Below, piece after piece: positions 1 through 64,000 of a stretch of DNA of 64,000 bases (the stretch's first letter is position 1; each line of letters starts with the position of its first letter). The stretch covers positions 620,001-684,000 of the forward strand of contig NZ_JRAA01000002.1 in NCBI RefSeq assembly GCF_000787395.1, in the 5' to 3' direction. The notes under the pieces were generated by a model, which had not been told where the DNA came from, ran no database searches, and saw only the letters and a list, made by a program, of their open reading frames with translations. The stretch is from Solemya velum gill symbiont (GTDB lineage Bacteria > Pseudomonadota > Gammaproteobacteria > Chromatiales > Chromatiaceae). The translations under genes and the position numbers were made by a program.

Positions 1-1
1 T

Positions 2-808
2 TCGACCAAGGCTTACCAGAGTGTCTGGAGTGATGAGGGATCACCCCTGCTGGCCATCTCCCGTCGCCAGGCCGACAAGCTTCAACAACAACTCGACCCT
101 GAGAAGTCGTCAACTGTGGTTGCGCTGGGTATGCGCTATGGAAATCCATCGATTGCCGATGCCCTGGATGAATTGAAAAAACAGAATGCACGACGCATCC
201 TGGTACTACCGCTCTACCCGCAGTACTCGGCGAGTACGGTTGCTTCCGTTTTTGATGCCGTAACTGACGAGTTACAGACATGGCGCTGGATTCCTGAATG
301 CCGTTTTATCAATAACTATCCCGAACACCCTGATTACATCGAGGCATTGGCAGAATCAGTAAGACAACACAGGGAGCAGCATGGGTCGGCTGACAAGCTG
401 CTGCTCTCTTTCCACGGTATTCCGCAGGAGTATGTCGACAAGGGCGACCCCTATGCTGATGAGTGCAGGCAGACTGCTGAGAAACTGGCGCAGGCGCTCA
501 ATCTGGACAACTCCGACTGGCTGCAAACCTTCCAGTCACGCGTTGGTAACAAGCCCTGGTTACAGCCCTACACGGATGCGACCATGAAATCACTCGCAGC
601 AGAGGGAGTCAAAAGCGTGCAGGTGATCTGCCCCGGCTTCTCTGTCGACTGCCTCGAAACCATCGAGGAGATTGATGATGAGAACCGCCACTACTTTCTG
701 GACAACGGCGGTGAACGTTTTGAATACATCCCGGCCCTGAATGATTCTGACGACCATATCGCCATGATGTCGTCACTGATTGCTCAGCATACAAACGGGT
801 GGGACTGA
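2..808 (+). CDS. hemH: Ferrochelatase, C-terminal 268 residues (5' end outside window)
   Basis: Ferrochelatase inserts Fe2+ into protoporphyrin IX, the last step of protoheme synthesis. The frame is open from the first bases, so the start lies upstream; the family is about 320-370 aa and roughly the last 268 are present. Family motifs are clear: LVLPLYPQYSAST in the first part, the LSFHGIP segment with the catalytic histidine, and CPGFSVDCLETIEEI near the end. The next gene begins 1 nt after the stop. Heme supply fits a window rich in cytochromes, though the co-location is only suggestive. Confidence 0.96.
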   Translation, partial: STKAYQSVWSDEGSPLLAISRRQADKLQQQLDPEKSSTVVALGMRYGNPSIADALDELKKQNARRILVLPLYPQYSASTVASVFDAVTDELQTWRWIPECRFINNYPEHPDYIEALAESVRQHREQHGSADKLLLSFHGIPQEYVDKGDPYADECRQTAEKLAQALNLDNSDWLQTFQSRVGNKPWLQPYTDATMKSLAAEGVKSVQVICPGFSVDCLETIEEIDDENRHYFLDNGGERFEYIPALNDSDDHIAMMSSLIAQHTNGWD

Positions 809-809
809 T

Positions 810-1193
810 ATGTCTGACACGCCTCATCCGACAAACATCGTCATGCACCAGGCCTCACATCGTCTCGAAATCGAATTTGATGACGGCAGCAGCTTCGAAT
901 ATCCGGCTGAATTCCTGCGCGTCTACTCTCCATCTGCGGAAGTACGCGGACACTGGGGCCAGGGCGCCAAGCTGCAGCTCGACAAACAAGATGTCAATAT
1001 TGAAAATATCCTTCCGGTTGGACAATACGCAATCAAAATAGTCTACGACGACGGTCATGACTCGGGCCTCTACGACTGGGCCTACCTGCATGACCTCGGC
1101 CGCAAGCAGGCGCTCTACTGGAACGAATATCTCGAAAAACTGCGTGAAGCCGGACATACGCGCACCCCGTCAAAACTGGAATCCGATGGCTGA
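810..1193 (+). CDS. DUF971 (gamma-butyrobetaine hydroxylase N-terminal-like) protein
   Basis: A 127-residue single-domain protein of the DUF971 family, a small fold also found at the N terminus of gamma-butyrobetaine hydroxylases. The core shows the family pattern: a two-stranded start ending in FDDGSSFEYPAEFLR, then LRVYSPSAEV, and a C-terminal YDWAYLHDLG segment in which Tyr/Trp/Leu are conserved. The ATG at 810 is chosen because it directly follows the hemH stop and gives a typical family start; an upstream in-frame start would overlap hemH. It overlaps xseA by 8 nt, suggesting translational coupling. The biochemical role of stand-alone members is unknown. Confidence 0.9.
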   Translation: MSDTPHPTNIVMHQASHRLEIEFDDGSSFEYPAEFLRVYSPSAEVRGHWGQGAKLQLDKQDVNIENILPVGQYAIKIVYDDGHDSGLYDWAYLHDLGRKQALYWNEYLEKLREAGHTRTPSKLESDG

Positions 1194-2541
1194 ACTTGAG
1201 CGCCAACGTGATATTTTCACCGTCAGCCGCCTCAATATGGAAGTGCGTTCGGCACTGGAAGGCAGTTTCCCGCTGCTATGGATTAGCGGTGAAATCAGCA
1301 ATCTTGCCATGCCACGTTCCGGCCACATCTATTTTTCACTGAAAGATTCGCAGGCACAGGTTCGCGCGGCCCTGTTCAGAAACAAACGCAACTATCTGCG
1401 ATTTGCTCCCGAAAATGGCATGCAAGTGATCGTCCGTGCCCGCGTCACCCTGTATGAACCACGCGGTGACTACCAGCTGATTATCGAACAGATGGAGATG
1501 GCCGGTGAAGGTGCGCTGCGCCAACAGGTCGAGCAGCTCAGGCAGAAACTCGATGCCGAGGGCCTGTTCGATGCTGCAGCAAAGCAGGAGATTCCACCCT
1601 TCCCAGCCAGTGTCGGCGTCATGACATCTGCTTCAGGTGCGGCTCTGCATGATGTTATCAGCGTCATGCAGAGACGCAGCCCGATGACCCGTCTTATCAT
1701 CTACCCTGTCACGGTACAGGGTGCAGAGGCAGCTGCAGAGATGACACGCATGGTGCAGCTGATCGGAAAACGTAACGAATGTAATTTACTCATCGTGACA
1801 CGCGGCGGCGGTTCGTTTGAGGACCTGATGCCATTCAACGACGAGCAGCTGGTACGAAGTATCGGGCAACTGCCAATGCCGGTCATATCAGCAGTCGGGC
1901 ACGAGGTCGATACCAGTCTGTGCGACTATGTTGCAGACCAGCGTGCTGCAACACCGTCGGCGGCAGCCGAGCTTGCCTGCCCGGACCAGCGCGCACTGCT
2001 GCAGCAACTGCAGCGCTTGCAGCAGCGTCACTCAACAGCCTTATCGCGCACCCTGATGCAACTCTCGCAAACTGTCGATTACATCAACCGACGGATTGCA
2101 GTACATCACCCGGGACGCAAACTGCAGCAGATTGAAAGCAGCCTGCATCAACAGCAGCGTCGTCTCGAACTACTCGCAAGGAGCCAACTGCAAGGTACTA
2201 ATTCACGCCTGGCAGGCCTTCGCCAGAGACTTTTACTGCAGGCGCCCGGGCGACGGCTGGTAGAGGCCAGGGAGCAACTGGAACGACAGCAGACTCTGCT
2301 GCACAAGGGCATTAACCGCCAACTCGCCTTGCTGCGACAGCGCTTTGTTTCAGCCGCTACGCCCCTGCACCTGTTGAGCCCGTTGGCCACCCTCGATCGA
2401 GGTTACGCAATTGCGTTCGATACAGAACGCCTTGCTGTGCGTGACGCAGCCACACTTTCCAAAGGTGACTGGCTCAATCTGAAATTCGCATCCGGCGAGG
2501 CCGAATGCCGCGTTGAAAAGGTCAAAACCAGAAAAAATTAA
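1186..2541 (+). CDS. xseA: Exodeoxyribonuclease VII large subunit
   Basis: Large subunit of ExoVII, the metal-independent single-strand exonuclease that works with XseB. The 451 aa match the family length. An N-terminal OB-fold (about residues 5-105, with the LWISGEISNLAMPRSGHIYF signature) is followed by the catalytic domain (IGVMTSASGAALHDV; VTRGGGSFEDLMPFNDEQLVRSI; VISAVGHEVDTSLCDYVAD) and a long C-terminal coiled coil rich in Gln and Leu. The ATG at 1186 is chosen over longer upstream frames because it starts the conserved N terminus and overlaps the preceding stop by 8 nt. xseB is not in the window. Confidence 0.97.
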   Translation: MAELERQRDIFTVSRLNMEVRSALEGSFPLLWISGEISNLAMPRSGHIYFSLKDSQAQVRAALFRNKRNYLRFAPENGMQVIVRARVTLYEPRGDYQLIIEQMEMAGEGALRQQVEQLRQKLDAEGLFDAAAKQEIPPFPASVGVMTSASGAALHDVISVMQRRSPMTRLIIYPVTVQGAEAAAEMTRMVQLIGKRNECNLLIVTRGGGSFEDLMPFNDEQLVRSIGQLPMPVISAVGHEVDTSLCDYVADQRAATPSAAAELACPDQRALLQQLQRLQQRHSTALSRTLMQLSQTVDYINRRIAVHHPGRKLQQIESSLHQQQRRLELLARSQLQGTNSRLAGLRQRLLLQAPGRRLVEAREQLERQQTLLHKGINRQLALLRQRFVSAATPLHLLSPLATLDRGYAIAFDTERLAVRDAATLSKGDWLNLKFASGEAECRVEKVKTRKN

Positions 2542-2656
2542 TCCGCAGCAATTTCCCATCAATCTTGAAAGGTAATTAAAACTGGACGAATGGGCATAAA
2601 TTCGTCACAATAATTACCAAGTGTTTTAATAGGTTTTATCTTTTGGAGTAAAAACG

Positions 2657-2956
2657 ATGAGTGTAGAAATTCCTGAGCGCGATGGCGACGGTTACCTGAG
2701 AAGTATGGCTGACTGGACACCAGAGATTGGACGTGCAATGGCAGAGGCCGATGGCTTCGAACTGGACGACGACAAATGGGACCAGATCATGAAGGCCCGT
2801 GAGTATTACGATGATGAGAACGTGGTTCCGGCCATCCGTATCTTTTCCAAGTACATCGGCGTCGACAAGAAGATCCTTTTCAAGCAGTGGACAACAGGTC
2901 CAATGAAGCCGATCACCAAGTACGGCGGCCTGCCAAAGCCGACCGGCTGCGTCTGA
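2657..2956 (+). CDS. tusE: TusE/DsrC-family sulfur-relay protein with only the C-terminal cysteine
   Basis: A 99-residue DsrC-fold protein ending in LPKPTGCV. The penultimate cysteine (CysA, residue 98) is the conserved persulfide or trisulfide-bearing residue of the family. The second cysteine that dissimilatory DsrC carries 11 residues upstream is Thr here (ITKYGGLPKPTGC), so this is the TusE-like single-cysteine type, known in E. coli to pass sulfur from TusBCD to MnmA for tRNA 2-thiouridine. TusBCD is not in the window, so an alternative sulfur-carrier role is possible. A GGAG ribosome site precedes the ATG and a strong terminator follows. Compare the complementary protein at 54752-55090. 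Confidence 0.85.
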   Translation: MSVEIPERDGDGYLRSMADWTPEIGRAMAEADGFELDDDKWDQIMKAREYYDDENVVPAIRIFSKYIGVDKKILFKQWTTGPMKPITKYGGLPKPTGCV

Positions 2957-2976
2957 TTCCGGATACAGTTTGCATG

Positions 2977-3004
2977 AAAAAGCCGGCTGCAGAGCCGGCT
3001 TTTT
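2977..3004. terminator. Bidirectional rho-independent terminator
   Basis: Perfect 12-bp stem (AAAAAGCCGGCT with AGCCGGCTTTTT) around a GCAG loop, with A- and T-runs on both sides. It lies between the convergent TusE-like gene and the YihY-family gene and can serve both strands. Confidence 0.93.
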
Positions 3005-3048
3005 TATTCGGACAGAATAATTATATTGGAAACAGGCAGATACCCGGA

Positions 3049-4278
3049 CTAATCGATTAAATCATCCAGTGATGCATCCAGTGCTTCTCGAACCCCATCG
3101 CGAGCAGTCTGGATCAATGGCGTCACCCTGGCGCCAATTTTCTCATCATGAAAGGCCTCGTCGGTTGCCGGTAATGGCAAGTTTGTTTTCTGCATCAGGT
3201 CATACAGGGTCAGCTTGCGCAGGTCCTGTTGCAAAACCCATGTCCTTCTCTCTGTACGAGTGATCAGCTTCGCCTTGTCGAGCATACCGATCAGCTTCTC
3301 CATCGAAAGCCGCCCTATACCCGTTGTTCCCGACTGCACAATTTTGTCAGGCACGACATCTCCACCCGCCTGCTGTGCACAGTGAAATATCGACAAGAGC
3401 TGGAGCAGTTGCGGCAATCCGGCCCGCACCCTGTTTTCAGCAGTCCCGTAATGGCGAAACAGCTCCAGGCTGTGGGTAAATTCCGCTCCGAGGAGAAAAA
3501 TGATCCAGGTGAGGTAGAGCCACACGAGAAAAATCGGGATCACTGCAAGCGCACCGTATATCGCCTCGTAACTCGGAAATGATGTCACGTAGACTGCAAA
3601 GGCACGTTTTGCCACCTCAAACAGCAGTGCAGCCAGCAGGCCTCCGGCCAGTGCATCCAACACGGGCACCCTGCGATTTGGAATCACCAGGTACATCAGT
3701 GTAAAGGCAAGTGCCGAGGTGGCAACCGGTGCGACTGCAATCATGTGGTCCCCTATACCAAGCGTCTGGTCTGCCTCAACCAGCAACGGCAAGGAGATCA
3801 GGTAGGAGGTTGCAGCAAAACTGGATACCACCAGGATCGGTCCTAGCGACAGCAGTGCCCAGTAGGTTAGAAACTGCATTAACGGACGGCGCTTGGCATG
3901 CGTCTCCCAGATTGCATTCAAGGCGAGGTCGATATTGCGCATCATCAGGAAAGCAACCAGTATGAGTACGACAAAACTGGTACCGGTAAGCCGGGCTGCG
4001 TTACTGACAAAACGGTTCAGATACATCTGAACCTGCTCACCTGATGCGGGAACAAAATTATTAAAAACAAAGTCCTGCACGACTTCACTCATACGTTCTG
4101 CAACCGGAAATGCTGACAGGACGGCAAGCACCACGGTCATCAGTGGTACCAGTGATAGCAGGGTTGTATAGGTGAGTGTTGCGGCTCTTTCGATGCCGCG
4201 ATGCTCACAGAAACCTGTGCGCAGCAGGTGTAGAAACTGTAACAGGCCAGCTCCAAATTTGCCTGCGTTCATGGTCAT
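3049..4278 (-). CDS. YihY/BrkB (UPF0761) family inner-membrane protein
   Basis: A 409-residue polytopic membrane protein of the YihY family, once described as tRNA-processing RNase BN although that activity belongs to another gene. About six hydrophobic segments fill residues 35-280; the family motif RAATLTYTTLLSLVPLMTVVLAV comes early (split here as RAATLTYTTLLSLVPL), followed by IWLYLTW-type sequence near the end of the membrane part. The soluble C-terminal ~130 residues include a winged-helix-like stretch. The start (ATG at 4278, or the ATG 6 nt later) sits 7 nt after the fnr stop with a GGA ribosome site, so it is probably cotranscribed with fnr. No substrate can be assigned. Confidence 0.85.
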   Translation of the reverse strand: MTMNAGKFGAGLLQFLHLLRTGFCEHRGIERAATLTYTTLLSLVPLMTVVLAVLSAFPVAERMSEVVQDFVFNNFVPASGEQVQMYLNRFVSNAARLTGTSFVVLILVAFLMMRNIDLALNAIWETHAKRRPLMQFLTYWALLSLGPILVVSSFAATSYLISLPLLVEADQTLGIGDHMIAVAPVATSALAFTLMYLVIPNRRVPVLDALAGGLLAALLFEVAKRAFAVYVTSFPSYEAIYGALAVIPIFLVWLYLTWIIFLLGAEFTHSLELFRHYGTAENRVRAGLPQLLQLLSIFHCAQQAGGDVVPDKIVQSGTTGIGRLSMEKLIGMLDKAKLITRTERRTWVLQQDLRKLTLYDLMQKTNLPLPATDEAFHDEKIGARVTPLIQTARDGVREALDASLDDLID

Positions 4279-4285
4279 TATCCGT

Positions 4286-5071
4286 TCAGGGGAATCCCGT
4301 TGTTGAGCTCGTAAGGGTATTGCCCCCAAGGTCGGCCAGGGCTTCGATATTGAGCAATTTAACCTGCTTCCTGTTGACCTCCAGCAATCCCTGTTCCTGG
4401 AAACGGGAAAATGTCCGGCTCACAGTTTCGACCGCGTGACCAAGAAAACTGGCTATTTCTGTTCGTGACATGCTGAGGTTGAATTCCAGCGCCGACAAGC
4501 TGCGCGATTTGTAGCGCGACGAGAGTGACAACAGGAAAGAGGCAAGGCGCTCTTCGGCCGAGTGGCTGGCAAGGATGGCAACCATTTCGCAGTCGTTGTG
4601 AACCTCCTTGCTGAGGAGACACATGAGCTGGTGTTGCAGGCTTGGTATTTCTGACGTCAGGCTCTGTAACTGGCTGAAAGGAACCTCACACGCAGAGGTG
4701 GTTTCCAGCACAGCTACACTACATGAGTAGACGCGATTGTGTATGGCATCGAGACCGATCAGCTCACCCGGAAGGTAGAAACCGACGATGCACTCTTCAC
4801 CGTGCTTATTAATATAGTAGGATTTCACCGAACCTGACGTGATGACATAAATGCCCTTGAACTTGTCACCCTGCCTGAAAAGATGGTCACCTTTGTGGTA
4901 TGGCGTGTTGCGATGAACAATCGAATCAAGCTTTTCTGTCTCTGCTTCCGACATGCCAACTGGCAGACAAAGTGGTGTCAATCCACAGCTCTGACACCGA
5001 AGTTGATCTTTCAGTGTAGTGCTAAGCTGTGATTCCCTGCTTTTTATTTTGCCTTGCTTTATATCAGCCAT
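4286..5071 (-). CDS. fnr: FNR/ANR-family oxygen-sensing transcription regulator
   Basis: A 261-residue Crp/Fnr protein. Cys26, Cys29 and Cys35 (CX2CX5C) plus Cys128 (SACEVPF) match the four ligands of the E. coli FNR oxygen-labile [4Fe-4S] cluster. A cyclic-nucleotide-binding-like beta-roll covers residues 45-160 and a dimer helix follows. The C-terminal helix-turn-helix carries VETVSRTFSRF with the Glu-x-x-Ser-Arg that reads TTGAT-N4-ATCAA. It is divergent from ccoN, with an FNR box between them, so it may control the oxidase operon and perhaps itself. Further FNR-like boxes appear elsewhere in the window. Confidence 0.96.
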   Translation of the reverse strand: MADIKQGKIKSRESQLSTTLKDQLRCQSCGLTPLCLPVGMSEAETEKLDSIVHRNTPYHKGDHLFRQGDKFKGIYVITSGSVKSYYINKHGEECIVGFYLPGELIGLDAIHNRVYSCSVAVLETTSACEVPFSQLQSLTSEIPSLQHQLMCLLSKEVHNDCEMVAILASHSAEERLASFLLSLSSRYKSRSLSALEFNLSMSRTEIASFLGHAVETVSRTFSRFQEQGLLEVNRKQVKLLNIEALADLGGNTLTSSTTGFP

Positions 5072-5176
5072 GAATCACCCAGGTTGTATATACAAATTCT
5101 AACTCTAGACCCCGGTTCAGCTATTAGGAAAAAGTTCCCGGAGCATCACAATTCTAATGAAAGAATCGCACCTTAT

Positions 5177-5190
5177 TTGACTTAGGTCAA
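5177..5190. promoter_or_regulatory. FNR/ANR box between fnr and ccoN
   Basis: TTGACTTAGGTCAA is a perfect 5-4-5 palindrome matching the FNR consensus TTGAT-N4-ATCAA except for a symmetric T-to-C/A-to-G change. It lies 96 nt before ccoN and 106 nt before the divergent fnr start. Promoters of ccoN under FNR control are well known; the exact transcription start was not determined here. Confidence 0.85.
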
Positions 5191-5285
5191 TAAGTATTCC
5201 GGTATATTCCATCAAAATTGCTCGCGAACTCTTAAATAATTAATTAAGAGTCTCGTTTCCAAATTTTTCCAGGGGAAATTGTGTT

Positions 5286-6716
5286 ATGACTGAAACAACG
5301 TACAACTATAAAGTGGTGCGGCAATTTGCCATCATGACCGTCGTGTGGGGTATCGTCGGTATGTTGGTAGGTGTCATTATCGCTGCACAGCTGGCCTTTC
5401 CGACGATGACTGAGATGCTTCCTGAAGTGTTTCAGCAATACCTGCAATATGGTCGACTGCGCCCGCTTCATACTAATGCTGTTATCTTTGCCTTTGGCGG
5501 ATCAGCTCTCTTTGCCACCTCTTACTACATAGTGCAACGCACCTGTCAGACACGATTGTTTGCCAGTGGCCTGGCCGGTTTCACCTTCTGGGGCTGGAAC
5601 CTGATCATCGTACTGGCGGCTGTTTCACTTCCCCTGGGTTTCACCAGTGGTAAGGAATATGCTGAACTCGAATGGCCAATCGATCTGCTGATCGCGGTTG
5701 TCTGGGTCTCTTATGCCCTGGTCTTCTTCGGCACTATCCTGAAGCGTAAGGTCAAGCACATCTACGTGGCTAACTGGTTCTTCGGCGCATTCATCCTGAC
5801 CATTGCAATTCTGCACATCGTCAACAGCGCTGCGATTCCTGTTACCCTGACGAAATCCTATAGCTTCTACCCCGGAGCTATCGATGCCATGATTCAATGG
5901 TGGTATGGTCACAACGCGGTAGGCTTCTTCCTGACTGCAGCTTTCCTCGGCATGATGTACTATTTCGTACCGAAGCAGGCTGGCCGTCCGGTCTTCTCGT
6001 ACCGCCTCTCCGTTGTGCACTTCTGGGCACTGGTTTCTATCTACATGTGGGCCGGTCCTCATCACCTGCACTACACAGCACTGCCTGACTGGACCCAGTC
6101 TGTCGGCATGGTCTTCTCGCTGATTCTGCTCGCACCTTCCTGGGGCGGCATGATCAACGGAATCATGACCCTGTCAGGCGCATGGCACAAGCTGCGCACT
6201 GATCCGGTTCTCAAGTTCCTGATCGTTTCACTCTCCTTCTACGGTATGTCCACCTTCGAAGGTCCGATGATGTCTATCAAGACCGTCAACGCACTCTCCC
6301 ACTACACTGACTGGACTGTTGGACACGTTCACTCTGGTGCACTCGGCTGGGTTGCAATGGTCGCCATTGGTTCACTCTACGGCCTGATTCCGAAGCTCTT
6401 CGGTCGTGAAGGCATGTTCTCGACCGCGCTGGTTGAGCTGCACTTCTGGATCGCTACCATCGGTGTCGTTCTCTATATCGCTGCGATGTGGATTGCCGGA
6501 GTTATGCAGGGCCTGATGTGGCGCGCTGTTAACTCTGACGGTACCCTCACCTACTCTTTCATCGAGTCAGTCGAGCGTACCTATCCTTTCTACAACGTTC
6601 GTCTGCTTGGTGGCACCATGTTCCTGTTCGGCATGCTTCTGATGGCATACAACGTCTGGAAAACAGTAGCCAACGCTCAACCCGCTCAGGATGTTATTCC
6701 TGAAGCTGCGCACTAA
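5286..6716 (+). CDS. ccoN: cbb3-type cytochrome c oxidase subunit I
   Basis: Catalytic heme-copper subunit of the high-affinity cbb3 oxidase, reducing O2 to water and pumping protons. The 476 residues form about 12 transmembrane helices. Heme and copper ligands are in family context: [12 protein letters not shown] (low-spin heme b), [10 protein letters not shown] (CuB region), [11 protein letters not shown] and the [10 protein letters not shown] pair near the end. An FNR box lies upstream and an AGGGGAAA ribosome site precedes the ATG. ccoO follows after 18 nt with AAGGAGGA in the gap, indicating one operon. Confidence 0.98.
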
Positions 6717-6734
6717 CAGAAGGAGGATATATCA

Positions 6735-7358
6735 ATGTCTCATGAACGCGTAGAAACTAATATCGGGTTGATGGCTATCCTGATCGTCCTGGTGATCAGT
6801 GTTGGCGGTCTGGTGGAAATCGTTCCACTCTTCTTCCTGAAAGATACAACCACGCCTGTTGAGGGTGTAACCAAGTACAGCGCACTGCGTCTCGAAGGTC
6901 GCGATGTCTATATCCGTGAAGGCTGCTACAACTGCCATTCACAGATGATTCGTCCTTTCCGTGCAGAGACCGAGCGCTACGGTCACTACTCTGTCGCCGG
7001 TGAGTCTGTCTATGACCACCCGTTCCAGTGGGGTTCAAAGCGTACCGGTCCTGATCTGGCACGTGTTGGCGAGCGCTACAGTGACGACTGGCACGCGGCG
7101 CACCTCAACAACCCGCGTGACGTTGTACCAGAGTCCAACATGCCTTCTTTCCCATGGCTGTTCAGCAACACGCTTGACGGTGCAAATACCGCCAAGAAGA
7201 TGGCTGCTCTGAACATCGCTGTTGGCGCTACCTGCCCAACATGTGACCTCTATTCTGATGCTGATATGGATGCGGCACAGGGCGAGGTTGCCGGAAAAAC
7301 AGAAGCCGATGCACTAATTGCCTACCTTCAAGGTCTGGGCACTGCGATCAAGAGGTGA
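6735..7358 (+). CDS. ccoO: cbb3-type cytochrome c oxidase subunit II (monoheme)
   Basis: Membrane-anchored monoheme cytochrome c subunit passing electrons from CcoP to CcoN. One N-terminal anchor helix (about residues 12-36) is followed by the heme site [13 protein letters not shown] and the sixth-ligand region [11 protein letters not shown]. Length (207) is normal. An unusual CPTCDLY stretch near residue 165 adds two non-heme cysteines where the family usually has a short variable linker. The C terminus [15 protein letters not shown] is typical. A strong AAGGAGGA ribosome site precedes the ATG. Confidence 0.97.
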
Positions 7359-7363
7359 TCATC

Positions 7364-7540
7364 ATGGATATTAATGATTTTCGCTCTTGGCACACGGTGA
7401 TAATGCTGGCTATTTTTATCGGAATTATCGTATGGGCATACAGCAAAAAACGCACCCATGCATTCGATGAAGCGGCTCACCTGCCCTTTGAAGATGACGC
7501 AACACACAAGGCAACCCTGAAAAAGGAGGATATCCAATGA
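7364..7540 (+). CDS. ccoQ: cbb3 oxidase subunit CcoQ
   Basis: Small (58 aa) single-pass subunit that stabilises the CcoNOP complex. One hydrophobic helix (about residues 8-26, TVIMLAIFIGIIVWAYS) is followed by a charged tail containing the family-typical FDEAAHLPFEDD. The ATG at 7364 is preferred to the GTG at 7355 because GAGGTGA, overlapping the ccoO stop, lies at good distance before it. It overlaps ccoP by 4 nt (ATGA), indicating translational coupling. Confidence 0.93.
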   Translation: MDINDFRSWHTVIMLAIFIGIIVWAYSKKRTHAFDEAAHLPFEDDATHKATLKKEDIQ

Positions 7541-8439
7541 GCAGTTTCTGGAGCAACTGGATCATCATACTCACAGTAGGCAACATTCTTGCCTGTATCT
7601 GGCTCATCTGGTGGACCATGCGCAAGCGTGCAGGCGAAGCCGAAAGCGGTGATGTCACAGGTCACACCTGGGACGAGGATCTGCAGGAGTACAATAACCC
7701 GCTGCCCCGCTGGTGGCTGTGGATGTTCTGGATCACCATCATCTTTGCTGCTGGATACCTCGCATACTTCCCTGGCCTGGGTCTCTTCCAGGGTGCAGGC
7801 AACTGGAGCTCAACCGGTCAGTATGAAGGCGAAATGCAACAGGCGGCCGAGAAATACGATCCGATCTTCAAGAAGTACGCGGCGATCGGTATCGCAGACC
7901 TGGCAAGCAAGCCGGAGAATGAAGAGGCGCTGGCCATGGGCAAGCGCATGTACCTCTCCTACTGCTCGCAGTGCCACGGTTCAACGGCAACCGGTGCAAC
8001 CGGCTATCCTAACCTGGCAGACAACGATTGGCTGTGGGGTGGTTCTCCTGAAAAGATCAAGGAGACAATCATGAATGGCCGTACTGGTGTCATGATTCCT
8101 CATAAGGGTCGTGTAGAAGGTGAACAACTGGATCAGCTGACTGACTATGTCTTCAGCCTCAGTGGTCGCGAAGGTATCGATGCAGCCTCTGCTGAAGCAG
8201 GCAAGGCACAATTCCTGACACTTGGCTGTATTGCCTGTCACGGTATGGACGGCACAGGTAACCAGGCACTGGGCGCACCTAACCTTACCGACGAAATCTG
8301 GCTTTACGGAGCCAGTGCGGGAGTTGTCAAGAAGACCATTCTGGAAGGTCGTCAAGGCGTCATGCCGGCACACAAGGAGTTTCTTGGCAATGACAAGTCA
8401 CACCTGATTGCTGCTTACATCTATAGCCTTTCAAACTAA
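7537..8439 (+). CDS. ccoP: cbb3-type cytochrome c oxidase subunit III (diheme)
   Basis: Diheme cytochrome c subunit that accepts electrons from soluble cytochromes c. Two N-terminal hydrophobic helices (about residues 5-28 and 60-80) flank a WDEDLQEYNNPLPRWW segment typical of CcoP. Heme motifs CSQCH (about residue 145) and CIACH (about residue 230) follow, with methionine ligands in GVMIPHKG and GVMPAHKE. The 300-aa length is normal. Translation is coupled to ccoQ by the ATGA overlap, with AAGGAGGA upstream. A strong terminator follows. Confidence 0.97.
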   Translation: MSSFWSNWIIILTVGNILACIWLIWWTMRKRAGEAESGDVTGHTWDEDLQEYNNPLPRWWLWMFWITIIFAAGYLAYFPGLGLFQGAGNWSSTGQYEGEMQQAAEKYDPIFKKYAAIGIADLASKPENEEALAMGKRMYLSYCSQCHGSTATGATGYPNLADNDWLWGGSPEKIKETIMNGRTGVMIPHKGRVEGEQLDQLTDYVFSLSGREGIDAASAEAGKAQFLTLGCIACHGMDGTGNQALGAPNLTDEIWLYGASAGVVKKTILEGRQGVMPAHKEFLGNDKSHLIAAYIYSLSN

Positions 8440-8453
8440 GTAATATGGACCTC

Positions 8454-8483
8454 GCCGGGCTGTTTCAGCCCGGCTTTTTTTTT
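8454..8483 (+). terminator. Rho-independent terminator after ccoP
   Basis: Eight-bp stem GCCGGGCT/AGCCCGGC with a 5-nt loop and nine T residues. It separates ccoNOQP from the small membrane gene and ccoG. Confidence 0.94.
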
Positions 8484-8511
8484 GCCTTGTAATAATGCTA
8501 GACTTCGATCT

Positions 8512-8811
8512 ATGAACGAACAACAACAGCAAGAAACCTCCGGGCAGAGCCTGCCACTCGTGCAACAGATCACATCTGTCCTGTGGCCATCCTTTATCAT
8601 CGCCTCACTGGCTACGGCACTCTTTTTCGTCATCTTCGACCCCAGTGATCTTGCCATGATCTCGGGTATTGAGGTCACACGTACCGGTGGATATACAATA
8701 GGCTTCTTCTTTTTCTGGCTCATCACCTCGATCAGCTGCGCCCTCACCTGCTATTTCAGAAAGCCCTGCCCGCCGAGAATTATCAATGACGGACAGGCTC
8801 CAGATCAGTAA
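8512..8811 (+). CDS. Small two-helix membrane protein in the cbb3 locus
   Basis: A 99-residue protein with a Gln-rich N terminus, two hydrophobic helices (about residues 25-46 and 60-82, the second containing IGFFFFWLITSISCALTCYF) and a short basic tail. I do not recognise a named family. It sits between ccoP and ccoG, overlaps the longest possible ccoG frame and probably shares its transcript. Position suggests an accessory role in oxidase assembly, but that is inference only. No convincing ribosome site precedes the ATG; TTGTAATAATGCTAGA just upstream could supply an extended -10. Confidence 0.72.
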   Translation: MNEQQQQETSGQSLPLVQQITSVLWPSFIIASLATALFFVIFDPSDLAMISGIEVTRTGGYTIGFFFFWLITSISCALTCYFRKPCPPRIINDGQAPDQ

Positions 8812-8860
8812 AATAGGCCGATTCTCACAACCCGTAGTTGAACACAACTCAACTGGTGCC

Positions 8861-10252
8861 ATGACAAGCAATACGACCGATCCGAGTCAGGACGAACTCT
8901 ACAAAAAACGCGAGAAAATCTACCCTCGTGAGGTGCACGGTATTTTTGCGCTGTTGCGCAACCTCACCATGGTTACCCTGCTCGGACTTTACTATGGTCT
9001 TCCATGGATCAACTGGGACAATCACCAGTCAATTCTGTTCGACCTGCCAGAGCGCAAATTCTATGTTTTCGGCTTCACTTTCTGGCCACAGGACTTCTTC
9101 CTGCTGACGATCCTGCTGATTATCGCTGCAGTCGCACTATTCTTCTTTACGACACTGGCCGGACGCCTGTGGTGCGGCTACGCCTGTCCACAGACAGTCT
9201 GGACAGAGATCTTTCTCTGGTTCGAGCGCAAAATCGAAGGCTCGCGCCAAAAGCAAATCAAACTCGATAAAGCACCGTTGAGCGCCAGAAAGGTTGGCAT
9301 CAAGACTTTCAAACACTTTGTCCTGATCGCATTCTCACTGTGGACCGGCTTTACATTTGTCGGCTATTTCACACCGATCACCGAACTGTCACAGTCCGTC
9401 ATCCACATGACTCTCGGTCCATGGGAAACCTTCTGGATCATCTTCTACGGCTTTGCCACCTATGGCAACGCAGGCTGGTTGCGTGAGCAAGTGTGTATCT
9501 ATATGTGCCCCTATGCACGTTTCCAAAGCGCCATGTTCGACCATGACACCCTGATCATCTCGTATGACGAAAAGCGTGGTAATCCACGTGGTGCAAGGAA
9601 ACGCGGCGCCTCATCAGCCGAGGCCGGACTCGGAGACTGTATTGACTGCAAACTCTGTATCCAGGTGTGTCCGGTCGGCATCGATATTCGTGATGGATTG
9701 CAGTACCAGTGCATTGGTTGCGCTGCCTGTATTGATGTATGCGATGATGTCATGGAAAAAATGAGTTATCCCAAGGGGCTAATCAAGTACACCACTGAAA
9801 ATGCCCTGTTCGGCAAGGCCACGAAAATCTTGCGCCCGCGTATCCTTTTCTACACTGCCCTGCTGGTCGCACTGACTGCCGGACTGGTCTACGGAGTCGC
9901 ATCGCGCGTGCCGCTGGAAGTCAATATTATCCGTGACCGAAATACACTCTATAACGAAACAAGCCAGGGACTGATCGAAAACGTCTACACGCTCAAGTTG
10001 ATCAACATGACCAACGAGGACCAGGTATTCGACATCAAGGCAAGCGGTATCGAAGGTCTGAAACTTGTCGGCACGTCTGAAGGCATCAAGGTTGTAACGG
10101 GCGGCGTCAAAGATGTTCCTATACGCCTTCATGCAGACCCCATCATGCTGAAAAGTCGCAGCAGCGAGGTCATCTTCCATGTTGAAGCACGTGACAATAA
10201 AGAGGCCAAGCACTCCGAGAATGGCCGTTTCCTTGGCCCACTGATTAAGTAG
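8861..10252 (+). CDS. ccoG: Cytochrome c oxidase accessory protein CcoG (Cu-chelate reductase, RdxA/FixG)
   Basis: Polytopic iron-sulfur membrane protein needed for cbb3 assembly; family members reduce Cu(II) for delivery to CcoN. Four to five transmembrane helices surround the CGYACPQTVWTE motif, then two [4Fe-4S] motifs (CIDCKLCIQVCP and CIGCAACIDVCDD), and a C-terminal Ig-like periplasmic domain typical of FixG. The ATG at 8861 gives 463 aa and the usual EKIYPREVHG start region; an in-frame ATG at 8786 would add 25 residues and overlap the preceding gene by 26 nt. ccoH follows after 5 nt. Confidence 0.94.
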   Translation: MTSNTTDPSQDELYKKREKIYPREVHGIFALLRNLTMVTLLGLYYGLPWINWDNHQSILFDLPERKFYVFGFTFWPQDFFLLTILLIIAAVALFFFTTLAGRLWCGYACPQTVWTEIFLWFERKIEGSRQKQIKLDKAPLSARKVGIKTFKHFVLIAFSLWTGFTFVGYFTPITELSQSVIHMTLGPWETFWIIFYGFATYGNAGWLREQVCIYMCPYARFQSAMFDHDTLIISYDEKRGNPRGARKRGASSAEAGLGDCIDCKLCIQVCPVGIDIRDGLQYQCIGCAACIDVCDDVMEKMSYPKGLIKYTTENALFGKATKILRPRILFYTALLVALTAGLVYGVASRVPLEVNIIRDRNTLYNETSQGLIENVYTLKLINMTNEDQVFDIKASGIEGLKLVGTSEGIKVVTGGVKDVPIRLHADPIMLKSRSSEVIFHVEARDNKEAKHSENGRFLGPLIK

Positions 10253-10257
10253 GAATT

Positions 10258-10752
10258 ATGACACAAGAAGATACTAAGCCCTGGTACCGCCAGTTCTGGC
10301 CCTGGTTCATCATTTCGCTCCCGGCCGGAACCGTAGTTGCGGCCTTAATAACCGTCTATATTGCAGTCGATGGTGCCGACCCACTGGTGACGGATGATTA
10401 CTACAAGGAAGGCCTGGCGATCAATCTCGACAAGAGTCGGTTGAAACGAGCCGCAGAACTCAATATCGCTGTACGCATGAACCTTGCGGAGAGTAATGTC
10501 GAACTGCAATTTGCACCGCAAGCAATCGCACCTCAACAGTTGAGACTGGATCTGAGCCACCCGACAAAAGCCGAATTCGACATGCACATCCTGTTGCTGC
10601 AAGAGGCTGACGGAATCTACCGCGGCAGTTACGGCGAGGTACAGGAAGGTATCAACTGGCACTTGAGCCTCTACCCTGACGACAGGGAATGGGGATTGCA
10701 GTCACGCTGGTCGCCTTCGAGTAATGTTAACTGGATTGAGTTACGTCCGTAA
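10258..10752 (+). CDS. ccoH: FixH/CcoH-family cbb3 assembly protein
   Basis: A 164-residue FixH-like protein: one N-terminal membrane helix (about residues 14-36, FWPWFIISLPAGTVVAALIT) and a periplasmic domain beginning with the family hallmark DPLVTDDYYKEGLAIN. CcoH stays with CcoN during cbb3 assembly and maturation. AGGAATT overlaps the end of ccoG. The usual next genes (ccoI copper ATPase, ccoS) are absent; the operon ends at a REP-like repeat pair. Confidence 0.92.
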   Translation: MTQEDTKPWYRQFWPWFIISLPAGTVVAALITVYIAVDGADPLVTDDYYKEGLAINLDKSRLKRAAELNIAVRMNLAESNVELQFAPQAIAPQQLRLDLSHPTKAEFDMHILLLQEADGIYRGSYGEVQEGINWHLSLYPDDREWGLQSRWSPSSNVNWIELRP

Positions 10753-10760
10753 ACTGCTTA

Positions 10761-10868
10761 TCGCGGCGAGGTGCCGCTCCTACAAGAGAGAGCAGAAATG
10801 CCGGGGAGCGTATGGAACGGTTCCAGCCGAGGCAATCCCGGGATTGTAGGAGCCCCGCCTCGGGGCGA
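10761..10868. repeat. Inverted pair of REP-like palindromes
   Basis: Two 24-nt units, 10761-10784 (ending CCGCTCCTACA) and 10845-10868 (starting TGTAGGAGCCCC), face each other 60 nt apart. Each holds a small hairpin (GCGGCGAGGTGCCGC and GCCCCGCCTCGGGGC). The TGTAGGAG head matches the well-known gammaproteobacterial REP family (Pseudomonas type). The pair lies between the convergent ccoH and srkA genes and may also act in transcript ending. Confidence 0.85.
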
Positions 10869-10872
10869 TTCC

Positions 10873-11865
10873 CTACCAGAGCTGCAGCGGCTCCTCTTGC
10901 AGCAGCGAAAACTGCTCCCTCAATTCGAGGATATGCTCCTCCCAGTACCTGTCACCGGTGATATCAGGGAAGTTTTTCGGGAAAGCGGGGTCATGCCAAC
11001 GCTGCGCAAGCCAGGCAGCATAGTGCATCATGCGCAGGGTACGAAACGCCTCGATGAGGCAGATTTCAGAGGCATTAAAGTCATTGAACTCGTTGTAGCC
11101 CTCAACTATCTCGGACAGCTGCGCAGTACGACGCTCACGATCCCCTGACAACAACATCCACACATCCTGGATAGCAGGCGCCATGCGTGCATCGTCAAAA
11201 TCGACAAAATGGGGAGTCTCATCACGCCACAACAGGTTACCGACATGACAATCCCCGTGCACACGTATCAGCTCCTGCTGGTGGGGCTGGTAGATCTCGT
11301 CGAGCAGTTGCAGCAAGTCATCGACAAGACTCCTGTAAGGGAGCTTCAGTGCCGAAGGAATAAACTCCTCGGCAATAAAATCTGCACTCTGGTGGCCGAA
11401 ACTCTTTACATCAAGAAGCGGACGATGTGCAAAGGGCTTTAGCGAACCGATATGATGCAGACGGCCAAGCACCTGGCCAATGTGAAACAGGTTATCGAGG
11501 TTATCGAACTCGGGAGCACGGCCACCACAACGTGGATAGAGTGAGAAACGAAAGCCCTCATGTTCGAACAGTGAGTTGCCACTCTCATCCCTTAACGGCG
11601 CAACAATGGAGATATCACTCTCGCTAAGTTCGAAGCAGAAGTTGTGCTCTTCAAGGATCTGCTCATTCGTCCATCGTCCAGGACGGTAGAACTTGGCAAT
11701 CAGTGGTGTCTCTTCTTCAAGTCCGACCTGGTAAACGCGATTTTCATAACTGTTGAGTGCAAAGATACGGCCATCTGACAAATGACCGAGGCTCTCCACG
11801 GCATCAATGATGAAATCCGGTGTCAGCCGGTCAAAGGGATGTTCTCCCACATGTTGTTCACCCAT
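10873..11865 (-). CDS. srkA: Stress response kinase SrkA (YihE/RdoA)
   Basis: A 330-residue aminoglycoside-phosphotransferase-fold Ser/Thr kinase; E. coli SrkA counters MazEF-linked death during stress. The catalytic loop IRVHGDCHVGNLLW (about residues 198-211) and the metal-binding FVDFDDARMAPAIQDVW are intact. Length and the N-terminal LTPDFIIDAVESLG are typical. The start codon overlaps the serB stop by one base (TGATG), so the two are translationally coupled. Confidence 0.93.
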   Translation of the reverse strand: MGEQHVGEHPFDRLTPDFIIDAVESLGHLSDGRIFALNSYENRVYQVGLEEETPLIAKFYRPGRWTNEQILEEHNFCFELSESDISIVAPLRDESGNSLFEHEGFRFSLYPRCGGRAPEFDNLDNLFHIGQVLGRLHHIGSLKPFAHRPLLDVKSFGHQSADFIAEEFIPSALKLPYRSLVDDLLQLLDEIYQPHQQELIRVHGDCHVGNLLWRDETPHFVDFDDARMAPAIQDVWMLLSGDRERRTAQLSEIVEGYNEFNDFNASEICLIEAFRTLRMMHYAAWLAQRWHDPAFPKNFPDITGDRYWEEHILELREQFSLLQEEPLQLW

Positions 11866-13091
11866 CAGGCATTCGCTTCCTGATCATTGACTCCAAGCAG
11901 GTAGAGAATACTGTCGAGGCCTAATGTTGAAATCGCATGACGCGCACTCTCTCTGACCAGCGGCTTGGCATGAAACGCGACACCAAGTCCGGCAATTCCA
12001 AGCATTGGTAAATCATTGGCACCATCGCCAACAGCGATTGTCTGTTCCATGCTGATTCCCAGGTGACCCGTCATCTTCTGCAAGAGCTCGGCTTTTTTCT
12101 CGCCGTTGATAATGTCGCCAGTGACAATCCCGGTCAGTTTTCCATCGACGATATCGAGTTCATTTGCCGAGACACAATCCAGGTCCCAACGCTCTTTCAG
12201 ATGATTGGCGAAATAGTTGAAGCCACCTGAAAGAATGCCAATCTTGTAACCGAGACGTTTCAGTATTCGCATCAAGCGGTCCGCACCCTCGGTTATCGGC
12301 AGTGTTTCGGCTATCTCCTGAAGAACCGATTCATCCAGCCCTTTCAGAGTGGCAAGGCGCTGCCTGAAACTTTCGTCAAAACCGATCTCACCACGCATTG
12401 CCGCTTCGGTGATGGCTGCAACCTGCTCACCAGAACCGGCCCGCTTGGCCAGTTCATCAATCACCTCGCACTGGATCAGGGTCGAGTCCATATCAAAAAC
12501 GATCAGGCGACGATGACGTCGGTACAGACTGTCCTGCTGGAAAGAGAGATCAACCTCGTCATCGCGGGTAATTGCGAGCAGGTCGTGACGCAGTGACTCA
12601 AGGTCATCCACCTCGCCACGCAGATGAAATGCAACGCAGGCACGCAGGGAATCGGACTCCGCCTCCGAAGCATGTACGAGCGGGAAGCGACCCGAGAGAC
12701 GCCGTAGCATGTCGATATTGACACCATAACGGGCAGCAACCTCTGCAACATGGGCTATATTGGCCGCACTGAGTTTGCGTCCAAGCAGAGTAACGATGTA
12801 ACGTGGCTGACCCTGGCGTGCCACCCAGGCCTCATAGTCCTCGAGACGAATCGGTGTTGACCAGACGCTGACACCCTGCTGCCGGGCAAGTTCCTGTAAC
12901 TCACGCATGATAGGCTCGGAGGACTCTCCATGTGGAATTTCCAGTGACATGCCCAGACTCAGGTAGTCATGTGTCACGGCCTGGTCGATATCAAGAATAT
13001 TGACTGAATGGCTTGCCAATACTTTGGTAAAACTGGCCGTGACACCCGGGTGATCCGGGCCATTGATATTGAGAAACAGGACTTCGCTCAT
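11865..13091 (-). CDS. serB: Phosphoserine phosphatase
   Basis: Last enzyme of serine synthesis (HAD family). N-terminal tandem ACT-like regulatory region (residues 1 to about 175, beginning with MSEVLFLNINGPDHPGVTAS) and a C-terminal HAD domain with nucleophile motif FDMDSTLIQCEVIDELA, the ILSGGFNYF Ser motif, and VGDGANDLPML for Mg. The long ACT-containing form (408 aa) is common in gammaproteobacteria. The ATG at 13091 begins the conserved part; further upstream codons run into repeat sequence. Ribosome site is weak (GATAAAAAA before ATG). Confidence 0.94.
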   Translation of the reverse strand: MSEVLFLNINGPDHPGVTASFTKVLASHSVNILDIDQAVTHDYLSLGMSLEIPHGESSEPIMRELQELARQQGVSVWSTPIRLEDYEAWVARQGQPRYIVTLLGRKLSAANIAHVAEVAARYGVNIDMLRRLSGRFPLVHASEAESDSLRACVAFHLRGEVDDLESLRHDLLAITRDDEVDLSFQQDSLYRRHRRLIVFDMDSTLIQCEVIDELAKRAGSGEQVAAITEAAMRGEIGFDESFRQRLATLKGLDESVLQEIAETLPITEGADRLMRILKRLGYKIGILSGGFNYFANHLKERWDLDCVSANELDIVDGKLTGIVTGDIINGEKKAELLQKMTGHLGISMEQTIAVGDGANDLPMLGIAGLGVAFHAKPLVRESARHAISTLGLDSILYLLGVNDQEANA

Positions 13092-13109
13092 TTTTTTATC
13101 GTTAGGTTC

Positions 13110-13246
13110 AAGGTACAAGGTGAAAGGTACAAGGTACACGATTTTTAGTAGCGAGGTTGGTGTACCGGGTTATGCTCATTTTTTTATCTATCAGTTATCA
13201 GTTGTCAGCTTTCTCCCTGTACCTTGTACCTTTCACCTTGCACCTT
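13110..13246. repeat. Long inverted repeat of AAGGTAC-type units
   Basis: Arms 13110-13137 and 13219-13246 are 28 nt and complementary with one mismatch (unit core GTACCTTGTACCTTTCACC on the right arm). Each arm is itself built of AAGGTAC repeats. The 81-nt centre holds a T-run and a TATCAGTTATCAGTTGTCAG direct repeat. It lies between moeB-like and serB, which share orientation. Looks like a small non-coding mobile repeat or a strong intergenic hairpin; no open frame of substance. Confidence 0.8.
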
Positions 13247-13998
13247 TAATATGAACAGACCGAACACCCGGGGTCCTTCGGCAAGCGCATCTCACGAAAG
13301 CCCCCACCCAGTGCATCAAACAGCAGCAGTTTTCCAACCAGGGTTTCACCGACACCGGTAATCAGCTTGACTGCCTCAAGCGCCTGCAAAGTGCCGATAA
13401 CACCGACGACCGGCGACAATACACCTTCAAGCGCACAAGTCTCTGCAAAACCGGATTCATCTCCGTAGAGACAGTGATAGCAGGGCGAGGTATCCCGGTT
13501 CGGATCAAAACTGGCAAGCTGCCCCTCCATGCGTATTGCGGCACCTGAGACGAGCGGCGTTTTATGACGAAAACAGCTGGCATTGACCTGAAAACGCGTC
13601 TCGAAATTGTCACTGCAATCGAGAACCACGTCAGCAGCAGCGATCTGCTCCTCCAGTTCATTGTCATCCAGCTGCCAGTCGATCGCGGTGACCCTGATCG
13701 ATGAGTTGACCGATACGAGTGTCTGCCGCGCGGAGATTGCCTTGGGCTCCCCGATGCTCTCTTCCCTGTGCACAATCTGGCGTTGCAGGTTGGAAAGCTC
13801 GACACGGTCAAAATCGCTCAGTACGAGATGTCCCACGCCGGCAGAAGCGAGATAGAGTGAAGCAGGAGAGCCAAGCCCACCCATACCGATAATCAGCACA
13901 CGTGCATCGACGAGTTTCTGTTGTGCAGCCTTGCCAAATGCCGGCAAGCGTATCTGGCGACTGTATCTCTCCTGAAGTGATTCGTTTAATTCAGCCAT
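13246..13998 (-). CDS. moeB: MoeB/ThiF/HesA-family adenylyltransferase (E1-like)
   Basis: A 250-residue E1-like enzyme that adenylates the C terminus of a ubiquitin-like sulfur carrier (MoaD or ThiS). The ATP site GMGGLGSPASLYLASAGVG, the Arg-finger region LSNLQRQIVHREESIG, and DNFETRFQVN are intact. Zinc cysteines are present as CYHC (about residues 173-176) and CSVC at the extreme C terminus; TCALEGV carries the family cysteine. No moaD, thiS or moeA lies beside it, so MoeB and ThiF cannot be distinguished; MoeB is slightly favoured because a molybdopterin enzyme is in the window. It starts 1 nt after the gabD-like stop. Confidence 0.85.
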   Translation of the reverse strand: MAELNESLQERYSRQIRLPAFGKAAQQKLVDARVLIIGMGGLGSPASLYLASAGVGHLVLSDFDRVELSNLQRQIVHREESIGEPKAISARQTLVSVNSSIRVTAIDWQLDDNELEEQIAAADVVLDCSDNFETRFQVNASCFRHKTPLVSGAAIRMEGQLASFDPNRDTSPCYHCLYGDESGFAETCALEGVLSPVVGVIGTLQALEAVKLITGVGETLVGKLLLFDALGGGFREMRLPKDPGCSVCSY

Positions 13999-13999
13999 G

Positions 14000-15451
14000 C
14001 TAGCCTTCTATACCACCCATGCAGATGTACTTGATCTCGAGGTACTCCTCGATACCATATTTTGAACCTTCACGCCCGAGACCAGACTCCTTGACGCCAC
14101 CAAATGGGGCAACCTCCGTCGAGATTACTCCTTCGTTAACACCGACAATTCCGTATTCGAGAGCCTCTGAAACGCGCCACACGCGGCTGATATCCTTGCT
14201 GTAAAAATAAGCGGCAAGTCCTGACTGGGTGTCATTGGCAAGCTCGATCACTTCAGCCTCGCTGGAAAACCGATACAGGGGTGCAACCGGCCCGAATGTC
14301 TCTTCACGGGTTACACGCATATCCGGTGTTACGTCAGTCAGTACAGTCGGCTCAAAAAAGGTGCCACCACGTTGATGTCGTTTACCGCCACATACAACCT
14401 GCGCACCCTTGTCGACAGCATCCTGGATATGACGTTCAACCTTGCACACCGCATCTTCGTTGATCAGAGGTCCCTGGTTACTCCCCTCTTCGAACCCGTC
14501 ACCTACCTTGAGCTTGCTGACGACGGCAGCCAGCTTCTTTGCAAAAGCGTCATAGACGGTATCGTGAACAAATAGCTGATTGGCACACACACAGGTCTGA
14601 CCTGCGTTGCGATACTTGGATGCCATGGCGCCGGCGACCGCAGCATTCAGGTCAGCATCATCAAAGACAATAAAAGGCGCATTGCCGCCAAGTTCCATAG
14701 AGACTTTCTTGACGGTATCGGCACAGTCCCGGATTAGCAGCTTGCCGACTGCAGTCGAACCGGTAAATGAGAGCTTGCGCACCGTCTGGCTCGAGGTCAG
14801 CACACGCCCGACTTCCTGCGCTTTGGTGGTGATGATATTGAAAACACCTGCCGGAAAACCGGCTTCAGCTCCGAGTTTTGCCAGGGCCAATGCACACAGG
14901 GGCGTCAACTCGGATGGCTTGACCACCACGCTGCATCCGGCAGCAAGTGCCGGAGCACATTTGCGTGTAATCATCGCAATCGGGAAATACCACGGCGTGA
15001 TTGCAGCAACAACACCGATCGACTGCTTGACGATGACATAGCGTCGATCATTAAAAGGCGACGGAATAACATCACCATAGATACGCTTCGCCTCTTCCGC
15101 AAACCATTCAACAAAGGAGGCACCGTACATCACCTCGCCGTTTGCCTCTGCCAGTGGCTTGCCCTGCTCGAGCGTCATCAGGCTGGCAAGGCCGTCCTGA
15201 TTCTCCAGGATCAGCTCATACCATCTGCGCAGAATTGCAGAACGCTCTTTTGCAGTTTTCGCGCGCCATGCCGGCAATGCCTTACTCGCGGCATCGATCG
15301 CCTTTTCGGTATCGGCAGACCCCAGGTTCGGTAAGCTGGCGATAACCTCACCATTGGCCGGATTAGTGACATCAAACTGCTCACCATCTTCGGCACCAAT
15401 CCAGTTGCCATCGATAAAGGCTGCTGATTCAAATAAATCGTTTGTTTGCAT
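14000..15451 (-). CDS. gabD: Succinate-semialdehyde dehydrogenase-like aldehyde dehydrogenase
   Basis: A 483-residue aldehyde dehydrogenase closest to NADP-dependent GabD, which oxidises succinate semialdehyde to succinate. Family sequence is strong throughout: TLEQGKPLAEA, FTGSTAVGKLL, the general base in MELGGNAPF, catalytic Cys in NAGQTCVCANQ, and EVAPFGGVKESGLGREGS. One key residue is odd: the motif normally read PWNFP, whose Asn forms the oxyanion hole, is PWYFP here (TAT codon near 15000). If real this should weaken catalysis. No gabT or gabP is adjacent. It ends 1 nt before the moeB-like gene. Confidence 0.9.
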   Translation of the reverse strand: MQTNDLFESAAFIDGNWIGAEDGEQFDVTNPANGEVIASLPNLGSADTEKAIDAASKALPAWRAKTAKERSAILRRWYELILENQDGLASLMTLEQGKPLAEANGEVMYGASFVEWFAEEAKRIYGDVIPSPFNDRRYVIVKQSIGVVAAITPWYFPIAMITRKCAPALAAGCSVVVKPSELTPLCALALAKLGAEAGFPAGVFNIITTKAQEVGRVLTSSQTVRKLSFTGSTAVGKLLIRDCADTVKKVSMELGGNAPFIVFDDADLNAAVAGAMASKYRNAGQTCVCANQLFVHDTVYDAFAKKLAAVVSKLKVGDGFEEGSNQGPLINEDAVCKVERHIQDAVDKGAQVVCGGKRHQRGGTFFEPTVLTDVTPDMRVTREETFGPVAPLYRFSSEAEVIELANDTQSGLAAYFYSKDISRVWRVSEALEYGIVGVNEGVISTEVAPFGGVKESGLGREGSKYGIEEYLEIKYICMGGIEG

Positions 15452-15517
15452 TATCCTGTCGCCCGCTTAATTCTATTTGTGTAGATAATCCCGGTTAACA
15501 TACCTGGCCCGGGTGGG

Positions 15518-16036
15518 TTAATCAGCTGCCCACTCGCCTTCGAATGGACATATCCAGATCTCCTGTCCATCCTGCCGTTTTCCCTGAAAATTCCAACCTG
15601 CTTTCACATAGTGTCGATGCATTCCCTTTTTCCATAAACCCGGGTTTTCATTGATGACCGCGGTACCCTTTGCTCCATTTTGCGTATCGTCAGAAACCCT
15701 GGCAAGGTGCTTTCGTGTGACACGGCTTGCAAGCGCAGGCAAGCCGATGGTTTTGCGCGCTTTGGGCCTGATGAACATACGCATCAGGTACCATGTGTAT
15801 CCTCCCTGCCTTAGCTTGTCGAGATAGGCAGTGGAAACGCCACAGACAGCTCCCTGTGGATCCAGAATCATACAGACAACCTGGTGAATCCGTTGCTGTG
15901 CCTGTTGTGGCGAAACGACACCTGCAGAGGCCCACAGCTCTAATACTTGTTGCTGCTGCAGTTCTGACATTGTGCCGAATACCTCGATTACCTTGTAACC
16001 GTCGCGCCACTCGTGCTTACGTTGAATATTTTCCAT
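15518..16036 (-). CDS. Unknown protein, possibly GNAT-fold acyltransferase
   Basis: A 172-residue soluble protein I do not recognise by name. The middle (GGYTWYLMRMFIRPKARK followed by a helix) and the end (VINENPGLWKKGMHRHYVKAGW) resemble strand beta4/helix alpha3 and the terminal part of GNAT acetyltransferases, but the usual acetyl-CoA loop is not clear. It is divergent from the phosphopantetheinyl transferase 142 nt away and could share a control region with it. Function is not assigned. Confidence 0.65.
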   Translation of the reverse strand: MENIQRKHEWRDGYKVIEVFGTMSELQQQQVLELWASAGVVSPQQAQQRIHQVVCMILDPQGAVCGVSTAYLDKLRQGGYTWYLMRMFIRPKARKTIGLPALASRVTRKHLARVSDDTQNGAKGTAVINENPGLWKKGMHRHYVKAGWNFQGKRQDGQEIWICPFEGEWAAD

Positions 16037-16178
16037 CTGTCACTCGCCAGGCTGATTCGTACAGTCAGGTGTAATGGTTATGTTGTTTACCAATCATTTG
16101 AATAGCATATGATATACGTCTTGCTCTTCATAAGGAATCAGATAACAATCAGCGAAGAGTTTTCACAGGCTGAGTAAG

Positions 16179-16868
16179 ATGAGCACGGGAAAGATAGTAT
16201 TCGAAGAAATCAGGCAGATCGACAAGATCTCTGCTCTGCTGCTTGATCAAAAAGAACTCCATGTCTGGAAACTGAATCTCACTAACTTTCCAGACAATGC
16301 CAGTGGCTATCTGGATACAAAAGAACTGCAGCGTTACCAGCGTATTATTCCTGAACAGCAGAAAAACCGTTTTCTTGCCAGCCGTTACTGGTTACGCCAG
16401 ATTCTCAGTGATTATCTGAACTGCCCACTGCATGAACTTCAATTTACCTCAGGAGAAAAGGGGAAACCCGCCCTTATCACTCCCGGAATTAAGCTGGAAT
16501 TCAACCTGACACATACCGGCGATTATGCAGCACTGGCTATTGCCATTGATACTCAAGTGGGAATCGACATAGAAAGTATTCGGGAAAAAATAAATACAGT
16601 AAAAATTGCCCGACAACTCTTTTCTGTCAATGAGATCGAACAACTTGAAGCACTACCCACTCAACAGCAATCAAACTATTTCTTTGAATGCTGGACCAGG
16701 ATGGAAGCACGGCAAAAATGCATGGGGCTGGGTATCTTCAATGAAAAGGTTGCTGATGAACAGGTAGTAACAAAAAGCTGGGAACTGGATGAGAACCTGC
16801 TGCTTTCTGTTGCCTGGTCAGACAGAGAGTGGCAGCCGCTGGTACGCTTTCTTGAACCAGGTGTTTGA
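16179..16868 (+). CDS. 4'-phosphopantetheinyl transferase superfamily protein (Sfp-like)
   Basis: Transfers phosphopantetheine from CoA to a carrier-protein serine. The 229 aa match Sfp/HetI-type enzymes. Motifs: QKNRFLASRYWLRQIL and GEKGKPAL in the N-terminal half, FNLTHTGDYAALAIA, the Mg-binding VGIDIESI (about residues 128-135) and WTRMEARQKCMGLG (canonical WTxKEAxxK). Sfp-type enzymes serve fatty acid, polyketide or lysine pathways; no carrier-protein gene lies nearby. Its stop codon falls inside an FNR-like box belonging to the next gene. The segment is A+T-richer than its neighbours. Confidence 0.9.
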   Translation: MSTGKIVFEEIRQIDKISALLLDQKELHVWKLNLTNFPDNASGYLDTKELQRYQRIIPEQQKNRFLASRYWLRQILSDYLNCPLHELQFTSGEKGKPALITPGIKLEFNLTHTGDYAALAIAIDTQVGIDIESIREKINTVKIARQLFSVNEIEQLEALPTQQQSNYFFECWTRMEARQKCMGLGIFNEKVADEQVVTKSWELDENLLLSVAWSDREWQPLVRFLEPGV

Positions 16869-16927
16869 CAACAATCAAGCTCCCTCCCCCATAATAAAAT
16901 CAGCCATTTCTAATTGATATTAATCAT
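16865..16927 (+). promoter_or_regulatory. Two FNR-like boxes upstream of the cytochrome c gene
   Basis: TTGACAACAATCAA at 16865-16878 matches the FNR consensus at nine of ten defined positions, and TTGATATTAATCAT at 16914-16927 also at nine. Their centres are 49 nt apart. A TATACT hexamer at 16968-16973 could be the -10, placing the second box near -60, a known activating position. The first box overlaps the end of the preceding gene. Confidence 0.72.
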
Positions 16928-17073
16928 TAGAACACCACCTCTGACCTTTGCGATACGCAACCCTGACTATACTGTTATCAGAGGCAATAAAAACAATACT
17001 GGCACCCCAGCCAGAGGGTGGTGTATATCGTATATATACCTGTTATTACGTAAATAAGAAGGAGGGCCTGTCG

Positions 17074-17523
17074 ATGAATATTCAAACGAAATGCAACTTG
17101 ATTAAAACGGCGGCAGCAGCCTGTTTGTTTGCGATTGGTAGCAGTGCTTATTCTGCAGAACAGACCGGGCTGACATCAATTGGTCAACTGGAATTCCAGA
17201 AACATTGTGCCGCTTGCCACGGCATGGGCGGTAAAGGTGACGGTCCATTCATTGAATTTATGAAAGCTGCCCCACCTGACTTAACGACCCTGAGCAAGAG
17301 AAACGATGGTGAGTATCCACAAGAGCAGGTATTTGCATGGATCAAGGATGCTCAGAGCATCAAGGCTCATGGTACGACGGAGATGCCAATCTGGGGGGAC
17401 AGGTATCGCATGGAGATCAAAAGCAGGAACGTGTATGGTCCTGGCTTTGAAGGCTTTAGTGGCTCAGTCACTCAGCGTATTCTTGAACTCGTCTATTACA
17501 TTGGCACAATTCAAGAAAAATAA
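17074..17523 (+). CDS. Periplasmic monoheme cytochrome c
   Basis: A 149-residue exported cytochrome. A signal peptide (basic start, hydrophobic core AAAACLFAIGSSAYSA, cleavage near residue 29) is followed by heme motif HCAACHGMGGKGDGPF and a probable axial Met in TEMPIWGDRY. The mature part resembles short class I cytochromes c next to oxidases and sulfur genes, but I cannot name the subgroup. The ATG at 17074 is chosen for the AAGGAGGG ribosome site and signal peptide. Upstream FNR-like boxes suggest induction at low oxygen. Confidence 0.88.
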   Translation: MNIQTKCNLIKTAAAACLFAIGSSAYSAEQTGLTSIGQLEFQKHCAACHGMGGKGDGPFIEFMKAAPPDLTTLSKRNDGEYPQEQVFAWIKDAQSIKAHGTTEMPIWGDRYRMEIKSRNVYGPGFEGFSGSVTQRILELVYYIGTIQEK

Positions 17524-17541
17524 GGATAGATATCTGTATAC

Positions 17542-17563
17542 AGGGCCGCTTTAGAGCGGCCCT
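17542..17563 (+). terminator. Hairpin after the cytochrome c gene
   Basis: Nine-bp GC-rich stem AGGGCCGCT/AGCGGCCCT with a TTAG loop. There is no T-run on either side, so termination is likely but not certain. Confidence 0.6.
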
Positions 17564-17581
17564 TACCAACTATTGAACAGA

Positions 17582-17812
17582 TTACTCTTTCTCTGCCCAC
17601 TCACGAATCTTGCGCTTGAGCTTCTTCTCGACTTTTTCACCTATCTCATCCCACTCTTTGGAGGAGCCACTACCCTCTTCATCTTCCGACCACGCCTTTA
17701 GCCTCCGCATGACCTTTTTCTCAACTTTCTCTCCAATCTCGTCCCACTCTTTTTCGCGCTGCTTTTTCTCTGACGACTTGCAGTTAACGTGAGAACTGCC
17801 ACCCCAGATGCA
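17582..17812 (-). pseudogene. 3' fragment of a gene with tandem helical repeat, cut by the IS element
   Basis: The last ~76 codons of a minus-strand gene. The reading frame enters from the IS left end at 17812/17813, so the true 5' part is missing. The protein remainder is highly charged and holds two copies of a ~20-residue unit starting EWDEIGEKVEKK and ending in a Trp (RRLKAW, then RKIREW), linked by an acidic/Ser segment. DNA of the repeats is also similar. I recognise no family. The unit looks like an amphipathic helix. Confidence 0.6.
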
Positions 17813-17869
17813 TGATCCTCCCCCAATAAGTTGGTCCACCCTTATGATGAGTAAAACGGAGGACCGAAA

Positions 17870-18148
17870 ATGGGAATCAAACGACACAAACCGGAAGAAA
17901 TCGTCCAGAAACTGCGGCAAGTTGAAGTCCTGGTTGGACAAGGCACTGCCCGCATCGATGCGATCCGCGAAATTGGCATCACTGAGCAGACTTACTACCG
18001 CTGGCGCAAAAAGTACGGTGGGATGGGGATTGACCAGTTAAAAGAACTGAAACGGCTACAGAAGGAGAATGAACGTTTGCGCAAGGCCGTTTCTGATCTG
18101 ACACTGGATAAGCAGATTCTGTCGGAGGCTGCCAAGGGAAACTTCTGA
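17870..18148 (+). CDS. IS3-family transposase OrfA
   Basis: A 92-residue DNA-binding subunit: helix-turn-helix (residues 10-50, ITEQTYYRWRKKYGGM) and a leucine-zipper-like coil (LKRLQKENERLRKAVSDL). Near its end the slippery heptamer GGGAAAC (18136-18142) lies in the correct phase (GGA AAC) for -1 frameshifting, which would join it to OrfB and make the active OrfAB transposase. Confidence 0.95.
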   Translation: MGIKRHKPEEIVQKLRQVEVLVGQGTARIDAIREIGITEQTYYRWRKKYGGMGIDQLKELKRLQKENERLRKAVSDLTLDKQILSEAAKGNF

Positions 18149-18996
18149 GCCCCTCGCGTCGCAGGGCCTGTATCGAAAACGTTTGTTGCATGATGGCTGT
18201 TTCCGAGCGCAGGGCTTGCCGTGTACTCGGACAACATCGCTCAACCCAGCGCCGTATTCCACAGGGGCGTCGTGATGAAACACGACTTGTCGCTGATATG
18301 ATCGCTCTAGCAAGGGAGTATGGCCGTTATGGTTACCGTCGTATCGCCGCTCTCCTGAGAGAGGCAGGCTGGCAAGTTAACGACAAGCGTGTCGAGCGGT
18401 TATGGCGACAAGAGGGGCTGAAAATACCTGCCAAGCAGAAGCCGCGTGGCCGTTTATGGCTCAATGATGGCTCTTGTATCAGACTCCGTGCACAATACAG
18501 AAATCATGTCTGGTCCTACGACTTTGTCCACCATAGAACCGATGATGGCAGAGCCTTCCGGACATTGAACCTGATTGATGAATACAGTCGGGAATGTCTG
18601 GCAATCCGGGTGAAACGTAAGTTGAACTCAGCCGATGTCATTGATGTGCTGACTGACCTGTTCATTCTGCGTGGGGTACCGGCCTATATCCGTTCGGATA
18701 ACGGCCCCGAGTTTATTGCAGAAGCCGTGAGGAAGTGGATCGCTGCTGTCGGCGCTAAAACGGCATACATCGAACCAGGCTCACCTTGGGAGAACGGCTA
18801 CTGCGAGAGCTTCAATGCCCGGTTCAGGGATGAATTGCTCAATGGTGAGGTCTTTTACACGCTACACGAAGCGAAAGTGATCATTGAACAATGGAGAAAA
18901 CATTACAACACCAAGCGGCCACATAGCTCGCTGGGCTATCGCCCTCCAGCTCCTGAATCCATCATTCCACTGGAGCTGAAACCGGCGATGAACTAA
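18139..18996 (+). CDS. IS3-family transposase OrfB (DDE catalytic part)
   Basis: Catalytic rve-type integrase domain in the -1 frame relative to orfA. The frame is open through the slip site; the first ATG is at 18190 (268 aa if started there). HTH_21-like region (MIALAREYGRYGYRRIAALL) then DDE residues: Asp in WSYDFV, Asp in RSDNGPEF and Glu in ENGYCESF, ending with HSSLGYRPP typical of the family. It looks intact. The coordinates given include the frameshifted extension. Confidence 0.94.
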   Translation, partial: KLLSPSRRRACIENVCCMMAVSERRACRVLGQHRSTQRRIPQGRRDETRLVADMIALAREYGRYGYRRIAALLREAGWQVNDKRVERLWRQEGLKIPAKQKPRGRLWLNDGSCIRLRAQYRNHVWSYDFVHHRTDDGRAFRTLNLIDEYSRECLAIRVKRKLNSADVIDVLTDLFILRGVPAYIRSDNGPEFIAEAVRKWIAAVGAKTAYIEPGSPWENGYCESFNARFRDELLNGEVFYTLHEAKVIIEQWRKHYNTKRPHSSLGYRPPAPESIIPLELKPAMN

Positions 18997-19030
18997 CATT
19001 CAAACTGGACCACTTGTTGGGGGCAGGTCA

Positions 19031-19637
19031 GTCAGCCGATGAAGAAAATTTCGACCAACTTATTGCTGCCAGAAAGAACTTGGACGGCAGACTTGTCAGG
19101 GATCGACTTGATCCTTTAAGCAGAATCTCGGAAGTCTTTAAAGAACTCTCAAATAATAACGCGATCACTTCCATTGTAAGTAACTTATTTGATGGCGATT
19201 GCCATCTTTTTAAAGATAAACTTATTTACAAGCCACCTGGTACTACTGGCTACCTGCTCCATCAGGACTACACTCGATATTCCTTCACGGGAATTCCTGC
19301 ATCAGACATTCTCTCAGTTATGATTCCAATTGACCCGGCAACTGAACAGAGCGGCGCAATCACTATCTTTTCAGGTTATACAGACAAAATTCTTCCGGCA
19401 CCACCTGGTGATCCTTATGCAGCTGATCCCTCTGCCGTTAATTTAGATGAGGGAATTATGATCGAATTAGAGCCTGGTGATCTTTTGCTTTTCCATAGTG
19501 CTGCGCCTCACCTTAGCGGCCCTAATTTAACTCATCACCCAAGGCGTGCGGCATTTATAACGTACAATCATGGCAAGTATGGGCAGCAGTACAATCACTA
19601 TTACGCTGGTCGTGAGTCTACATATAGTAATGAATAA
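19031..19637 (+). pseudogene. PhyH-like Fe(II)/2-oxoglutarate dioxygenase, 5' end removed by the IS
   Basis: About 201 codons of a phytanoyl-CoA-dioxygenase-family protein. The iron-binding HxD is seen in LLHQDYTRY, and the distal His and Arg in FHSAAPHLSGPN / HHPRRAAFITY. The N-terminal part that should precede HxD by ~100-150 residues is cut at the IS border (19030/19031). The frame continues a few codons into the IS end, so a fusion could be translated from a TTG there, but no good ribosome site is present. It overlaps the next gene by 8 nt, as in an operon. A+T-rich compared with the surrounding genome. Confidence 0.75.
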
Positions 19638-20223
19638 ACTTCCTTTAAATCCGATCACGCTACATGGGAAAATTAGTGTATTGCAACCAATGGAATCATG
19701 TCACCACGATGTTCTGTTTTCTGCAATCAGAAACCCGGAAATGCAGCGATATTTATTATTACCACTTGATGAAGAACGAACTTATACAGAGTGGTTTGAC
19801 AACGCACTAAGCGAAATGAACCAAGGCGAATCTCTTGCCTTCGTAATTCGTGATATTGGTGAAGGCAATATTGTCGGGTGTACTCGCCTGATGAATTACA
19901 ACACAATTCATTCAAGTGTCGAAATAGGCTGGACTATGATAGCTCTTGAATGTTGGAGAAAAGGTTATTCGAGGGAGAGTAAGTTACTTCTTCTATCTCA
20001 TGCTTTCGAGCAATTACAGATAATGAGAGTTCAAATCACCACTGACATTAACAATAGTGCAAACATGCAGCTTCTTGAGTCATTAGGCGCACATCTGGAT
20101 GGCATTCTGAGGAAAGAGCGCAGGTTACCTAACGGAACTTTCAGGGATTCTGCATATTTCAGTGTGTTAGCTGAAGAGTGGCCTAGTATCAAAATTAATA
20201 ATTCTGATTGTTTTACAGTGTAA
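19630..20223 (+). CDS. GNAT family N-acetyltransferase (RimJ/RimL-like)
   Basis: A 197-residue acetyltransferase of the RimJ/RimL subtype (Acetyltransf_3). Visible features: FVIRDIGEGNIVGCTRLMNY (beta2-beta3), VEIGWTMIALECWRKGYSRES (beta4 with the acetyl-CoA loop, WRKGYSRES replacing the usual RGxGxG/A), ITTDINNSANMQLLESLGAHL (Asn-Ser-Ala helix) and a C-terminal strand. Substrate unknown. Start overlaps the PhyH-like gene by 8 nt. Base composition is A+T-rich like that gene, suggesting a shared foreign origin. Confidence 0.87.
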   Translation: MNKLPLNPITLHGKISVLQPMESCHHDVLFSAIRNPEMQRYLLLPLDEERTYTEWFDNALSEMNQGESLAFVIRDIGEGNIVGCTRLMNYNTIHSSVEIGWTMIALECWRKGYSRESKLLLLSHAFEQLQIMRVQITTDINNSANMQLLESLGAHLDGILRKERRLPNGTFRDSAYFSVLAEEWPSIKINNSDCFTV

Positions 20224-20431
20224 TGACATTTACCTGTGACGAATGTATTGTTTTTGAAGGATAACTACCTGCCCTTCCCATTAGGCTGGATGTCCGCTTT
20301 TGGCCGGAAGTAGACAATTGGCAGGAACTTCTGAACCGACAAGAATGAACGATCACTAACGAACCAATGCGGACGCATAAGTTGCTTTGATCCGTTCTAT
20401 TGATCCGTTGCATTGGTTCTCAGATACTGCA

Positions 20432-21259
20432 TCAATGAGACATTATCACTGGAACCAGCATGCTCGACAGCAATGTTTTGGTAACACCGCCAAAAATCTT
20501 TTGCTGCAGACTTGGCGTTCCATAACCGCCCATCACCAGTAAATCGATATCATTTTCAGCAATTGCATTTTCAATGACGACGGCGACGTCCGATGTGCCT
20601 GCATAGACCCGCTTCAAGGAGACATTCACGCCATGGTGCTGCAAATGTTCCACCAGGTGATCTGCCAGTACCTCTCCCTTGGCTACTTTTTTCACTTCTG
20701 TTCTGACCACGAGAATGCTGATTTCGTCGATCTCTTTCAGTATCGGCAAGGCATCGTGAACGGCACGGGTCACTGATGGTGTGCCATCATAGGCAATCAT
20801 CGCTTTACGGCATGGAACGCGATGCGCACCGATGTAGGGCATGAAAAAAACCGGGCGACCTGATAACAGCAAAACCTGCTCACCCAACTCCTGCTGCATG
20901 CTTGCATGAGGACTAGCCGGGTTGGCCTGGCGCAAGACGACCAGGTCAAAATTGCGTGCAAACTGGGCAACTTTTTTTACAGCCACCGCTGTTTTTTCAG
21001 AAATTGTGCGGCTGTCAGACTCAATTTTGTACTCTTTTGCCAACGCAATAAACGCAGCAATACGCTCTTCCGCTGCCTCTTTCGCCATCACACTACGCAC
21101 TGTAGGATCTTTCACCCGGATGCCCGGGGGCACGATTGTATTGAGCGTGACAGCAGTGACTCGGGCACCTTGGCTTGCCGCCATTTGCAAGACTGTCGTT
21201 GTGCGCTCATGATTTGATTTGCCGTCATCCAGATACAGCAGAATATCCCTGTAGCTCAT
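20432..21259 (-). CDS. Tandem-domain universal stress protein (UspA family)
   Basis: A 275-residue protein with two Usp domains. The first (residues 1 to ~145) begins YRDILLYLDDG and lacks a clean ATP-binding tail. The second (about 150-275) has AMIAYDGTPSVTRAV and ends with MGGYGTPSLQQKIFGGVTKT, the G-x2-G-x9-G-(S/T)-like nucleotide motif. Cytoplasmic. The stand-alone gene lies between a 208-nt spacer and the tRNA-Glu region. The specific stress is unknown. Confidence 0.9.
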   Translation of the reverse strand: MSYRDILLYLDDGKSNHERTTTVLQMAASQGARVTAVTLNTIVPPGIRVKDPTVRSVMAKEAAEERIAAFIALAKEYKIESDSRTISEKTAVAVKKVAQFARNFDLVVLRQANPASPHASMQQELGEQVLLLSGRPVFFMPYIGAHRVPCRKAMIAYDGTPSVTRAVHDALPILKEIDEISILVVRTEVKKVAKGEVLADHLVEHLQHHGVNVSLKRVYAGTSDVAVVIENAIAENDIDLLVMGGYGTPSLQQKIFGGVTKTLLSSMLVPVIMSH

Positions 21260-21414
21260 AATGTCTCCCAGCCTGACCGTGGAATTCCGGCAATCACCAC
21301 GCCATGTGATGATTCCCGGTGAAAACCGGATTATAAAGTGCCCATTCCATAATGGACAGGATCAAGTCGCTACCTAGTAGCAGACAGGTTATGACCACGA
21401 ATTGATTACTGGCA

Positions 21415-21446
21415 TAAAAAAACCGCTTACGTTTCCGTAAGCGGTT
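21415..21446 (-). terminator. Terminator downstream of tRNA-Glu
   Basis: Ten-bp stem (AACCGCTTAC/GTAAGCGGTT) with a 6-nt loop followed on the minus strand by a T-run. It ends the minus-strand transcript carrying the two tRNAs. Confidence 0.92.
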
Positions 21447-21454
21447 GATCTATA

Positions 21455-21530
21455 TGGCGTCCCCTAGGGGTTTCGAACCCCTGTTACCGCCGTGAAAGGG
21501 CGGTGTCCTAGGCCTCTAGACGAAGGGGAC
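21455..21530 (-). tRNA. tRNA-Glu (anticodon TTC)
   Basis: 76-nt cloverleaf with acceptor GTCCCCT/AGGGGAC, anticodon arm CCGCC-CTTTCAC-GGCGG (anticodon TTC), T-loop GGTTCGAACCCC and encoded 3' CCA. Discriminator base G. Confidence 0.97.
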
Positions 21531-21534
21531 AAAG

Positions 21535-21726
21535 CTAGTTGTCCGGTCTGCTCAGCTGGGTAGCTGTCAGACCTCCAAGTGTCAGTACAAATCCGACCGG
21601 GATAATAGAGAGCAATGTAATTGCCTCGTCATCCTGATCTAACAGTAGCAATGTAAAACCTGCTACCAGTCCGATCGCAATCAGGAGAATCCCGATCACT
21701 GTTGCGACAGTTCCAGCGCGGTGCAT
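21535..21726 (-). CDS. Small two-helix membrane protein between tRNA genes
   Basis: A 63-residue protein almost entirely made of two hydrophobic helices (about residues 6-27 and 38-55) joined by an acidic turn (LDQDDEAITLL). The ATG at 21726 begins a compact membrane protein; longer in-frame starts run into tRNA-Ala and are unlikely. It lies between tRNA-Ala and tRNA-Glu in the same orientation. I do not recognise the family; coding potential is plausible but unproven. Confidence 0.55.
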   Translation of the reverse strand: MHRAGTVATVIGILLIAIGLVAGFTLLLLDQDDEAITLLSIIPVGFVLTLGGLTATQLSRPDN

Positions 21727-21771
21727 TGTACCTGTTTCACCCCGGGAATCAAGCAATTCCCGACAAAAATT

Positions 21772-21847
21772 TGGTGGAGCTAAGCGGGATCGAACCGCTG
21801 ACCTCAACACTGCCAGTGTTGCGCTCTCCCAGCTGAGCTATAGCCCC
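21772..21847 (-). tRNA. tRNA-Ala (anticodon GGC)
   Basis: 76-nt cloverleaf: acceptor GGGGCTA/TAGCTCC, anticodon arm CAACA-CTGGCAG-TGTTG (anticodon GGC), T-arm GCGGTTCGATCCCGC, encoded CCA. Confidence 0.97.
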
Positions 21848-21918
21848 GGGAAGCCGCATATTATCGACACTTGACCTGTCCGTGTCAATGACTTGGGGGC
21901 TTTTTTTATTGCCCGGGC

Positions 21919-22398
21919 TCAGGGCTCGTAACGTACCTCGACAACCTCGAACTCACGCGTACCGCCGGGGGCATTCACCTCGACACTGTCATCCACTTCT
22001 TTACCGATGAAAGCACGCGCAATAGGTGAATTGACTGAGATCAGGCCGGTTTCAATATCCGCCTCATCCTCGCCAACGATCTTGTAGGTAATCTCTTCAT
22101 CCATCGCGACATCATAGACAACGACAGTGGCACCAAAAATGACACGGCCTCCGGCATCCATTTCGGTGACATCGATAATCTGCGCATGTGAGAGCTTGCC
22201 CTCGATGTCCTTGATACGACCCTCGATAAAGCTCTGTTGCTCACGTGCTGCGTGGTACTCGGCATTCTCCTTAAGATCACCGTGCTCACGCGCCTCGGAA
22301 ATCGCCTGGATCACCGCCGGACGCTTGATTGTTTTAAGAACTGTCAGTTCCTCGCGCAGCTTTTCAGCTCCGCGTACTGTCAATGGTACCTTGCTCAT
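21919..22398 (-). CDS. greA: Transcription elongation factor GreA
   Basis: 159-residue GreA: an N-terminal antiparallel coiled coil (residues 1-75) carrying the acidic tip segment [18 protein letters not shown], and a C-terminal FKBP-like domain (ending in [18 protein letters not shown]) that binds RNA polymerase. It rescues backtracked polymerase by stimulating transcript cleavage. It lies 18 nt downstream of carB, the common carAB-greA order in gammaproteobacteria. Confidence 0.97.
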
Positions 22399-22416
22399 AC
22401 TCTTCTCTTTCCCAGC

Positions 22417-25400
22417 TCAGCTGACTGATGCGTGTAATTCACGCAAGGTGCTGACCGTCATTTCCTGCTTGTGCTGCAATGCCATGCAAATGGCCTCGCC
22501 ACCGGATATCGTCGTTGTATAGGCAACCTTGCGCTGCAGGGCGGAACGCCTGATTTCAGCAGAGTCTTCAATCGCCTGCTTGCCCTCGGTGGTATTGATG
22601 ATCAGATCGATCTCGTCGTTCTTGATCAGGTCAACAATGTGCGGACGCCCCTCGGCCACCTTGTTGACACCTCTACATTCGATACCGGCCTCCCTGATGG
22701 TACGCGCAGTACCATGGGTAGCAAGAATCTCGAATCCGAGATCTATCAGGTCACGTGCAATCTTTGCTGCACGTGGGCGGTCATTGTCACGTACGCTCAG
22801 GAAAGCGCGGCCATCAGTCGGCAGTTCCATGCCGGAACCTGATTCAGCCTTTGCATAGGCCTCGCCAAAAGTTTGACCTGTACCCATGACTTCACCGGTT
22901 GATTTCATCTCCGGGCCAAGCATGGTGTCGACAGCAGGGAATTTCACGAACGGAAAGACAGCTTCCTTGACCGCATAGTAGTCAGGGATGCGCTCTTCAA
23001 GCATACCCTGCTCCTGCAGCGAAACACCCGCCATACAGCGTGCCGCAATTTTTGCCAGTTGCAGTCCGGTCGCCTTGGAAACAAAAGGTACTGTACGTGA
23101 TGCGCGTGGATTCACTTCAAGGATGTAGATATCATCACCCTTGATCGCGAACTGGGCGTTCATCAGCCCAACGACGTTCATCTCGATCGCCATGGCACGC
23201 ATCTGTTCGCGCAAACGATCCTGAATCTCATTTGAAAGCGTATAAGGTGGCAGTGAACATGCAGAGTCACCGGAGTGCACACCTGCCTGTTCGATATGCT
23301 CCATAATTCCGCCTATCAGAACATCCTTGCCGTCACAGATGGCATCAACATCGACCTCGATAGCGTCATCAAGAAAACGGTCCAGCAGTACCGGTGAATC
23401 GTTCGAGACAGAGACTGCCTCTCTCATGTAGCGGCGCAGGTCATCCTCTCCATAGACGATCTCCATGGCGCGGCCACCGAGTACATATGAAGGACGTACG
23501 ACCAACGGGTAACCGATCTCTTCTGCCAGTACAACAGCCTGCTCGGTTTCCGAGGCAGTGCGGTTGGGCGGCTGCTTGAGAGCCAGCTTGTCGACCATTT
23601 TCTGGAAACGCTCACGATCTTCCGCGGCATCGATAGCATCAGGACTGGTGCCGATAATTTTTGCACCTGCCTGTTCGAGCGCCTCGGCCAGCTTCAGCGG
23701 CGTCTGACCGCCGTACTGAACGATAACGCCTTCAGGCTGCTCCTTGTCGATGATCTCGAGCGTATCCTCGAGCGTCAGTGGATCAAAATAGAGACGGTCC
23801 GAGGTGTCATAGTCGGTTGAAACAGTTTCAGGGTTACAGTTGACCATGATGGTCTCGTAACCATCCTCGCGCATCGCAAATGCCGCATGCACGCAACAGT
23901 AGTCGAACTCGATTCCCTGGCCGATACGGTTAGGTCCACCGCCGAGCACCATGATTTTCTTCTTGTCCGATACATCAGCCTCACACTCCTCCTCGTAGGT
24001 GGAGTACATATAGGCGGTATTGGAAGCAAACTCTGCGGCACAGGTGTCCACACGCTTGTAGACAGGACGGATATTGAGTGCCTGGCGCTTCTTGCGAACC
24101 TCGCTCTCCCTGACATTAAGCAGGTCAGCGATACGTGCGTCTGCAAAACCCTTGCGCTTGAGGTTGAACATGGTACCTGCATCCAGTGCACCCAGGCTTG
24201 AAGCTGCAATCTCAATCTCGCTCTTGATGATGTCCTCGATCTGTACCAGGAACCATGGGTCAATCTTGGTGATATCGAAGACTTCTTCAAGCGTCATGCC
24301 GCGACGGAAAGCGTCACCGACATACCAGAGTCGCTCAGGACCAGGCTGGCGCATCTCGTTTTGCAGTTTCTTGAAATTCTCCTTGGTGCCGTCATCGGGA
24401 TGAATCTCGTCAAATCCGTTCTTGCCTGTCTCAAGGCCACGCAGTGCTTTCTGCAATGACTCCTGCAGGGTACGGCCAATTGCCATCACCTCACCCACTG
24501 ATTTCATCTGCGTGGTCAGGCGTGCATCGGCTTTGGGGAATTTTTCAAATGCAAAACGTGGAATCTTTGTAACGACATAGTCGATTGACGGCTCGAAAGA
24601 TGCCGGTGTGACACCACCGGTAATCTCGTTACGCAGCTCGTCGAGCGTATAGCCGACAGCCAGCTTGGCTGCCACCTTGGCAATCGGAAAACCGGTCGCT
24701 TTTGATGCCAGTGCAGATGAACGCGATACACGCGGATTCATCTCGATGATAATCATGCGCCCGTTATCAGGGTTGATCGAGAACTGTACGTTCGAACCAC
24801 CAGTGTCGACTCCAATCTCGCGCAGTACCGCAATCGATGCGTCACGCATGATCTGGTACTCCTTGTCGGTCAACGTCTGTGACGGCGCTACTGTTATCGA
24901 GTCGCCTGTGTGCACACCCATTGGATCAAGGTTCTCAATCGAGCAGACGATGATGCAGTTGTCGTTGCTGTCACGTACAACTTCCATCTCGTACTCTTTC
25001 CAGCCGACAATCGACTCTTCAATCAGCAGTTCGCTGGTTGGCGAAAGATCGAGACCGCGCTTGCAGATCTCCTCGAACTCTTCCTTGTTGTAGGCGATAC
25101 CACCGCCGCTGCCACCCATGGTGAACGAGGGACGAATGATGGTCGGGAAACCGATTGCAACCTGCACCTGGAATGCCTCTTCCATGCTGTGTGCAATCGC
25201 GGAACGCGGCATATCGAGACCGATTTTCTTCATTGCCTGGCGAAACAGGTCACGATCCTCGGCCTTGTCGATCGCTTCACGCGAGGCACCGATCATCTCG
25301 ACATCAAATTTTTTCAGCACACCTTCTCGCACAAGATCGAGCGCACAGTTGAGTGCAGTCTGCCCACCCATGGTCGGCAGCAGCGCCTGCGGACGCTCCT

Positions 25401-25638
25401 TCTCGATAATCTTTTCAACTGTCTGCCAGTTGATCGGCTCGATATAGACAACGTCGGCCGTGTCCGGGTCGGTCATAATGGTTGCCGGGTTTGAATTAAC
25501 CAGCACCACGCGGTAACCCTCTTCACGCAACGCCTTACACGCCTGCGCTCCCGAATAATCGAACTCGCAGGCCTGACCGATTACGATCGGACCGGCGCCG
25601 ATAATGAGGATTGTCTCTATATCTGTACGTTTAGGCAT
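22417..25638 (-). CDS. carB: Carbamoyl-phosphate synthase large subunit
   Basis: 1073-residue ammonia-dependent catalytic subunit supplying carbamoyl phosphate for arginine and pyrimidines. Two homologous ATP-grasp halves are visible ([20 protein letters not shown] at the start; [20 protein letters not shown] near residue 560) plus the C-terminal MGS-like allosteric domain with [16 protein letters not shown]. Full length and apparently intact. A small YdcH-like gene is inserted between it and carA. Confidence 0.98.
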
Positions 25639-25646
25639 GGAAGTGA

Positions 25647-25886
25647 TCAGGCCTCGTGGAGCTTATGAAAAATCTCGTCTTTAAGTGCGAGACGCTCTTT
25701 TTTGAGCTGCTCGACAACTTCATCGCTGGTTGGCTCGCTGCCGTCTTCCATGCGATAGACCTGCTTGTCCAGCTCTTCATACTTCTCCATCAGTGATGAA
25801 AAGTAGTTATCACTCATCTTCAGCTTGTGCAGCTGTTCATGATATTCCGGAAACTCGGTAACAAGGGGGTGATGTGAAAGTGGCAC
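25647..25886 (-). CDS. YdcH (DUF465) family small protein
   Basis: A 79-residue protein with a two-helix, highly charged composition. [28 protein letters not shown] matches the DUF465/YdcH start (given here as [18 protein letters not shown]), followed by [14 protein letters not shown] and [12 protein letters not shown]. Function unknown in all members. Here it lies between carA and carB, 8 nt before carB, which is not the usual place. Confidence 0.85.
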
Positions 25887-25915
25887 TTGCGTACTCCTGG
25901 ATAACTTGGATTAAT

Positions 25916-27046
25916 TTATTTCTGCGACATCAGTTCGATGAAGTGATCGAAAACCGGCGCAACATCGTGCGGACCCGGGCTCGCTTCCGGATGCCCCTGA
26001 AAACTGAAGGCGGGCTTGTCGGTACGATGAATACCCTGCAGCGAACCGTCGAACAGCGACTTGTGCGTGGCACGAACATTCTCAGGCAGGCTCGATTCGT
26101 CAACCGCAAAGCCGTGGTTCTGGCTTGAGATCATCACAACGCCCTTGTCGAGATCCTGTACCGGGTGGTTTGCACCATGGTGCCCGAACTTCATCTTGAC
26201 TGTCTTTGCGCCGCTGGCAAGCCCAAGCAGCTGATGACCGAGGCAGATACCGAATATCGGCTTGTCGGTTTCCAGCAACTCCCTGATTGCTTCAATCGCA
26301 TAAACACATGGCTCCGGATCGCCCGGACCATTGGAGAGAAAAATACCGTCTGGAGACAGGGCCAGCACATCGGCAGCCGGTGTCTGTGCCGGTACCACGG
26401 TGACGCGGCAGCCGCGCTCGACCAGCATGCGCAGAATATTGCGTTTCACACCATAGTCGTATGCGACCACGTGGTAGTCCTGCTGCTGTGGATCGATAGC
26501 CTGGTGACCATTTTCAAGTGACCAGGTGGTCTCGTTCCAGTTGTAGATATCGCTGGTCGTCACTTCCTTTGCGAGATCCATGCCCTTGAGACCGGGAAAA
26601 TCCTTCGCCTGTGCCAGCGCTTCCTCTTCAGTGAGCGCGTCACCAACCGAGAGGCAGCCGCTCTGAGCGCCTTTTTCACGCAGAATTCGTGTCAGTCGGC
26701 GCGTATCGATATTGGCAATGCCGACCACACCGTTATTCGCAAGGTAGTCCTGCAGGGACTCCTGGTTACGCCAGTTGCTCGCCAGAAGCGGCAGATCTCG
26801 GATGATCAGCCCGGCAGCATGAATGCTTTCAGACTCCTCATCTTCCGGCGTGGTGCCAGTATTACCGATATGTGGATAAGTCAGCGTCACCAGTTGGCGG
26901 CTGTAAGAGGGATCGGTAAGTATCTCCTGATAGCCGGTCATCGCCGTATTGAAGACAACTTCACCAACAGAATAGCCATCTGCACCGATGGCTTCGCCTC
27001 GAAAGATGCTGCCATCTTCCAGAACCAGAATTGCCGGTTTACTCAC
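25916..27046 (-). CDS. carA: Carbamoyl-phosphate synthase small subunit
   Basis: 376-residue glutaminase subunit. The N-terminal domain begins [19 protein letters not shown]; the class-I amidotransferase domain has catalytic Cys in [13 protein letters not shown] and His/Glu in [11 protein letters not shown]. The GTG at 27046 is chosen because GGGAGG lies 4 nt before it and it starts the conserved sequence; a TTG four codons upstream overlaps that ribosome site. Confidence 0.97.
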
Positions 27047-27161
27047 CGCGCCTCCCAATAGTCACGCATAAATTTCAGACATGGAAAAAGCGGGATACGC
27101 AAATTGCTTGATCCCGCTAAAACCATGTAACAGATCATGCATATTGTATGTTAGAAAGGCC

Positions 27162-27602
27162 TCATCGGGCAAGATTCTGTCGTGTCCAGGAGACAATTTG
27201 TGCGCTTTCCATCGCTCCCGGCTGGCGAGCCACTTCCCTGCCGCCCTTAAAAAGAGCCAGTGTGGGAATACTCCGGATGCCAAGCTGCGCGCCAAGCTGC
27301 TGATTTTCTTCTGTATTCACTTTCAAAAGCCGTACTGACGGAGCCAGTTGGGCAGCAGCTGCCTCAAACATCGGTGCCATCATCTTGCATGGGCCACACC
27401 AGGGGGCCCAGAAGTCGACCAGCAGCGGAATATCGCTGCGTTGCACAAATTTATTGAAATCGGCGCCGCTAACTTCCACCGGGGAGCCGTCGGTTAAAGG
27501 TGAACGGCACTTGCCGCAGTTCGGGGAATCTCCAAGACGTGCGGCAGGAATACGGTTGACTCCGTGGCACGAAGGACAAACAAGATGAAACATATCGGAC
27601 AT
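27162..27602 (-). CDS. trxC: Thioredoxin 2 (zinc-binding)
   Basis: 146-residue TrxC-type thioredoxin: an N-terminal zinc region with CPSC and CGKC, then the thioredoxin fold with active site FWAPWCGPCKMMAP and cis-proline IRSIPTLALFKGG. It reduces cytoplasmic disulfides, notably under oxidative stress. The ATG at 27602 is preferred over a TTG two codons upstream. It is divergent from the DUF302 gene and shares the intergenic FNR box region. Confidence 0.95.
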   Translation of the reverse strand: MSDMFHLVCPSCHGVNRIPAARLGDSPNCGKCRSPLTDGSPVEVSGADFNKFVQRSDIPLLVDFWAPWCGPCKMMAPMFEAAAAQLAPSVRLLKVNTEENQQLGAQLGIRSIPTLALFKGGREVARQPGAMESAQIVSWTRQNLAR

Positions 27603-27742
27603 GGTCAAACAATCATATTTTGGTATCAGAATACAATTTCATGTGGGGTGCATGGCGAGTAATATCAAGGCTTACAGCAGCAAACTAAGGGTTTTCCCTT
27701 ATTCCATTGAGGTGCTCACCACCATATGATAGCTGCCTGTTT

Positions 27743-27756
27743 TTGACATAAATCAA
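27743..27756. promoter_or_regulatory. FNR/ANR box between trxC and the DUF302 gene
   Basis: TTGACATAAATCAA matches TTGAT-N4-ATCAA at nine of ten defined positions. Its centre is 48 nt before the DUF302 ATG, and a GAGAGGT ribosome site intervenes, so a start at +41.5 from the box would leave almost no leader; repression or an alternative spacing is possible. Confidence 0.7.
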
Positions 27757-27797
27757 TAACCAAAACAAATCCAAATCATGCTGAGAGGTAACATTCC

Positions 27798-28385
27798 ATG
27801 GGGTTAATACGTAATTTACTGACACTTATCGGCCTGGCCACTGTCGCCGGTGCTGCCTACCTGTGGACAATCATTGGTCCTGATCTTCAGGCAATCAGCA
27901 AGTTCGATCCACAGGCTAAAAATGTCTACGCGACAATGTTCAAGGGGCTGGCAGCTACTGGCAAGTCAGCCGATGCGACCGTGTGGAAAATTCCGCTAGA
28001 AGAGGATATCAGCTGGGAAGACGCTGAAGAGGCAATGCGCTTCGTAGCGAACGAACACAACATCAAAAACGTTGGAGAGCTGCCGCTCTCAGAGCAGGTC
28101 ACACTGATGACAGGCGAAGAGCAACGTTTTCTGAAAATTTACCAGTTCTGTAACCCGCTCACTGCGGCCAAGATGGTCGACTACAGCGATGCCTTCTCGG
28201 CTTATCTGCCATGCCGCATAGCCATGGTTGAAGACAAGAACGGTCAATTCAATCTCTATTCACTCAACATGGATATGATGATTCACGGCGGTACACCACT
28301 GCCACCCGATTTACTGGAGGCGGCAAATGACGTCAAGACCATCATGCTCGACATTATGAAGCGAGGAGCGGCTGGCGAATTCTGA
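27798..28385 (+). CDS. DUF302 family protein with N-terminal membrane anchor or signal
   Basis: 195 residues: an N-terminal hydrophobic segment (residues 7-27, LTLIGLATVAGAAYLWTII), then a DUF302 fold with conserved LMTGEEQRFLKIYQFCNP, SAYLPCRIAMVEDKNG and LYSLNMDMMIHGG. DUF302 proteins are widespread in sulfur- and metal-metabolising bacteria without a settled function. Cys in FCNP and LPCR are potential redox residues. An FNR box upstream suggests oxygen control. A terminator follows. Confidence 0.88.
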   Translation: MGLIRNLLTLIGLATVAGAAYLWTIIGPDLQAISKFDPQAKNVYATMFKGLAATGKSADATVWKIPLEEDISWEDAEEAMRFVANEHNIKNVGELPLSEQVTLMTGEEQRFLKIYQFCNPLTAAKMVDYSDAFSAYLPCRIAMVEDKNGQFNLYSLNMDMMIHGGTPLPPDLLEAANDVKTIMLDIMKRGAAGEF

Positions 28386-28465
28386 CACTGGTACCATCCT
28401 GGTGAAGGCGTGACCCGAGACCCGCAAGAGGCACATCTCACGCATCAGAATACTGAATTGCCACT

Positions 28466-28492
28466 AACTCCCCTTCATCGGGGAGTTTTTTT
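28466..28492 (+). terminator. Rho-independent terminator after the DUF302 gene
   Basis: Stem AACTCCCC/GGGGAGTT with a 6-nt loop and seven T residues in total, just before ybbN. Confidence 0.93.
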
Positions 28493-28550
28493 GTCTGCGT
28501 AAAACCGTAAAATAGCCTGATATTGCAAAACGTTTCGAGAATTTCTGCAT

Positions 28551-29411
28551 ATGACTGATTCACCGTACATTATTGACATTACACCTGAGAACTTCGGCAG
28601 CGTTGTCGTCGAAGGCTCGATACAGGTACCCGTACTGGTCGATTTCTGGGCCGACTGGTGCCAGCCGTGCAAGGCGCTGATACCTGTGCTGGAGAAACTC
28701 GTCAACGAGTACCAGGGCAAATTCATCCTCGCCAAGGTCAACACCGAGGAGCAGCAGGAGATCGCTGCGCACTTCCAGATCCGTAGCATTCCCGCTGTCA
28801 AACTCTTCAAGGACGGCCAACCGGTCGATGAGTTCATGGGTGCACTGCCCGAAGCAGAAATCCGCACTTTTCTCGACAAGTACATAGAGAACGAATCAGG
28901 CGGACAGCTCGAACAGGTACAGCAGATGATCCTTGAGGGCCGCACTGACGAGGCTGCAACCATGATCCAGCAACTGCTTGATGAGGATGCTGCAAACCCG
29001 CAGGCAATCATAGCCTTCGCACAACTGAAGCTGGCTATCGGTGAAAAGGATGCCGCGCAACAAGCACTTGAGAGCCTGCCGCTGGATGAACAGCAAAAGC
29101 CCGAGGTTGCCGCCATGAAGGCACAGATGCTGTTCGAAAGCGTCGCATCGACTGCACCACCCATCGAAGAGCTACAACAGAAACTACAGCAGGATGCCAG
29201 CGACAGTGAGGCTCGCTACCAGCTTGCAGCGCAACTGGTGATGCAGAATCAACTTGAAGCTGCACTCGATGAACTACTGCTTATCGTGCAGAAAGACCGC
29301 GCCTATGGCGATGATGCTGCGCGCAAGGCGATGATCCAGGTCTTCGACATCATCGGTGACCACCCGATCACCTCGACCTATCGCAGCCGCATGTTTAACT
29401 ACCTTTACTGA
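28551..29411 (+). CDS. ybbN: Thioredoxin-TPR co-chaperone YbbN (CnoX)
   Basis: 286-residue protein: an N-terminal thioredoxin domain (residues 15-115) with WADWCQPCKAL and cis-Pro IRSIPAVKLF, then TPR-like repeats (about 120-286). YbbN/CnoX protects proteins from chlorine or oxidative damage and hands them to DnaK/GroEL. Unlike E. coli CnoX, which has an SxxC active site, this one keeps a full CxxC, as in many other proteobacteria, so it may be redox active. DUF1244 follows after 8 nt. Confidence 0.93.
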   Translation: MTDSPYIIDITPENFGSVVVEGSIQVPVLVDFWADWCQPCKALIPVLEKLVNEYQGKFILAKVNTEEQQEIAAHFQIRSIPAVKLFKDGQPVDEFMGALPEAEIRTFLDKYIENESGGQLEQVQQMILEGRTDEAATMIQQLLDEDAANPQAIIAFAQLKLAIGEKDAAQQALESLPLDEQQKPEVAAMKAQMLFESVASTAPPIEELQQKLQQDASDSEARYQLAAQLVMQNQLEAALDELLLIVQKDRAYGDDAARKAMIQVFDIIGDHPITSTYRSRMFNYLY

Positions 29412-29419
29412 GAAACAGC

Positions 29420-29725
29420 ATGGACCAACAGACACAAACTGAACTTGAAGCCGCCGCCTTTCGCACTCTGCTCAAGCATCTCGACAAGCGCAAGGATGTG
29501 CAGAACATCGACCTGATGATTCTCTCCGGATTCTGCCGCAACTGCCTGTCACGCTGGTACAAGAATGCAGCAATTGAGCGCGGCATCGAAATGGACGACG
29601 ACACCTCGCGCGAGGCCATCTACGGGATGACCTACGACGAGTGGAAAAAGAATCACCAGCAGCCTGCAACTGCAGAGCAGCTTGAGGCATTCAAGTCAGT
29701 AACGCCTGAAATGACGACCGAGTAA
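29420..29725 (+). CDS. DUF1244 family protein
   Basis: 101-residue protein of the DUF1244 family. The conserved core DLMILSGFCRNCLSRWYKNAA with a CRNC cysteine pair and the later GMTYDEWKKNHQ are intact. Function is unknown; the CxxC suggests metal or redox chemistry. It sits in a likely operon with ybbN (8 nt) and the glycosyltransferase (10 nt). Confidence 0.9.
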   Translation: MDQQTQTELEAAAFRTLLKHLDKRKDVQNIDLMILSGFCRNCLSRWYKNAAIERGIEMDDDTSREAIYGMTYDEWKKNHQQPATAEQLEAFKSVTPEMTTE

Positions 29726-29735
29726 CAAGAGTCGC

Positions 29736-30578
29736 GTGACATCAACCAGCGTCATCATTCCAACTTTCAACCGTGCAGAAACACTGTCACGGGCGATAGA
29801 GTCGGTATTGGCACAGACTCACACTGCCGATGAGATCATCATCGTCGATGACGGCTCAACGGACGAAACCCAAGAGCTGTTGACTCACTATCCACAGCTC
29901 AAGGTAATTCGGCAGCAGAACCTTGGTGTCAGTGCAGCGCGTAATCGCGGTATTGCCGAGGCAACAGGTGAATGGGTCGCCTTTCTCGATTCGGACGACA
30001 CATGGCTGCCAACAAAACTGCAAACCCAGCTCACTGCTCTCAAAGAGAATCCGGACCACCGCTTCTGCCACACCGAGGAGATCTGGATTCGCAACGGGGT
30101 GCGCGTCAACCAGATGAACAAGCACGCCAAGAGTGGCGGTCACATCTTCGAGAAATGCCTTCCCATGTGTGTCATCTCGCCCTCATCGGCACTCATGCAT
30201 CACACTCTGTTCGACAGCATCGGCCTGTTTGATGAATCACTGCCGGCATGCGAGGACTATGACCTGTGGCTGCGCCTGTGTGCCACTGAGCCCGTGCTTT
30301 ATATTGAAGAACCGCAGATCACCAAGTACGGCGGCCACGAGGACCAGCTCTCACGCAAGCACTGGGGCATGGATCGCTTCCGTATCCAGGCACTGATCAA
30401 AATACAGCAGTCCGGGGATCTTGATGCACATCAGCAGTCGCGCGTGGCTGAAACCATTCGCAGCAAGGCCGAGATCCTGATCAAGGGCGGTCTCAAGCAC
30501 GGCAATCATGAGCTGGTCGAAAACTACCGGGCATTGCTTGCGCAACAGCCAGCCCTATCAATGGAAGGCAAGACATGA
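29736..30578 (+). CDS. Family 2 glycosyltransferase
   Basis: 280-residue GT-A fold enzyme. SVIIPTFNRAETLSRAIESV starts the nucleotide-sugar domain; DDGSTDET and the metal-binding FLDSDDTWLP (DXD) follow, and the acceptor region has CEDYDLWLRL. Donor and acceptor unknown. The GTG start at 29736 is the only one giving the family N terminus. Overlaps the nucleosidase by 4 nt, implying coupled translation, though the functional link is not obvious. Confidence 0.92.
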   Translation: MTSTSVIIPTFNRAETLSRAIESVLAQTHTADEIIIVDDGSTDETQELLTHYPQLKVIRQQNLGVSAARNRGIAEATGEWVAFLDSDDTWLPTKLQTQLTALKENPDHRFCHTEEIWIRNGVRVNQMNKHAKSGGHIFEKCLPMCVISPSSALMHHTLFDSIGLFDESLPACEDYDLWLRLCATEPVLYIEEPQITKYGGHEDQLSRKHWGMDRFRIQALIKIQQSGDLDAHQQSRVAETIRSKAEILIKGGLKHGNHELVENYRALLAQQPALSMEGKT

Positions 30579-31390
30579 TCCATTTTGTTGTCGCCTTCGA
30601 TGCCGAGGCCCGCCCGTTAATTGATCATTTCAAACTCAAGCGTCAGCATCATGAGCGTAGCTTTCCCGTCTATCTCGGAGAGCAGCATGCCTTGATCGTC
30701 TCGGGTGCAGGTAAAATCGCTTCAGCTGCAGCAACCGCTCACCTGCACGGCCTGACAGGATTCCAACATCAACAAGTGTGGATCAACTTCGGCATCGCCG
30801 GCCACCCTTCCCTGCCTGTTGGCGAGACGCGTCTGTGCCATCAAGTTATCGATAAACTGAGCAAGCAGGTTTTCTATCCCCAGCTGGTCATCAAGAGTCC
30901 CTGGCCGAGTGAATCTCTCTTCACACTCGATGAACCAGACGACAGCTATGCCGATGATGCTCTACTCGACATGGAAGCAAGCAGTTTCTTTGCCACTGCC
31001 AACCGCTATGCAACAGCTGAACTGGTGCAGGTCGTCAAGGTTGTTTCGGATAATGCCGAGGCACCTATAAACGACATCCCGACAAAACAGCAAATCATCG
31101 AATTGCTAGCCCCGCAAGTGGAGCAGCTGAAGCATTTCAGTGATTCACTACAACAGCTGGCGAACCAGTTACAGCCGGACAGACGTATCGGAGAGGCTGC
31201 AGCGTACTATCAGCAGAAATTCCATTTCAGCTTCAGCCAGTCAGAATCATTACGGCACCTGCTACAGCAGTGGATCGCTCTCGATGCAGCGATCAGCACC
31301 GATGAGCTGTGCCGATTTGATGCGAAATCTTCCCGGCAATTACTTGAAAAACTGCAACAACAGATTTCTGACGCGGGGCAGCCGACATGA
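30575..31390 (+). CDS. PNP/MTA-nucleosidase superfamily protein
   Basis: 271-residue protein of the nucleoside phosphorylase/nucleosidase fold. VSGAGKIASAAATAHL and WINFGIAGHPSLPVGE correspond to the phosphate/base region, DMEASSFFATANRY to the ribose-binding MEaaA motif, and VVSDNAEAPIN carries the catalytic Asp. The last ~90 residues form a helical extension absent from MTA/SAH nucleosidases. Specific substrate unknown. Overlaps the next gene by 4 nt. Confidence 0.85.
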   Translation: MIHFVVAFDAEARPLIDHFKLKRQHHERSFPVYLGEQHALIVSGAGKIASAAATAHLHGLTGFQHQQVWINFGIAGHPSLPVGETRLCHQVIDKLSKQVFYPQLVIKSPWPSESLFTLDEPDDSYADDALLDMEASSFFATANRYATAELVQVVKVVSDNAEAPINDIPTKQQIIELLAPQVEQLKHFSDSLQQLANQLQPDRRIGEAAAYYQQKFHFSFSQSESLRHLLQQWIALDAAISTDELCRFDAKSSRQLLEKLQQQISDAGQPT

Positions 31391-32376
31391 TCCCGCTGGT
31401 CTATGTCGAAGAGTCTGTACGCAATCACCCGCGTACTGAATCAATACTTGCACGGCACCCGCGCGCAAGTGTTGTTCCGATTGAGCGCTACGGCAGCATC
31501 TTTAATCACAGCCAGCAGAATTTCCGCCTGCAAAAACAGCGGCCCGCGTTGATTCTTGCCAACAAGCATGGCCACTTCGTGCAACCGGCACCCGATGCCT
31601 ATGGTGTTGGCGGGAATCACAACTGGTATTTCTCGCACATGCTCAACTGCCTGTACGACTGCCGTTACTGCTTCCTGCAGGGCATGTACCGCTCGGCGCA
31701 TTACCTTGTGTTCGTCAATTTCGAGAGCTTCCTTGACGATATCGACAGCAAAATAGAAACGGGTAAGCAGAACTGGTTCTTTTCCGGCTACGACGCCGAC
31801 AGTCTGGCGCTTGAACCGGTCACAGGTTTCGTAGCGAACGCCCTGCCCTTCTTCGCAACACGCCCGGACGCCTGGCTCGAACTGCGCACCAAGAGCACAC
31901 AGGTACGCCAGCTGCTGGAGCACGACCCACTGAGCAACGTTGTCACTGCCTTCAGCTACACACCGGAAGCGACATGGAAAGCAACCGAGCACAAGGTACC
32001 GTCGATCGAAAAACGCATACAGGCCATGAAAAAACTTGCCGAAAACGGCTGGATTGTCGCACTGCGCTTTGACCCATTGATCGAGCAGGCCGGTTTCAAC
32101 GACGCCTACAGTGCATTGTTTGAACAGATTTTCAGCCAGGTACCAGAGTCCATGATCCACTCGGCGACCATTGGTCCGTTGAGGATGCCAAAACAGTTTC
32201 ACCGCACCATGGAAAATCTCTACCCGGAAGAATCCCTGTTCGTTTCCGGACTCGCACAGACAAACAGCATGGTCTCCTATCCAGCGGAACGCGAGAGGGA
32301 AATGATTGAATGGGCGACGGACGAACTCGAAAAGCACCTGCCCGGAAACAAAATCTTCCCGAATTTACCTTCTTAA
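31387..32376 (+). CDS. Spore photoproduct lyase-like radical SAM protein
   Basis: 329-residue radical SAM enzyme of the SplB family. The [4Fe-4S] motif CLYDCRYC (CX3CX2C, about residues 87-94) and following FLQGMYRSAHYLVFVNFE are typical. Spore photoproduct lyase repairs UV dimers in spore DNA, but this organism shows no sign of sporulating. These are the only three cysteines: the H-atom donor cysteine of Bacillus SplB (Cys141) appears to be Gly in NWFFSGYDADS. Translation is coupled to the nucleosidase, hinting at a nucleoside or nucleic-acid repair/salvage role. Confidence 0.85.
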   Translation: MIPLVYVEESVRNHPRTESILARHPRASVVPIERYGSIFNHSQQNFRLQKQRPALILANKHGHFVQPAPDAYGVGGNHNWYFSHMLNCLYDCRYCFLQGMYRSAHYLVFVNFESFLDDIDSKIETGKQNWFFSGYDADSLALEPVTGFVANALPFFATRPDAWLELRTKSTQVRQLLEHDPLSNVVTAFSYTPEATWKATEHKVPSIEKRIQAMKKLAENGWIVALRFDPLIEQAGFNDAYSALFEQIFSQVPESMIHSATIGPLRMPKQFHRTMENLYPEESLFVSGLAQTNSMVSYPAEREREMIEWATDELEKHLPGNKIFPNLPS

Positions 32377-32429
32377 AGGGTTATAATCACACCCAATTTT
32401 TCTAGACAGACGTAGTGCAGGCCAACAGC

Positions 32430-33902
32430 ATGCAATTCATTGAAACCCGTGGAAACGATGGTCAACGCCCTTTATGCGTTCCATTCTCCGACGCCATTCT
32501 CAATCCGATGTCCTCCTTTGGCGGCATCTATGTTCCGGAATCACTTCCACAGCTCGGGCTGCCTTTTCTCGAGGAACACCTGGATTCTGACTACAAAACC
32601 CTGGCGCGTGCTGTTCTCGATGCCTATGAAATCGATATTGATGCAGAGGTTATCGATGCGGCATTGAGCCGCTATGACGACTTCGATGATCCGGCCAATC
32701 CGGTTCCGGTCGTCAAGGTCACCGACAACCTCTACGTCAGCGAGCTCTATCATGGCCCGACGCGCGCATTCAAGGATATGGCACTACAGCCATTCGGCGT
32801 GCTGCTTTCAAGCCTCGCCCAGTCACGTGAAGAGCACTACCTGATCATGGCTGCAACCAGCGGCGATACGGGGCCTGCAACGCTTGAGACTTTCAAGAAT
32901 CGTGCGAACGTCAAGGTCGCCTGCCTCTACCCGGATGGCGGCACTTCCGATGTTCAGCGTCTGCAGATGGTCACCGAGGATGCCGACAATCTCAAGGTTA
33001 TCGGCATTCATGGAGACTTTGATGATGCCCAGTCAGCACTAAAATCACTGCTTTCCTCAGAGACCTTCCGTGCGAAGCTAAAGGAGAAGCAAACCCACCT
33101 GTCGGCGGCCAACTCGGTCAACTTCGGGCGTATCATTTTCCAGCAGATCTACCATATCCACAGTTACCTCGAACTGGTTCGCCAGGGTGCAATCGAGCTT
33201 GGAGAAAAGATCTATCTCAACGTGCCAAGCGGAAATTTCGGTAATGCACTGGGCGGATACTATGCGATGAAAATGGGGCTGCCGGTGATGAAGATCCTCA
33301 TCTCCTCAAACAGCAACAATGTTCTGACTGAACTCATCAATACGGGTAAGTATGATCTGCGCGAACGTTCCGTGATAGCTACGTCTTCACCGGCAATGGA
33401 TATTCTCAAGTCATCAAACGTTGAGCGCATCTTCTATGATCTCTATGGAGCAGAGCGCACAAAAGAGTTGATGCTGTCACTCGATAACGATAAATACTAC
33501 GAGCTCACAACAGAAGAGACTGCCAGGCTGCAGTCGATTTTCTGTGCTGATTACTGTAATGATAAAGAGGTCAACCGCTACATCAAGCAGGCGTTCGATA
33601 ACGGCTACCTGATGGATCCACACACGGCCACCTGCTTCAAGTCACACGACAGCTGCAGAGAGAAAGCTCTCAAATCGATTGTCTACTCTACCGCAGAGTG
33701 GACCAAGTTCTCACCGACAATAGCAAACGCTTTGACCGGAGAAGTCGACACCCACGATATCGACGCGCTGAAATCGATTTCGGAAGTCGCAGACACACCG
33801 ATTCCTGCATTGATCAGTGAGCTCTTCGACAAGCCCATTGCGCAGGGTGCAGTGATCGACAAGGAGAATATCGAGAGCGAAATTCTCTCGTTTCTGGAAT
33901 AG
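32430..33902 (+). CDS. thrC: Threonine synthase
   Basis: PLP enzyme converting O-phosphohomoserine to threonine. 490 aa, the long gammaproteobacterial/yeast type. The PLP lysine is in HGPTRAFKDMALQPFG, the phosphate loop in SGDTGPATLE, and VNFGRIIFQQIYH and VPSGNFGNALGGYYA are conserved. The ATG at 32430 matches the usual MQFIETRG start; an in-frame GTG lies 15 nt upstream. A TATAAT at 32382-32387 may be its -10. No thrA/thrB in the window. Confidence 0.96.
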   Translation: MQFIETRGNDGQRPLCVPFSDAILNPMSSFGGIYVPESLPQLGLPFLEEHLDSDYKTLARAVLDAYEIDIDAEVIDAALSRYDDFDDPANPVPVVKVTDNLYVSELYHGPTRAFKDMALQPFGVLLSSLAQSREEHYLIMAATSGDTGPATLETFKNRANVKVACLYPDGGTSDVQRLQMVTEDADNLKVIGIHGDFDDAQSALKSLLSSETFRAKLKEKQTHLSAANSVNFGRIIFQQIYHIHSYLELVRQGAIELGEKIYLNVPSGNFGNALGGYYAMKMGLPVMKILISSNSNNVLTELINTGKYDLRERSVIATSSPAMDILKSSNVERIFYDLYGAERTKELMLSLDNDKYYELTTEETARLQSIFCADYCNDKEVNRYIKQAFDNGYLMDPHTATCFKSHDSCREKALKSIVYSTAEWTKFSPTIANALTGEVDTHDIDALKSISEVADTPIPALISELFDKPIAQGAVIDKENIESEILSFLE

Positions 33903-33950
33903 GCATTTTTCGCACCGGCCGGAACCATTCCTTACCTCGCAGGAAACAAC

Positions 33951-33980
33951 AAAAAAGGGCAGCCATTGGCTGCCCTTTTT
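33951..33980. terminator. Bidirectional terminator between thrC and cytochrome c4
   Basis: Thirteen-bp stem AAAAAGGGCAGCC/GGCTGCCCTTTTT with an ATT loop, serving both convergent genes. Confidence 0.95.
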
Positions 33981-34006
33981 CAGTTACAGAAAACTGCGGT
34001 TAACAA

Positions 34007-34609
34007 TTAACGCAGTCCCTGAACATATGAGGCAACAGCCTCGATTTCGGCATCTGTCATTGATGCAGCAACATCCTGCATCATTTTGCCGGCATCGTTA
34101 CCACGTGCACCGGAACGGAAATCACGCAGCTGCTTGGCAGTGTACTTGGCGTGCTGTCCCTGCAGGCTGGGGAACTTGGCAGCCGGGTTACCAGAACCAG
34201 TTGGACCATGGCATGCAGCACAGGCAGCAACACCTGTAGAGGCGTTACCTGATACATACATAGCCTTACCAGCTTCAACCAGTACGGGATCGGCTTCACC
34301 GCCCTTCGCTGTCTGGCTTTCGAAATAGGCTGCGATATCAGCCATATCTTCCTCGCTCAGAGCCGCAACCATGGGAGCCATCATGGGATCGGTACGAACA
34401 CCGGCCTTGAAGTCCGCCAGCTGCTTGGCGATGTAATCCGCATGCTGTCCAGCCAGGCTAGGCCAGTCAGGGTTAACGCTGTTACCATCTGCCATGTGAC
34501 AGCCGGCACATACTGCTGTTTTTGCCTTACCTGCAGCCGCATCCGCCGCAAAAGACTCCACAGAAACCAATGCTGTCACTGCAGACAGCAGAATCATCCA
34601 AGTTTTCAT
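34007..34609 (-). CDS. Diheme cytochrome c4
   Basis: 200-residue periplasmic diheme cytochrome. A signal peptide (cleavage after SFA-A, about residue 21) is followed by heme motifs CAGCH (about 34-38) and CAACH (about 131-135), each with the class I pattern (NPDWPSLAGQHADYIAKQL; FPSLQGQHAKYTAKQL) and an axial Met (PMMAPM; AGKMMQDV). The two halves are an internal duplication typical of c4, which donates electrons to cbb3 oxidases. Confidence 0.95.
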   Translation of the reverse strand: MKTWMILLSAVTALVSVESFAADAAAGKAKTAVCAGCHMADGNSVNPDWPSLAGQHADYIAKQLADFKAGVRTDPMMAPMVAALSEEDMADIAAYFESQTAKGGEADPVLVEAGKAMYVSGNASTGVAACAACHGPTGSGNPAAKFPSLQGQHAKYTAKQLRDFRSGARGNDAGKMMQDVAASMTDAEIEAVASYVQGLR

Positions 34610-34757
34610 TGCCTTACCTTACAAAATTTGTTTTGGAAAAATAATCCGGAATTGAAACAATGCGGGCACCAAATAGGTGCCCACACCGGAAAAAACGTGC
34701 GAATTCTACCTCATTTCAAGCCTGAATAACAGGCTGTCGAGGTAGTAGATTACTTGA

Positions 34758-35066
34758 TTACTTCGGCGCCTGGGCTGAGAAATGAGCTGACAGTTCATCA
34801 ATGTCCGCGTCAGACAGGGCTTTAGCCTGGTTATTCATATTGTTAGGGATAACAGCATCGGCACGCGTATCGTTCTTGAAAGCATTCAGCTGCTCTACAA
34901 GATAGGCCTTATCCTTTCCAGCAAGGGTAGGATAGCCAGGAATCGGGCTATTACCATCCTGACCGTGACAAGCGGCACAAACAGCCAGTTTAGCCGGGGC
35001 AGCGAAAGTAGGGGCAGCAATCATGGCTGAAGCGATCAGTGCTGAGGTAAGTACGATATTTTTCAT
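34758..35066 (-). CDS. Small monoheme cytochrome c (c4/c553-like half)
   Basis: 102 residues: signal peptide (MKNIVLTSALIASAMIAAPTFA) given here only as positions 1-22, heme motif CAACHGQDG (about 30-34), YPTLAGKDKAYLVEQL, and a probable axial Met in NNMNNQAKAL. It resembles one half of cytochrome c4 (class IC). ATG chosen for AAGGAG seven nt upstream and the signal peptide. Same strand as cytochrome c4, 148 nt upstream of it. An FNR-like half-perfect box lies at 35206-35219. Confidence 0.92.
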   Translation of the reverse strand: MKNIVLTSALIASAMIAAPTFAAPAKLAVCAACHGQDGNSPIPGYPTLAGKDKAYLVEQLNAFKNDTRADAVIPNNMNNQAKALSDADIDELSAHFSAQAPK

Positions 35067-35205
35067 AACAAGGCTCCTTAATAGACCTGAGTATTTCTTT
35101 ACTTTAATAAGATAAATATTGCCCTGCAGGCGCGAAAAATCGCTCCCGCAAGGCATTCAATTTCTTTCCTGAGCCGGAATCTATCCCAGACTGAGCCTCT
35201 GGTCA

Positions 35206-35219
35206 ATGATGATAATCAA
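35206..35219 (-). promoter_or_regulatory. Possible FNR-like box upstream of the small cytochrome c
   Basis: ATGATGATAATCAA (minus strand TTGATTATCATCAT) matches nine of ten consensus positions. It lies 140 nt before the cytochrome start. Confidence 0.45.
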
Positions 35220-35344
35220 TTAGTCATAGGCGCCCGATTTCCCGGAAAAGAGGGAAAACCGACAAACCGGCGGGTAATAATTCGCTTTCAGAGGAGAATT
35301 TATGTTGACCGGGCGAACAAGAGTCCTTATTATATCGCGCTCTT

Positions 35345-35420
35345 TCCCCGGTAGCTCAGTCGGTAGAGCGGGTGACTGTTAATCACTAGGTCGGCAGTTC
35401 GAGCCTGTCCCGGGGAGCCA
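35345..35420 (+). tRNA. tRNA-Asn (anticodon GTT), island integration site
   Basis: 76-nt cloverleaf: acceptor TCCCCGG/CCGGGGA, anticodon arm GGTGA-CTGTTAA-TCACT (GTT), T-arm AGTTCGAGCCT, encoded CCA. The part from the anticodon loop onward is repeated at 46955. Confidence 0.97.
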
Positions 35421-35463
35421 TATTAAAAAGGCCCACAGATTTGATCTGCGGGCCTTTTTTCTT
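35376..35463 (+). repeat. attL: left 88-bp direct repeat
   Basis: Starts CTGTTAATCACTAGG in the tRNA-Asn anticodon loop and ends in the T-run of the tRNA terminator. Identical by eye to 46955-47042, diverging immediately outside on both sides. Confidence 0.93.
35425..35460. terminator. Terminator of tRNA-Asn
   Basis: Fifteen-pair stem (AAAAAGGCCC-A-CAGAT with ATCTG-C-GGGCCTTTTT, one A-C mismatch) and a T-run. Duplicated with the att repeat at 47004-47039. It also faces the end of the minus-strand histidine kinase gene. Confidence 0.92.
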
Positions 35464-35518
35464 TGCCTGACTCAGGCTCATAATCCTTTGACCCTGGTTT
35501 AACAGAGCGTTTAATCTT

Positions 35519-38500
35519 CTACTGATTACTACCGTTCCTTACCGGTTTAATCCATTTTGCCAAGGTAATGAGCATGGCGTCAGGACTTATGGGTTTCGTT
35601 ATGTGATCATTCATGCCCGCATCAAGAGTTTTCTCTTTGTCACCCTTCATTGCATTTGCTGTCTGGGCAATCACGGGAAGATCGCGAAACTGTTCCTGTG
35701 CGCGTATTCTGCGTGTTGCCTCATAGCCATCCATAACCGGCATCTGACAATCCATCAGGACGCCATCGAAACTTTCTCTTGCCAATATCTTCAGTGCTTC
35801 CTGACCATTAGACGCCACTTCAGTATCAATACCATTCATAGAAAGAATGATACTTGCAAGTTCCTGGTTGACCTCATTGTCCTCTACCAGCAGTAGTCTC
35901 GCACCCTTCAACTTCTCTCTCGCATCAGCAACATCTATGACAGCCTTTCTGGAGAGACCTTTTTCAGTTTTACTATCCTCTAGTTGCTTGTCGAGGCGGA
36001 CAAAAAAGTGAAAATTGCTGCCCACACCAGGTTCACTTTCGATCCCGATCTCTCCACCCATGGCCTCTACAATCTTCTTTGAGATAATCAAACCGAGACC
36101 AGTACCGCCATATTTGCGTGTTGTTGAACTGTCCGCCTGACTGAATGGCTGAAACAGTTTCTTCTGCTCTTTAGACGAGATGCCGATCCCGGTATCTTTA
36201 ACACTGAAATTCAATACGTAGTCCTGCTCATTTTTCTCCTGTAGTGACACAGTCACTGAGACCTCGTCTCCTTCCGAGCTAAACTTGAGTGCGTTGCTTA
36301 AAAGATTCAGCAACACTTGACCAAGACGGGAGGGATCACCAAGTAGATGCTCTGGAATGTCTGAAGCAATGTCAGTTGACAGGGAAATCCCACGCTCAAC
36401 AGCGCTGGTTTTAATAATGCTGAGGTTACTGTTGAGAACCTCCCTGATATTGAAATCCACACGCTCCAACTCAAGCTTGTCTGCTTCAATCTTGGATAAA
36501 TCAAGAATATCATTCAGAAGAGAAAGCAACGCATTTGCTGAGCTGTGTGCCTTGCTGATGTAATTTGCTTGCACATCATCCAGCTCGGTGTTCAGTGCCA
36601 AATGTGTCATGCCGATGATGGCATTCATCGGTGTCCTGATTTCATGACTCGTATTCGCTATGAAAGCAGATTTTGCCTCGTTTGCTGCATCAGCCTGCTG
36701 CCTTGCGATAGCAAGAGCCCTGGTGCGAATTTCAACCAAATCCTCAAGATGGTGGCGGTGATCTTCTAGCTCCTTGACCAGTCGTTTTTTCTCTGTAATG
36801 TCCTCTTTCACCGCCACGTAGTGTGTAATCGACCCACCAGGCTGGCGAAGAGGGGAGATAATAGCGAACTCAATATACTCGCTGCCATCCTTGCGCTGAT
36901 TGATAAATTCACCACTCCATGATTCGCCTTGTGTCAATTTCCCCCACATCTCAGTGTAAGTCTTTTGAAGTGTCTTACCTGAATTAAGGATACGGGGATT
37001 CTGACCAATCGCCTCTTCACGACTATAGCCGGCTGCCTTGATAAAGGCCTCGTTCACGTACTCAATTTCTGTATCCAGGTTGGTGATCACGATACTCTCC
37101 GGACTCTGCTCCACTGCCTGCGAAAGCTTGCGAAGATTTTGATCTGCCAGTTTCTGTGCCGTGATGTCAGTGAAGGTGATAATGGCGTGGAGCAATTGCC
37201 CATCGGCATCCAATTCAGGGAATGCACTCACCAGGACCCAGACGCGATCTTTTCTGGCAGGATGATCAACGCCTATCATGAGACCGCGGATCGGCTGGTG
37301 CGTGTCGAGAACACGCTGCACGGGGTATTCTTCCAACGGCATAACTGTTCCGTCTTCACGAACGAAATTCCAGACCGGGTCGATGGCGACCTTCCCCTTC
37401 ATCTGCTCGACTGACAGACCCAGAATAATCGATGCCTGCTCGTTAGCAAGAAGGATTTGAGAATCGGGCCCATGTACGACCACGCCGGCTTGTAGATTTT
37501 GAACAAGTTGCCGGAATTCTTTCTCGCTTGCTCTCAGTGCATCCTCCGACTGCTTGCGCTCAGTAATATCAAGAAACACCGTGGCAAACTGCCCCGGTCC
37601 GGGGCTAAAGGCAGAGATGTCAAAGAAACGTTGCAGAGGTGGATAATAGGTTTCAAACTGGAGCGATTCACCTGTACTCACCACATTGGTATATTCATTT
37701 AAATATGGCGGTGGGGTAATGTCATATAATTCACTTGCCAATTGTCCTGCTGCTGTATCAGCACGTATTCCGATCAGTTGCTCAAAAGCAGTATTGACAT
37801 CGAGAATCCGGTAATCTATTGCATGCCCCTGCGAGTCATAGACCATTTCGTGCAACGCCACGCCCTCGGACATGGTTTGAACAAGGCTTCTAAATTTCAA
37901 CTCACTCTGCTGGATTATCTCCTGTGACTTTCGATGCTCAGTAATATTATGACCAATGCCGAGAACACCAATCAGTTTGCCATCCATGTCAAACATTGGT
38001 GTCTTGGTGGTTTCGAGAAGCTCTTCGTGACCATCACTCGCAAAGGTTATCTTCTCTTCATTGACAGAAGGCGCACCTTTCATCATGGCTTTTCTATCAT
38101 ATTCCCGGAAGAAATCGACAAGCTCCGGATCAAGAAAATCATAGTCTGTCTTGCCGACAATCTCAGCCTCGGTTGCCCCAAAGAACTCTTCAAAACGTTG
38201 ATTGCAAGCGAGGTAAACCCCGTCAGGATCTTTTAACCAGACCAGGTCCGGTAGTGTCTGCACCAACGTCTTCAGGAAACCCTTTTGATGACTGAGCTCG
38301 CTTTCCGACTGAACGAGTTTTTCATGATCTATTTCACCCATGATGGAACTTTCAAGTGTTCTTAGTACTGGCCTCAGACTATTAAACAGTCTTTCTTGAA
38401 ATAGATCCTCAATCGCAGTGCTCATAACCAGCACGCCATTATGAGACAGTGGATATACGGCAAAAAATTGATCCGTTACATTGTAACAACTGCTTAACTC

Positions 38501-38812
38501 AGCATGCCCTGGTGATCCGGGTGAAATTACAAGCGGATTCAGTTTAATAGACAAATCCAGGATGACCTTTTCAACATCTCTTATTGCTGTTACAGATTGG
38601 ACTTTTGGCACAGATGACAGCAAATAAAACCCCTGTGCGTCAGGATTCATCCACCAGACTGAAGCGCTTGTCAGATTGTAACGCGACATCAATACACTCA
38701 AGAAACGTTTTGATGTGTCATCCGGTCCCACTGACTGCCCTGTAGACAATGCCAGCTCATAGAGACGGAGTAACTCTTCCGTCAGGCTCTCGGATGGAAT
38801 AACGCGATTCAT
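35519..38812 (-). CDS. Hybrid sensor histidine kinase with four PAS domains and a receiver
   Basis: 1097-residue soluble kinase, no membrane helix. Layout: N-terminal uncharacterised region that may be GAF-like (1-170); PAS domains at about 180-300 (ITEHRKSQ end), 305-425 (ITERKQS), 430-560 (ITAQKLAD) and 562-690 (ITEKKRLV); coiled linker; HisKA with H-box NTSHEIRTPMNAIIGM; HATPase with DTGIGIS and GGTGLGLIISKKIVE; and a C-terminal receiver with LMDCQMPVMDGYEATR (phospho-Asp) and TKPIS. It needs a separate phosphotransfer partner, not in the window. It lies 23 nt after the FIST gene, so the FIST protein is its likely sensory partner. Confidence 0.93.
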   Translation of the reverse strand: MNRVIPSESLTEELLRLYELALSTGQSVGPDDTSKRFLSVLMSRYNLTSASVWWMNPDAQGFYLLSSVPKVQSVTAIRDVEKVILDLSIKLNPLVISPGSPGHAELSSCYNVTDQFFAVYPLSHNGVLVMSTAIEDLFQERLFNSLRPVLRTLESSIMGEIDHEKLVQSESELSHQKGFLKTLVQTLPDLVWLKDPDGVYLACNQRFEEFFGATEAEIVGKTDYDFLDPELVDFFREYDRKAMMKGAPSVNEEKITFASDGHEELLETTKTPMFDMDGKLIGVLGIGHNITEHRKSQEIIQQSELKFRSLVQTMSEGVALHEMVYDSQGHAIDYRILDVNTAFEQLIGIRADTAAGQLASELYDITPPPYLNEYTNVVSTGESLQFETYYPPLQRFFDISAFSPGPGQFATVFLDITERKQSEDALRASEKEFRQLVQNLQAGVVVHGPDSQILLANEQASIILGLSVEQMKGKVAIDPVWNFVREDGTVMPLEEYPVQRVLDTHQPIRGLMIGVDHPARKDRVWVLVSAFPELDADGQLLHAIITFTDITAQKLADQNLRKLSQAVEQSPESIVITNLDTEIEYVNEAFIKAAGYSREEAIGQNPRILNSGKTLQKTYTEMWGKLTQGESWSGEFINQRKDGSEYIEFAIISPLRQPGGSITHYVAVKEDITEKKRLVKELEDHRHHLEDLVEIRTRALAIARQQADAANEAKSAFIANTSHEIRTPMNAIIGMTHLALNTELDDVQANYISKAHSSANALLSLLNDILDLSKIEADKLELERVDFNIREVLNSNLSIIKTSAVERGISLSTDIASDIPEHLLGDPSRLGQVLLNLLSNALKFSSEGDEVSVTVSLQEKNEQDYVLNFSVKDTGIGISSKEQKKLFQPFSQADSSTTRKYGGTGLGLIISKKIVEAMGGEIGIESEPGVGSNFHFFVRLDKQLEDSKTEKGLSRKAVIDVADAREKLKGARLLLVEDNEVNQELASIILSMNGIDTEVASNGQEALKILARESFDGVLMDCQMPVMDGYEATRRIRAQEQFRDLPVIAQTANAMKGDKEKTLDAGMNDHITKPISPDAMLITLAKWIKPVRNGSNQ

Positions 38813-38835
38813 ATGCTGGTTCTCGTCATGGCGGG

Positions 38836-39936
38836 CTAAGAGTAAGCCAGAGAAATAACAAATGTCTTATTGTAAAACTCAAGCTTTGCGCTCTTATTCC
38901 CACATATTTCACCAATTGCAAGCACACCTTCAGCCTGTGTGTCTGTAAAACTATTCAACACCTCGTCAACAGCATTCAATTCATTCTCCAGGTCATCTCC
39001 GAGCATTAGTGCTCTTGAAAAGCAGTCAGAAACAAAGCAACTGGTCACCCCGGAAGTGTCGCTACACTCAGCAGTTGCCTGCCGCGCCGCATCAATCAGG
39101 GTGAATTTATCGCCTTCAGAAATATAGATGGCAGAATTCTCAGCCACCTGTGACAAGAAAACAATATCATCTGCAGGGTTAATATCGATAGGGTCCCTGA
39201 CAACATCTTCAGCAGCCTGCTTGCCAATAGTGATCGGATACCTGGAATTGATGTAGGGAAATACCGGCTTGTCTTTTAACTCAGGTGCGAGCTTCTCAAC
39301 TTCGTTTCTGTAAAAGCTCCCTGCTGACTCCCAGTTCAACTCACTGATCATGTTTCCATTTGTTTGCGTTGCAATAAATGGACCTGCCACGCGACTCCAC
39401 CCATGCTTGACCCTGTTATTAGTTTTATCCGGTAATAGTACTACGAGTCCGCCAGATGGAATCATTCCTTCACCAGCAAATATCGACTGCTCAACTCGCA
39501 AGTCATGGTATCCGGCTCCTGCACCTGCATAATTGATCTGCATACCGAAATGACTATAGATATCATCAAGAAAACCGTTCACATTCGGTGCCAGGCAGTC
39601 GACAAAAACGAGAGCACTTCTGAAGATATCAATATTATATGTCAGGAACTCTTCCTGCCAGTTACATGAATCCTCGGTCAGTGTTGCAGTAACCACCGCC
39701 GCTTGCTCCGGCAAGGGAATCGCAATCGCCCCTTTATCCTTGGACCGTGCTCCCTGAATAAGACCAGGGAAAATACCTCCATAGAGAAAGAACCCCCTGG
39801 CTGTTGCAGCCGACAGTAACTCGGGCATCTTGTCAGCATGCTTTTCCGATACATATAACAACCAGTTAGAAGTATCAGGATGTTTTCTGTGCAGAGTCTC
39901 AAGCAACTCATCAACTGAATTGAAAGGTAGATACAT
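38836..39936 (-). CDS. FIST domain signal-transduction protein
   Basis: 366-residue protein with FIST_N (about 20-215; GGIFPGLIQGARSKDKGAIAIPLP, LVFVDCLAPNVNGFLDDIY cut to motif positions 45-70 and 105-125) and FIST_C (about 225-360; AEGVLAIGEICGN and LEFYNKTFVISL are hallmark). FIST proteins are thought to bind small ligands such as amino acids and to feed histidine kinases or diguanylate cyclases. Soluble, first gene of a two-gene operon with the kinase. Part of the tRNA-Asn island. Confidence 0.9.
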   Translation of the reverse strand: MYLPFNSVDELLETLHRKHPDTSNWLLYVSEKHADKMPELLSAATARGFFLYGGIFPGLIQGARSKDKGAIAIPLPEQAAVVTATLTEDSCNWQEEFLTYNIDIFRSALVFVDCLAPNVNGFLDDIYSHFGMQINYAGAGAGYHDLRVEQSIFAGEGMIPSGGLVVLLPDKTNNRVKHGWSRVAGPFIATQTNGNMISELNWESAGSFYRNEVEKLAPELKDKPVFPYINSRYPITIGKQAAEDVVRDPIDINPADDIVFLSQVAENSAIYISEGDKFTLIDAARQATAECSDTSGVTSCFVSDCFSRALMLGDDLENELNAVDEVLNSFTDTQAEGVLAIGEICGNKSAKLEFYNKTFVISLAYS

Positions 39937-40038
39937 TAAATACTCCTTACTGATAGCTTTACAGCTGCTTCATTGACATTCTGATGAATTCTATACTGCC
40001 ACATTTTGAAGCGTTTACTATAAAATTAAAAGAAGGGG

Positions 40039-40119
40039 CACACTGCAATCGATATCAAATCATGCCTCAGACGTGATTCAGGATGCCATGAACGGTGACA
40101 CCTGCAAAACTACACCCAG
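40039..40119 (+). pseudogene. Remnant of an integrase gene 3' end
   Basis: Translates from 40043 as LQSISNHASDVIQDAMNGDT, identical to the last 20 residues of the island integrase (45429-46607), at about 90% DNA identity; the TGA stop has become TGC by an inserted C, and similarity continues ~15 nt past the stop (AAAACTACACCCAGG against AAAACTGCACACAGG). Everything upstream of it is unrelated, so only the end of an older related integrase survives. Confidence 0.88.
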
Positions 40120-40346
40120 GTGTAGGTCGTCAAAGCATATGGGACCACTTGAGCTAATTTCTAAGAGATACTTTTCTGCTCATAGCCGCTCCAGTTTAGC
40201 CTGCTAATCGCAGGTTTTGTACTTTTCTCTGTGTCATGGTGCGGGACTTGATGACAGCCCGCTGATCCAGAGTCTCATTTCTCCTCCCATAATAAACATC
40301 AGCAGGACTTTCGTGTAACCCACACAAAACAGAATTCCCACCCCAC

Positions 40347-40379
40347 ACCCGCCTTGGATCATCCTCGGCGGGTTTTCTT
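40347..40379 (+). terminator. Terminator-like hairpin before the small island genes
   Basis: Stem ACCCGCC/GGCGGGT with a 13-nt loop, followed by TTTTCTTTT. It lies 31 nt before the next start codon, so it could also act as a leader attenuator. Confidence 0.6.
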
Positions 40380-40409
40380 TTGTCACAACCACACAGGAGC
40401 ACCACCAAT

Positions 40410-40781
40410 ATGCTGCAATTCAAGCACCCCTCAGACATCTCTCAACTCTCTCCCACCGACCCCGCCCATCTCACTATCCAAGACCTCATCTCCCGTCTCA
40501 TCACCCCGCTGACCTCACCCGAGGGCATCTACGACCACGAGGCATACGGCTGGATTGTCCTCATCCAGGAAGGCGATCTCGAAAACCCTCTGACGGACAT
40601 CTGGCCGGACGGCGAGTGGACCCTCCTCAACATACCGTGGGAGGGCATTCTGCTTCGAGACGGCTTCTTCCAGGCGATCTACCTAGCCAATAATGATTTT
40701 GGATTGGTCTTCGTCATACCGGACGAGGAATGGCTCACACCAGAGGCACGTTCCATGTTGGAGGAACACCTTGATCCATGA
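40410..40781 (+). CDS. Unknown island protein
   Basis: 123-residue acidic soluble protein. Sequence is rich in Pro, Trp and acidic residues (YDHEAYGWIVLIQEGDLENP; DIWPDGEWTLLNIPWEGILL), giving it the look of a compact beta-rich domain. No family recognised. The ATG at 40410 follows CAGGAG ten nt upstream. The next gene starts 53 nt downstream with the same ACACAGGAG-type leader. Confidence 0.7.
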   Translation: MLQFKHPSDISQLSPTDPAHLTIQDLISRLITPLTSPEGIYDHEAYGWIVLIQEGDLENPLTDIWPDGEWTLLNIPWEGILLRDGFFQAIYLANNDFGLVFVIPDEEWLTPEARSMLEEHLDP

Positions 40782-40834
40782 TCCTTAACGCGGAGACCTG
40801 GGTATCTTATTTGATTACACACAGGAGAAAATCC

Positions 40835-41299
40835 ATGCCCGATTCAATCAAAAATCTCAAAACCTTCAAATGCCCTTCCCTTTCAGGCAAATCCACCCTC
40901 ACCTACCATCTCGGCTGTGACGAAGAACAGAAAGTCTATGTTCGGATTTACAACAACACCGGCAACGGCTTCTTCTCGAAAGAATGGGTCTCGCTCGATT
41001 TGGTCAATGAAGCACTCAAGAATGCTGCCGAACCGATCACCTCAATCGCCTTCTTCAAGCTGTTCAAACGCCAAAGTGTCAATACACCCTCCTTCCTGCT
41101 TGCGGCGCTCAAGAACGAGAAGCTGGTACAACCCATCAAGGGAAAACAGCGATGTCACGAACTGGCCGATCCCAAGCCCTTTCTGGGCAAGATGCAAAAG
41201 CTGATGTCATCCAAGACGAAGCCCAAGACCGTCAGGAAAAAAGCTCCCATGAAGAAGAAGGCTGCAGTATCCAGGAAGAAAACCGCCAAAACCGTCTGA
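40835..41299 (+). CDS. Unknown island protein with basic lysine-rich tail
   Basis: 154 residues. The N-terminal ~115 form a globular part (FKCPSLSGKSTLTYHLGCDE; EPITSIAFFKLFKRQSVNTP) and the last ~35 are an almost pure Lys/Ala/Thr tail (RKKAPMKKKAAVSRKKTAKTV region), as in histone-like or nucleic-acid-binding proteins. That suggests DNA or RNA binding; no family recognised. Start ATG at 40835 with CAGGAG 7 nt upstream; longer frames lack a ribosome site. Confidence 0.7.
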   Translation: MPDSIKNLKTFKCPSLSGKSTLTYHLGCDEEQKVYVRIYNNTGNGFFSKEWVSLDLVNEALKNAAEPITSIAFFKLFKRQSVNTPSFLLAALKNEKLVQPIKGKQRCHELADPKPFLGKMQKLMSSKTKPKTVRKKAPMKKKAAVSRKKTAKTV

Positions 41300-41459
41300 G
41301 AAATATCTCGTAACCGAGTAACACGAAGCGCCCTTCCACAAATCCCAAGAAAACACTCAACTTTTTCTATACGTCCTTTCTGCACTGAACAATGGCGATC
41401 CTATTTCGCCCCTCAGTAACTCAATCATTTCCAACACTTTTCATCTTTTCGGAGAAACC

Positions 41460-41642
41460 ATGATCACAGCAACGCTCTTGTTTTCGGCAATTGCACTCCT
41501 TCTTTTTCCTGTGACACGTCTGTACGGCTTGCTTGGCTTTACGGCTCTCACTTACCTCAATCCCATTCTCATGCTCAGCATCACAGTGCTTCTGGCATGG
41601 GGCTACTACTACCTGAAATTCAAAAAGAGGATCATTCCATGA
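41460..41642 (+). CDS. Small two-helix membrane protein (island)
   Basis: 60 residues, two hydrophobic helices (about 4-24 and 34-52) and a basic end (KFKKRIIP). CGGAGA precedes the ATG. The stop overlaps the next start (ATGA), so the two are translated together. No family recognised. Confidence 0.6.
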   Translation: MITATLLFSAIALLLFPVTRLYGLLGFTALTYLNPILMLSITVLLAWGYYYLKFKKRIIP

Positions 41643-41809
41643 ACTATCAAGACTACCTTTCCGATGCGCTTGAACTGCTTTCCGCCTGGAACCTGCCTGA
41701 CGATGAATTCACAGACGCAGTGAACGATCAGGCAAAACTCATGGCGGGATATGATTTCGATGAAACATGGGGAATGCATGTCGATAATCCCTACTCTTCT
41801 CACTACTAG
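41639..41809 (+). CDS. Small acidic protein coupled to the upstream membrane protein
   Basis: 56 residues, acidic, with helical NYQDYLSDALELLSAWNLP and DDEFTDAVNDQAKLMAGYDF. It overlaps the preceding gene by 4 nt. No family recognised. A role together with the membrane protein is inferred only from coupling. Confidence 0.6.
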   Translation: MNYQDYLSDALELLSAWNLPDDEFTDAVNDQAKLMAGYDFDETWGMHVDNPYSSHY

Positions 41810-42159
41810 CGCACTAGTACTTCCTCCCACTCCCTCCCAGTCCTTCCTTCCAAGCAATAAATCAAGACAGACATCAAAGCCGATTCACGTCGGAGGCTTT
41901 CTTACGTCTGCAATATTCCGGGGTGACGCAATGTTGCCCCAATACTTTTTCTTTTCTTTTTCTATCTCCACTCACAGGCATTCACAATTACTACTGCAAC
42001 AGATCGTAAGAACAGTGAAACTGATTTGCCATGGAAGGCCTTTCACATCCTCTTTATTGGTAAATATGCCTTGGCACACAGGGATATAATCTGTTGAAAC
42101 TTCTCTCATAACACTTCACTATCCTTGTAATATTGGCAATAACTTCAGGGGAACTCTTC
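41810..42159. other. Intergenic spacer in the island
   Basis: 350 nt, A+T-rich, no convincing gene. A weak hairpin (AAAGCCGA...TCGGAGGCTTT, 41876-41900) could end the upstream small-gene transcript, though its T-run is poor. A strong AGGGGA ribosome site for the next gene occupies the end. Confidence 0.5.
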
Positions 42160-42855
42160 GTGATTAAAATCCTCATCAAAAGCGCATCGGCCATTCTCAC
42201 TCGCACTGCCATGCTTTCAATAGTATTGGTGCTTCTACTCCTCTCAAACATCCTTTCCCTGACCAATTATTCTTTCAATGCGGCACTCTATGGATTGCTG
42301 GAAACAATCCCTTATACGAAGACACTGAAAGACACGCCCACCTCACGATACAGAAAAGTTATAAAAGATAACGACATTCTAGTAGACGACAATTACACGT
42401 TGGCAAAAACCACAAGATCATTTGAGAAGCAGGCTGAATTTGAGCGTCGTCAAAATAAAATTTTGGATGGAAAATACAAATCCCTTGTTAAGGACAACGA
42501 GAAGATCATTGAATCGAAACGTGTGCAAACCGAAAGAATCGAACATACTGCAAATAAAATTGCAAAACGCACTGCACGCAATGCGGCGTTGAATGTCTCA
42601 TCAGTACCTTTTGAAGTCATTCCTTGGATTGGCATCGCCACTATCGCCACTGTGACCCTTGCTGACATTAACGCAGGATGTGAAACGGTAAAAGACGTAA
42701 ATAACCTGATGAATGATCTTGGCCTTGCTACTAATAATGACGATAAAAAGACAGTTTGTGGCTACACTGTTCCGACTGTAGGCGAACTACAAAAGACAGC
42801 GATAGAAAAGAAAGATGAGTACATTGACATCTTAAAAGATATATTGACCTGGTAA
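42160..42855 (+). CDS. Unknown two-helix protein with basic coiled-coil core (island)
   Basis: 231 residues. Helix 1 at about 15-35 (TAMLSIVLVLLLLSNILSL), a long charged coiled coil (about 60-145), then VPFEVIPWIGIATIATVTLA as a second hydrophobic segment followed by GCETVKDVNNLMNDLG and a VCGY motif. The GTG at 42160 is chosen for the AGGGGA site upstream. The layout resembles the 152-aa protein at 55251. No function is known to me. Confidence 0.7.
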   Translation: MIKILIKSASAILTRTAMLSIVLVLLLLSNILSLTNYSFNAALYGLLETIPYTKTLKDTPTSRYRKVIKDNDILVDDNYTLAKTTRSFEKQAEFERRQNKILDGKYKSLVKDNEKIIESKRVQTERIEHTANKIAKRTARNAALNVSSVPFEVIPWIGIATIATVTLADINAGCETVKDVNNLMNDLGLATNNDDKKTVCGYTVPTVGELQKTAIEKKDEYIDILKDILTW

Positions 42856-43368
42856 TTCGCCTGCGATGGAGAATCCTGAAATCAGATATATCACGCGTGA
42901 CCGATTGATCCCCTGCACCTACACCCCCACCCCCTGACTTTTTCCCACTTTATCCACTGCCGCACACTTCTAGGTGGTAAAAGTGGGTTTTTCAATGGGG
43001 GGATGGGCAGTCTTTCTGTAAACCTACACCCTTCGCATTTCATTCTCTACACCGGCACCTAGAGATCAGTATGGACCAATTTTTTCCGAACATCATCACT
43101 GTCGCCTGTGTCTGTCACAAATGACCAGAATAAGTCATCAACGTCTTGTCTCCAAGCAATCGGCATGCCCACCAATCCCTGTAATGCATATAGCGAAAAG
43201 AAATCTGGAATCATTTTCCGCATTTAATTGACATTGCATTTGATAAACATAATAATTGGCAGCAGCTGAAATCTCAGCTCACTATTGATAGCCCTCATCC
43301 GTTACCCCTATCTCGACGGATTCCAAAAGTGTTAACGCACCCCGGTGCACTAGCATGGAATACGTACA
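42856..43368. other. Non-coding region before the primase-helicase; candidate replication or control region
   Basis: 513 nt without a credible gene. It has a C-rich tract (ACACCCCCACCCCC), then imperfect inverted arms 42935-42957 and 42974-42994 (…CCCACTTTATCCAC / GTGGTAAAAGTGGG…). The 14-mer AAAGTGGGTTTTTC at 42980 recurs directly after the primase gene at 45283. Confidence 0.55.
42980..42993 (+). repeat. 14-bp direct repeat flanking the primase gene, left copy
   Basis: AAAGTGGGTTTTTC, followed by a G-rich run ending ATGGGC. The same 14-mer lies at 45283-45296, followed by GGGGTGGGC. Confidence 0.7.
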
Positions 43369-45225
43369 ATGCTTCCTGAAAAAAATTCCGCTGCATCAGC
43401 AGCAAATATCAAAATTGAAGAAACTCAGGCGACTGAGCAACCGTCTGACACGGACATCACTGTAACCGACAAGTCATCACAAGATAATCTCCCTGATACG
43501 CAAGCATCAGAGAAGAAGGACGCGATCGATTCACCGATCAGTATCCCCGCTTCAGAACCTGGTGAAGTCGAAGGAACTACATCCACAGCAGTTGAAAGTG
43601 ACACTGATGATGTACCTACAAATCAAGACTTGATCGATACAGCCCTTCAGACCATTGAACGCGCTCTGGACAAGGCACCTGATGACAGTGTTGTGGTATT
43701 CGAGGGCCCGGTCATCGGTTCAATGGCCACACTGCGTCAACTCAGCATGGCGAATTATCAAAATTGTCGTGCCAAGTTCAAAAAGGCAAACAAGGCAATC
43801 TCCGTTTTGGCCATTGACCATGAAGTCGAACAATTTCTTCAGCAAACTGAGCTACCTAGTACCCATCATGCTTTTGCCAGTGCACTGATTCAATCACAGA
43901 CATTCGATGGCCATGCACCTGTCAGCCATAACGGACAACTGTATGCGTTCGATCCCATCTCGGGAATGTGGAAACCGATCACTGTGGATCATCTTGCACG
44001 TCGGGCTGCAGAAAGGTTCGACGGTCGCAAAAACTGCGATCGGACCAATGATTACAAGAATATCGCTGAGCATGCCATTACGCTGACTGCAGATCCTGAG
44101 TTCTTCGATAATGCCCCTGTTGGTCTGGCATGCCCTGACGGCTTCATCAGCATACAAGATGGTCAGGTCGTAACCCAGCTACTGACAGCCGATCATCGCC
44201 AACGTGTCCAGATCGACTTCACACCCACAGAAATTCCGACACCCCAGTTTGACGAATTTCTCGATGAGACATTTCAGTCCGATGTTCCAAATGAGAAAGA
44301 TCAGCAAATCACTCTGCTTCAAGAAGTTGTCGGTGCATTGATGCTTGGCATTGCCCACCGGTATCAGAAGGCCATAATTTTCTATGATCCATTTGGTCGT
44401 GCCGGCAAGGGTACACTCGAACGATGCATACGTGAACTGGTCCCGAAGGAATATGTCACGGCAATCTCTCCATTCAACTGGGGAAAGGAATATTACCTGG
44501 CCTCTCTTGCGGGTTCGCGTCTCAATGTGGTCGGTGAATTAACTGAACAGGACTCGATTCCATCGGCGGCATTCAAAACCGTGACGGGTGGTGACTTGCT
44601 CACCGGCAGGCATCCAAATCATCGTACGATTACGTTTAAGAATGAAGCGGGCCACCTGTTCATGTCGAATCACCTGATCAACACACGTGATCACAGTGAG
44701 GCTTTTTATACCCGATGGCTGATCATTGAGTTCCCTAACAGCAGATTGCGATCTGGCCTTCCGATTGACCCATCCCTGGCAGATAACATCATCAAGAGTG
44801 AGATGCCCGGTATCGCACACTGGGCGCTTCAGGGAGCGATGCGTTTGCTGGATCGACAAGCCTACTCCGGTTCGATTGCCCATGACCGTTTGATGGCCAA
44901 ATGGCGTCACACGGCCAACTCTCTTGAGGAGTTCATTCATGAAGAGTGTGAACTCGGCGACATGTCACTTTACGTTAAACGTTCAGACCTCTATAGCGAT
45001 TATAGCGACTGGTGCAAGGAGAATGGGCGCAAGCCATTTGCCAAAGGCAAGGTCAGGGAACTGCTTGAGCACAATATCGGTTTGGGTATCACGCACAGCA
45101 CCCTGAACGGCTATGAGGTGTTCCGTGGTGTCCGCATGAAGGAGGAGCCTGAACAGACTCGATACAACGCGCCACAGGCCAACACAGGCGATTCTGATAC
45201 CGACGTAGATGATTTTGACTTCTAA
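43369..45225 (+). CDS. D5/P4-family primase-helicase (SF3) of the island
   Basis: 618 residues. An acidic, low-complexity N terminus (1-95) is followed by a D5_N-like region (about 130-290) and an SF3 helicase (about 290-480) with Walker A-like FYDPFGRAGKGTLERC, the NVVGEL acidic motif and a sensor HLFMSNHLIN. The C-terminal ~130 residues form a winged-helix-like DNA-binding part (YSDYSDWCKENGRKPFAKGK). The catalytic primase (Toprim or AEP) signature is not evident, so helicase alone is the safer call. It lies between the 14-bp repeats and upstream of the integrase, the usual place in P4-like elements. Confidence 0.88.
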   Translation: MLPEKNSAASAANIKIEETQATEQPSDTDITVTDKSSQDNLPDTQASEKKDAIDSPISIPASEPGEVEGTTSTAVESDTDDVPTNQDLIDTALQTIERALDKAPDDSVVVFEGPVIGSMATLRQLSMANYQNCRAKFKKANKAISVLAIDHEVEQFLQQTELPSTHHAFASALIQSQTFDGHAPVSHNGQLYAFDPISGMWKPITVDHLARRAAERFDGRKNCDRTNDYKNIAEHAITLTADPEFFDNAPVGLACPDGFISIQDGQVVTQLLTADHRQRVQIDFTPTEIPTPQFDEFLDETFQSDVPNEKDQQITLLQEVVGALMLGIAHRYQKAIIFYDPFGRAGKGTLERCIRELVPKEYVTAISPFNWGKEYYLASLAGSRLNVVGELTEQDSIPSAAFKTVTGGDLLTGRHPNHRTITFKNEAGHLFMSNHLINTRDHSEAFYTRWLIIEFPNSRLRSGLPIDPSLADNIIKSEMPGIAHWALQGAMRLLDRQAYSGSIAHDRLMAKWRHTANSLEEFIHEECELGDMSLYVKRSDLYSDYSDWCKENGRKPFAKGKVRELLEHNIGLGITHSTLNGYEVFRGVRMKEEPEQTRYNAPQANTGDSDTDVDDFDF

Positions 45226-45282
45226 GTGACAGCAAGTGTCTCCGTACCTATCCCGACAGACCGCATTCGACCCCAAGTGGGG

Positions 45283-45296
45283 AAAGTGGGTTTTTC
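45283..45296 (+). repeat. 14-bp direct repeat flanking the primase gene, right copy
   Basis: Same AAAGTGGGTTTTTC 14-mer as 42980-42993. A CCCCAAGTGGGG palindrome partly overlaps it at 45271-45282. Confidence 0.7.
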
Positions 45297-45428
45297 GGGG
45301 TGGGCCGGGGTCCTGCAACCGGTAGACATACCGTGATTCTTATCTGGCCGGAGAGCGATATTTTCGACAGCCCCAGGCCCGATAAAAAATCCACCTTTAC
45401 CACTTCAATTTCCTGAAAGGAGAACAAT

Positions 45429-46607
45429 ATGAAGATAGACCTGACCCAGGACATGATCGATCAAGGCTTAACTTGTCCTGTTGGTAAAAGAAAAATTGAA
45501 TACTGCGATGCAAAGGAGGTGCCCGGGCTCTATGTACTCGTGACCTCAAGTGCATCCGCAAATTCTTCGTACTACCTGCGCTGGAAGCAGCACGGCAAGA
45601 CGAAACATACACGGATTGCACGCGTGACCGATATTACCCTGGCAGAGGCACGTTCAAGAGCTTTGACATTGCGCAGAGAGATTGCCACCGGAAATTTAAC
45701 GGAAGAGCGGGAGCAGAAACGCAAGCAGCAGATGACGTATTCCGATCTGTTTGAGGAGTATGTGACCTACAAGCGCCCTTTCAAACGATCCATCGGCAAG
45801 GACATTCAGTTCTACAACCTGCGCATCAAGGCAAGGTTTGGATCACGCTTGTTATCAAGCATCTCCCGCCATGACTTGCAGAAATTCCAGGCAGACCTGA
45901 TCAAGGAGGAATTGTCAGAGGCGACTGCCGATTTGTATTTGAGGCTCCTCAAGCACTCCATGTCTTTGGCTGAGCAATGGGAGTACATCGAGAAGTCACC
46001 AGGAAAAGGCCTGAAGTTGTTCAATCCCGACAACGCGGTGGAAAATCACCTCAGCAAGGAAGAACTGAAGCGCCTTGTAGATGTCTTGATGAGTGATGAG
46101 AATCGACCCGTCTGCCAGATTGTGCTTTGGTTGCTTTCAACAGGGGCCAGGCTTAATGAGGCGCTAAAGGCCCGTTGGGAGCATATCGACAGGAATAAGC
46201 GCCAATGGACCATTCCTGCCACAAATGCGAAGTCAAAGCGTTCGAGAGTAGTACCCCTCAATGACACCGCGATGGGTATTCTTGAACAGCTTGAGACCGA
46301 GGGTCAGCATGAAACCCTGTGGGTCAATGCCAAAACCGGTAAGCGATACACCACGATCCAGAAAGTCTGGCAAAGATTGAGATTGAAAGCAGGCCTGCCC
46401 CACTTCCGGCTTCATGATGCGCGCCACAGCTTCGCAGCAATGGTCGCCAATGATGGAACGACTTCGCTCTATGCTATCGGTACACTGCTTGGACACAAGT
46501 CGAATGTCAGTACCCGCCGGTATGCAAAATACTCAAGTGACACCCTGCAATCGATATCGAATCATGCCTCGGATGTGATTCAGGATGCCATGAACGGCGA
46601 CACCTGA
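45429..46607 (+). CDS. int: Tyrosine recombinase/integrase of the island
   Basis: 392-residue phage-type integrase. An N-terminal arm-binding domain (1-85; PGLYVLVTSSASANSSYYLR), a core-binding SAM-like domain (about 90-190), and the catalytic domain with Arg in STGARLNEALKARW, Lys in NAKSKRSRVVPL, HDARHSF (H-x-x-R) and the nucleophile Tyr in STRRYAKYSSDTL. It looks intact and probably acts on the tRNA-Asn att site 350 nt downstream. GAAAGGAG precedes the ATG. Confidence 0.95.
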   Translation: MKIDLTQDMIDQGLTCPVGKRKIEYCDAKEVPGLYVLVTSSASANSSYYLRWKQHGKTKHTRIARVTDITLAEARSRALTLRREIATGNLTEEREQKRKQQMTYSDLFEEYVTYKRPFKRSIGKDIQFYNLRIKARFGSRLLSSISRHDLQKFQADLIKEELSEATADLYLRLLKHSMSLAEQWEYIEKSPGKGLKLFNPDNAVENHLSKEELKRLVDVLMSDENRPVCQIVLWLLSTGARLNEALKARWEHIDRNKRQWTIPATNAKSKRSRVVPLNDTAMGILEQLETEGQHETLWVNAKTGKRYTTIQKVWQRLRLKAGLPHFRLHDARHSFAAMVANDGTTSLYAIGTLLGHKSNVSTRRYAKYSSDTLQSISNHASDVIQDAMNGDT

Positions 46608-46954
46608 AAACTGCACACAGGATCAGAAGCAAGGATGCTTCATGGTCCACCTCCGCCACTCTCCAGGACATTCGGCGTCTGGCTTAGGGGTGATCATGGA
46701 GTGGTACGGATCGCGTCACACTGGAGCAGACGGGGGCAATTCCCGGCTGCCGCGCAGATCGCTCAATGTTCGCTTTTCGGTTCGTGTGGAGAAAAAAGCA
46801 AGTCGTTGTTCTTGTTCTGTTTTTCAAAATACCTCGGTAGAAATCAAAATCGAAAGTTCGATATAGGTTCGTTTATGTCTAACCGCCATGACCGCATCGG
46901 AAAACCAATCAAAATTCTTCAACTTACTGGTACCGTCTGCGACTGTATCGGGTT
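46608..46954. other. Spacer between integrase and attR
   Basis: 347 nt, no credible gene or excisionase. It contains short A-rich repeats (AAATCAAAATCGAAAGTTCGATATAG) listed here as positions 46841-46866 that could be integrase arm sites, but nothing definite. Confidence 0.45.
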
Positions 46955-47042
46955 CTGTTAATCACTAGGTCGGCAGTTCGAGCCTGTCCCGGGGAGCCAT
47001 ATTAAAAAGGCCCACAGATTTGATCTGCGGGCCTTTTTTCTT
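46955..47042 (+). repeat. attR: right 88-bp direct repeat (tRNA-Asn 3' part and terminator)
   Basis: Copy of 35376-35463. It holds the tRNA 3' half from the anticodon loop onward, CCA, and the terminator stem. It is not a whole tRNA gene. Confidence 0.93.
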
Positions 47043-47055
47043 ATCTGGTTCATAC

Positions 47056-47690
47056 TCAAATATAGACTCTCACTCCCTTGGCCCTCATGGTTTTAACAAA
47101 CAGGAGCAGTATCAACAAAAACTCCAGCACTGCGACGACCTGCCAAAACTTCAGGGGGTTTCGCTGCATAAGGGGCTGGGCCTCTTTTTTGATCAGGCGC
47201 TGGTTCGGCTTGGTAAGATCGCTGACAAATTCAGACAGAAGTGTGTAGCTCTTTGCCGGATTGGGATCAACTGCTTTCCTGATTGCATTATCAATCCACT
47301 CAGGCACGGAACTGTTGTGCTCACTGGCCGGTGTATAGTTGAAGCGCTTCTTATCTGCAAACTGTGGAGTGACCTCCCCGTATGGCAGTTTTCCGGTCAG
47401 CATTTCGTAAGCAATAACTCCCAGTGAAAAAATATCGGAACGATTAGTCCCGCTTTCGCCCTTGAAATATTCAGGTGCAGAATAGTTCGCAGTGCCAAGG
47501 ATATGTGCATGCTCAACTGGCGTCTTGATTTCGGCCAGGCCGGCAATCCGGGCTGATCCAAAATCAATGATCTTCAACGTGTTATTCCGGTCGATCAGGA
47601 AATTTGGTGTGTCATCTCCATTCGGTGCATCGCCCGCAGCCCCCTTGCCACATGGTGGTGCACTCGTTTTGTAGCACTTGACGCACCAAC
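47056..47690 (-). pseudogene. Ser/Thr protein kinase remnant lacking the catalytic loop
   Basis: C-terminal kinase part with NFLIDRNNTLKIIDFGSARIAG (DFG), the APE-like SAPEYFKGE, DIFSLGVIAYEMLTGKLPY and a C-terminal membrane helix (VVAVLEFLLILLLFVKT). Just upstream the homologous alpha-E helix reads VARGLRAMHRMEMTHQ in another frame; the HxDxxPxN catalytic loop between THQ and NFLID is missing, through a short deletion that also shifts the frame. The 5' half (phosphatase/N-lobe) is gone. In Pseudomonas such kinase-phosphatase fusions sit in the nas/nir nitrate cluster, as this one does. Not functional as a kinase. Confidence 0.85.
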
Positions 47691-47714
47691 TTTTATGCAA
47701 GCGCAAATTAGCTC

Positions 47715-47729
47715 GCACTAATATTGTGC
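47715..47729. promoter_or_regulatory. Probable NtrC-binding site
   Basis: GCACTAATATTGTGC fits the NtrC pattern GCAC-N7-GTGC exactly in spacing. It lies about 70 nt upstream of a sigma-54-like promoter, the usual enhancer distance. Confidence 0.7.
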
Positions 47730-47783
47730 GCTTATACATGGGTCATAAGGTTACTTCGTTATAAGCCCCCTGTTAATAGATGT

Positions 47784-47799
47784 TGGCATGGATGCTGCA
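47784..47799 (+). promoter_or_regulatory. Sigma-54 (RpoN) promoter of nirB
   Basis: TGGCATGGATGCTGCA: GG and GC are exactly ten bases apart (-24/-12), matching TGGCACG-N4-TTGCA with two mismatches. Predicted start near 47810, 44 nt before the nirB ATG. This would place nitrate assimilation under NtrC nitrogen control. Confidence 0.78.
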
Positions 47800-47853
47800 T
47801 ATACAAATGAAAAAGCAGGCTTAGGCCTCACATATTGAGGAGCATACGACCAA

Positions 47854-50289
47854 ATGAAAGAGAATCTCGTATTAATCGGTAACGGCATGGCTGGCATGCG
47901 CACAATCGAAGAGTTACTGAAACTGGCACCGGAAAAGTACAACATCACTGTTTTCGGTGAGGAGCCATACGGTAACTACAACCGCATCATGCTCTCCCCC
48001 GTACTCGCCAATGAAAAAACCATTGACGAGATCATGCTCAATGATGAGCAGTGGTACAAAGATAATGGCATTGGCTTACTGAAAGGTATCGAGGCGACCG
48101 AGATTGATCGGGTTAATCGCGATGTCGTCGGCTCCGATGGCACACGCGTTCCCTATGACAGACTGATCATTGCAACGGGCTCCACGTCATTCATGCTGCC
48201 ACTACCGGGCGCCGATAAATATGGTGTGATCGGTTTTCGTGATATTGTCGATGTCGACACCATGGTCGAGGCCTCACAACAGTTCAAAAAAGCCGTCGTG
48301 ATCGGTGGTGGCCTGCTTGGCCTTGAGGCTGCAAATGGCCTCATGAAACAGGGCATGGACGTCACGGTAGTTCACCTGATGGATTCCCTCATGGAGCGCC
48401 AGCTCGACAAGCCAGCAGCTGCAATGCTGAAAAAATCACTTGAAGAGCGCGGCATGAATTTCCTGCTGGAACATGTCACGGACGAAATCCTCGATGAAGA
48501 GCGTGTCACTGGCCTTCGTTTCAAGAATGGTGAAGAGATCGATACTGACCTGGTCGTCATGGCCGTCGGTATCAAGCCCAACTTCACACTGGCGCAGGAG
48601 TCCGGTCTCCATTGTGAGCGTGGCATCGTCGTCAATGACACCATGCAGACTTTTGATCCGAACATCTATGCAGTTGGCGAGTGTGTTCAGCATCGTGGCA
48701 CGACCTATGGACTGGTTGCACCCCTGTTTGAACAGGCCAAAGTAGCAGCTAATCATCTCGCCGAGTACGGCATTGGTCGCTACGAGGGCACTGTCACATC
48801 AACCAAGTTAAAAGTGACAGGCATTGATCTTTTCTCGGCAGGCGATTTTACCGGTGATGAGACAACCGACGAACTGGTATTTCAGGACAAGGCCACCGGC
48901 ACCTACAAGAAACTGATCGTCAAGGACAACCGCATCCTCGGCAGTGTCCTCTACGGTGACACGGTCGACGGCACCTGGTACTTCCAGTTGATGAAGGAAG
49001 GCACTGATATATCGGCATTCCGTAACACCATCCTGTTTGGCCAGGCACACCTGGGTGACTCCGGTCATGGCGAAGAGACACGTGTTGCCGCGATGCCGGA
49101 TGATGCCGAAATCTGTGGCTGTAACGGCGTCTGCAAGGGCAATATTGTCAAGGCAATTACCGACGACAAACTCTTCACATTGGATGATGTTCGTTCACAT
49201 ACCAAGGCATCAGCCTCCTGTGGTTCCTGTACCGGTCTGGTTGAGTCCCTGCTTGCGCATACAGTCGGCGGAGATTACGAGGAAGCACCCAGCAAAAAAC
49301 CCATGTGTGGCTGTACCAGTCATACGCACGAGGAGGTACGCAAGGGCATCTTTGAGCAGGAATTGAAAACCATGGATGCTGTTCGCAGTTATTTTGGCTG
49401 GACAACACCCGATGGCTGTCCGGCCTGTCGAAATGCCCTGAACTATTACCTGCTGAGCTCATGGCCAATTGATTACCAGGATGACCCGCAGTCACGTTTC
49501 ATTAACGAGCGTGCTCACGGCAACATCCAGAAAGACGGCACCTACTCGGTTGTACCTCGCATGTTCGGTGGCCTCTGCACGCCTTCAGACCTGCGCACAA
49601 TTGCAGACGTTGCAGACAAATACGAGGTGCCGGAGATGAAAGTGACCGGCGGTCAGCGAATCGATATGTTCGGCGTCAAAAAGGAGAACCTGCCGGATAT
49701 GTGGAAGGACCTGACGGATGCAGGTTTTGTCTCCGGCCACGCTTATGGCAAGGCAATGCGAACAGTAAAAACCTGTGTCGGTGATACCTGGTGCCGTTTC
49801 GGCACACAGAACTCAACCGGGCTGGGTGTCAAACTCGAAGAACTCACCTGGGGCTCATGGATGCCTCATAAGTTCAAACTGGCTGTCTCCGGCTGTCCGC
49901 GCAACTGTGCCGAGGCCACGATCAAGGACTTCGGAGTTGTCTGCGTTGATTCGGGATATGAACTCCATATCGGTGGTAACGGAGGTATCAAGGTGCGTGT
50001 TACCGATCTGCTCTGCAAGGTTGAAACTGAAGAGGAAGTGCTTGAGTACTGTGGAGCCTTCTGCCAACTCTATCGTGAAGATGCTCACTACCTGGAGCGC
50101 ACTGCCCCCTGGGTTGAACGTGTCGGTCTTGCAAAGGTCAAGGAAGCGGTTGTTGACGATGCAGAACAACGTAAAGCACTTTACGAGCGCTTCAAAATAT
50201 CCCAGGTGGAGCCTCAGAAGGACCCCTGGAAGAATGTCGCTGATGGCAACAACACTGAAGAATTCACGCCAATCAAGTTGGCTGGCTAA
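47854..50289 (+). CDS. nirB: Assimilatory nitrite reductase, large subunit
   Basis: 811-residue flavo-siroheme enzyme reducing nitrite to ammonium with NAD(P)H. N-terminal FAD/NAD(P) domain (LVLIGNGMAGMRTIEELL; AVVIGGGLLGLEAANGL), a BFD-like [2Fe-2S] region (CGCNGVCKGNIVKAI from Cys421; ASCGSCTGLVE), a second cysteine-rich linker (MCGCTS), and the siroheme half with Cys641-X5-Cys647 and Cys681-X3-Cys685, the four ligands of the siroheme-bridged [4Fe-4S] cluster. Length is slightly shorter than E. coli NirB. Ribosome site GAGGAG. Confidence 0.97.
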   Translation: MKENLVLIGNGMAGMRTIEELLKLAPEKYNITVFGEEPYGNYNRIMLSPVLANEKTIDEIMLNDEQWYKDNGIGLLKGIEATEIDRVNRDVVGSDGTRVPYDRLIIATGSTSFMLPLPGADKYGVIGFRDIVDVDTMVEASQQFKKAVVIGGGLLGLEAANGLMKQGMDVTVVHLMDSLMERQLDKPAAAMLKKSLEERGMNFLLEHVTDEILDEERVTGLRFKNGEEIDTDLVVMAVGIKPNFTLAQESGLHCERGIVVNDTMQTFDPNIYAVGECVQHRGTTYGLVAPLFEQAKVAANHLAEYGIGRYEGTVTSTKLKVTGIDLFSAGDFTGDETTDELVFQDKATGTYKKLIVKDNRILGSVLYGDTVDGTWYFQLMKEGTDISAFRNTILFGQAHLGDSGHGEETRVAAMPDDAEICGCNGVCKGNIVKAITDDKLFTLDDVRSHTKASASCGSCTGLVESLLAHTVGGDYEEAPSKKPMCGCTSHTHEEVRKGIFEQELKTMDAVRSYFGWTTPDGCPACRNALNYYLLSSWPIDYQDDPQSRFINERAHGNIQKDGTYSVVPRMFGGLCTPSDLRTIADVADKYEVPEMKVTGGQRIDMFGVKKENLPDMWKDLTDAGFVSGHAYGKAMRTVKTCVGDTWCRFGTQNSTGLGVKLEELTWGSWMPHKFKLAVSGCPRNCAEATIKDFGVVCVDSGYELHIGGNGGIKVRVTDLLCKVETEEEVLEYCGAFCQLYREDAHYLERTAPWVERVGLAKVKEAVVDDAEQRKALYERFKISQVEPQKDPWKNVADGNNTEEFTPIKLAG

Positions 50290-50313
50290 GCAAAGATATT
50301 TGAGAACAGAATA

Positions 50314-50628
50314 ATGAATGACTGGACAGCAATTACAAAACTCAACGATATCCCGAAACTCGGTTCACGAATCGTCAGGACTGATAGTGTCGATATCGCA
50401 ATCTTTCGTACCAGCGATGACCAGGTCTTTGCCATCAGGGATGCCTGCCCGCACAAGAATGGGCCTCTTTCGCAGGGAATCGTGCACGGCACCAGTGTCA
50501 CCTGCCCGCTGCATAACTGGAAAATCGATCTTGCCAGCGGTGAAGCACTTGGTGCGGACTCGGGGTGCACCAACACCTACGAGGCCAAGATAGAAAACGA
50601 AACAGTCTATCTGCGCAGCCCAGGGTAA
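50314..50628 (+). CDS. nirD: Nitrite reductase small subunit (Rieske-type)
   Basis: 104-residue Rieske-fold partner of NirB. Here the cluster ligands are present: CPHKNGPLSQG and CPLHNWKIDL (C-x-H...C-x2-H), as in ferredoxin-type NirD variants; E. coli NirD lacks some of these. 24 nt after nirB and 4 nt before the nitrate reductase gene, so one operon. Confidence 0.95.
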   Translation: MNDWTAITKLNDIPKLGSRIVRTDSVDIAIFRTSDDQVFAIRDACPHKNGPLSQGIVHGTSVTCPLHNWKIDLASGEALGADSGCTNTYEAKIENETVYLRSPG

Positions 50629-50632
50629 TCTC

Positions 50633-52837
50633 ATGCTCTTTGGTAGAGGAAAGAAGAATCCTGTCAAGATGGCAGACAAGGGTGTCGTCGAGTGGAAGTA
50701 CGCCACTTGCGGCTACTGCTCGACAGGCTGTTCAATTGAGGTTGGTCTCGACCAGGCAGGCACACCGGTAGCTTCCCGCGGTGTTGGCGGCGCTGATGTC
50801 AACCGTGGAAAATTGTGCCTCAAAGGGCTGTTCGAACACGAGCTGTTTGAATCGGCAGGCCGCGGTAAAGAGCCACTGATGCGTAATCACTACCACGAAA
50901 ACTGGCAAACAACTGACTGGGATACTGCTCTAGACAAGGTTCACGATGGCATCCGCGAGGTGCAGGAGAAGTATGGCAGGGACTCTGTCGCCATTATTTC
51001 GACAGGCCAGATGCTCACCGAGGAGTTCTACACACTCGGCAAGTTGACTCGTGGACTCATCGGCACCAACAACTATGACGGCAATACAACCCTTTGCATG
51101 TCATCCGCTGTCTCCGGTTACAAACGCTCGTTCGGCTCTGACGGCCCTCCCGGATGTTACGAGGATTTCGAGCATACCGACTGCCTCATCGCCTGGGGCT
51201 CGAACCTGCCTGAACAGCATCCAATCATCTATTGGCGTCTCAAGGAGGCGATGGAAAAACGCGACTTCCCGCTGATCGTGGTCGACCCGCGTGTCACCAT
51301 GCTGGCGCAGAACGCGGACATGCATCTCACCATTACACCGGGAACAGACGTTGTACTGCAGAATGCACTCATGCACGTCATCCTCAAGGAGGGGCTCGAA
51401 GACAGGGACTATATCGATGCGAATACCAATGGCATCGAGGAGCTTGAAGCGGAAGTTGCCAACTATGATCCGGTCACCGCATCGAAAATCTGCGGTATCG
51501 ACGAGGACACTATCCAGAATGTAGCACGCCTGTTTGCGAAAGCCGGCGCTGCCATGCAGATCTGGACCATGGGCATCAACCAGAGCACACATGGCTCTGA
51601 TGGAGTGGTTGGTATCAACAACCTCGCCCTGATTACCGGCAATATCGGCAAGCCCGGCGGCACCAGTCTCTCCATTACCGGACAGTGCAACGCCATGGGA
51701 ACGCGCGAGTGGTCGTCTTGCTCAGGGCTGCCAAATTACAGGCTGCTGGAAAACCCACAAGACCGTGAAGATGTCGCAAAATTCTGGAATGTTGATCCCG
51801 AGTTCTTTCCGAAGAAGCGCGGCCTCTACCAGACTGATATCTACCCTGCGATTGAGACCGGCCAGATCAAGGGACTGTGGCTGATTGCTACCAACCCGAT
51901 GAGTTCGCTGCCGAATACGGCACGCGTTCGCAAGGCGATGGAGAAACTTGAATTCTGTGTTGTGCAGGACTGCTACGAGGACACTGAAAGTGCCCAGTAT
52001 GCACACATCTACCTGCCTGCCGGGACATGGGCGGAGAAAGAGGGCGTCATGACCAATACAGAGCGTCGTGTCAATGTCGTCAAACCGGTCACCAGGCCAC
52101 ACGGAAACTCCAAACCCGACTTGTGGATCTTTAACCAGGTCGCTAAACGCTTTAACAAGGAAGGAAAAGTCACCTTCCCTGATGCAGCCCCGGATATTTT
52201 CCTTGAGATGGGAGAGCTCTCGAAAGGCCGTCTTGCCGATATTTCAGGTATGACGCATGAGAAAATCGAGCACAACCGCGGCATCCAGTGGCCCTACACC
52301 GATCAGCAGGCCAATCGTGGTGAAGCACCGCCAAAAGGCGGGAAGCGTCTCTATACAGAAGATGCAACCTTTCGATACCCGGACGGTAAGGCCAAGCTGA
52401 TCCCCCTGCCCTTCATAGACAACAATGAAGTGCCTGATGAGAAATTTCCCTTCTGGCTTAATACCGGGCGCCTGATCGAGCACTGGCATGGTCGCACCAA
52501 GACCGGAAAACTTGGTAACAACAACAAGTACAGCCCGATCCCCTTTATCGAACTCAACCCTGATGCGGCTGCTGATCTTGGCATCAAGTCGGGTGAATAT
52601 GTTCGCCTTGTATCACGCCGCTCTGATGCCATTGTCATGGCACAACTGACACAGCGGGTTGCCAAGAACATGATCTTTCTGCCATTCCATTTCCATGACT
52701 GCGCCAACCGCCTGACGCTAGGTCTGCTCGACCCGCATTCACGGCAACCGGCATACAAACAGTCTGCGGTGCGTATCGAACGTATCAAGGATCAGAAAGC
52801 TGCGGCAAAACTGAGTATGGAAATGCGGAAATTCTGA
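50633..52837 (+). CDS. nasA: Cytoplasmic molybdopterin nitrate reductase (NasA/NarB type)
   Basis: 734-residue Mo-bis-MGD oxidoreductase reducing nitrate to nitrite. An N-terminal [4Fe-4S] motif is formed by Cys26, Cys29, Cys33 and Cys62. The molybdenum ligand is Cys in GNTTLCMSSAV, as in assimilatory and periplasmic nitrate reductases. GMGTREW-type MGD region and the C-terminal domain (NTGRLIEHWHGRTKTG) are typical. There is no Tat signal, so it is cytoplasmic. The flavin/BFD extension of long NasA forms is absent, which agrees with electrons coming from the next gene's product. The name NarB is equally usable. Confidence 0.93.
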   Translation: MLFGRGKKNPVKMADKGVVEWKYATCGYCSTGCSIEVGLDQAGTPVASRGVGGADVNRGKLCLKGLFEHELFESAGRGKEPLMRNHYHENWQTTDWDTALDKVHDGIREVQEKYGRDSVAIISTGQMLTEEFYTLGKLTRGLIGTNNYDGNTTLCMSSAVSGYKRSFGSDGPPGCYEDFEHTDCLIAWGSNLPEQHPIIYWRLKEAMEKRDFPLIVVDPRVTMLAQNADMHLTITPGTDVVLQNALMHVILKEGLEDRDYIDANTNGIEELEAEVANYDPVTASKICGIDEDTIQNVARLFAKAGAAMQIWTMGINQSTHGSDGVVGINNLALITGNIGKPGGTSLSITGQCNAMGTREWSSCSGLPNYRLLENPQDREDVAKFWNVDPEFFPKKRGLYQTDIYPAIETGQIKGLWLIATNPMSSLPNTARVRKAMEKLEFCVVQDCYEDTESAQYAHIYLPAGTWAEKEGVMTNTERRVNVVKPVTRPHGNSKPDLWIFNQVAKRFNKEGKVTFPDAAPDIFLEMGELSKGRLADISGMTHEKIEHNRGIQWPYTDQQANRGEAPPKGGKRLYTEDATFRYPDGKAKLIPLPFIDNNEVPDEKFPFWLNTGRLIEHWHGRTKTGKLGNNNKYSPIPFIELNPDAAADLGIKSGEYVRLVSRRSDAIVMAQLTQRVAKNMIFLPFHFHDCANRLTLGLLDPHSRQPAYKQSAVRIERIKDQKAAAKLSMEMRKF

Positions 52838-52838
52838 C

Positions 52839-54740
52839 ATGTATAAAGTAAGAAGCGATGAACCACAGCACGAGTTTCTGTGGGATAAAGAGACGAAATC
52901 ACATAACCGTTACGGTAAATCTATCGACACCGTTGCGGATAATACCGATCTGCGTGAAGAAAGCCTGCAGATTAATGGTGAGGAAGCCGTTGGTGATAAT
53001 CCGAACCGTTACAAACAGCATGGCTTCTTTTTCACTGCTGACAACTGCATCGGCTGTCATGCCTGTGAGGCAGCCTGTAGCGAGAAAAATGACAACCCGG
53101 CACATATTGCATTTCGTTCGGTCGGCTTTGTTGAGGGTGGTAGCTTTCCAGATTACCAGCGCATCAATATTTCGATGGCCTGTAATCACTGTGACGACCC
53201 GGTCTGCCTGAAGGGGTGTCCGACGCGTGCCTATACAAAGTTCGCCGAGTATGGCGCCGTATTGCAGGACCCGGACATCTGTTTCGGATGTGGCTACTGT
53301 ACATGGGTGTGTCCCTACAATGCCCCGCAACTGGATCCTGTAAAGGGACAGGTATCCAAGTGCAACATGTGCGTAGACCGCCTCGAAGTGGGACTCAAAC
53401 CGGCATGCGCTGCAGCCTGCCTGGGTAACGCGCTTGATTTTGGCGTAATTGAGAATATTCCAGAGCATCGAACACAGGCAAAAACCGAGATCCCCGGTTT
53501 TCCACGCACAGATATCACAAATCCGAACATCCGCTTCCAGCAGACGAAAACGACGCATCGAGTCATGTCGCGCGTCGACTCGATGCCACTCAAATATCAA
53601 CGTGATGATGCCGAGGGAAAGTTCGAACCGGTCGTCGACAAGAAACACGGTGAAACTAAGTCATGGGGCTGGAGCAAGCTGCTGCATTCACATGAAAATG
53701 CACATGTTATTTTCACCCTCAGCGTGCAGGCCGTGATGGGCATGTTCCTGTGGCTGGTGATCGCTCCACTGGTGGAATCATTCACCGCCGGCAGTGCTAT
53801 TTCATCGATTCACTCATCAATAGCACAGCTACCGTTGATGCTGGTGATGCTACTGATGATGGCTTTCGGCCTCTACAAGCTAAATATGCACCTTGGCAAA
53901 CCACACCGCTTCTACCGTGGCTTCAATAACCTGCGCCATTCACCGGTCAGCCGAGAGATCGCCGGTGTATCGCTCTTCTTTGCAAGCCTTGTCGGCTATG
54001 CCCTCTTTGCTGTTGTCGACATCCCCTACGGTGATCTTGTTTCACAGCTGTTTGCAGTAACTGGAATGATCGGATTCCTGGCGGGCTCCTGGTACATGTA
54101 CAGGCTCTACCGCATTCCTGCACGACCCTTCTGGGATCATTGGCAGACGGCAACCGGTTTCTACGGCACCATGCTGAGCCTGGGAGGCACACTCTTGTTG
54201 CTGGTAACTGCCTTGAGCGGTGGTGCAACCTCGCAGTTCATCACGCTGGTAGCCATTGGAATTGCTGCCGGTCTCATGCTGGAAGGCATCGGTCTCTATG
54301 CACATAGCAAGTACCTTGCTGCCACTTCAAACGAAGGTGCAGCTGCCCATTACACGCAGACGACCGAATTCGGTTACAGCTATCTGCTACGCAACCTGCT
54401 GCTTGGCCTCAACCTGCTGATAGCAGTGGCAATCGCTGCCACGGGCTCATTGCCACTGTTTTCGCTTATTGGCCTTGTAACCTTGGTAGTGATGGCATAC
54501 ACCGGGCGTATTCTCTTTTATGCGCTGGTGATCCCGACAACCATGCCCGGCGCATTCTTCTGGAAGAACAAGGGATTTGTCGAACATGCGCGTGAATCAG
54601 GACTCGCAGATATGCAACAACTCGGTGTTGCCTATGAACGCCACCACAAGTTCCGTCTCGATGAACTGGTCCAGACCATCAGGGAGACCAGTATCAAAGA
54701 CATGGGAGCACATGTTGCCCGTGTCGTCACAGGCCGCTAG
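52839..54740 (+). CDS. Fused four-cluster ferredoxin and DmsC-like quinol-oxidising anchor
   Basis: 633 residues joining two usually separate subunits. Residues ~60-225 carry DmsB/NrfC-like motifs CIGCHACEAAC, CNHCDDPVCLKGC, CFGCGYCTWVC and CNMC...CAAAC for four [4Fe-4S] clusters. From about 285 to 570 there are eight hydrophobic helices like DmsC/PsrC anchors (ENAHVIFTLSVQAVMGMFLW at the first). There is no Tat signal, so the ferredoxin part faces the cytoplasm with the nitrate reductase. It starts 1 nt after that gene's stop. Probable role: carry electrons from the quinol pool to NasA; inferred from architecture and position. Confidence 0.88.
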   Translation: MYKVRSDEPQHEFLWDKETKSHNRYGKSIDTVADNTDLREESLQINGEEAVGDNPNRYKQHGFFFTADNCIGCHACEAACSEKNDNPAHIAFRSVGFVEGGSFPDYQRINISMACNHCDDPVCLKGCPTRAYTKFAEYGAVLQDPDICFGCGYCTWVCPYNAPQLDPVKGQVSKCNMCVDRLEVGLKPACAAACLGNALDFGVIENIPEHRTQAKTEIPGFPRTDITNPNIRFQQTKTTHRVMSRVDSMPLKYQRDDAEGKFEPVVDKKHGETKSWGWSKLLHSHENAHVIFTLSVQAVMGMFLWLVIAPLVESFTAGSAISSIHSSIAQLPLMLVMLLMMAFGLYKLNMHLGKPHRFYRGFNNLRHSPVSREIAGVSLFFASLVGYALFAVVDIPYGDLVSQLFAVTGMIGFLAGSWYMYRLYRIPARPFWDHWQTATGFYGTMLSLGGTLLLLVTALSGGATSQFITLVAIGIAAGLMLEGIGLYAHSKYLAATSNEGAAAHYTQTTEFGYSYLLRNLLLGLNLLIAVAIAATGSLPLFSLIGLVTLVVMAYTGRILFYALVIPTTMPGAFFWKNKGFVEHARESGLADMQQLGVAYERHHKFRLDELVQTIRETSIKDMGAHVARVVTGR

Positions 54741-54751
54741 GAGAAATCAGT

Positions 54752-55090
54752 ATGATGCAAATTAACGGAAAAGAGATCCCGCTTGATAATGAAGGCTACC
54801 TGCTGGACCCAAAGGACTGGAACCAGGATGTTGCTGAACAACTGGCCCGGACACTTGAAATAGAGATGACCGATGACCATTGGTTTGTAGTCAAATATGT
54901 TCGTGATCATTACGACCTGACAACCTGCATCCCGGAAACACGCCATGCTCTCAAAGAGATGAAAAATACTCTTGGTAAAGAGCGGGCTACCAGGAAGTAT
55001 CTCTACTCCCTCTTCCCTTATGGCTATGGGCAAATGGCCTGCAAGATCGCAGGCATGCGCAAACCACTGAAACTGTTACTCGATTTATAA
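54752..55090 (+). CDS. DsrC/TusE-family protein with only the upstream cysteine
   Basis: 112-residue DsrC-fold protein (INGKEIPLDNEGYLLDPKDW; WFVVKYVRDHYDLTTCIPE; LFPYGYGQMACKIAGMRKP). The cysteine in MACKIAG corresponds to CysB of DsrC, while the C-terminal arm ends KPLKLLLDL without the usual CysA. Thus it has the opposite single cysteine to the protein at 2657. A further Cys lies in LTTCIPE. AGGAG precedes the ATG. It ends the nirB-nirD-nasA-anchor operon, so a role in that reductase's assembly or redox regulation is plausible but unproven. Confidence 0.85.
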   Translation: MMQINGKEIPLDNEGYLLDPKDWNQDVAEQLARTLEIEMTDDHWFVVKYVRDHYDLTTCIPETRHALKEMKNTLGKERATRKYLYSLFPYGYGQMACKIAGMRKPLKLLLDL

Positions 55091-55101
55091 CAGCACGAAA
55101 G

Positions 55102-55133
55102 AAAAGGCCCGCAAACAAATCTGCGGGCCTTTT
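55102..55133 (+). terminator. Terminator of the nitrate assimilation operon
   Basis: Twelve-bp stem AAAAGGCCCGCA/TGCGGGCCTTTT with an 8-nt loop. Confidence 0.95.
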
Positions 55134-55250
55134 GTATTATCTGTTCCAGGCGCCATCTCCAGCTCTTTTATTCACCTTGTTAAATTCGAGTTATAATCAC
55201 ACTTCGGCATCCATGCCGCCTTCGATAAGTCACGACTAAGGGTTGGAATA

Positions 55251-55709
55251 GTGAATCGTCTCCTCAAGTCCTTCAAAAAGATTACCTTTGCAATGTGGCT
55301 GATCGCTGCACTCTTGACCACAACTCTCTCCCTTGCAGCCTGGAGCATACAGATGTCCGCCACGGTTGCCACGATGACTGCCAATGCTGCTGCGACAGCC
55401 ATTGCGCATAGAAAAGCTTTGACCAGGGCCGTAATGAAAACCAAGGCAAAAGCACGTTTACGCAGGGCGATTGTTGCCATTCCAATAGTGGGAATTGGTG
55501 CAGCGTCGGCCTTCGAATTTAGCGAATACAAGGAGTGGAAGGAACAGCATCCGGAAAAAAATTACACCGACTACGCTTGTGAGATTAGTCAATTAACCAG
55601 CGAGATCGTAGATGAAGTACTGTATGAGTTACCAGGCAATCTAAAACCGTCCCCAAGGTTTGTACAGGAACGAATATCAACCTGTCCAGACAGGGATATT
55701 GTGAACTGA
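55251..55709 (+). CDS. Unknown small membrane protein
   Basis: 152 residues: a membrane helix at about 12-32 (AMWLIAALLTTTLSLAAWSI), a basic Ala-rich helix (ALTRAVMKTKAKARLRRA), a second hydrophobic stretch AIVAIPIVGIGAASAF, and a C-terminal soluble part with TDYACEISQLTSEIVDEVLYELP. I do not recognise a named family, but the order of parts resembles the island protein at 42160. TATAAT at 55192-55197 could be its -10. Short stem-loop terminator of the nas operon lies just upstream. Confidence 0.72.
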   Translation: MNRLLKSFKKITFAMWLIAALLTTTLSLAAWSIQMSATVATMTANAAATAIAHRKALTRAVMKTKAKARLRRAIVAIPIVGIGAASAFEFSEYKEWKEQHPEKNYTDYACEISQLTSEIVDEVLYELPGNLKPSPRFVQERISTCPDRDIVN

Positions 55710-55758
55710 ATGAGTAATCACAGAGACGAATGAACCGATTCAGAGAAGAAACCTGATT

Positions 55759-56388
55759 ATGCCAGACAGCCAACCGACGCTCACTCAACAACTGCATACA
55801 GTTGCCTATGAACTTCATGGTAACTGCTACCTGAACATCACCAGTCGTTGCACCCTGAGATGTGACTTCTGTCCCAAGCACAATCGCACCTGGGAAGTTC
55901 AGTCATATGACCTTCATCTTGAGCATGAACCCACTACCGGGGAAGTTATTGAGGCCATGGGTGATCCACGTGGTTACAAGGAGATTGTTTTTTGCGGTCT
56001 TGGTGAGCCGACCCAGCGTCTTGATGTGTTGCTGGAAATCGCTGCGTACGTCAAACAATACGATATCCCTGTGAGGATCAATACTGATGGCCTCGCCAAC
56101 CTCCTCTATCATCGTGATATAACCGGGGAGATGGCCACAGTTGTAGACAAGTTATCGATCTCGATGAATGCCCAGAATGAGGAGCTATATATCCGGCACA
56201 CCCGGCCAAAACTGGACGGTGCCTTTGATGCCATGCTCGCTTTTTCTGCCTGCGCAAAAAATGCCGGTATGAATGTTTCAATGACCGCAATTGATGGCCT
56301 GAAGGGCGTCGATATTCCCGCATGCGAGCGAATTACCGAAAGGATTGGTGTCGATTTCCGCCGCAGGGTACTGGATGAAGTGGGTTAA
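55759..56388 (+). CDS. Radical SAM protein (TatD-nuclease-associated type)
   Basis: 209-residue radical SAM protein with [4Fe-4S] motif SRCTLRCDFCPKHN (CX3CX2C), GEP motif FCGLGEPTQRLD, and INTDGLANLLY. It resembles the short family often encoded beside TatD-type nucleases; no such gene is visible here. Substrate unknown. An ATG at 55759 gives a normal N terminus. Confidence 0.85.
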   Translation: MPDSQPTLTQQLHTVAYELHGNCYLNITSRCTLRCDFCPKHNRTWEVQSYDLHLEHEPTTGEVIEAMGDPRGYKEIVFCGLGEPTQRLDVLLEIAAYVKQYDIPVRINTDGLANLLYHRDITGEMATVVDKLSISMNAQNEELYIRHTRPKLDGAFDAMLAFSACAKNAGMNVSMTAIDGLKGVDIPACERITERIGVDFRRRVLDEVG

Positions 56389-56399
56389 GAAGCAATACC

Positions 56400-57215
56400 C
56401 TAGCAGACAGCAGAATATATCTGCACCGCCTGCTCGAAGCCTTTCGGTGTTACACCACCTTGTGACTCAAAGGCTACCGAGCCATCGCCGTAAAGCTCCC
56501 TGACATTTTCCGCAATCAGAACCTGGCCAGGTTCTGCATGAGAACAGAGTCTGGCAGCCAACTGTACTGATGTACCAAACAGATCGCCATGTTCCTCTAT
56601 CGGTTCACCGGCACTCAGGCCAATACGCAAGTAGAGCCCATCCTCCGGATTCTCTGTATTGTGCAAGTCGAATGCCTTTTGAATGGAGATGGCACATTCA
56701 ATCGAGTTGGGAACGGAACTGAAAGACGCCATGATTCCATCGCCGGTATGCTTCACTTCATGGCCATCATACTCTCTCAGTTCATTTCGAGTGAGAGCAT
56801 TGTGCACATGCAAAAGATGAAGGGCCCGGGTATCGCCATGCAATGTCGTCATCAGTGTTGAGTCTTTCAGGTCGGTAAACATAATGACCCGAAACGCACT
56901 GTCTATCTCGGGCTCAGATGAAGTATTTGTCGGCACTGGATCTTCCACTCTGCCCAGAAAGGCCTGGACAATTCCCGGATCGACCTCGATGATCTCATGC
57001 GGGACTGAACCATGTGCTTCATCATGCGCAGATTGAATTGCCTCCTTGTTTGGCGCATCAACCAGGCAGAAGGCCGAACAGCGGGCCTCATCAAACCAGT
57101 AGGTAAGAAATTTGACGTGATGCTTGTCCTGGATTTGCAGGTCCTTCTCATGCGCATCCGCAATGGCACTTCTTTTGGCATCTTCAATGAAATGCCTGTC
57201 CATAAAAATTGGCAT
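56400..57215 (-). CDS. DUF4242 (nickel-binding-like) domain fused to a class III nucleotide cyclase
   Basis: 271 residues. N-terminal ~90 residues are DUF4242 (MPIFMDRHFIEDAKRSAIAD; YWFDEARCSAFCLVDAPN). The C-terminal ~160 form a class III cyclase domain: metal Asp residues in MFTDLKDST and HTGDGIMASF, and GTSVQLAARLCSHA, where the usual transition-state Asn is Gln but the Arg is kept. It could make cAMP or act as a degenerate sensor. No membrane helix. Start ATG 57215 with AGGAGA upstream. Confidence 0.87.
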   Translation of the reverse strand: MPIFMDRHFIEDAKRSAIADAHEKDLQIQDKHHVKFLTYWFDEARCSAFCLVDAPNKEAIQSAHDEAHGSVPHEIIEVDPGIVQAFLGRVEDPVPTNTSSEPEIDSAFRVIMFTDLKDSTLMTTLHGDTRALHLLHVHNALTRNELREYDGHEVKHTGDGIMASFSSVPNSIECAISIQKAFDLHNTENPEDGLYLRIGLSAGEPIEEHGDLFGTSVQLAARLCSHAEPGQVLIAENVRELYGDGSVAFESQGGVTPKGFEQAVQIYSAVC

Positions 57216-57439
57216 GCAAAGTCTCCTCAATATTTGATCGAGTCCCTATCAAGGATAGGAGATATTTCACATTTCTGTGCCAGAAAACAAGAAATCTTGT
57301 AGTAACTGGAATATTAGTAAATAAGAGCTTTACCACGCATTACTTAATGTAGCGCGGCTCTTTAGTTGTGCTACCTTAATATGTAAACCTAATACATAAT
57401 GAATGGTCTAATAATTACCAAGAGATAGGAGAGAAAAAA

Positions 57440-58003
57440 ATGAAAAGAATTGCATATCTGATTATCGGCCTGATTTTATTCATGCCGACGACCAATGCCT
57501 TCGCAGACAAATATCAAGATACGATCGGTGTGTTTAAAGCTGCCGTAGAAAGTAGTAAATACTTCAAAAAAAGTTATGGCTATGCAGTCTTCCCAACGAT
57601 TGGCAAGGGAGGAATCGGTATAGGTGGTGCTTATGGCAAAGGTCGTGTCTATGAACAAGGGACATATGTAGGAAATACTGATGTCACTCAGGTCACAATC
57701 GGTTTTCAACTGGGTGGACAGGCATACAGCCAGATGATTTTCTTCAAGGACAAACGTGCCTTCGATGAGTTCACTAGTGGTAACTTTGAATTTGGCGCGC
57801 AGGCTACAGCCGTTGCCATCACGGCAGGTGCTTCTGCTGCGGCAACAACAACCGGTTCTTCCGCAGGTGTCAGCGGTGGGCAACACGATGCGACAACGAC
57901 TGGTCACTACCACAAGGGCATGGCAACTTTTACAGTTGCGAAAGGCGGCCTGATGTATGAAGCCAGTATCGGCGGACAGAAGTTCACCTATTCGCCAAAA
58001 TAA
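57440..58003 (+). CDS. SYLF/Ysc84-domain exported lipid-binding protein
   Basis: 187 residues: signal peptide (1-22, cleavage near AFA-D), then a SYLF domain (YFKKSYGYAVFPTIGKGGIG, GGAYGKGRVYEQG, FQLGGQAYSQMIFF, FTSGNFEFGAQATAVAI, AKGGLMYEASIGGQKFTY). SYLF proteins bind lipids; bacterial members are periplasmic or outer-surface and function is not settled. A GAGAGG ribosome site precedes the ATG and a strong terminator follows. Confidence 0.9.
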   Translation: MKRIAYLIIGLILFMPTTNAFADKYQDTIGVFKAAVESSKYFKKSYGYAVFPTIGKGGIGIGGAYGKGRVYEQGTYVGNTDVTQVTIGFQLGGQAYSQMIFFKDKRAFDEFTSGNFEFGAQATAVAITAGASAAATTTGSSAGVSGGQHDATTTGHYHKGMATFTVAKGGLMYEASIGGQKFTYSPK

Positions 58004-58030
58004 ATAGCCTGGCTGTATCACAGCATAATC

Positions 58031-58069
58031 AAGCCGGTCATCTCTCGACAGAGAATGACCGGCTTTTTT
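58031..58069 (+). terminator. Terminator after the SYLF gene
   Basis: Stem AAGCCGGTCA/TGACCGGCTT extended by CTCT/AGAG, then six T residues. It also faces the convergent metalloprotease gene. Confidence 0.93.
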
Positions 58070-58091
58070 ATATAGCTACAACATGCACCGA

Positions 58092-59009
58092 TTAATTCAT
58101 TACTGAAAAAGTGTCGCAACCCTTGAAAGTGCCTTTCTTCAAACCGATCTTGAACCACCTCACCCTCTGTTCAGAGCTTCCATGAGTAAATGAGTCCGGT
58201 GTGACATATCCTTTTGCCTGTTTCTGCAAGCGGTCATCACCAATCGCACTTGCTGCAGCAAGCCCCTCTTCAATATCACCGGCCTCTAGCAGTTGTCTTG
58301 ATTTATCAGCATGGTGCGCCCACACACCCGCAAAACAGTCTGCCTGCAACTCCTGCATGACTGACAGTCTATTTGCATCAGTTTTATTCACTCCCTGCTT
58401 TGCCTTTTGAACCTGTTGCGAGATTCCGGTCAGCGTCTGTACATGGTGGCCAACCTCGTGGGCAAGAACATAGGCCTGGGCAAAATCACCGGGTGCGTTA
58501 TGTCGCTTGGCAAGATCATCGTAGAAGCCGAGGTCAATATAGACCTTCTGATCAGCCGGGCAATAGAATGGGCCCATCTGGGCAGAGCCAAATCCACAAC
58601 CGGACTGCACTGCACCACGATAGAGAACAAGGCGAGGCTCCTGGTACGTATTCCCTGACTGCTGAAAGATCTCATGCCAGGTCTCCTCTGTATCGGCGAG
58701 GACAACGGATACAAACTCTACCAGCTCTTTCTCTTCCGCACTCTGGCTGACTGTCTTGGAAGGTGTCTCTTGTTGCGTGGTCTCAAACGAACCACCACCC
58801 AGGATCTGCTGCAAATTCCCGGTAAAGAAGCCGAAAGCCAGGATTGCAACGACAGCAATCATGGTCCCTTTAATACCCAGAAACCTGATTGCAACAGGCA
58901 GCAGCCTGAGAATACCCCCGTCGCCTCCGCCAAGCCCTCTCATTCCGGCTGTGCGCATGCCACGCCTGTCTTCGACATTGCTACTACGCCGATTTGTACG
59001 CCAACGCAT
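58092..59009 (-). CDS. ypfJ: YpfJ-family neutral zinc metallopeptidase
   Basis: 305 residues: basic start with Arg-rich tail MRWRTNRRSSNVEDRRGM, a membrane helix at about 45-65 (GTMIAVVAILAFGFFTG), then the zinc protease domain with LAHEVGHHVQTLTG (HExxH, about residue 185) and conserved CFAGVWAHHADKS and DSFTHGSSEQRVRWF. Widespread in proteobacteria; substrates unknown. The protease faces the periplasm. Confidence 0.92.
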   Translation of the reverse strand: MRWRTNRRSSNVEDRRGMRTAGMRGLGGGDGGILRLLPVAIRFLGIKGTMIAVVAILAFGFFTGNLQQILGGGSFETTQQETPSKTVSQSAEEKELVEFVSVVLADTEETWHEIFQQSGNTYQEPRLVLYRGAVQSGCGFGSAQMGPFYCPADQKVYIDLGFYDDLAKRHNAPGDFAQAYVLAHEVGHHVQTLTGISQQVQKAKQGVNKTDANRLSVMQELQADCFAGVWAHHADKSRQLLEAGDIEEGLAAASAIGDDRLQKQAKGYVTPDSFTHGSSEQRVRWFKIGLKKGTFKGCDTFSVMN

Positions 59010-59150
59010 CAGGAGGCTCCTTAACTGATTAATATCTACTGTGATTTTACGTTGTTGTTATACGACTTGAAAGAGACTGAATGCAGACAATATATCACGC
59101 ATAATGTCGCGTTATTTAGATAGCGACGTAAAAATAGGGATAACGGGATC

Positions 59151-59585
59151 TTAAAGGGATTTCAGTTTATGCCAGCTGTCGATCAACTTGTCGGCAAAAA
59201 CCTGGAGCGGTGTTCTTGGTTCAATTCTCATCGACAGTCGCTGCACCATATCATGGGGAAGGTGATCAATAACACAGCGAATCAGCCTCTCCCTGTCCTC
59301 ATGATCCGACGTAAAGGTCGATGCCGCACCCGAGGCATCAGTATCCTCATAGCGTGCAAGACGGTATCCGCTTTCATCAACCAGAATGCGACAGTAGAAA
59401 TTCTCGCCGTCGCATATATGAATATCACCATTGGGTGCCAGTTTCGGTTCAAGCTCAGCCAGGTCCTTCATCAGCTTCTCAGTGAGGTGCCTCGCACGAG
59501 CTGCACGTCGGGTACTTCGTGCCCTATGCCTGACAGCCTCAAGCTCAGCCTTCTCTTTCCGAAGTGTGTCAATTAACAGGCTCAT
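59151..59585 (-). CDS. Unknown coiled-coil protein
   Basis: 144 residues, with an N-terminal charged coiled coil (about 3-55, LRKEKAELEAVRHRARSTRR and following) and a C-terminal globular part (DIHICDGENFYCRILVDESG; IDHLPHDMVQRLSMRIEP). No family recognised. ATG at 59585 with AGGAGA upstream. It lies 27 nt from the second IS copy but is complete. Confidence 0.72.
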   Translation of the reverse strand: MSLLIDTLRKEKAELEAVRHRARSTRRAARARHLTEKLMKDLAELEPKLAPNGDIHICDGENFYCRILVDESGYRLARYEDTDASGAASTFTSDHEDRERLIRCVIDHLPHDMVQRLSMRIEPRTPLQVFADKLIDSWHKLKSL

Positions 59586-59693
59586 TTGTGTCTTCTCCTG
59601 CCAATGCATATACAGCCTAAATCACATTGACAGCACTGATCCTCCCCCAATAAGTTGGTCCACCCTTATGATGAGTAAAACGGAGGACCGAAA

Positions 59694-59972
59694 ATGGGAA
59701 TCAAACGACACAAACCGGAAGAAATCGTCCAGAAACTGCGGCAAGTTGAAGTCCTGGTTGGACAAGGCACTGCCCGCATCGATGCGATCCGCGAAATTGG
59801 CATCACTGAGCAGACTTACTACCGCTGGCGCAAAAAGTACGGTGGGATGGGGATTGACCAGTTAAAAGAACTGAAACGGCTACAGAAGGAGAATGAACGT
59901 TTGCGCAAGGCCGTTTCTGATCTGACACTGGATAAGCAGATTCTGTCGGAGGCTGCCAAGGGAAACTTCTGA
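59694..59972 (+). CDS. IS3-family transposase OrfA, copy 2
   Basis: 92 residues, identical to OrfA of copy 1, with the same slippery GGGAAAC at 59960-59966 for frameshifting into OrfB. Confidence 0.95.
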   Translation: MGIKRHKPEEIVQKLRQVEVLVGQGTARIDAIREIGITEQTYYRWRKKYGGMGIDQLKELKRLQKENERLRKAVSDLTLDKQILSEAAKGNF

Positions 59973-60820
59973 GCCCCTCGCGTCGCAGGGCCTGTATCGA
60001 AAACGTTTGTTGCATGATGGCTGTTTCCGAGCGCAGGGCTTGCCGTGTACTCGGACAACATCGCTCAACCCAGCGCCGTATTCCACAGGGGCGTCGTGAT
60101 GAAACACGACTTGTCGCTGATATGATCGCTCTAGCAAGGGAGTATGGCCGTTATGGTTACCGTCGTATCGCCGCTCTCCTGAGAGAGGCAGGCTGGCAAG
60201 TTAACGACAAGCGTGTCGAGCGGTTATGGCGACAAGAGGGGCTGAAAATACCTGCCAAGCAGAAGCCGCGTGGCCGTTTATGGCTCAATGATGGCTCTTG
60301 TATCAGACTCCGTGCACAATACAGAAATCATGTCTGGTCCTACGACTTTGTCCACCATAGAACCGATGATGGCAGAGCCTTCCGGACATTGAACCTGATT
60401 GATGAATACAGTCGGGAATGTCTGGCAATCCGGGTGAAACGTAAGTTGAACTCAGCCGATGTCATTGATGTGCTGACTGACCTGTTCATTCTGCGTGGGG
60501 TACCGGCCTATATCCGTTCGGATAACGGCCCCGAGTTTATTGCAGAAGCCGTGAGGAAGTGGATCGCTGCTGTCGGCGCTAAAACGGCATACATCGAACC
60601 AGGCTCACCTTGGGAGAACGGCTACTGCGAGAGCTTCAATGCCCGGTTCAGGGATGAATTGCTCAATGGTGAGGTCTTTTACACGCTACACGAAGCGAAA
60701 GTGATCATTGAACAATGGAGAAAACATTACAACACCAAGCGGCCACATAGCTCGCTGGGCTATCGCCCTCCAGCTCCTGAATCCATCATTCCACTGGAGC
60801 TGAAACCGGCGATGAACTAA
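59963..60820 (+). CDS. IS3-family transposase OrfB, copy 2
   Basis: DDE catalytic part identical to copy 1 (first ATG at 60014). Intact. Confidence 0.94.
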   Translation, partial: KLLSPSRRRACIENVCCMMAVSERRACRVLGQHRSTQRRIPQGRRDETRLVADMIALAREYGRYGYRRIAALLREAGWQVNDKRVERLWRQEGLKIPAKQKPRGRLWLNDGSCIRLRAQYRNHVWSYDFVHHRTDDGRAFRTLNLIDEYSRECLAIRVKRKLNSADVIDVLTDLFILRGVPAYIRSDNGPEFIAEAVRKWIAAVGAKTAYIEPGSPWENGYCESFNARFRDELLNGEVFYTLHEAKVIIEQWRKHYNTKRPHSSLGYRPPAPESIIPLELKPAMN

Positions 60821-60854
60821 CATTCAAACTGGACCACTTGTTGGGGGCAGGTCA

Positions 60855-61093
60855 CCAAGCACAACGGCCACCAAGGCTAACCCCATACCTGCATCGCCCA
60901 CCGCTTCTGGTACGAGTTCAAAGAAGGACACCAACAACATGATACCAGCCGAGAATCCTATCCCTAGGGCGATAGCTTGCTCGCTCTTGACGACGTAGAT
61001 TGCTAGTGCTACGCCCAACAGCGTGGAAAATACGGAGAGGAATGCCAGTAGGAGGACGGTAATATACGTTGTGTAGGGTAGATCGGTGAACAT
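60855..61093 (-). pseudogene. ZIP-family metal transporter, N-terminal fragment cut by IS copy 2
   Basis: The first ~80 codons of a ZIP transporter (helices TYITVLLLAFLSVFSTLLGVALAIY and IALGIGFSAGIMLLVSFFEL as positions 8-33 and 40-60, with the E-rich PEAVGDAG turn). The frame enters the IS right end at 60854 and stops a few codons inside. The remaining six helices are not found in the window. Probably zinc or iron import, now inactive. Confidence 0.82.
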
Positions 61094-61266
61094 ATTTAGG
61101 TTACCGTCCGATGCCTGCGGAGCGCTGTACTTCTAGAAACTTTCCGCACCACCTTACTACACCTGCCCAGATATATTGAATCAAGAAATCACACCGGCGA
61201 ACAATATAGGAACGGCTGGTCAAGGACTGGGACTGACCACTGATGGCACACTCATCTGGGGTCTAT

Positions 61267-62132
61267 TTACTGCACGCGCCCCAATGCTTGACCAACCTGA
61301 ACCCGCGTCTCGGGGCCAAGTCCTGTCTGCCAATTCACTGATCCTGGCCCAAATAGCACAATGACAGTCGATCCACCCATGTTGAAACGTCCAAACTCTT
61401 CACCGCATTTTAGCTGGATAATACTGTCATCGGTGGTGTAATTCACTATCTTGATATCCTTACCTTGAGGCGTGTAATTTCACCCGCCCACACCGTTTCA
61501 ATGGAACCGACGAAGATGGCACCCACCAAGACTACCGCCATTAGACCGACCTCCGTCTGGAAAACACAGGCGACCCGTTCATTTCGTGCAAAAAGGCGAG
61601 GAACGGATTCCGTGTAGTCAGGTGCCACACTGAATAGACGTCCTGGGATGTACACTGTTTCTACAAGTTGGCCTGACAGAGGCATATGCACCCGGCGGTA
61701 GTCACCTGGGGATAGGTACGTGGTTGCAAACCGGCCACCTGCAAACGGTTGCGCCCTCTCTTCGGAACCACCAAGGAGATCTACCAGGGAATAGGTATGC
61801 CCCTTAGCTTGAAAGATCTGCATCCCCTGAATATCGCCGATTTTGCTTATGGTGCTATCGGCAGGGCAGCAAATATGCCCTACATTTTGGACAATGGGTC
61901 GTGCTTCTGGACGCAACGCGCGAGTAAAAAAGCTGTTGAAGTCCGGATAGGCTTCAGGGTCCGGTTCCAGTGCTTCTGACATATCCACATTATAGTGGCG
62001 AATAAACCAGCGAGTGATAGATTTACGTAATGGAAAATGCCGACAACGTGCGTTCCACTGAACTATGCGCGAGAGTGAATGGTGTGGTAGTAGATACAGC
62101 AGTATCACTTTGAACCAATGCGTCATATTCAT
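61267..62132 (-). pseudogene. psd: Phosphatidylserine decarboxylase with a one-base frameshift
   Basis: Residues 1 to ~215 are normal Psd (FFTRALRPEARPI, CPADSTISKIGDIQG, YLSPGDYRRVHMPLSG, FARNERVACVF). Near 61470 one base is missing: the intact frame ends RLKVRISR-stop, while the other frame continues [18 protein letters not shown] and later [16 protein letters not shown], holding the GST autocleavage site that generates the pyruvoyl group, to a TAA at 61267. As read, the essential serine is not made. A sequencing error in a C/G run would give the same picture. Confidence 0.85.
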
Positions 62133-62345
62133 GCCATTCTCCCCGTCTAAGTCAACAGACTCACATCACTACTCAGAGATATCGACCGCATTCATCTATG
62201 GAGTCATACACATAAATGCAGAGCCAACATTCATCGCCACTAGTCAATAAAAACCAGCTTCGTACTCTTCGATGCAGAGTGTAATTTAATCAGTAAACTC
62301 TTTAACGAATTGTTTAGTTCATAATTAGTAGTGTAGAGCACAACT

Positions 62346-63068
62346 TCATGTTGTTAGTTCTTTGTATGAATATGCTTGATCCATCCACCAGTTAAAAATA
62401 GCATTTGCTAAAGTATGCTGCTGGGCTAAATACACGTCGATATTCTCAAGTATTTGCTCTTTACTATGAGTACATTCGCTTGGAATCTTCAAACAATCCG
62501 TATATTTTTCAAGCAATTCATGCACCATGGGCTTTGTGATTTCCGGATGGAATTGTAGTGCCAGGCAATTTTTACAGAGAAACCCTTGATTCTTGATACA
62601 GCCTCCATTGAACAGAGGTAGCGCACCAATAGGAAGAGAGAAACTATCGCCATGCCATTCAAAAGTGTAAAAAGAATGTGATATGCCTCTGATATTGAAC
62701 AGCTCTTTAGCATATGCACTTAGAGTAGTGTGATGCCAACCTATTTGCATCGCTGGAGCGGGGCGAACTTCGCCGCCCAAAGCTTTGCTGATTAACTGTC
62801 CACCAAAACAAATTCCAAGGACCGGAATCCCCGCTTGAGAGGCTTGCTTGATAAGCGCGAGTTCCTCGGCAATCCATGGCAAAGGATCGTTGACACTAAC
62901 AGGAGAGCCCAGAAACACTAAGCCTGAAATGTTGTCAATTTGCTTGGGTATTGGTTCACCCAGGCCAATATGTATTTTTTCATAACAAATACCCCGCTTC
63001 TCCAGGTATTCGCAGAGATAACCCGGATGTTCGCATGCAACATGACTGAAAATCCTAATCGGTTTCAA
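62346..63068 (-). CDS. Class I glutamine amidotransferase-like protein
   Basis: 240-residue GMP-synthase-like amidotransferase domain. The catalytic triad is visible: Cys in VLGICFGGQLISKALGG, His and Glu in ALQFHPEITKP, plus FEWHGDSF typical of stand-alone GATase1 proteins. Substrate unknown (members act on gamma-glutamyl compounds or are uncharacterised). The start is TTG at 63068; no in-frame ATG or clear ribosome site is present, so the 5' end is uncertain. Confidence 0.85.
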   Translation of the reverse strand: MKPIRIFSHVACEHPGYLCEYLEKRGICYEKIHIGLGEPIPKQIDNISGLVFLGSPVSVNDPLPWIAEELALIKQASQAGIPVLGICFGGQLISKALGGEVRPAPAMQIGWHHTTLSAYAKELFNIRGISHSFYTFEWHGDSFSLPIGALPLFNGGCIKNQGFLCKNCLALQFHPEITKPMVHELLEKYTDCLKIPSECTHSKEQILENIDVYLAQQHTLANAIFNWWMDQAYSYKELTT

Positions 63069-63370
63069 TGCACATGCTTCATTGAGGTCAACCTACAAAC
63101 GAAGGCGCACGGGGTTTGCATTTGTATCCTGTGTAAACCTCCAAGCGGGATGCAGGCTCCAGCACATAAAGTATACAGAATGATTTTTGTTATTTCGTCC
63201 ATGTTTCCAGTATCGCATGAAAATTATTTTTTAATACTTGGGCATGATTGTCGTACAGAATCATGTTTTAAAATGATGAGGCGATTTTCAGAATATTGGA
63301 ATACATTGGAATGACCGCTTTGGGTTGCGATTTCAACCGGTCGATGCAACACATGTCACGATTACCTTCG
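63069..63370. other. Spacer between amidotransferase and cbpM
   Basis: 302 nt, A+T-rich in the middle, no credible gene, tRNA or strong hairpin seen. Confidence 0.5.
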
Positions 63371-63700
63371 TCAGGGCTCCAGACCATCCTTCATGATGCG
63401 CAATCGGGCATTAAGTTCGTCAATCCGTTCGAGCAGTTCGAGCGCAAGAGCAGCGCCAGCCAAATTTACGTCCAAATCTCTCTGCAACCGCAAAGTGATG
63501 CGAATCCGCTTAATGCTTGTGGCAGGAAAACACAAGTCTTGCCCCTGTTTTCTCAATGGCTCCAGAATGCCCTGGTCCACCATAGCCTCAATGGTATCCG
63601 GCTGTACGGCACAAGTACGACAGAGCTGAACAAGAGTAACCTCGGTGCTTTCATCGAGGAGTTCACCGGACAGAATATGTAAATTGGTCATGTTAGCCAT
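63371..63700 (-). CDS. cbpM: Chaperone modulator CbpM
   Basis: 109-residue MerR-like helical protein that binds and restrains the J-domain of CbpA. VTLVQLCRTCAVQPDTIEAMVDQGILEP is the winged-helix start (split at positions 21-48), followed by LCFPATSIKRIRITLRLQRD and a C-terminal helix. It is 4 nt downstream of cbpA, the expected order. Start may be ATG at 63700 or the ATG three codons later. Confidence 0.92.
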   Translation of the reverse strand: MANMTNLHILSGELLDESTEVTLVQLCRTCAVQPDTIEAMVDQGILEPLRKQGQDLCFPATSIKRIRITLRLQRDLDVNLAGAALALELLERIDELNARLRIMKDGLEP

Positions 63701-63704
63701 TAGA

Positions 63705-64000
63705 TTAGGATGCCCCCATAGTCATGGTCGCACGCGGATTGAACTCGAGTTGATCTTCCATTTGCTTGTACAAAGTCTTGGCTTTTTCACTATCGGCAGG
63801 CGGTAGGATCACCTTAAGAACCACATACATATCACCGGGCTCCTTGCCAGGAAGCCCCCTGCCCTTGAGACGCAGTTTACCTCCTTGGTTAGAGTTGTCC
63901 GGAATCTTGAGGTCTATGGCTCCAGACGGAGTCGGTGCTTTGATGACCGCACCAAGTGCCGCTTCCCAAGGGGTCACAGGCAAATCGAGATAGACATCCG
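63705..64000 (-). CDS. cbpA: Curved-DNA-binding/DnaJ-class co-chaperone CbpA, C-terminal part (5' end outside window)
   Basis: The last 98 codons of a DnaJ-like protein: C-terminal substrate-binding domain II (DVYLDLPVTPWEAALGA, LKIPDNSNQGGKLRLKGRGLP, GDMYVVLKVILP). The J domain and first beta-domain lie beyond the window. It is a DnaK partner; cbpM follows. Paired with CbpM, it is CbpA rather than DnaJ, since no zinc cysteines are expected here. Confidence 0.92.
   Translation of the reverse strand, partial: DVYLDLPVTPWEAALGAVIKAPTPSGAIDLKIPDNSNQGGKLRLKGRGLPGKEPGDMYVVLKVILPPADSEKAKTLYKQMEDQLEFNPRATMTMGAS

Follow-up and report, generated by a model that had tools for sequence, protein, structure and literature searches.

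What donates electrons to an assimilatory nitrate reductase whose gene is directly followed by a gene for a membrane anchor? In textbook assimilatory nitrate reductases the donor is NAD(P)H, ferredoxin or flavodoxin. The question is raised by a locus in the Solemya velum gill symbiont (contig NZ_JRAA01000002.1), contained in a stretch of 64,000 nucleotides that was analysed as a whole and is here called the window. The original prediction described an assimilatory-type reductase followed by a single 633-aa protein that combines DmsB-like and DmsC-like parts. Both open reading frames were found exactly where they had been placed and their Pfam domains agree, which confirms that the pair is real. 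On the best reading of the evidence, the two proteins make up an assimilatory quinol:nitrate oxidoreductase in which known modules are combined in a new way.

The locus and its operon

The genes are arranged in the order nirB-nirD-nas734-BC. The first gene, nirB (47854..50289, + strand), encodes the 811-aa large subunit of NADH-dependent siroheme nitrite reductase (TIGR02374, 953.5 bits against a cut-off of 578.35), and nirD (50314..50628, + strand) encodes the 104-aa small subunit (TIGR02378, 106.9 bits against 74.65). The third encodes Nas734 (50633..52837, + strand), a molybdopterin protein of 734 aa that was assigned as the catalytic subunit of a cytoplasmic nitrate reductase from Pfam, active-site alignment and a tree. 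The open reading frame of the 633-aa fusion, BC (52839..54740, + strand), lies 1 base away. A DsrC/TusE-family gene (54752..55090, + strand; PF04358, 121.4 bits) is a putative member and probably the last gene of the operon, and a terminator-like hairpin with a T-run, read by eye from the sequence (55107..55133, + strand), possibly marks the end of the transcription unit. At one related locus (L119) a DsrC-like match 10 kb away was treated as unrelated.

Upstream of the operon, tblastn with the genes of three relatives identified the C-terminal remnant of a PP2C/Ser-Thr kinase gene (47056..47672, - strand). In relatives the intact gene sits beyond narK. The same searches found neither narK nor the PP2C part in the window, and no NarK was found in the whole genome, which does encode an NrtCD-type ATPase above the curated cut-off. 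Nitrate transporter genes adjoin the Nas734-BC pair in many relatives. Among the 47 loci with 7 kb of upstream sequence, nirB was found in 38; at L111 it is located behind BC.

The catalytic subunit

Nas734 contains the Pfam domains Molybdopterin, Molydop_binding and Molybdop_Fe4S4, and a Pfam search found no C-terminal BFD domain. The N-terminal 4Fe-4S cysteines are C26, C29, C33 and C62, and the Mo ligand C155 is followed by M156. Cys155-Met156, Gln126, Asp170 and the TGQ...Arg358-Glu motif are shared with NasA and NapA by all 21 Nas734 sequences, and we take the roles of these residues to be those assigned in NapA. The signature differs in the three Fdh sequences aligned (3/3). In the tree, built from the window and 20 of 80 related loci (L137, with two stops, and L034, the same as L061, were left out), all 21 sequences form a separate clade with support of 100/100 and a long stem of 1.49. 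This clade lies outside canonical NasA and joins NasA and NapA at a weak support of 80/57, with long branches flagged.

Several other identities were considered and rejected. Among PDB structures, a periplasmic nitrate reductase gives the best match (2jim, 420 bits), but Nas734 falls in another clade than NapA and carries no Tat-like motif. Formate dehydrogenase was rejected from the active site, where Cys-Met stands in place of the Cys/Sec-His of Fdh; the score also stays below the TIGR01591 cut-off. Enzymes acting on DMSO or sulfite were rejected from the active site and the tree. The narG model gives 46.3 bits against a cut-off of 1084.15.

Could the complex act on another substrate, such as sulfite, formate or another oxyanion, and stand in a nir operon by chance? 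The scores fall short of every NCBIfam equivalog cut-off for nitrate reductases (NasC, 485.6 of 1100; haloarchaeal NasA, 466.5 of 1000), and the top score is that of the Fdh-alpha model TIGR01591 (551.2 bits, cut-off 666.25). These models do not discriminate, however, because canonical NasA behaves likewise: TIGR01591 is also its top score, and it misses the same two cut-offs. The active-site signature and the tree group Nas734 with NasA and NapA, and its gene occupies the position that nasA has in a nirB-nirD-nasA operon of Azospirillum. Action on another substrate is thus barely credible, and nitrate reduction is retained as the reading of Nas734.

Does Nas734 replace canonical NasA? A comparison of NasA-like proteins used 34 of the 80 loci. 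Among the NasA-like matches listed, Nas734 itself ranks first in 28 of these 34 genomes, and canonical NasA is also present in at least 5 of them, including the genome of the search query, so the roles of the two enzymes may overlap. For the four Cycloclasticus genomes compared (G065, G074, G080 and G087), the matches listed include no canonical NasA. No second NasA was found in the window's own genome. One genome (G059) also carries a 35-residue fragment that is 60% identical to the C-terminal end of canonical NasA.

The fused membrane partner

BC is composed of a four-cluster DmsB-like domain (residues ~58-210), an eight-helix DmsC/NrfD-like module (287-563) and a conserved C-terminal tail. 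Pfam places Fer4_11 at residues 112-203 and DmsC (PF04976) at 285-563 (67.8 bits, cut-off 22.3), and the DmsB model TIGR02951 scores 159.1 bits, short of its equivalog cut-off of 214.1. In an alignment of 53 BC sequences (from the window and 52 of the 80 related loci; L109 was excluded for an internal stop), all 16 cluster cysteines, His351 and Glu373 are invariant. The last two align with His65 and Glu87 of E. coli DmsC. Replacement of His65 in DmsC is reported in a review to block quinol oxidation (PMC8076601).

Structure prediction gives the NrfD-like module an eight-helix fold that carries the conserved His/Glu residues of the quinol site. By VIA-align this predicted anchor matches ActC (Z 21.8) and PsrC (Z 17.2); cytochrome bd chains match it as strongly as PsrC (Z 17-19), and the fold is therefore not enough to identify the anchor family. 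Foldseek found no match to the BC model at E 0.001 or better, and the model of the Fe-S domain is poor, with pLDDT below 50 for residues 41-95 and 112-211. BC would bind and oxidise quinol, as its conserved residues suggest. The original claim that quinol rather than NADH or ferredoxin is the donor thus gains support from the invariant cysteines and quinol-site residues and from the 28 of 34 genomes noted above; the surrounding genes likewise favour quinol.

A different role for BC would be that of a mere tether or extra input, with ferredoxin or NADH as the true donor by way of another protein, as in canonical NarB or NasA. Nas734 is similar to NarB in size, and a NirB-like FAD reductase gene lies immediately behind BC in three of the 80 loci (L063, L071 and L085). 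That reductase may instead serve canonical NasA, since a canonical NasA gene comes next in L063 and L085 and is found on a different contig in the genome of L071. A tether would also not need the 16 cysteines and the quinol-site residues that are conserved throughout. A tethering role is therefore highly improbable, and BC is treated below as the putative electron donor of Nas734.

Cellular location and orientation

Both proteins had been expected to face the cytoplasm. No Tat-like motif was found in the first 60 residues of any of 21 Nas734 or 53 BC sequences. The motif was found in all four exported controls (the NapA and Fdh of the same genome, the latter read from an internal start, S. meliloti NapA and E. 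coli DmsA) and in neither of two cytoplasmic-type controls. The loops of BC carry 7-11 K+R on the Fe-S side and 0-2 on the opposite side in 53/53 sequences. The corresponding counts are 3 against 6 for E. coli DmsC and 9 against 1 for the SoeC of the window's genome, with one SoeC loop empty in the alignment. Loop charges thus put the Fe-S domain of BC in the cytoplasm in all 53 sequences, an orientation predicted to be inverted relative to DmsC and like that of SoeC. Both results support the expected location.

Distribution of the pair

In 369 genomes of the class Gammaproteobacteria, Nas734 was found in 62, BC in 60 and both in 59, which belong to 39 families; three proteins of 37-40% identity (G158, G045 and G243) were excluded from the Nas734 count. 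The original prediction called for a survey of the fusion beside nasA-type genes. Such a survey placed 58 of 61 BC copies behind Nas734 on the same strand within 0.8 kb, with gaps of at most 182 bases in 55 copies and of 268, 656 and 796 bases in three. The arrangement is beyond chance. Of 71 loci scored by a script, 69 have Nas734 ahead of BC, and the remaining two (L094 and L118) are start-codon artefacts. Among the 62 genomes with Nas734, one (G356, 93% complete) has no BC behind it, and none was found in the rest of that genome. Because the collections overlap (L061 is G042 and L122 is G020), the 80 loci cannot be treated as independent of the 369 genomes.

The pair is widespread but patchy within the class, and the wiring is not as uncommon as first proposed. 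In the window's own family, 4 of 34 genomes have a full-length BC. Named carriers include methanotrophs, sulfur oxidisers, tubeworm symbionts and Cycloclasticus. An origin from a virus or plasmid was rejected: viral contigs gave 107 pattern matches, no relative being encoded at any of them, and no plasmid record contains 80% of the query at a single location.

Nitrogen control or respiration?

Two candidate regulatory sites precede nirB in the window. One is a palindrome, GCAC-N7-GTGC (47715..47729, no strand assigned), which we take to be an NtrC-like motif. The other is a sigma-54 (-24/-12) type promoter (47784..47799, + strand) that agrees with 9 of 11 positions of the consensus assumed for scoring. 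Across 41 loci, in which nirB starts were placed approximately by motif search, the palindrome is present upstream of nirB in 18, where random stretches of these loci would lead one to expect 0.56. A sigma-54 site of at least 9/11 is present in 32 of 41 loci and in 2% of random stretches. FNR boxes upstream of nirB show no excess over shuffles. These sites suggest that the operon is under nitrogen control, not respiratory control. Together with the nirBD operon and the transporter genes that adjoin the pair in many relatives, they strengthen the assimilatory role proposed at the outset.

Quinol-linked modules are typical of respiratory enzymes, and the pair might accordingly be a respiratory enzyme or redox valve that dumps quinol electrons on nitrate, the ammonium made by NirBD being a by-product (cytoplasmic DNRA). 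In a paper on Thiomargarita (PMC4914600), nirBD is described as serving both the assimilatory and the dissimilatory pathway, which would fit such a role. The promoter sites and the lack of FNR enrichment argue against it. In addition, the window's genome encodes Nap in a separate gene cluster (a name based on its appearance and on the tree position of NapA), and the pair occurs in genomes of Methylococcales and Cycloclasticus, which are aerobic groups. A respiratory function is improbable, and assimilation is the purpose considered below.

Proposed mechanism

Nas734-BC is probably a quinol:nitrate oxidoreductase that faces the cytoplasm and is dedicated to assimilating nitrogen. Under nitrogen limitation the operon would be turned on by sigma-54 and NtrC, as the promoter sites suggest. 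The DmsC-like module of BC would oxidise ubiquinol on its cytoplasmic side, a step proposed from the conserved residues. Electrons would then pass through the four [4Fe-4S] clusters of the N-terminal domain of BC and the single [4Fe-4S] cluster of Nas734 to the Mo centre, where nitrate would be reduced to nitrite in the cytoplasm. This nitrite would be converted to ammonium, with NADH, by the NirBD that the operon also encodes. Nas734 and BC would assemble into one complex, their reaction would presumably be electroneutral, quinol would be the donor, and no soluble donor would be able to stand in for BC. If the quinol pool supplied the first two electrons, reducing power would be saved in chemolithotrophs and methanotrophs because NADH is costly in these organisms, and feeding nitrate assimilation with quinol would thus probably be of physiological benefit.

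A bolder reading holds that the pair represents an undescribed, widespread class of nitrate reductase in which assimilation is a branch of the respiratory chain, and that the NrfD-type anchor may also move protons. This is unlikely; if it were true, assimilating nitrate would contribute to the proton-motive force and not only consume reducing power.

Comparison with known systems

Like NasA, NasC and NarB, Nas734 has an N-terminal 4Fe-4S cluster, the same active-site signature and no Tat-like motif, and it is encoded beside nirBD. It differs from them in its long-stem clade, in the absence of the BFD domain and in its partner, which is a membrane quinol module and not an NAD(P)H reductase, flavodoxin or ferredoxin. 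The Fe-S and anchor modules of BC are related to those of DmsABC (DmsB, 159 bits; DmsC, 67.8 bits), with His65/Glu87 conserved. In contrast to DmsABC, whose catalytic and Fe-S subunits are periplasmic and Tat-exported, the two parts are joined in one chain, the charge-predicted orientation is inverted, neither Nas734 nor BC has a Tat-like motif, and the catalytic subunit belongs to another branch.

SoeABC is a molybdoenzyme on an NrfD/DmsC-type anchor that faces the cytoplasm and transfers electrons from sulfite to quinone. The SoeC of the window's genome shares the predicted charge orientation of BC. However, SoeABC has separate B and C proteins, and the genome's own SoeA (named by appearance) lacks the nitrate-reductase signature and falls outside Nas734 in the tree. 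Anchors of the PsrABC/NrfD family share the predicted fold of BC but are separate chains and serve other substrates.

NarGHI is a cytoplasmic quinol:nitrate oxidoreductase that is used for assimilation in some mycobacteria. It differs from the pair in its haem-b NarI, where BC has a DmsC-like anchor, and the narG score of Nas734 is far below the cut-off. In M. smegmatis, narGHJI is reported to be dispensable, and assimilatory use of NarGHI was not found in the passages covered of that study (PMC7816997). No description of a NasA with a fused DmsB-DmsC partner was found in the accessible portions of the open-access literature, including PMC10100899, PMC4914600, PMC8076601, PMC9455678, PMC4013037 and PMC5728499.

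Many marine sulfur- and methane-oxidisers appear to draw the electrons for nitrate assimilation from the membrane respiratory pool and not from soluble carriers. If anatomy equals function, quinol would meet the cost of the first step in assimilating nitrate in about one sixth of the genomes sampled from the class (59/369). For organisms that must make NADH by reverse electron flow, this would alter what nitrogen uptake costs in energy. Genome papers naming just nasA may miss the membrane half of the enzyme.

Operon Organization

The gene for the cytoplasmic-type nitrate reductase Nas734, nas734 (50633-52837), lies on the forward strand among tightly spaced genes of the same strand. It is preceded by nirB (47854-50289) and nirD (50314-50628), both above their NCBIfam cut-offs, and is followed by the gene for the fusion protein BC (52839-54740) and by a DsrC/TusE-family gene (54752-55090), downstream of which a hairpin with a T-run can be read from the sequence (55107-55133). 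The genome is 2.70 Mb in size with a completeness of 99.74%, and the window corresponds to G000:C3:620001-684000. The original prediction of one 633-aa protein behind the reductase, combining DmsB-like clusters with a DmsC-like anchor, was borne out. BC is a single open frame. After an N-terminal extension, the protein has a DmsB-like domain with four clusters, which a linker joins to a DmsC-like module of eight helices, and it ends in a conserved tail.

The DsrC/TusE-family gene is probably the last of the operon in the window. Its product keeps a cysteine near the C-terminus and lacks the penultimate one of the genome's main DsrC. Seven DsrC-family matches were found in the genome, including the operon copy. 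Related genes (31-35% identity) adjoin BC in four more loci, behind it in L088, L096 and L125 and on the opposite strand in L080. Such a gene beside BC is possibly a link to sulfur metabolism.

Distribution and Gene Neighborhood

A scan of genome contigs gave at least 572 BC relatives among the matches listed, many of which could in principle be other DmsB-like proteins. The best 80 of these (58-70% identity) come from Methylococcales, Thiotrichaceae, Cycloclasticus, Sedimenticola, vent tubeworm symbionts, Thioglobus and others. Of these loci, 71 extend 300 bases or more upstream of BC. Scripted scoring found Nas734 there in 69, and the remaining two (L094 and L118) also show it once the BC start is taken from tblastn. 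Among 47 loci with 7 kb upstream, nirB was present in 38, a NarK-type transporter in 25 and a PP2C/kinase gene in 24.

Across 369 genomes of the class Gammaproteobacteria, Nas734 was found in 62 (excluding three more rows at 37-40% identity), BC in 60 and both in 59, over 39 families. The proposed survey for the fusion beside a nas-type gene placed 58 of 61 BC copies no more than 0.8 kb behind Nas734. Four genomes were mismatched: G134, G339 and G253 stop at a contig edge, and G356 has Nas734 with no BC behind it. Both genes lie near contig starts in G252. In G048 they are unlinked, with Nas734 on contig C24 and BC on contig C32, yet both are kept. The distribution of BC is patchy, with a full-length copy in 4 of 34 genomes of the window's own family.

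Two nirB lineages, one 66-83% identical to that of the window and the other 36-38% (Methylococcales, Cycloclasticus and others), occur upstream of the same Nas734-BC pair in loci L055-L133, which suggests an exchange of the nitrite reductase. In L068 (by Pfam), L083 and L091 (by appearance), a PhzF-like gene of 302-306 aa lies inside the operon just before nas734. Of the 65 loci that extend 1.5 kb downstream, at least 14 have RavA-like (AAA ATPase) and ViaA-like (VWA protein) genes behind BC. Also behind BC are mobB in L121 and a gene resembling mobA by appearance in some loci.

The Catalytic Subunit

The nearest solved sequence to Nas734 is the periplasmic nitrate reductase 2jim (420 bits) of Desulfovibrio desulfuricans. 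Nas734 falls below every NCBIfam equivalog cut-off, and a canonical NasA, the usual type of assimilatory nitrate reductase, falls below the same ones. In a tree of 37 catalytic subunits, which included NapA, Fdh and SoeA of the same genome, the 21 Nas734 rows formed one clade (support 100/100). This clade grouped with canonical NasA and NapA (80/57), apart from formate dehydrogenases, with long branches flagged and the exact sister not resolved. Cys155-Met156, Gln126, Asp170 and the TGQ...Arg358-Glu segment are present in 21/21 Nas734 proteins and are the same in NasA and NapA, whereas these active-site positions hold Cys-His or Cys-Gln, Lys and RG...D in the Fdh rows (3/3). SoeA and DmsA also deviate.

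For 34 of the 80 loci, the genome was searched for canonical NasA. It was present (56-100% identity) in five, including the genome that supplied the query; a 41% match lies within a 1392-aa frame in G072. The best match was Nas734 itself in 28 of the 34. A second NasA was not found in the window's genome, where the other matches are by appearance NapA, Fdh, SoeA and NuoG. In L061 (on the same contig as L034) the gene order is nirB-nirD-nasA-nas734-BC with a canonical nasA. In L063 and L085 a NirB-like FAD reductase and then canonical NasA lie behind BC, and L071 has the FAD reductase without NasA inside the stretch examined.

The Membrane Partner and Its Orientation

The 16 cluster cysteines of BC are all invariant among 53 aligned proteins, taken from 52 of the 80 loci and from the window. 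Two further invariant residues, His351 and Glu373, correspond in the alignment to His65 and Glu87 of E. coli DmsC. A review states that replacement of His65 in DmsC blocks quinol oxidation (PMC8076601). The AlphaFold model (mean pLDDT 64.6) shows eight membrane helices with good confidence; its Fe-S domain is poorly predicted. VIA-align matched the predicted anchor to ActC (Z 21.8) and PsrC (Z 17.2); cytochrome bd chains also scored 17-19, and Foldseek with predicted BC returned nothing at E 0.001.

In all 53 proteins, there are 7-11 Lys+Arg (mean 8.9) in the loops of the Fe-S side versus 0-2 (mean 0.87) in those of the opposite side. The equivalent loops have 3 versus 6 in E. coli DmsC and 3 versus 7 in a plasmid DmsC, whereas SoeC of the same genome has 9 versus 1, with one loop empty in the alignment. 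By the positive-inside rule, BC is thus predicted to be inverted relative to DmsC and placed like SoeC, with its Fe-S domain facing the cytoplasm. The cytoplasmic side had originally been proposed from the lack of Tat signals; no Tat-like motif occurs in the 21 Nas734 or 53 BC proteins, and the loop charges agree in 53/53.

Regulation and Nitrate Transport

The DNA upstream of nirB was scanned for promoter motifs in 40 loci and in the window (41 regions), with random stretches of the same loci and shuffles as controls. The best sigma-54 match reached at least 9 of 11 consensus positions in 32/41 regions, compared with 2% of random stretches and about 1% of shuffled sequences, and at least 8 in 38/41, compared with 12% of random stretches. 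The distance to nirB is 54-103 bases for 32 of these 38 matches. Within the operon, a match of at least 9 precedes nas734 in 3/41. The palindrome GCAC-N7-GTGC occurs in 18/41 nirB upstream regions (0.56 expected) and a stricter form in 10/41 (0.08 expected); FNR boxes showed no enrichment there. The window has a sigma-54-type site at 47784-47799 and a palindrome of this type at 47715-47729.

Within 43369-47739, a kinase remnant (47056-47672) lies next to genes for a primase and a tyrosine integrase. In relatives this place is occupied by narK and a PP2C/kinase gene, which run divergently from nirB. The window lacks narK and the PP2C part, and NarK was not found in the whole genome. An ABC transporter cluster at G000:C4:218600-222200 (L159, L156) could replace NarK. 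Its ATPase is of the NrtCD type (352 bits, cut-off 291.8), and its binding protein falls below all curated cut-offs.

A Probable Quinol-Linked Assimilatory Nitrate Reductase

Each module of Nas734-BC is already known. No description of the BC fusion, of its inverted orientation or of such a protein paired with a catalytic subunit of the Nas type was found in the open-access literature, covered mostly as titles and abstracts. In the portions covered, a Thiomargarita paper (PMC4914600) and a Thiothrix paper give the nasA gene without a partner, and a large survey of the DMSO reductase superfamily handles NasC/NasA/NarB as one family.

The quinol site presumably lies on the Fe-S side, as in PsrC and its kin. 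Since that side is here predicted to be cytoplasmic, quinol would be oxidized and nitrate reduced on the same side of the membrane, and the simplest reaction would be electroneutral. The NrfD-type module might also move protons. For many of these bacteria NADH is costly, and their quinone is presumably ubiquinone. Taken together, the results support the prediction that Nas734-BC is an assimilatory quinol:nitrate oxidoreductase.
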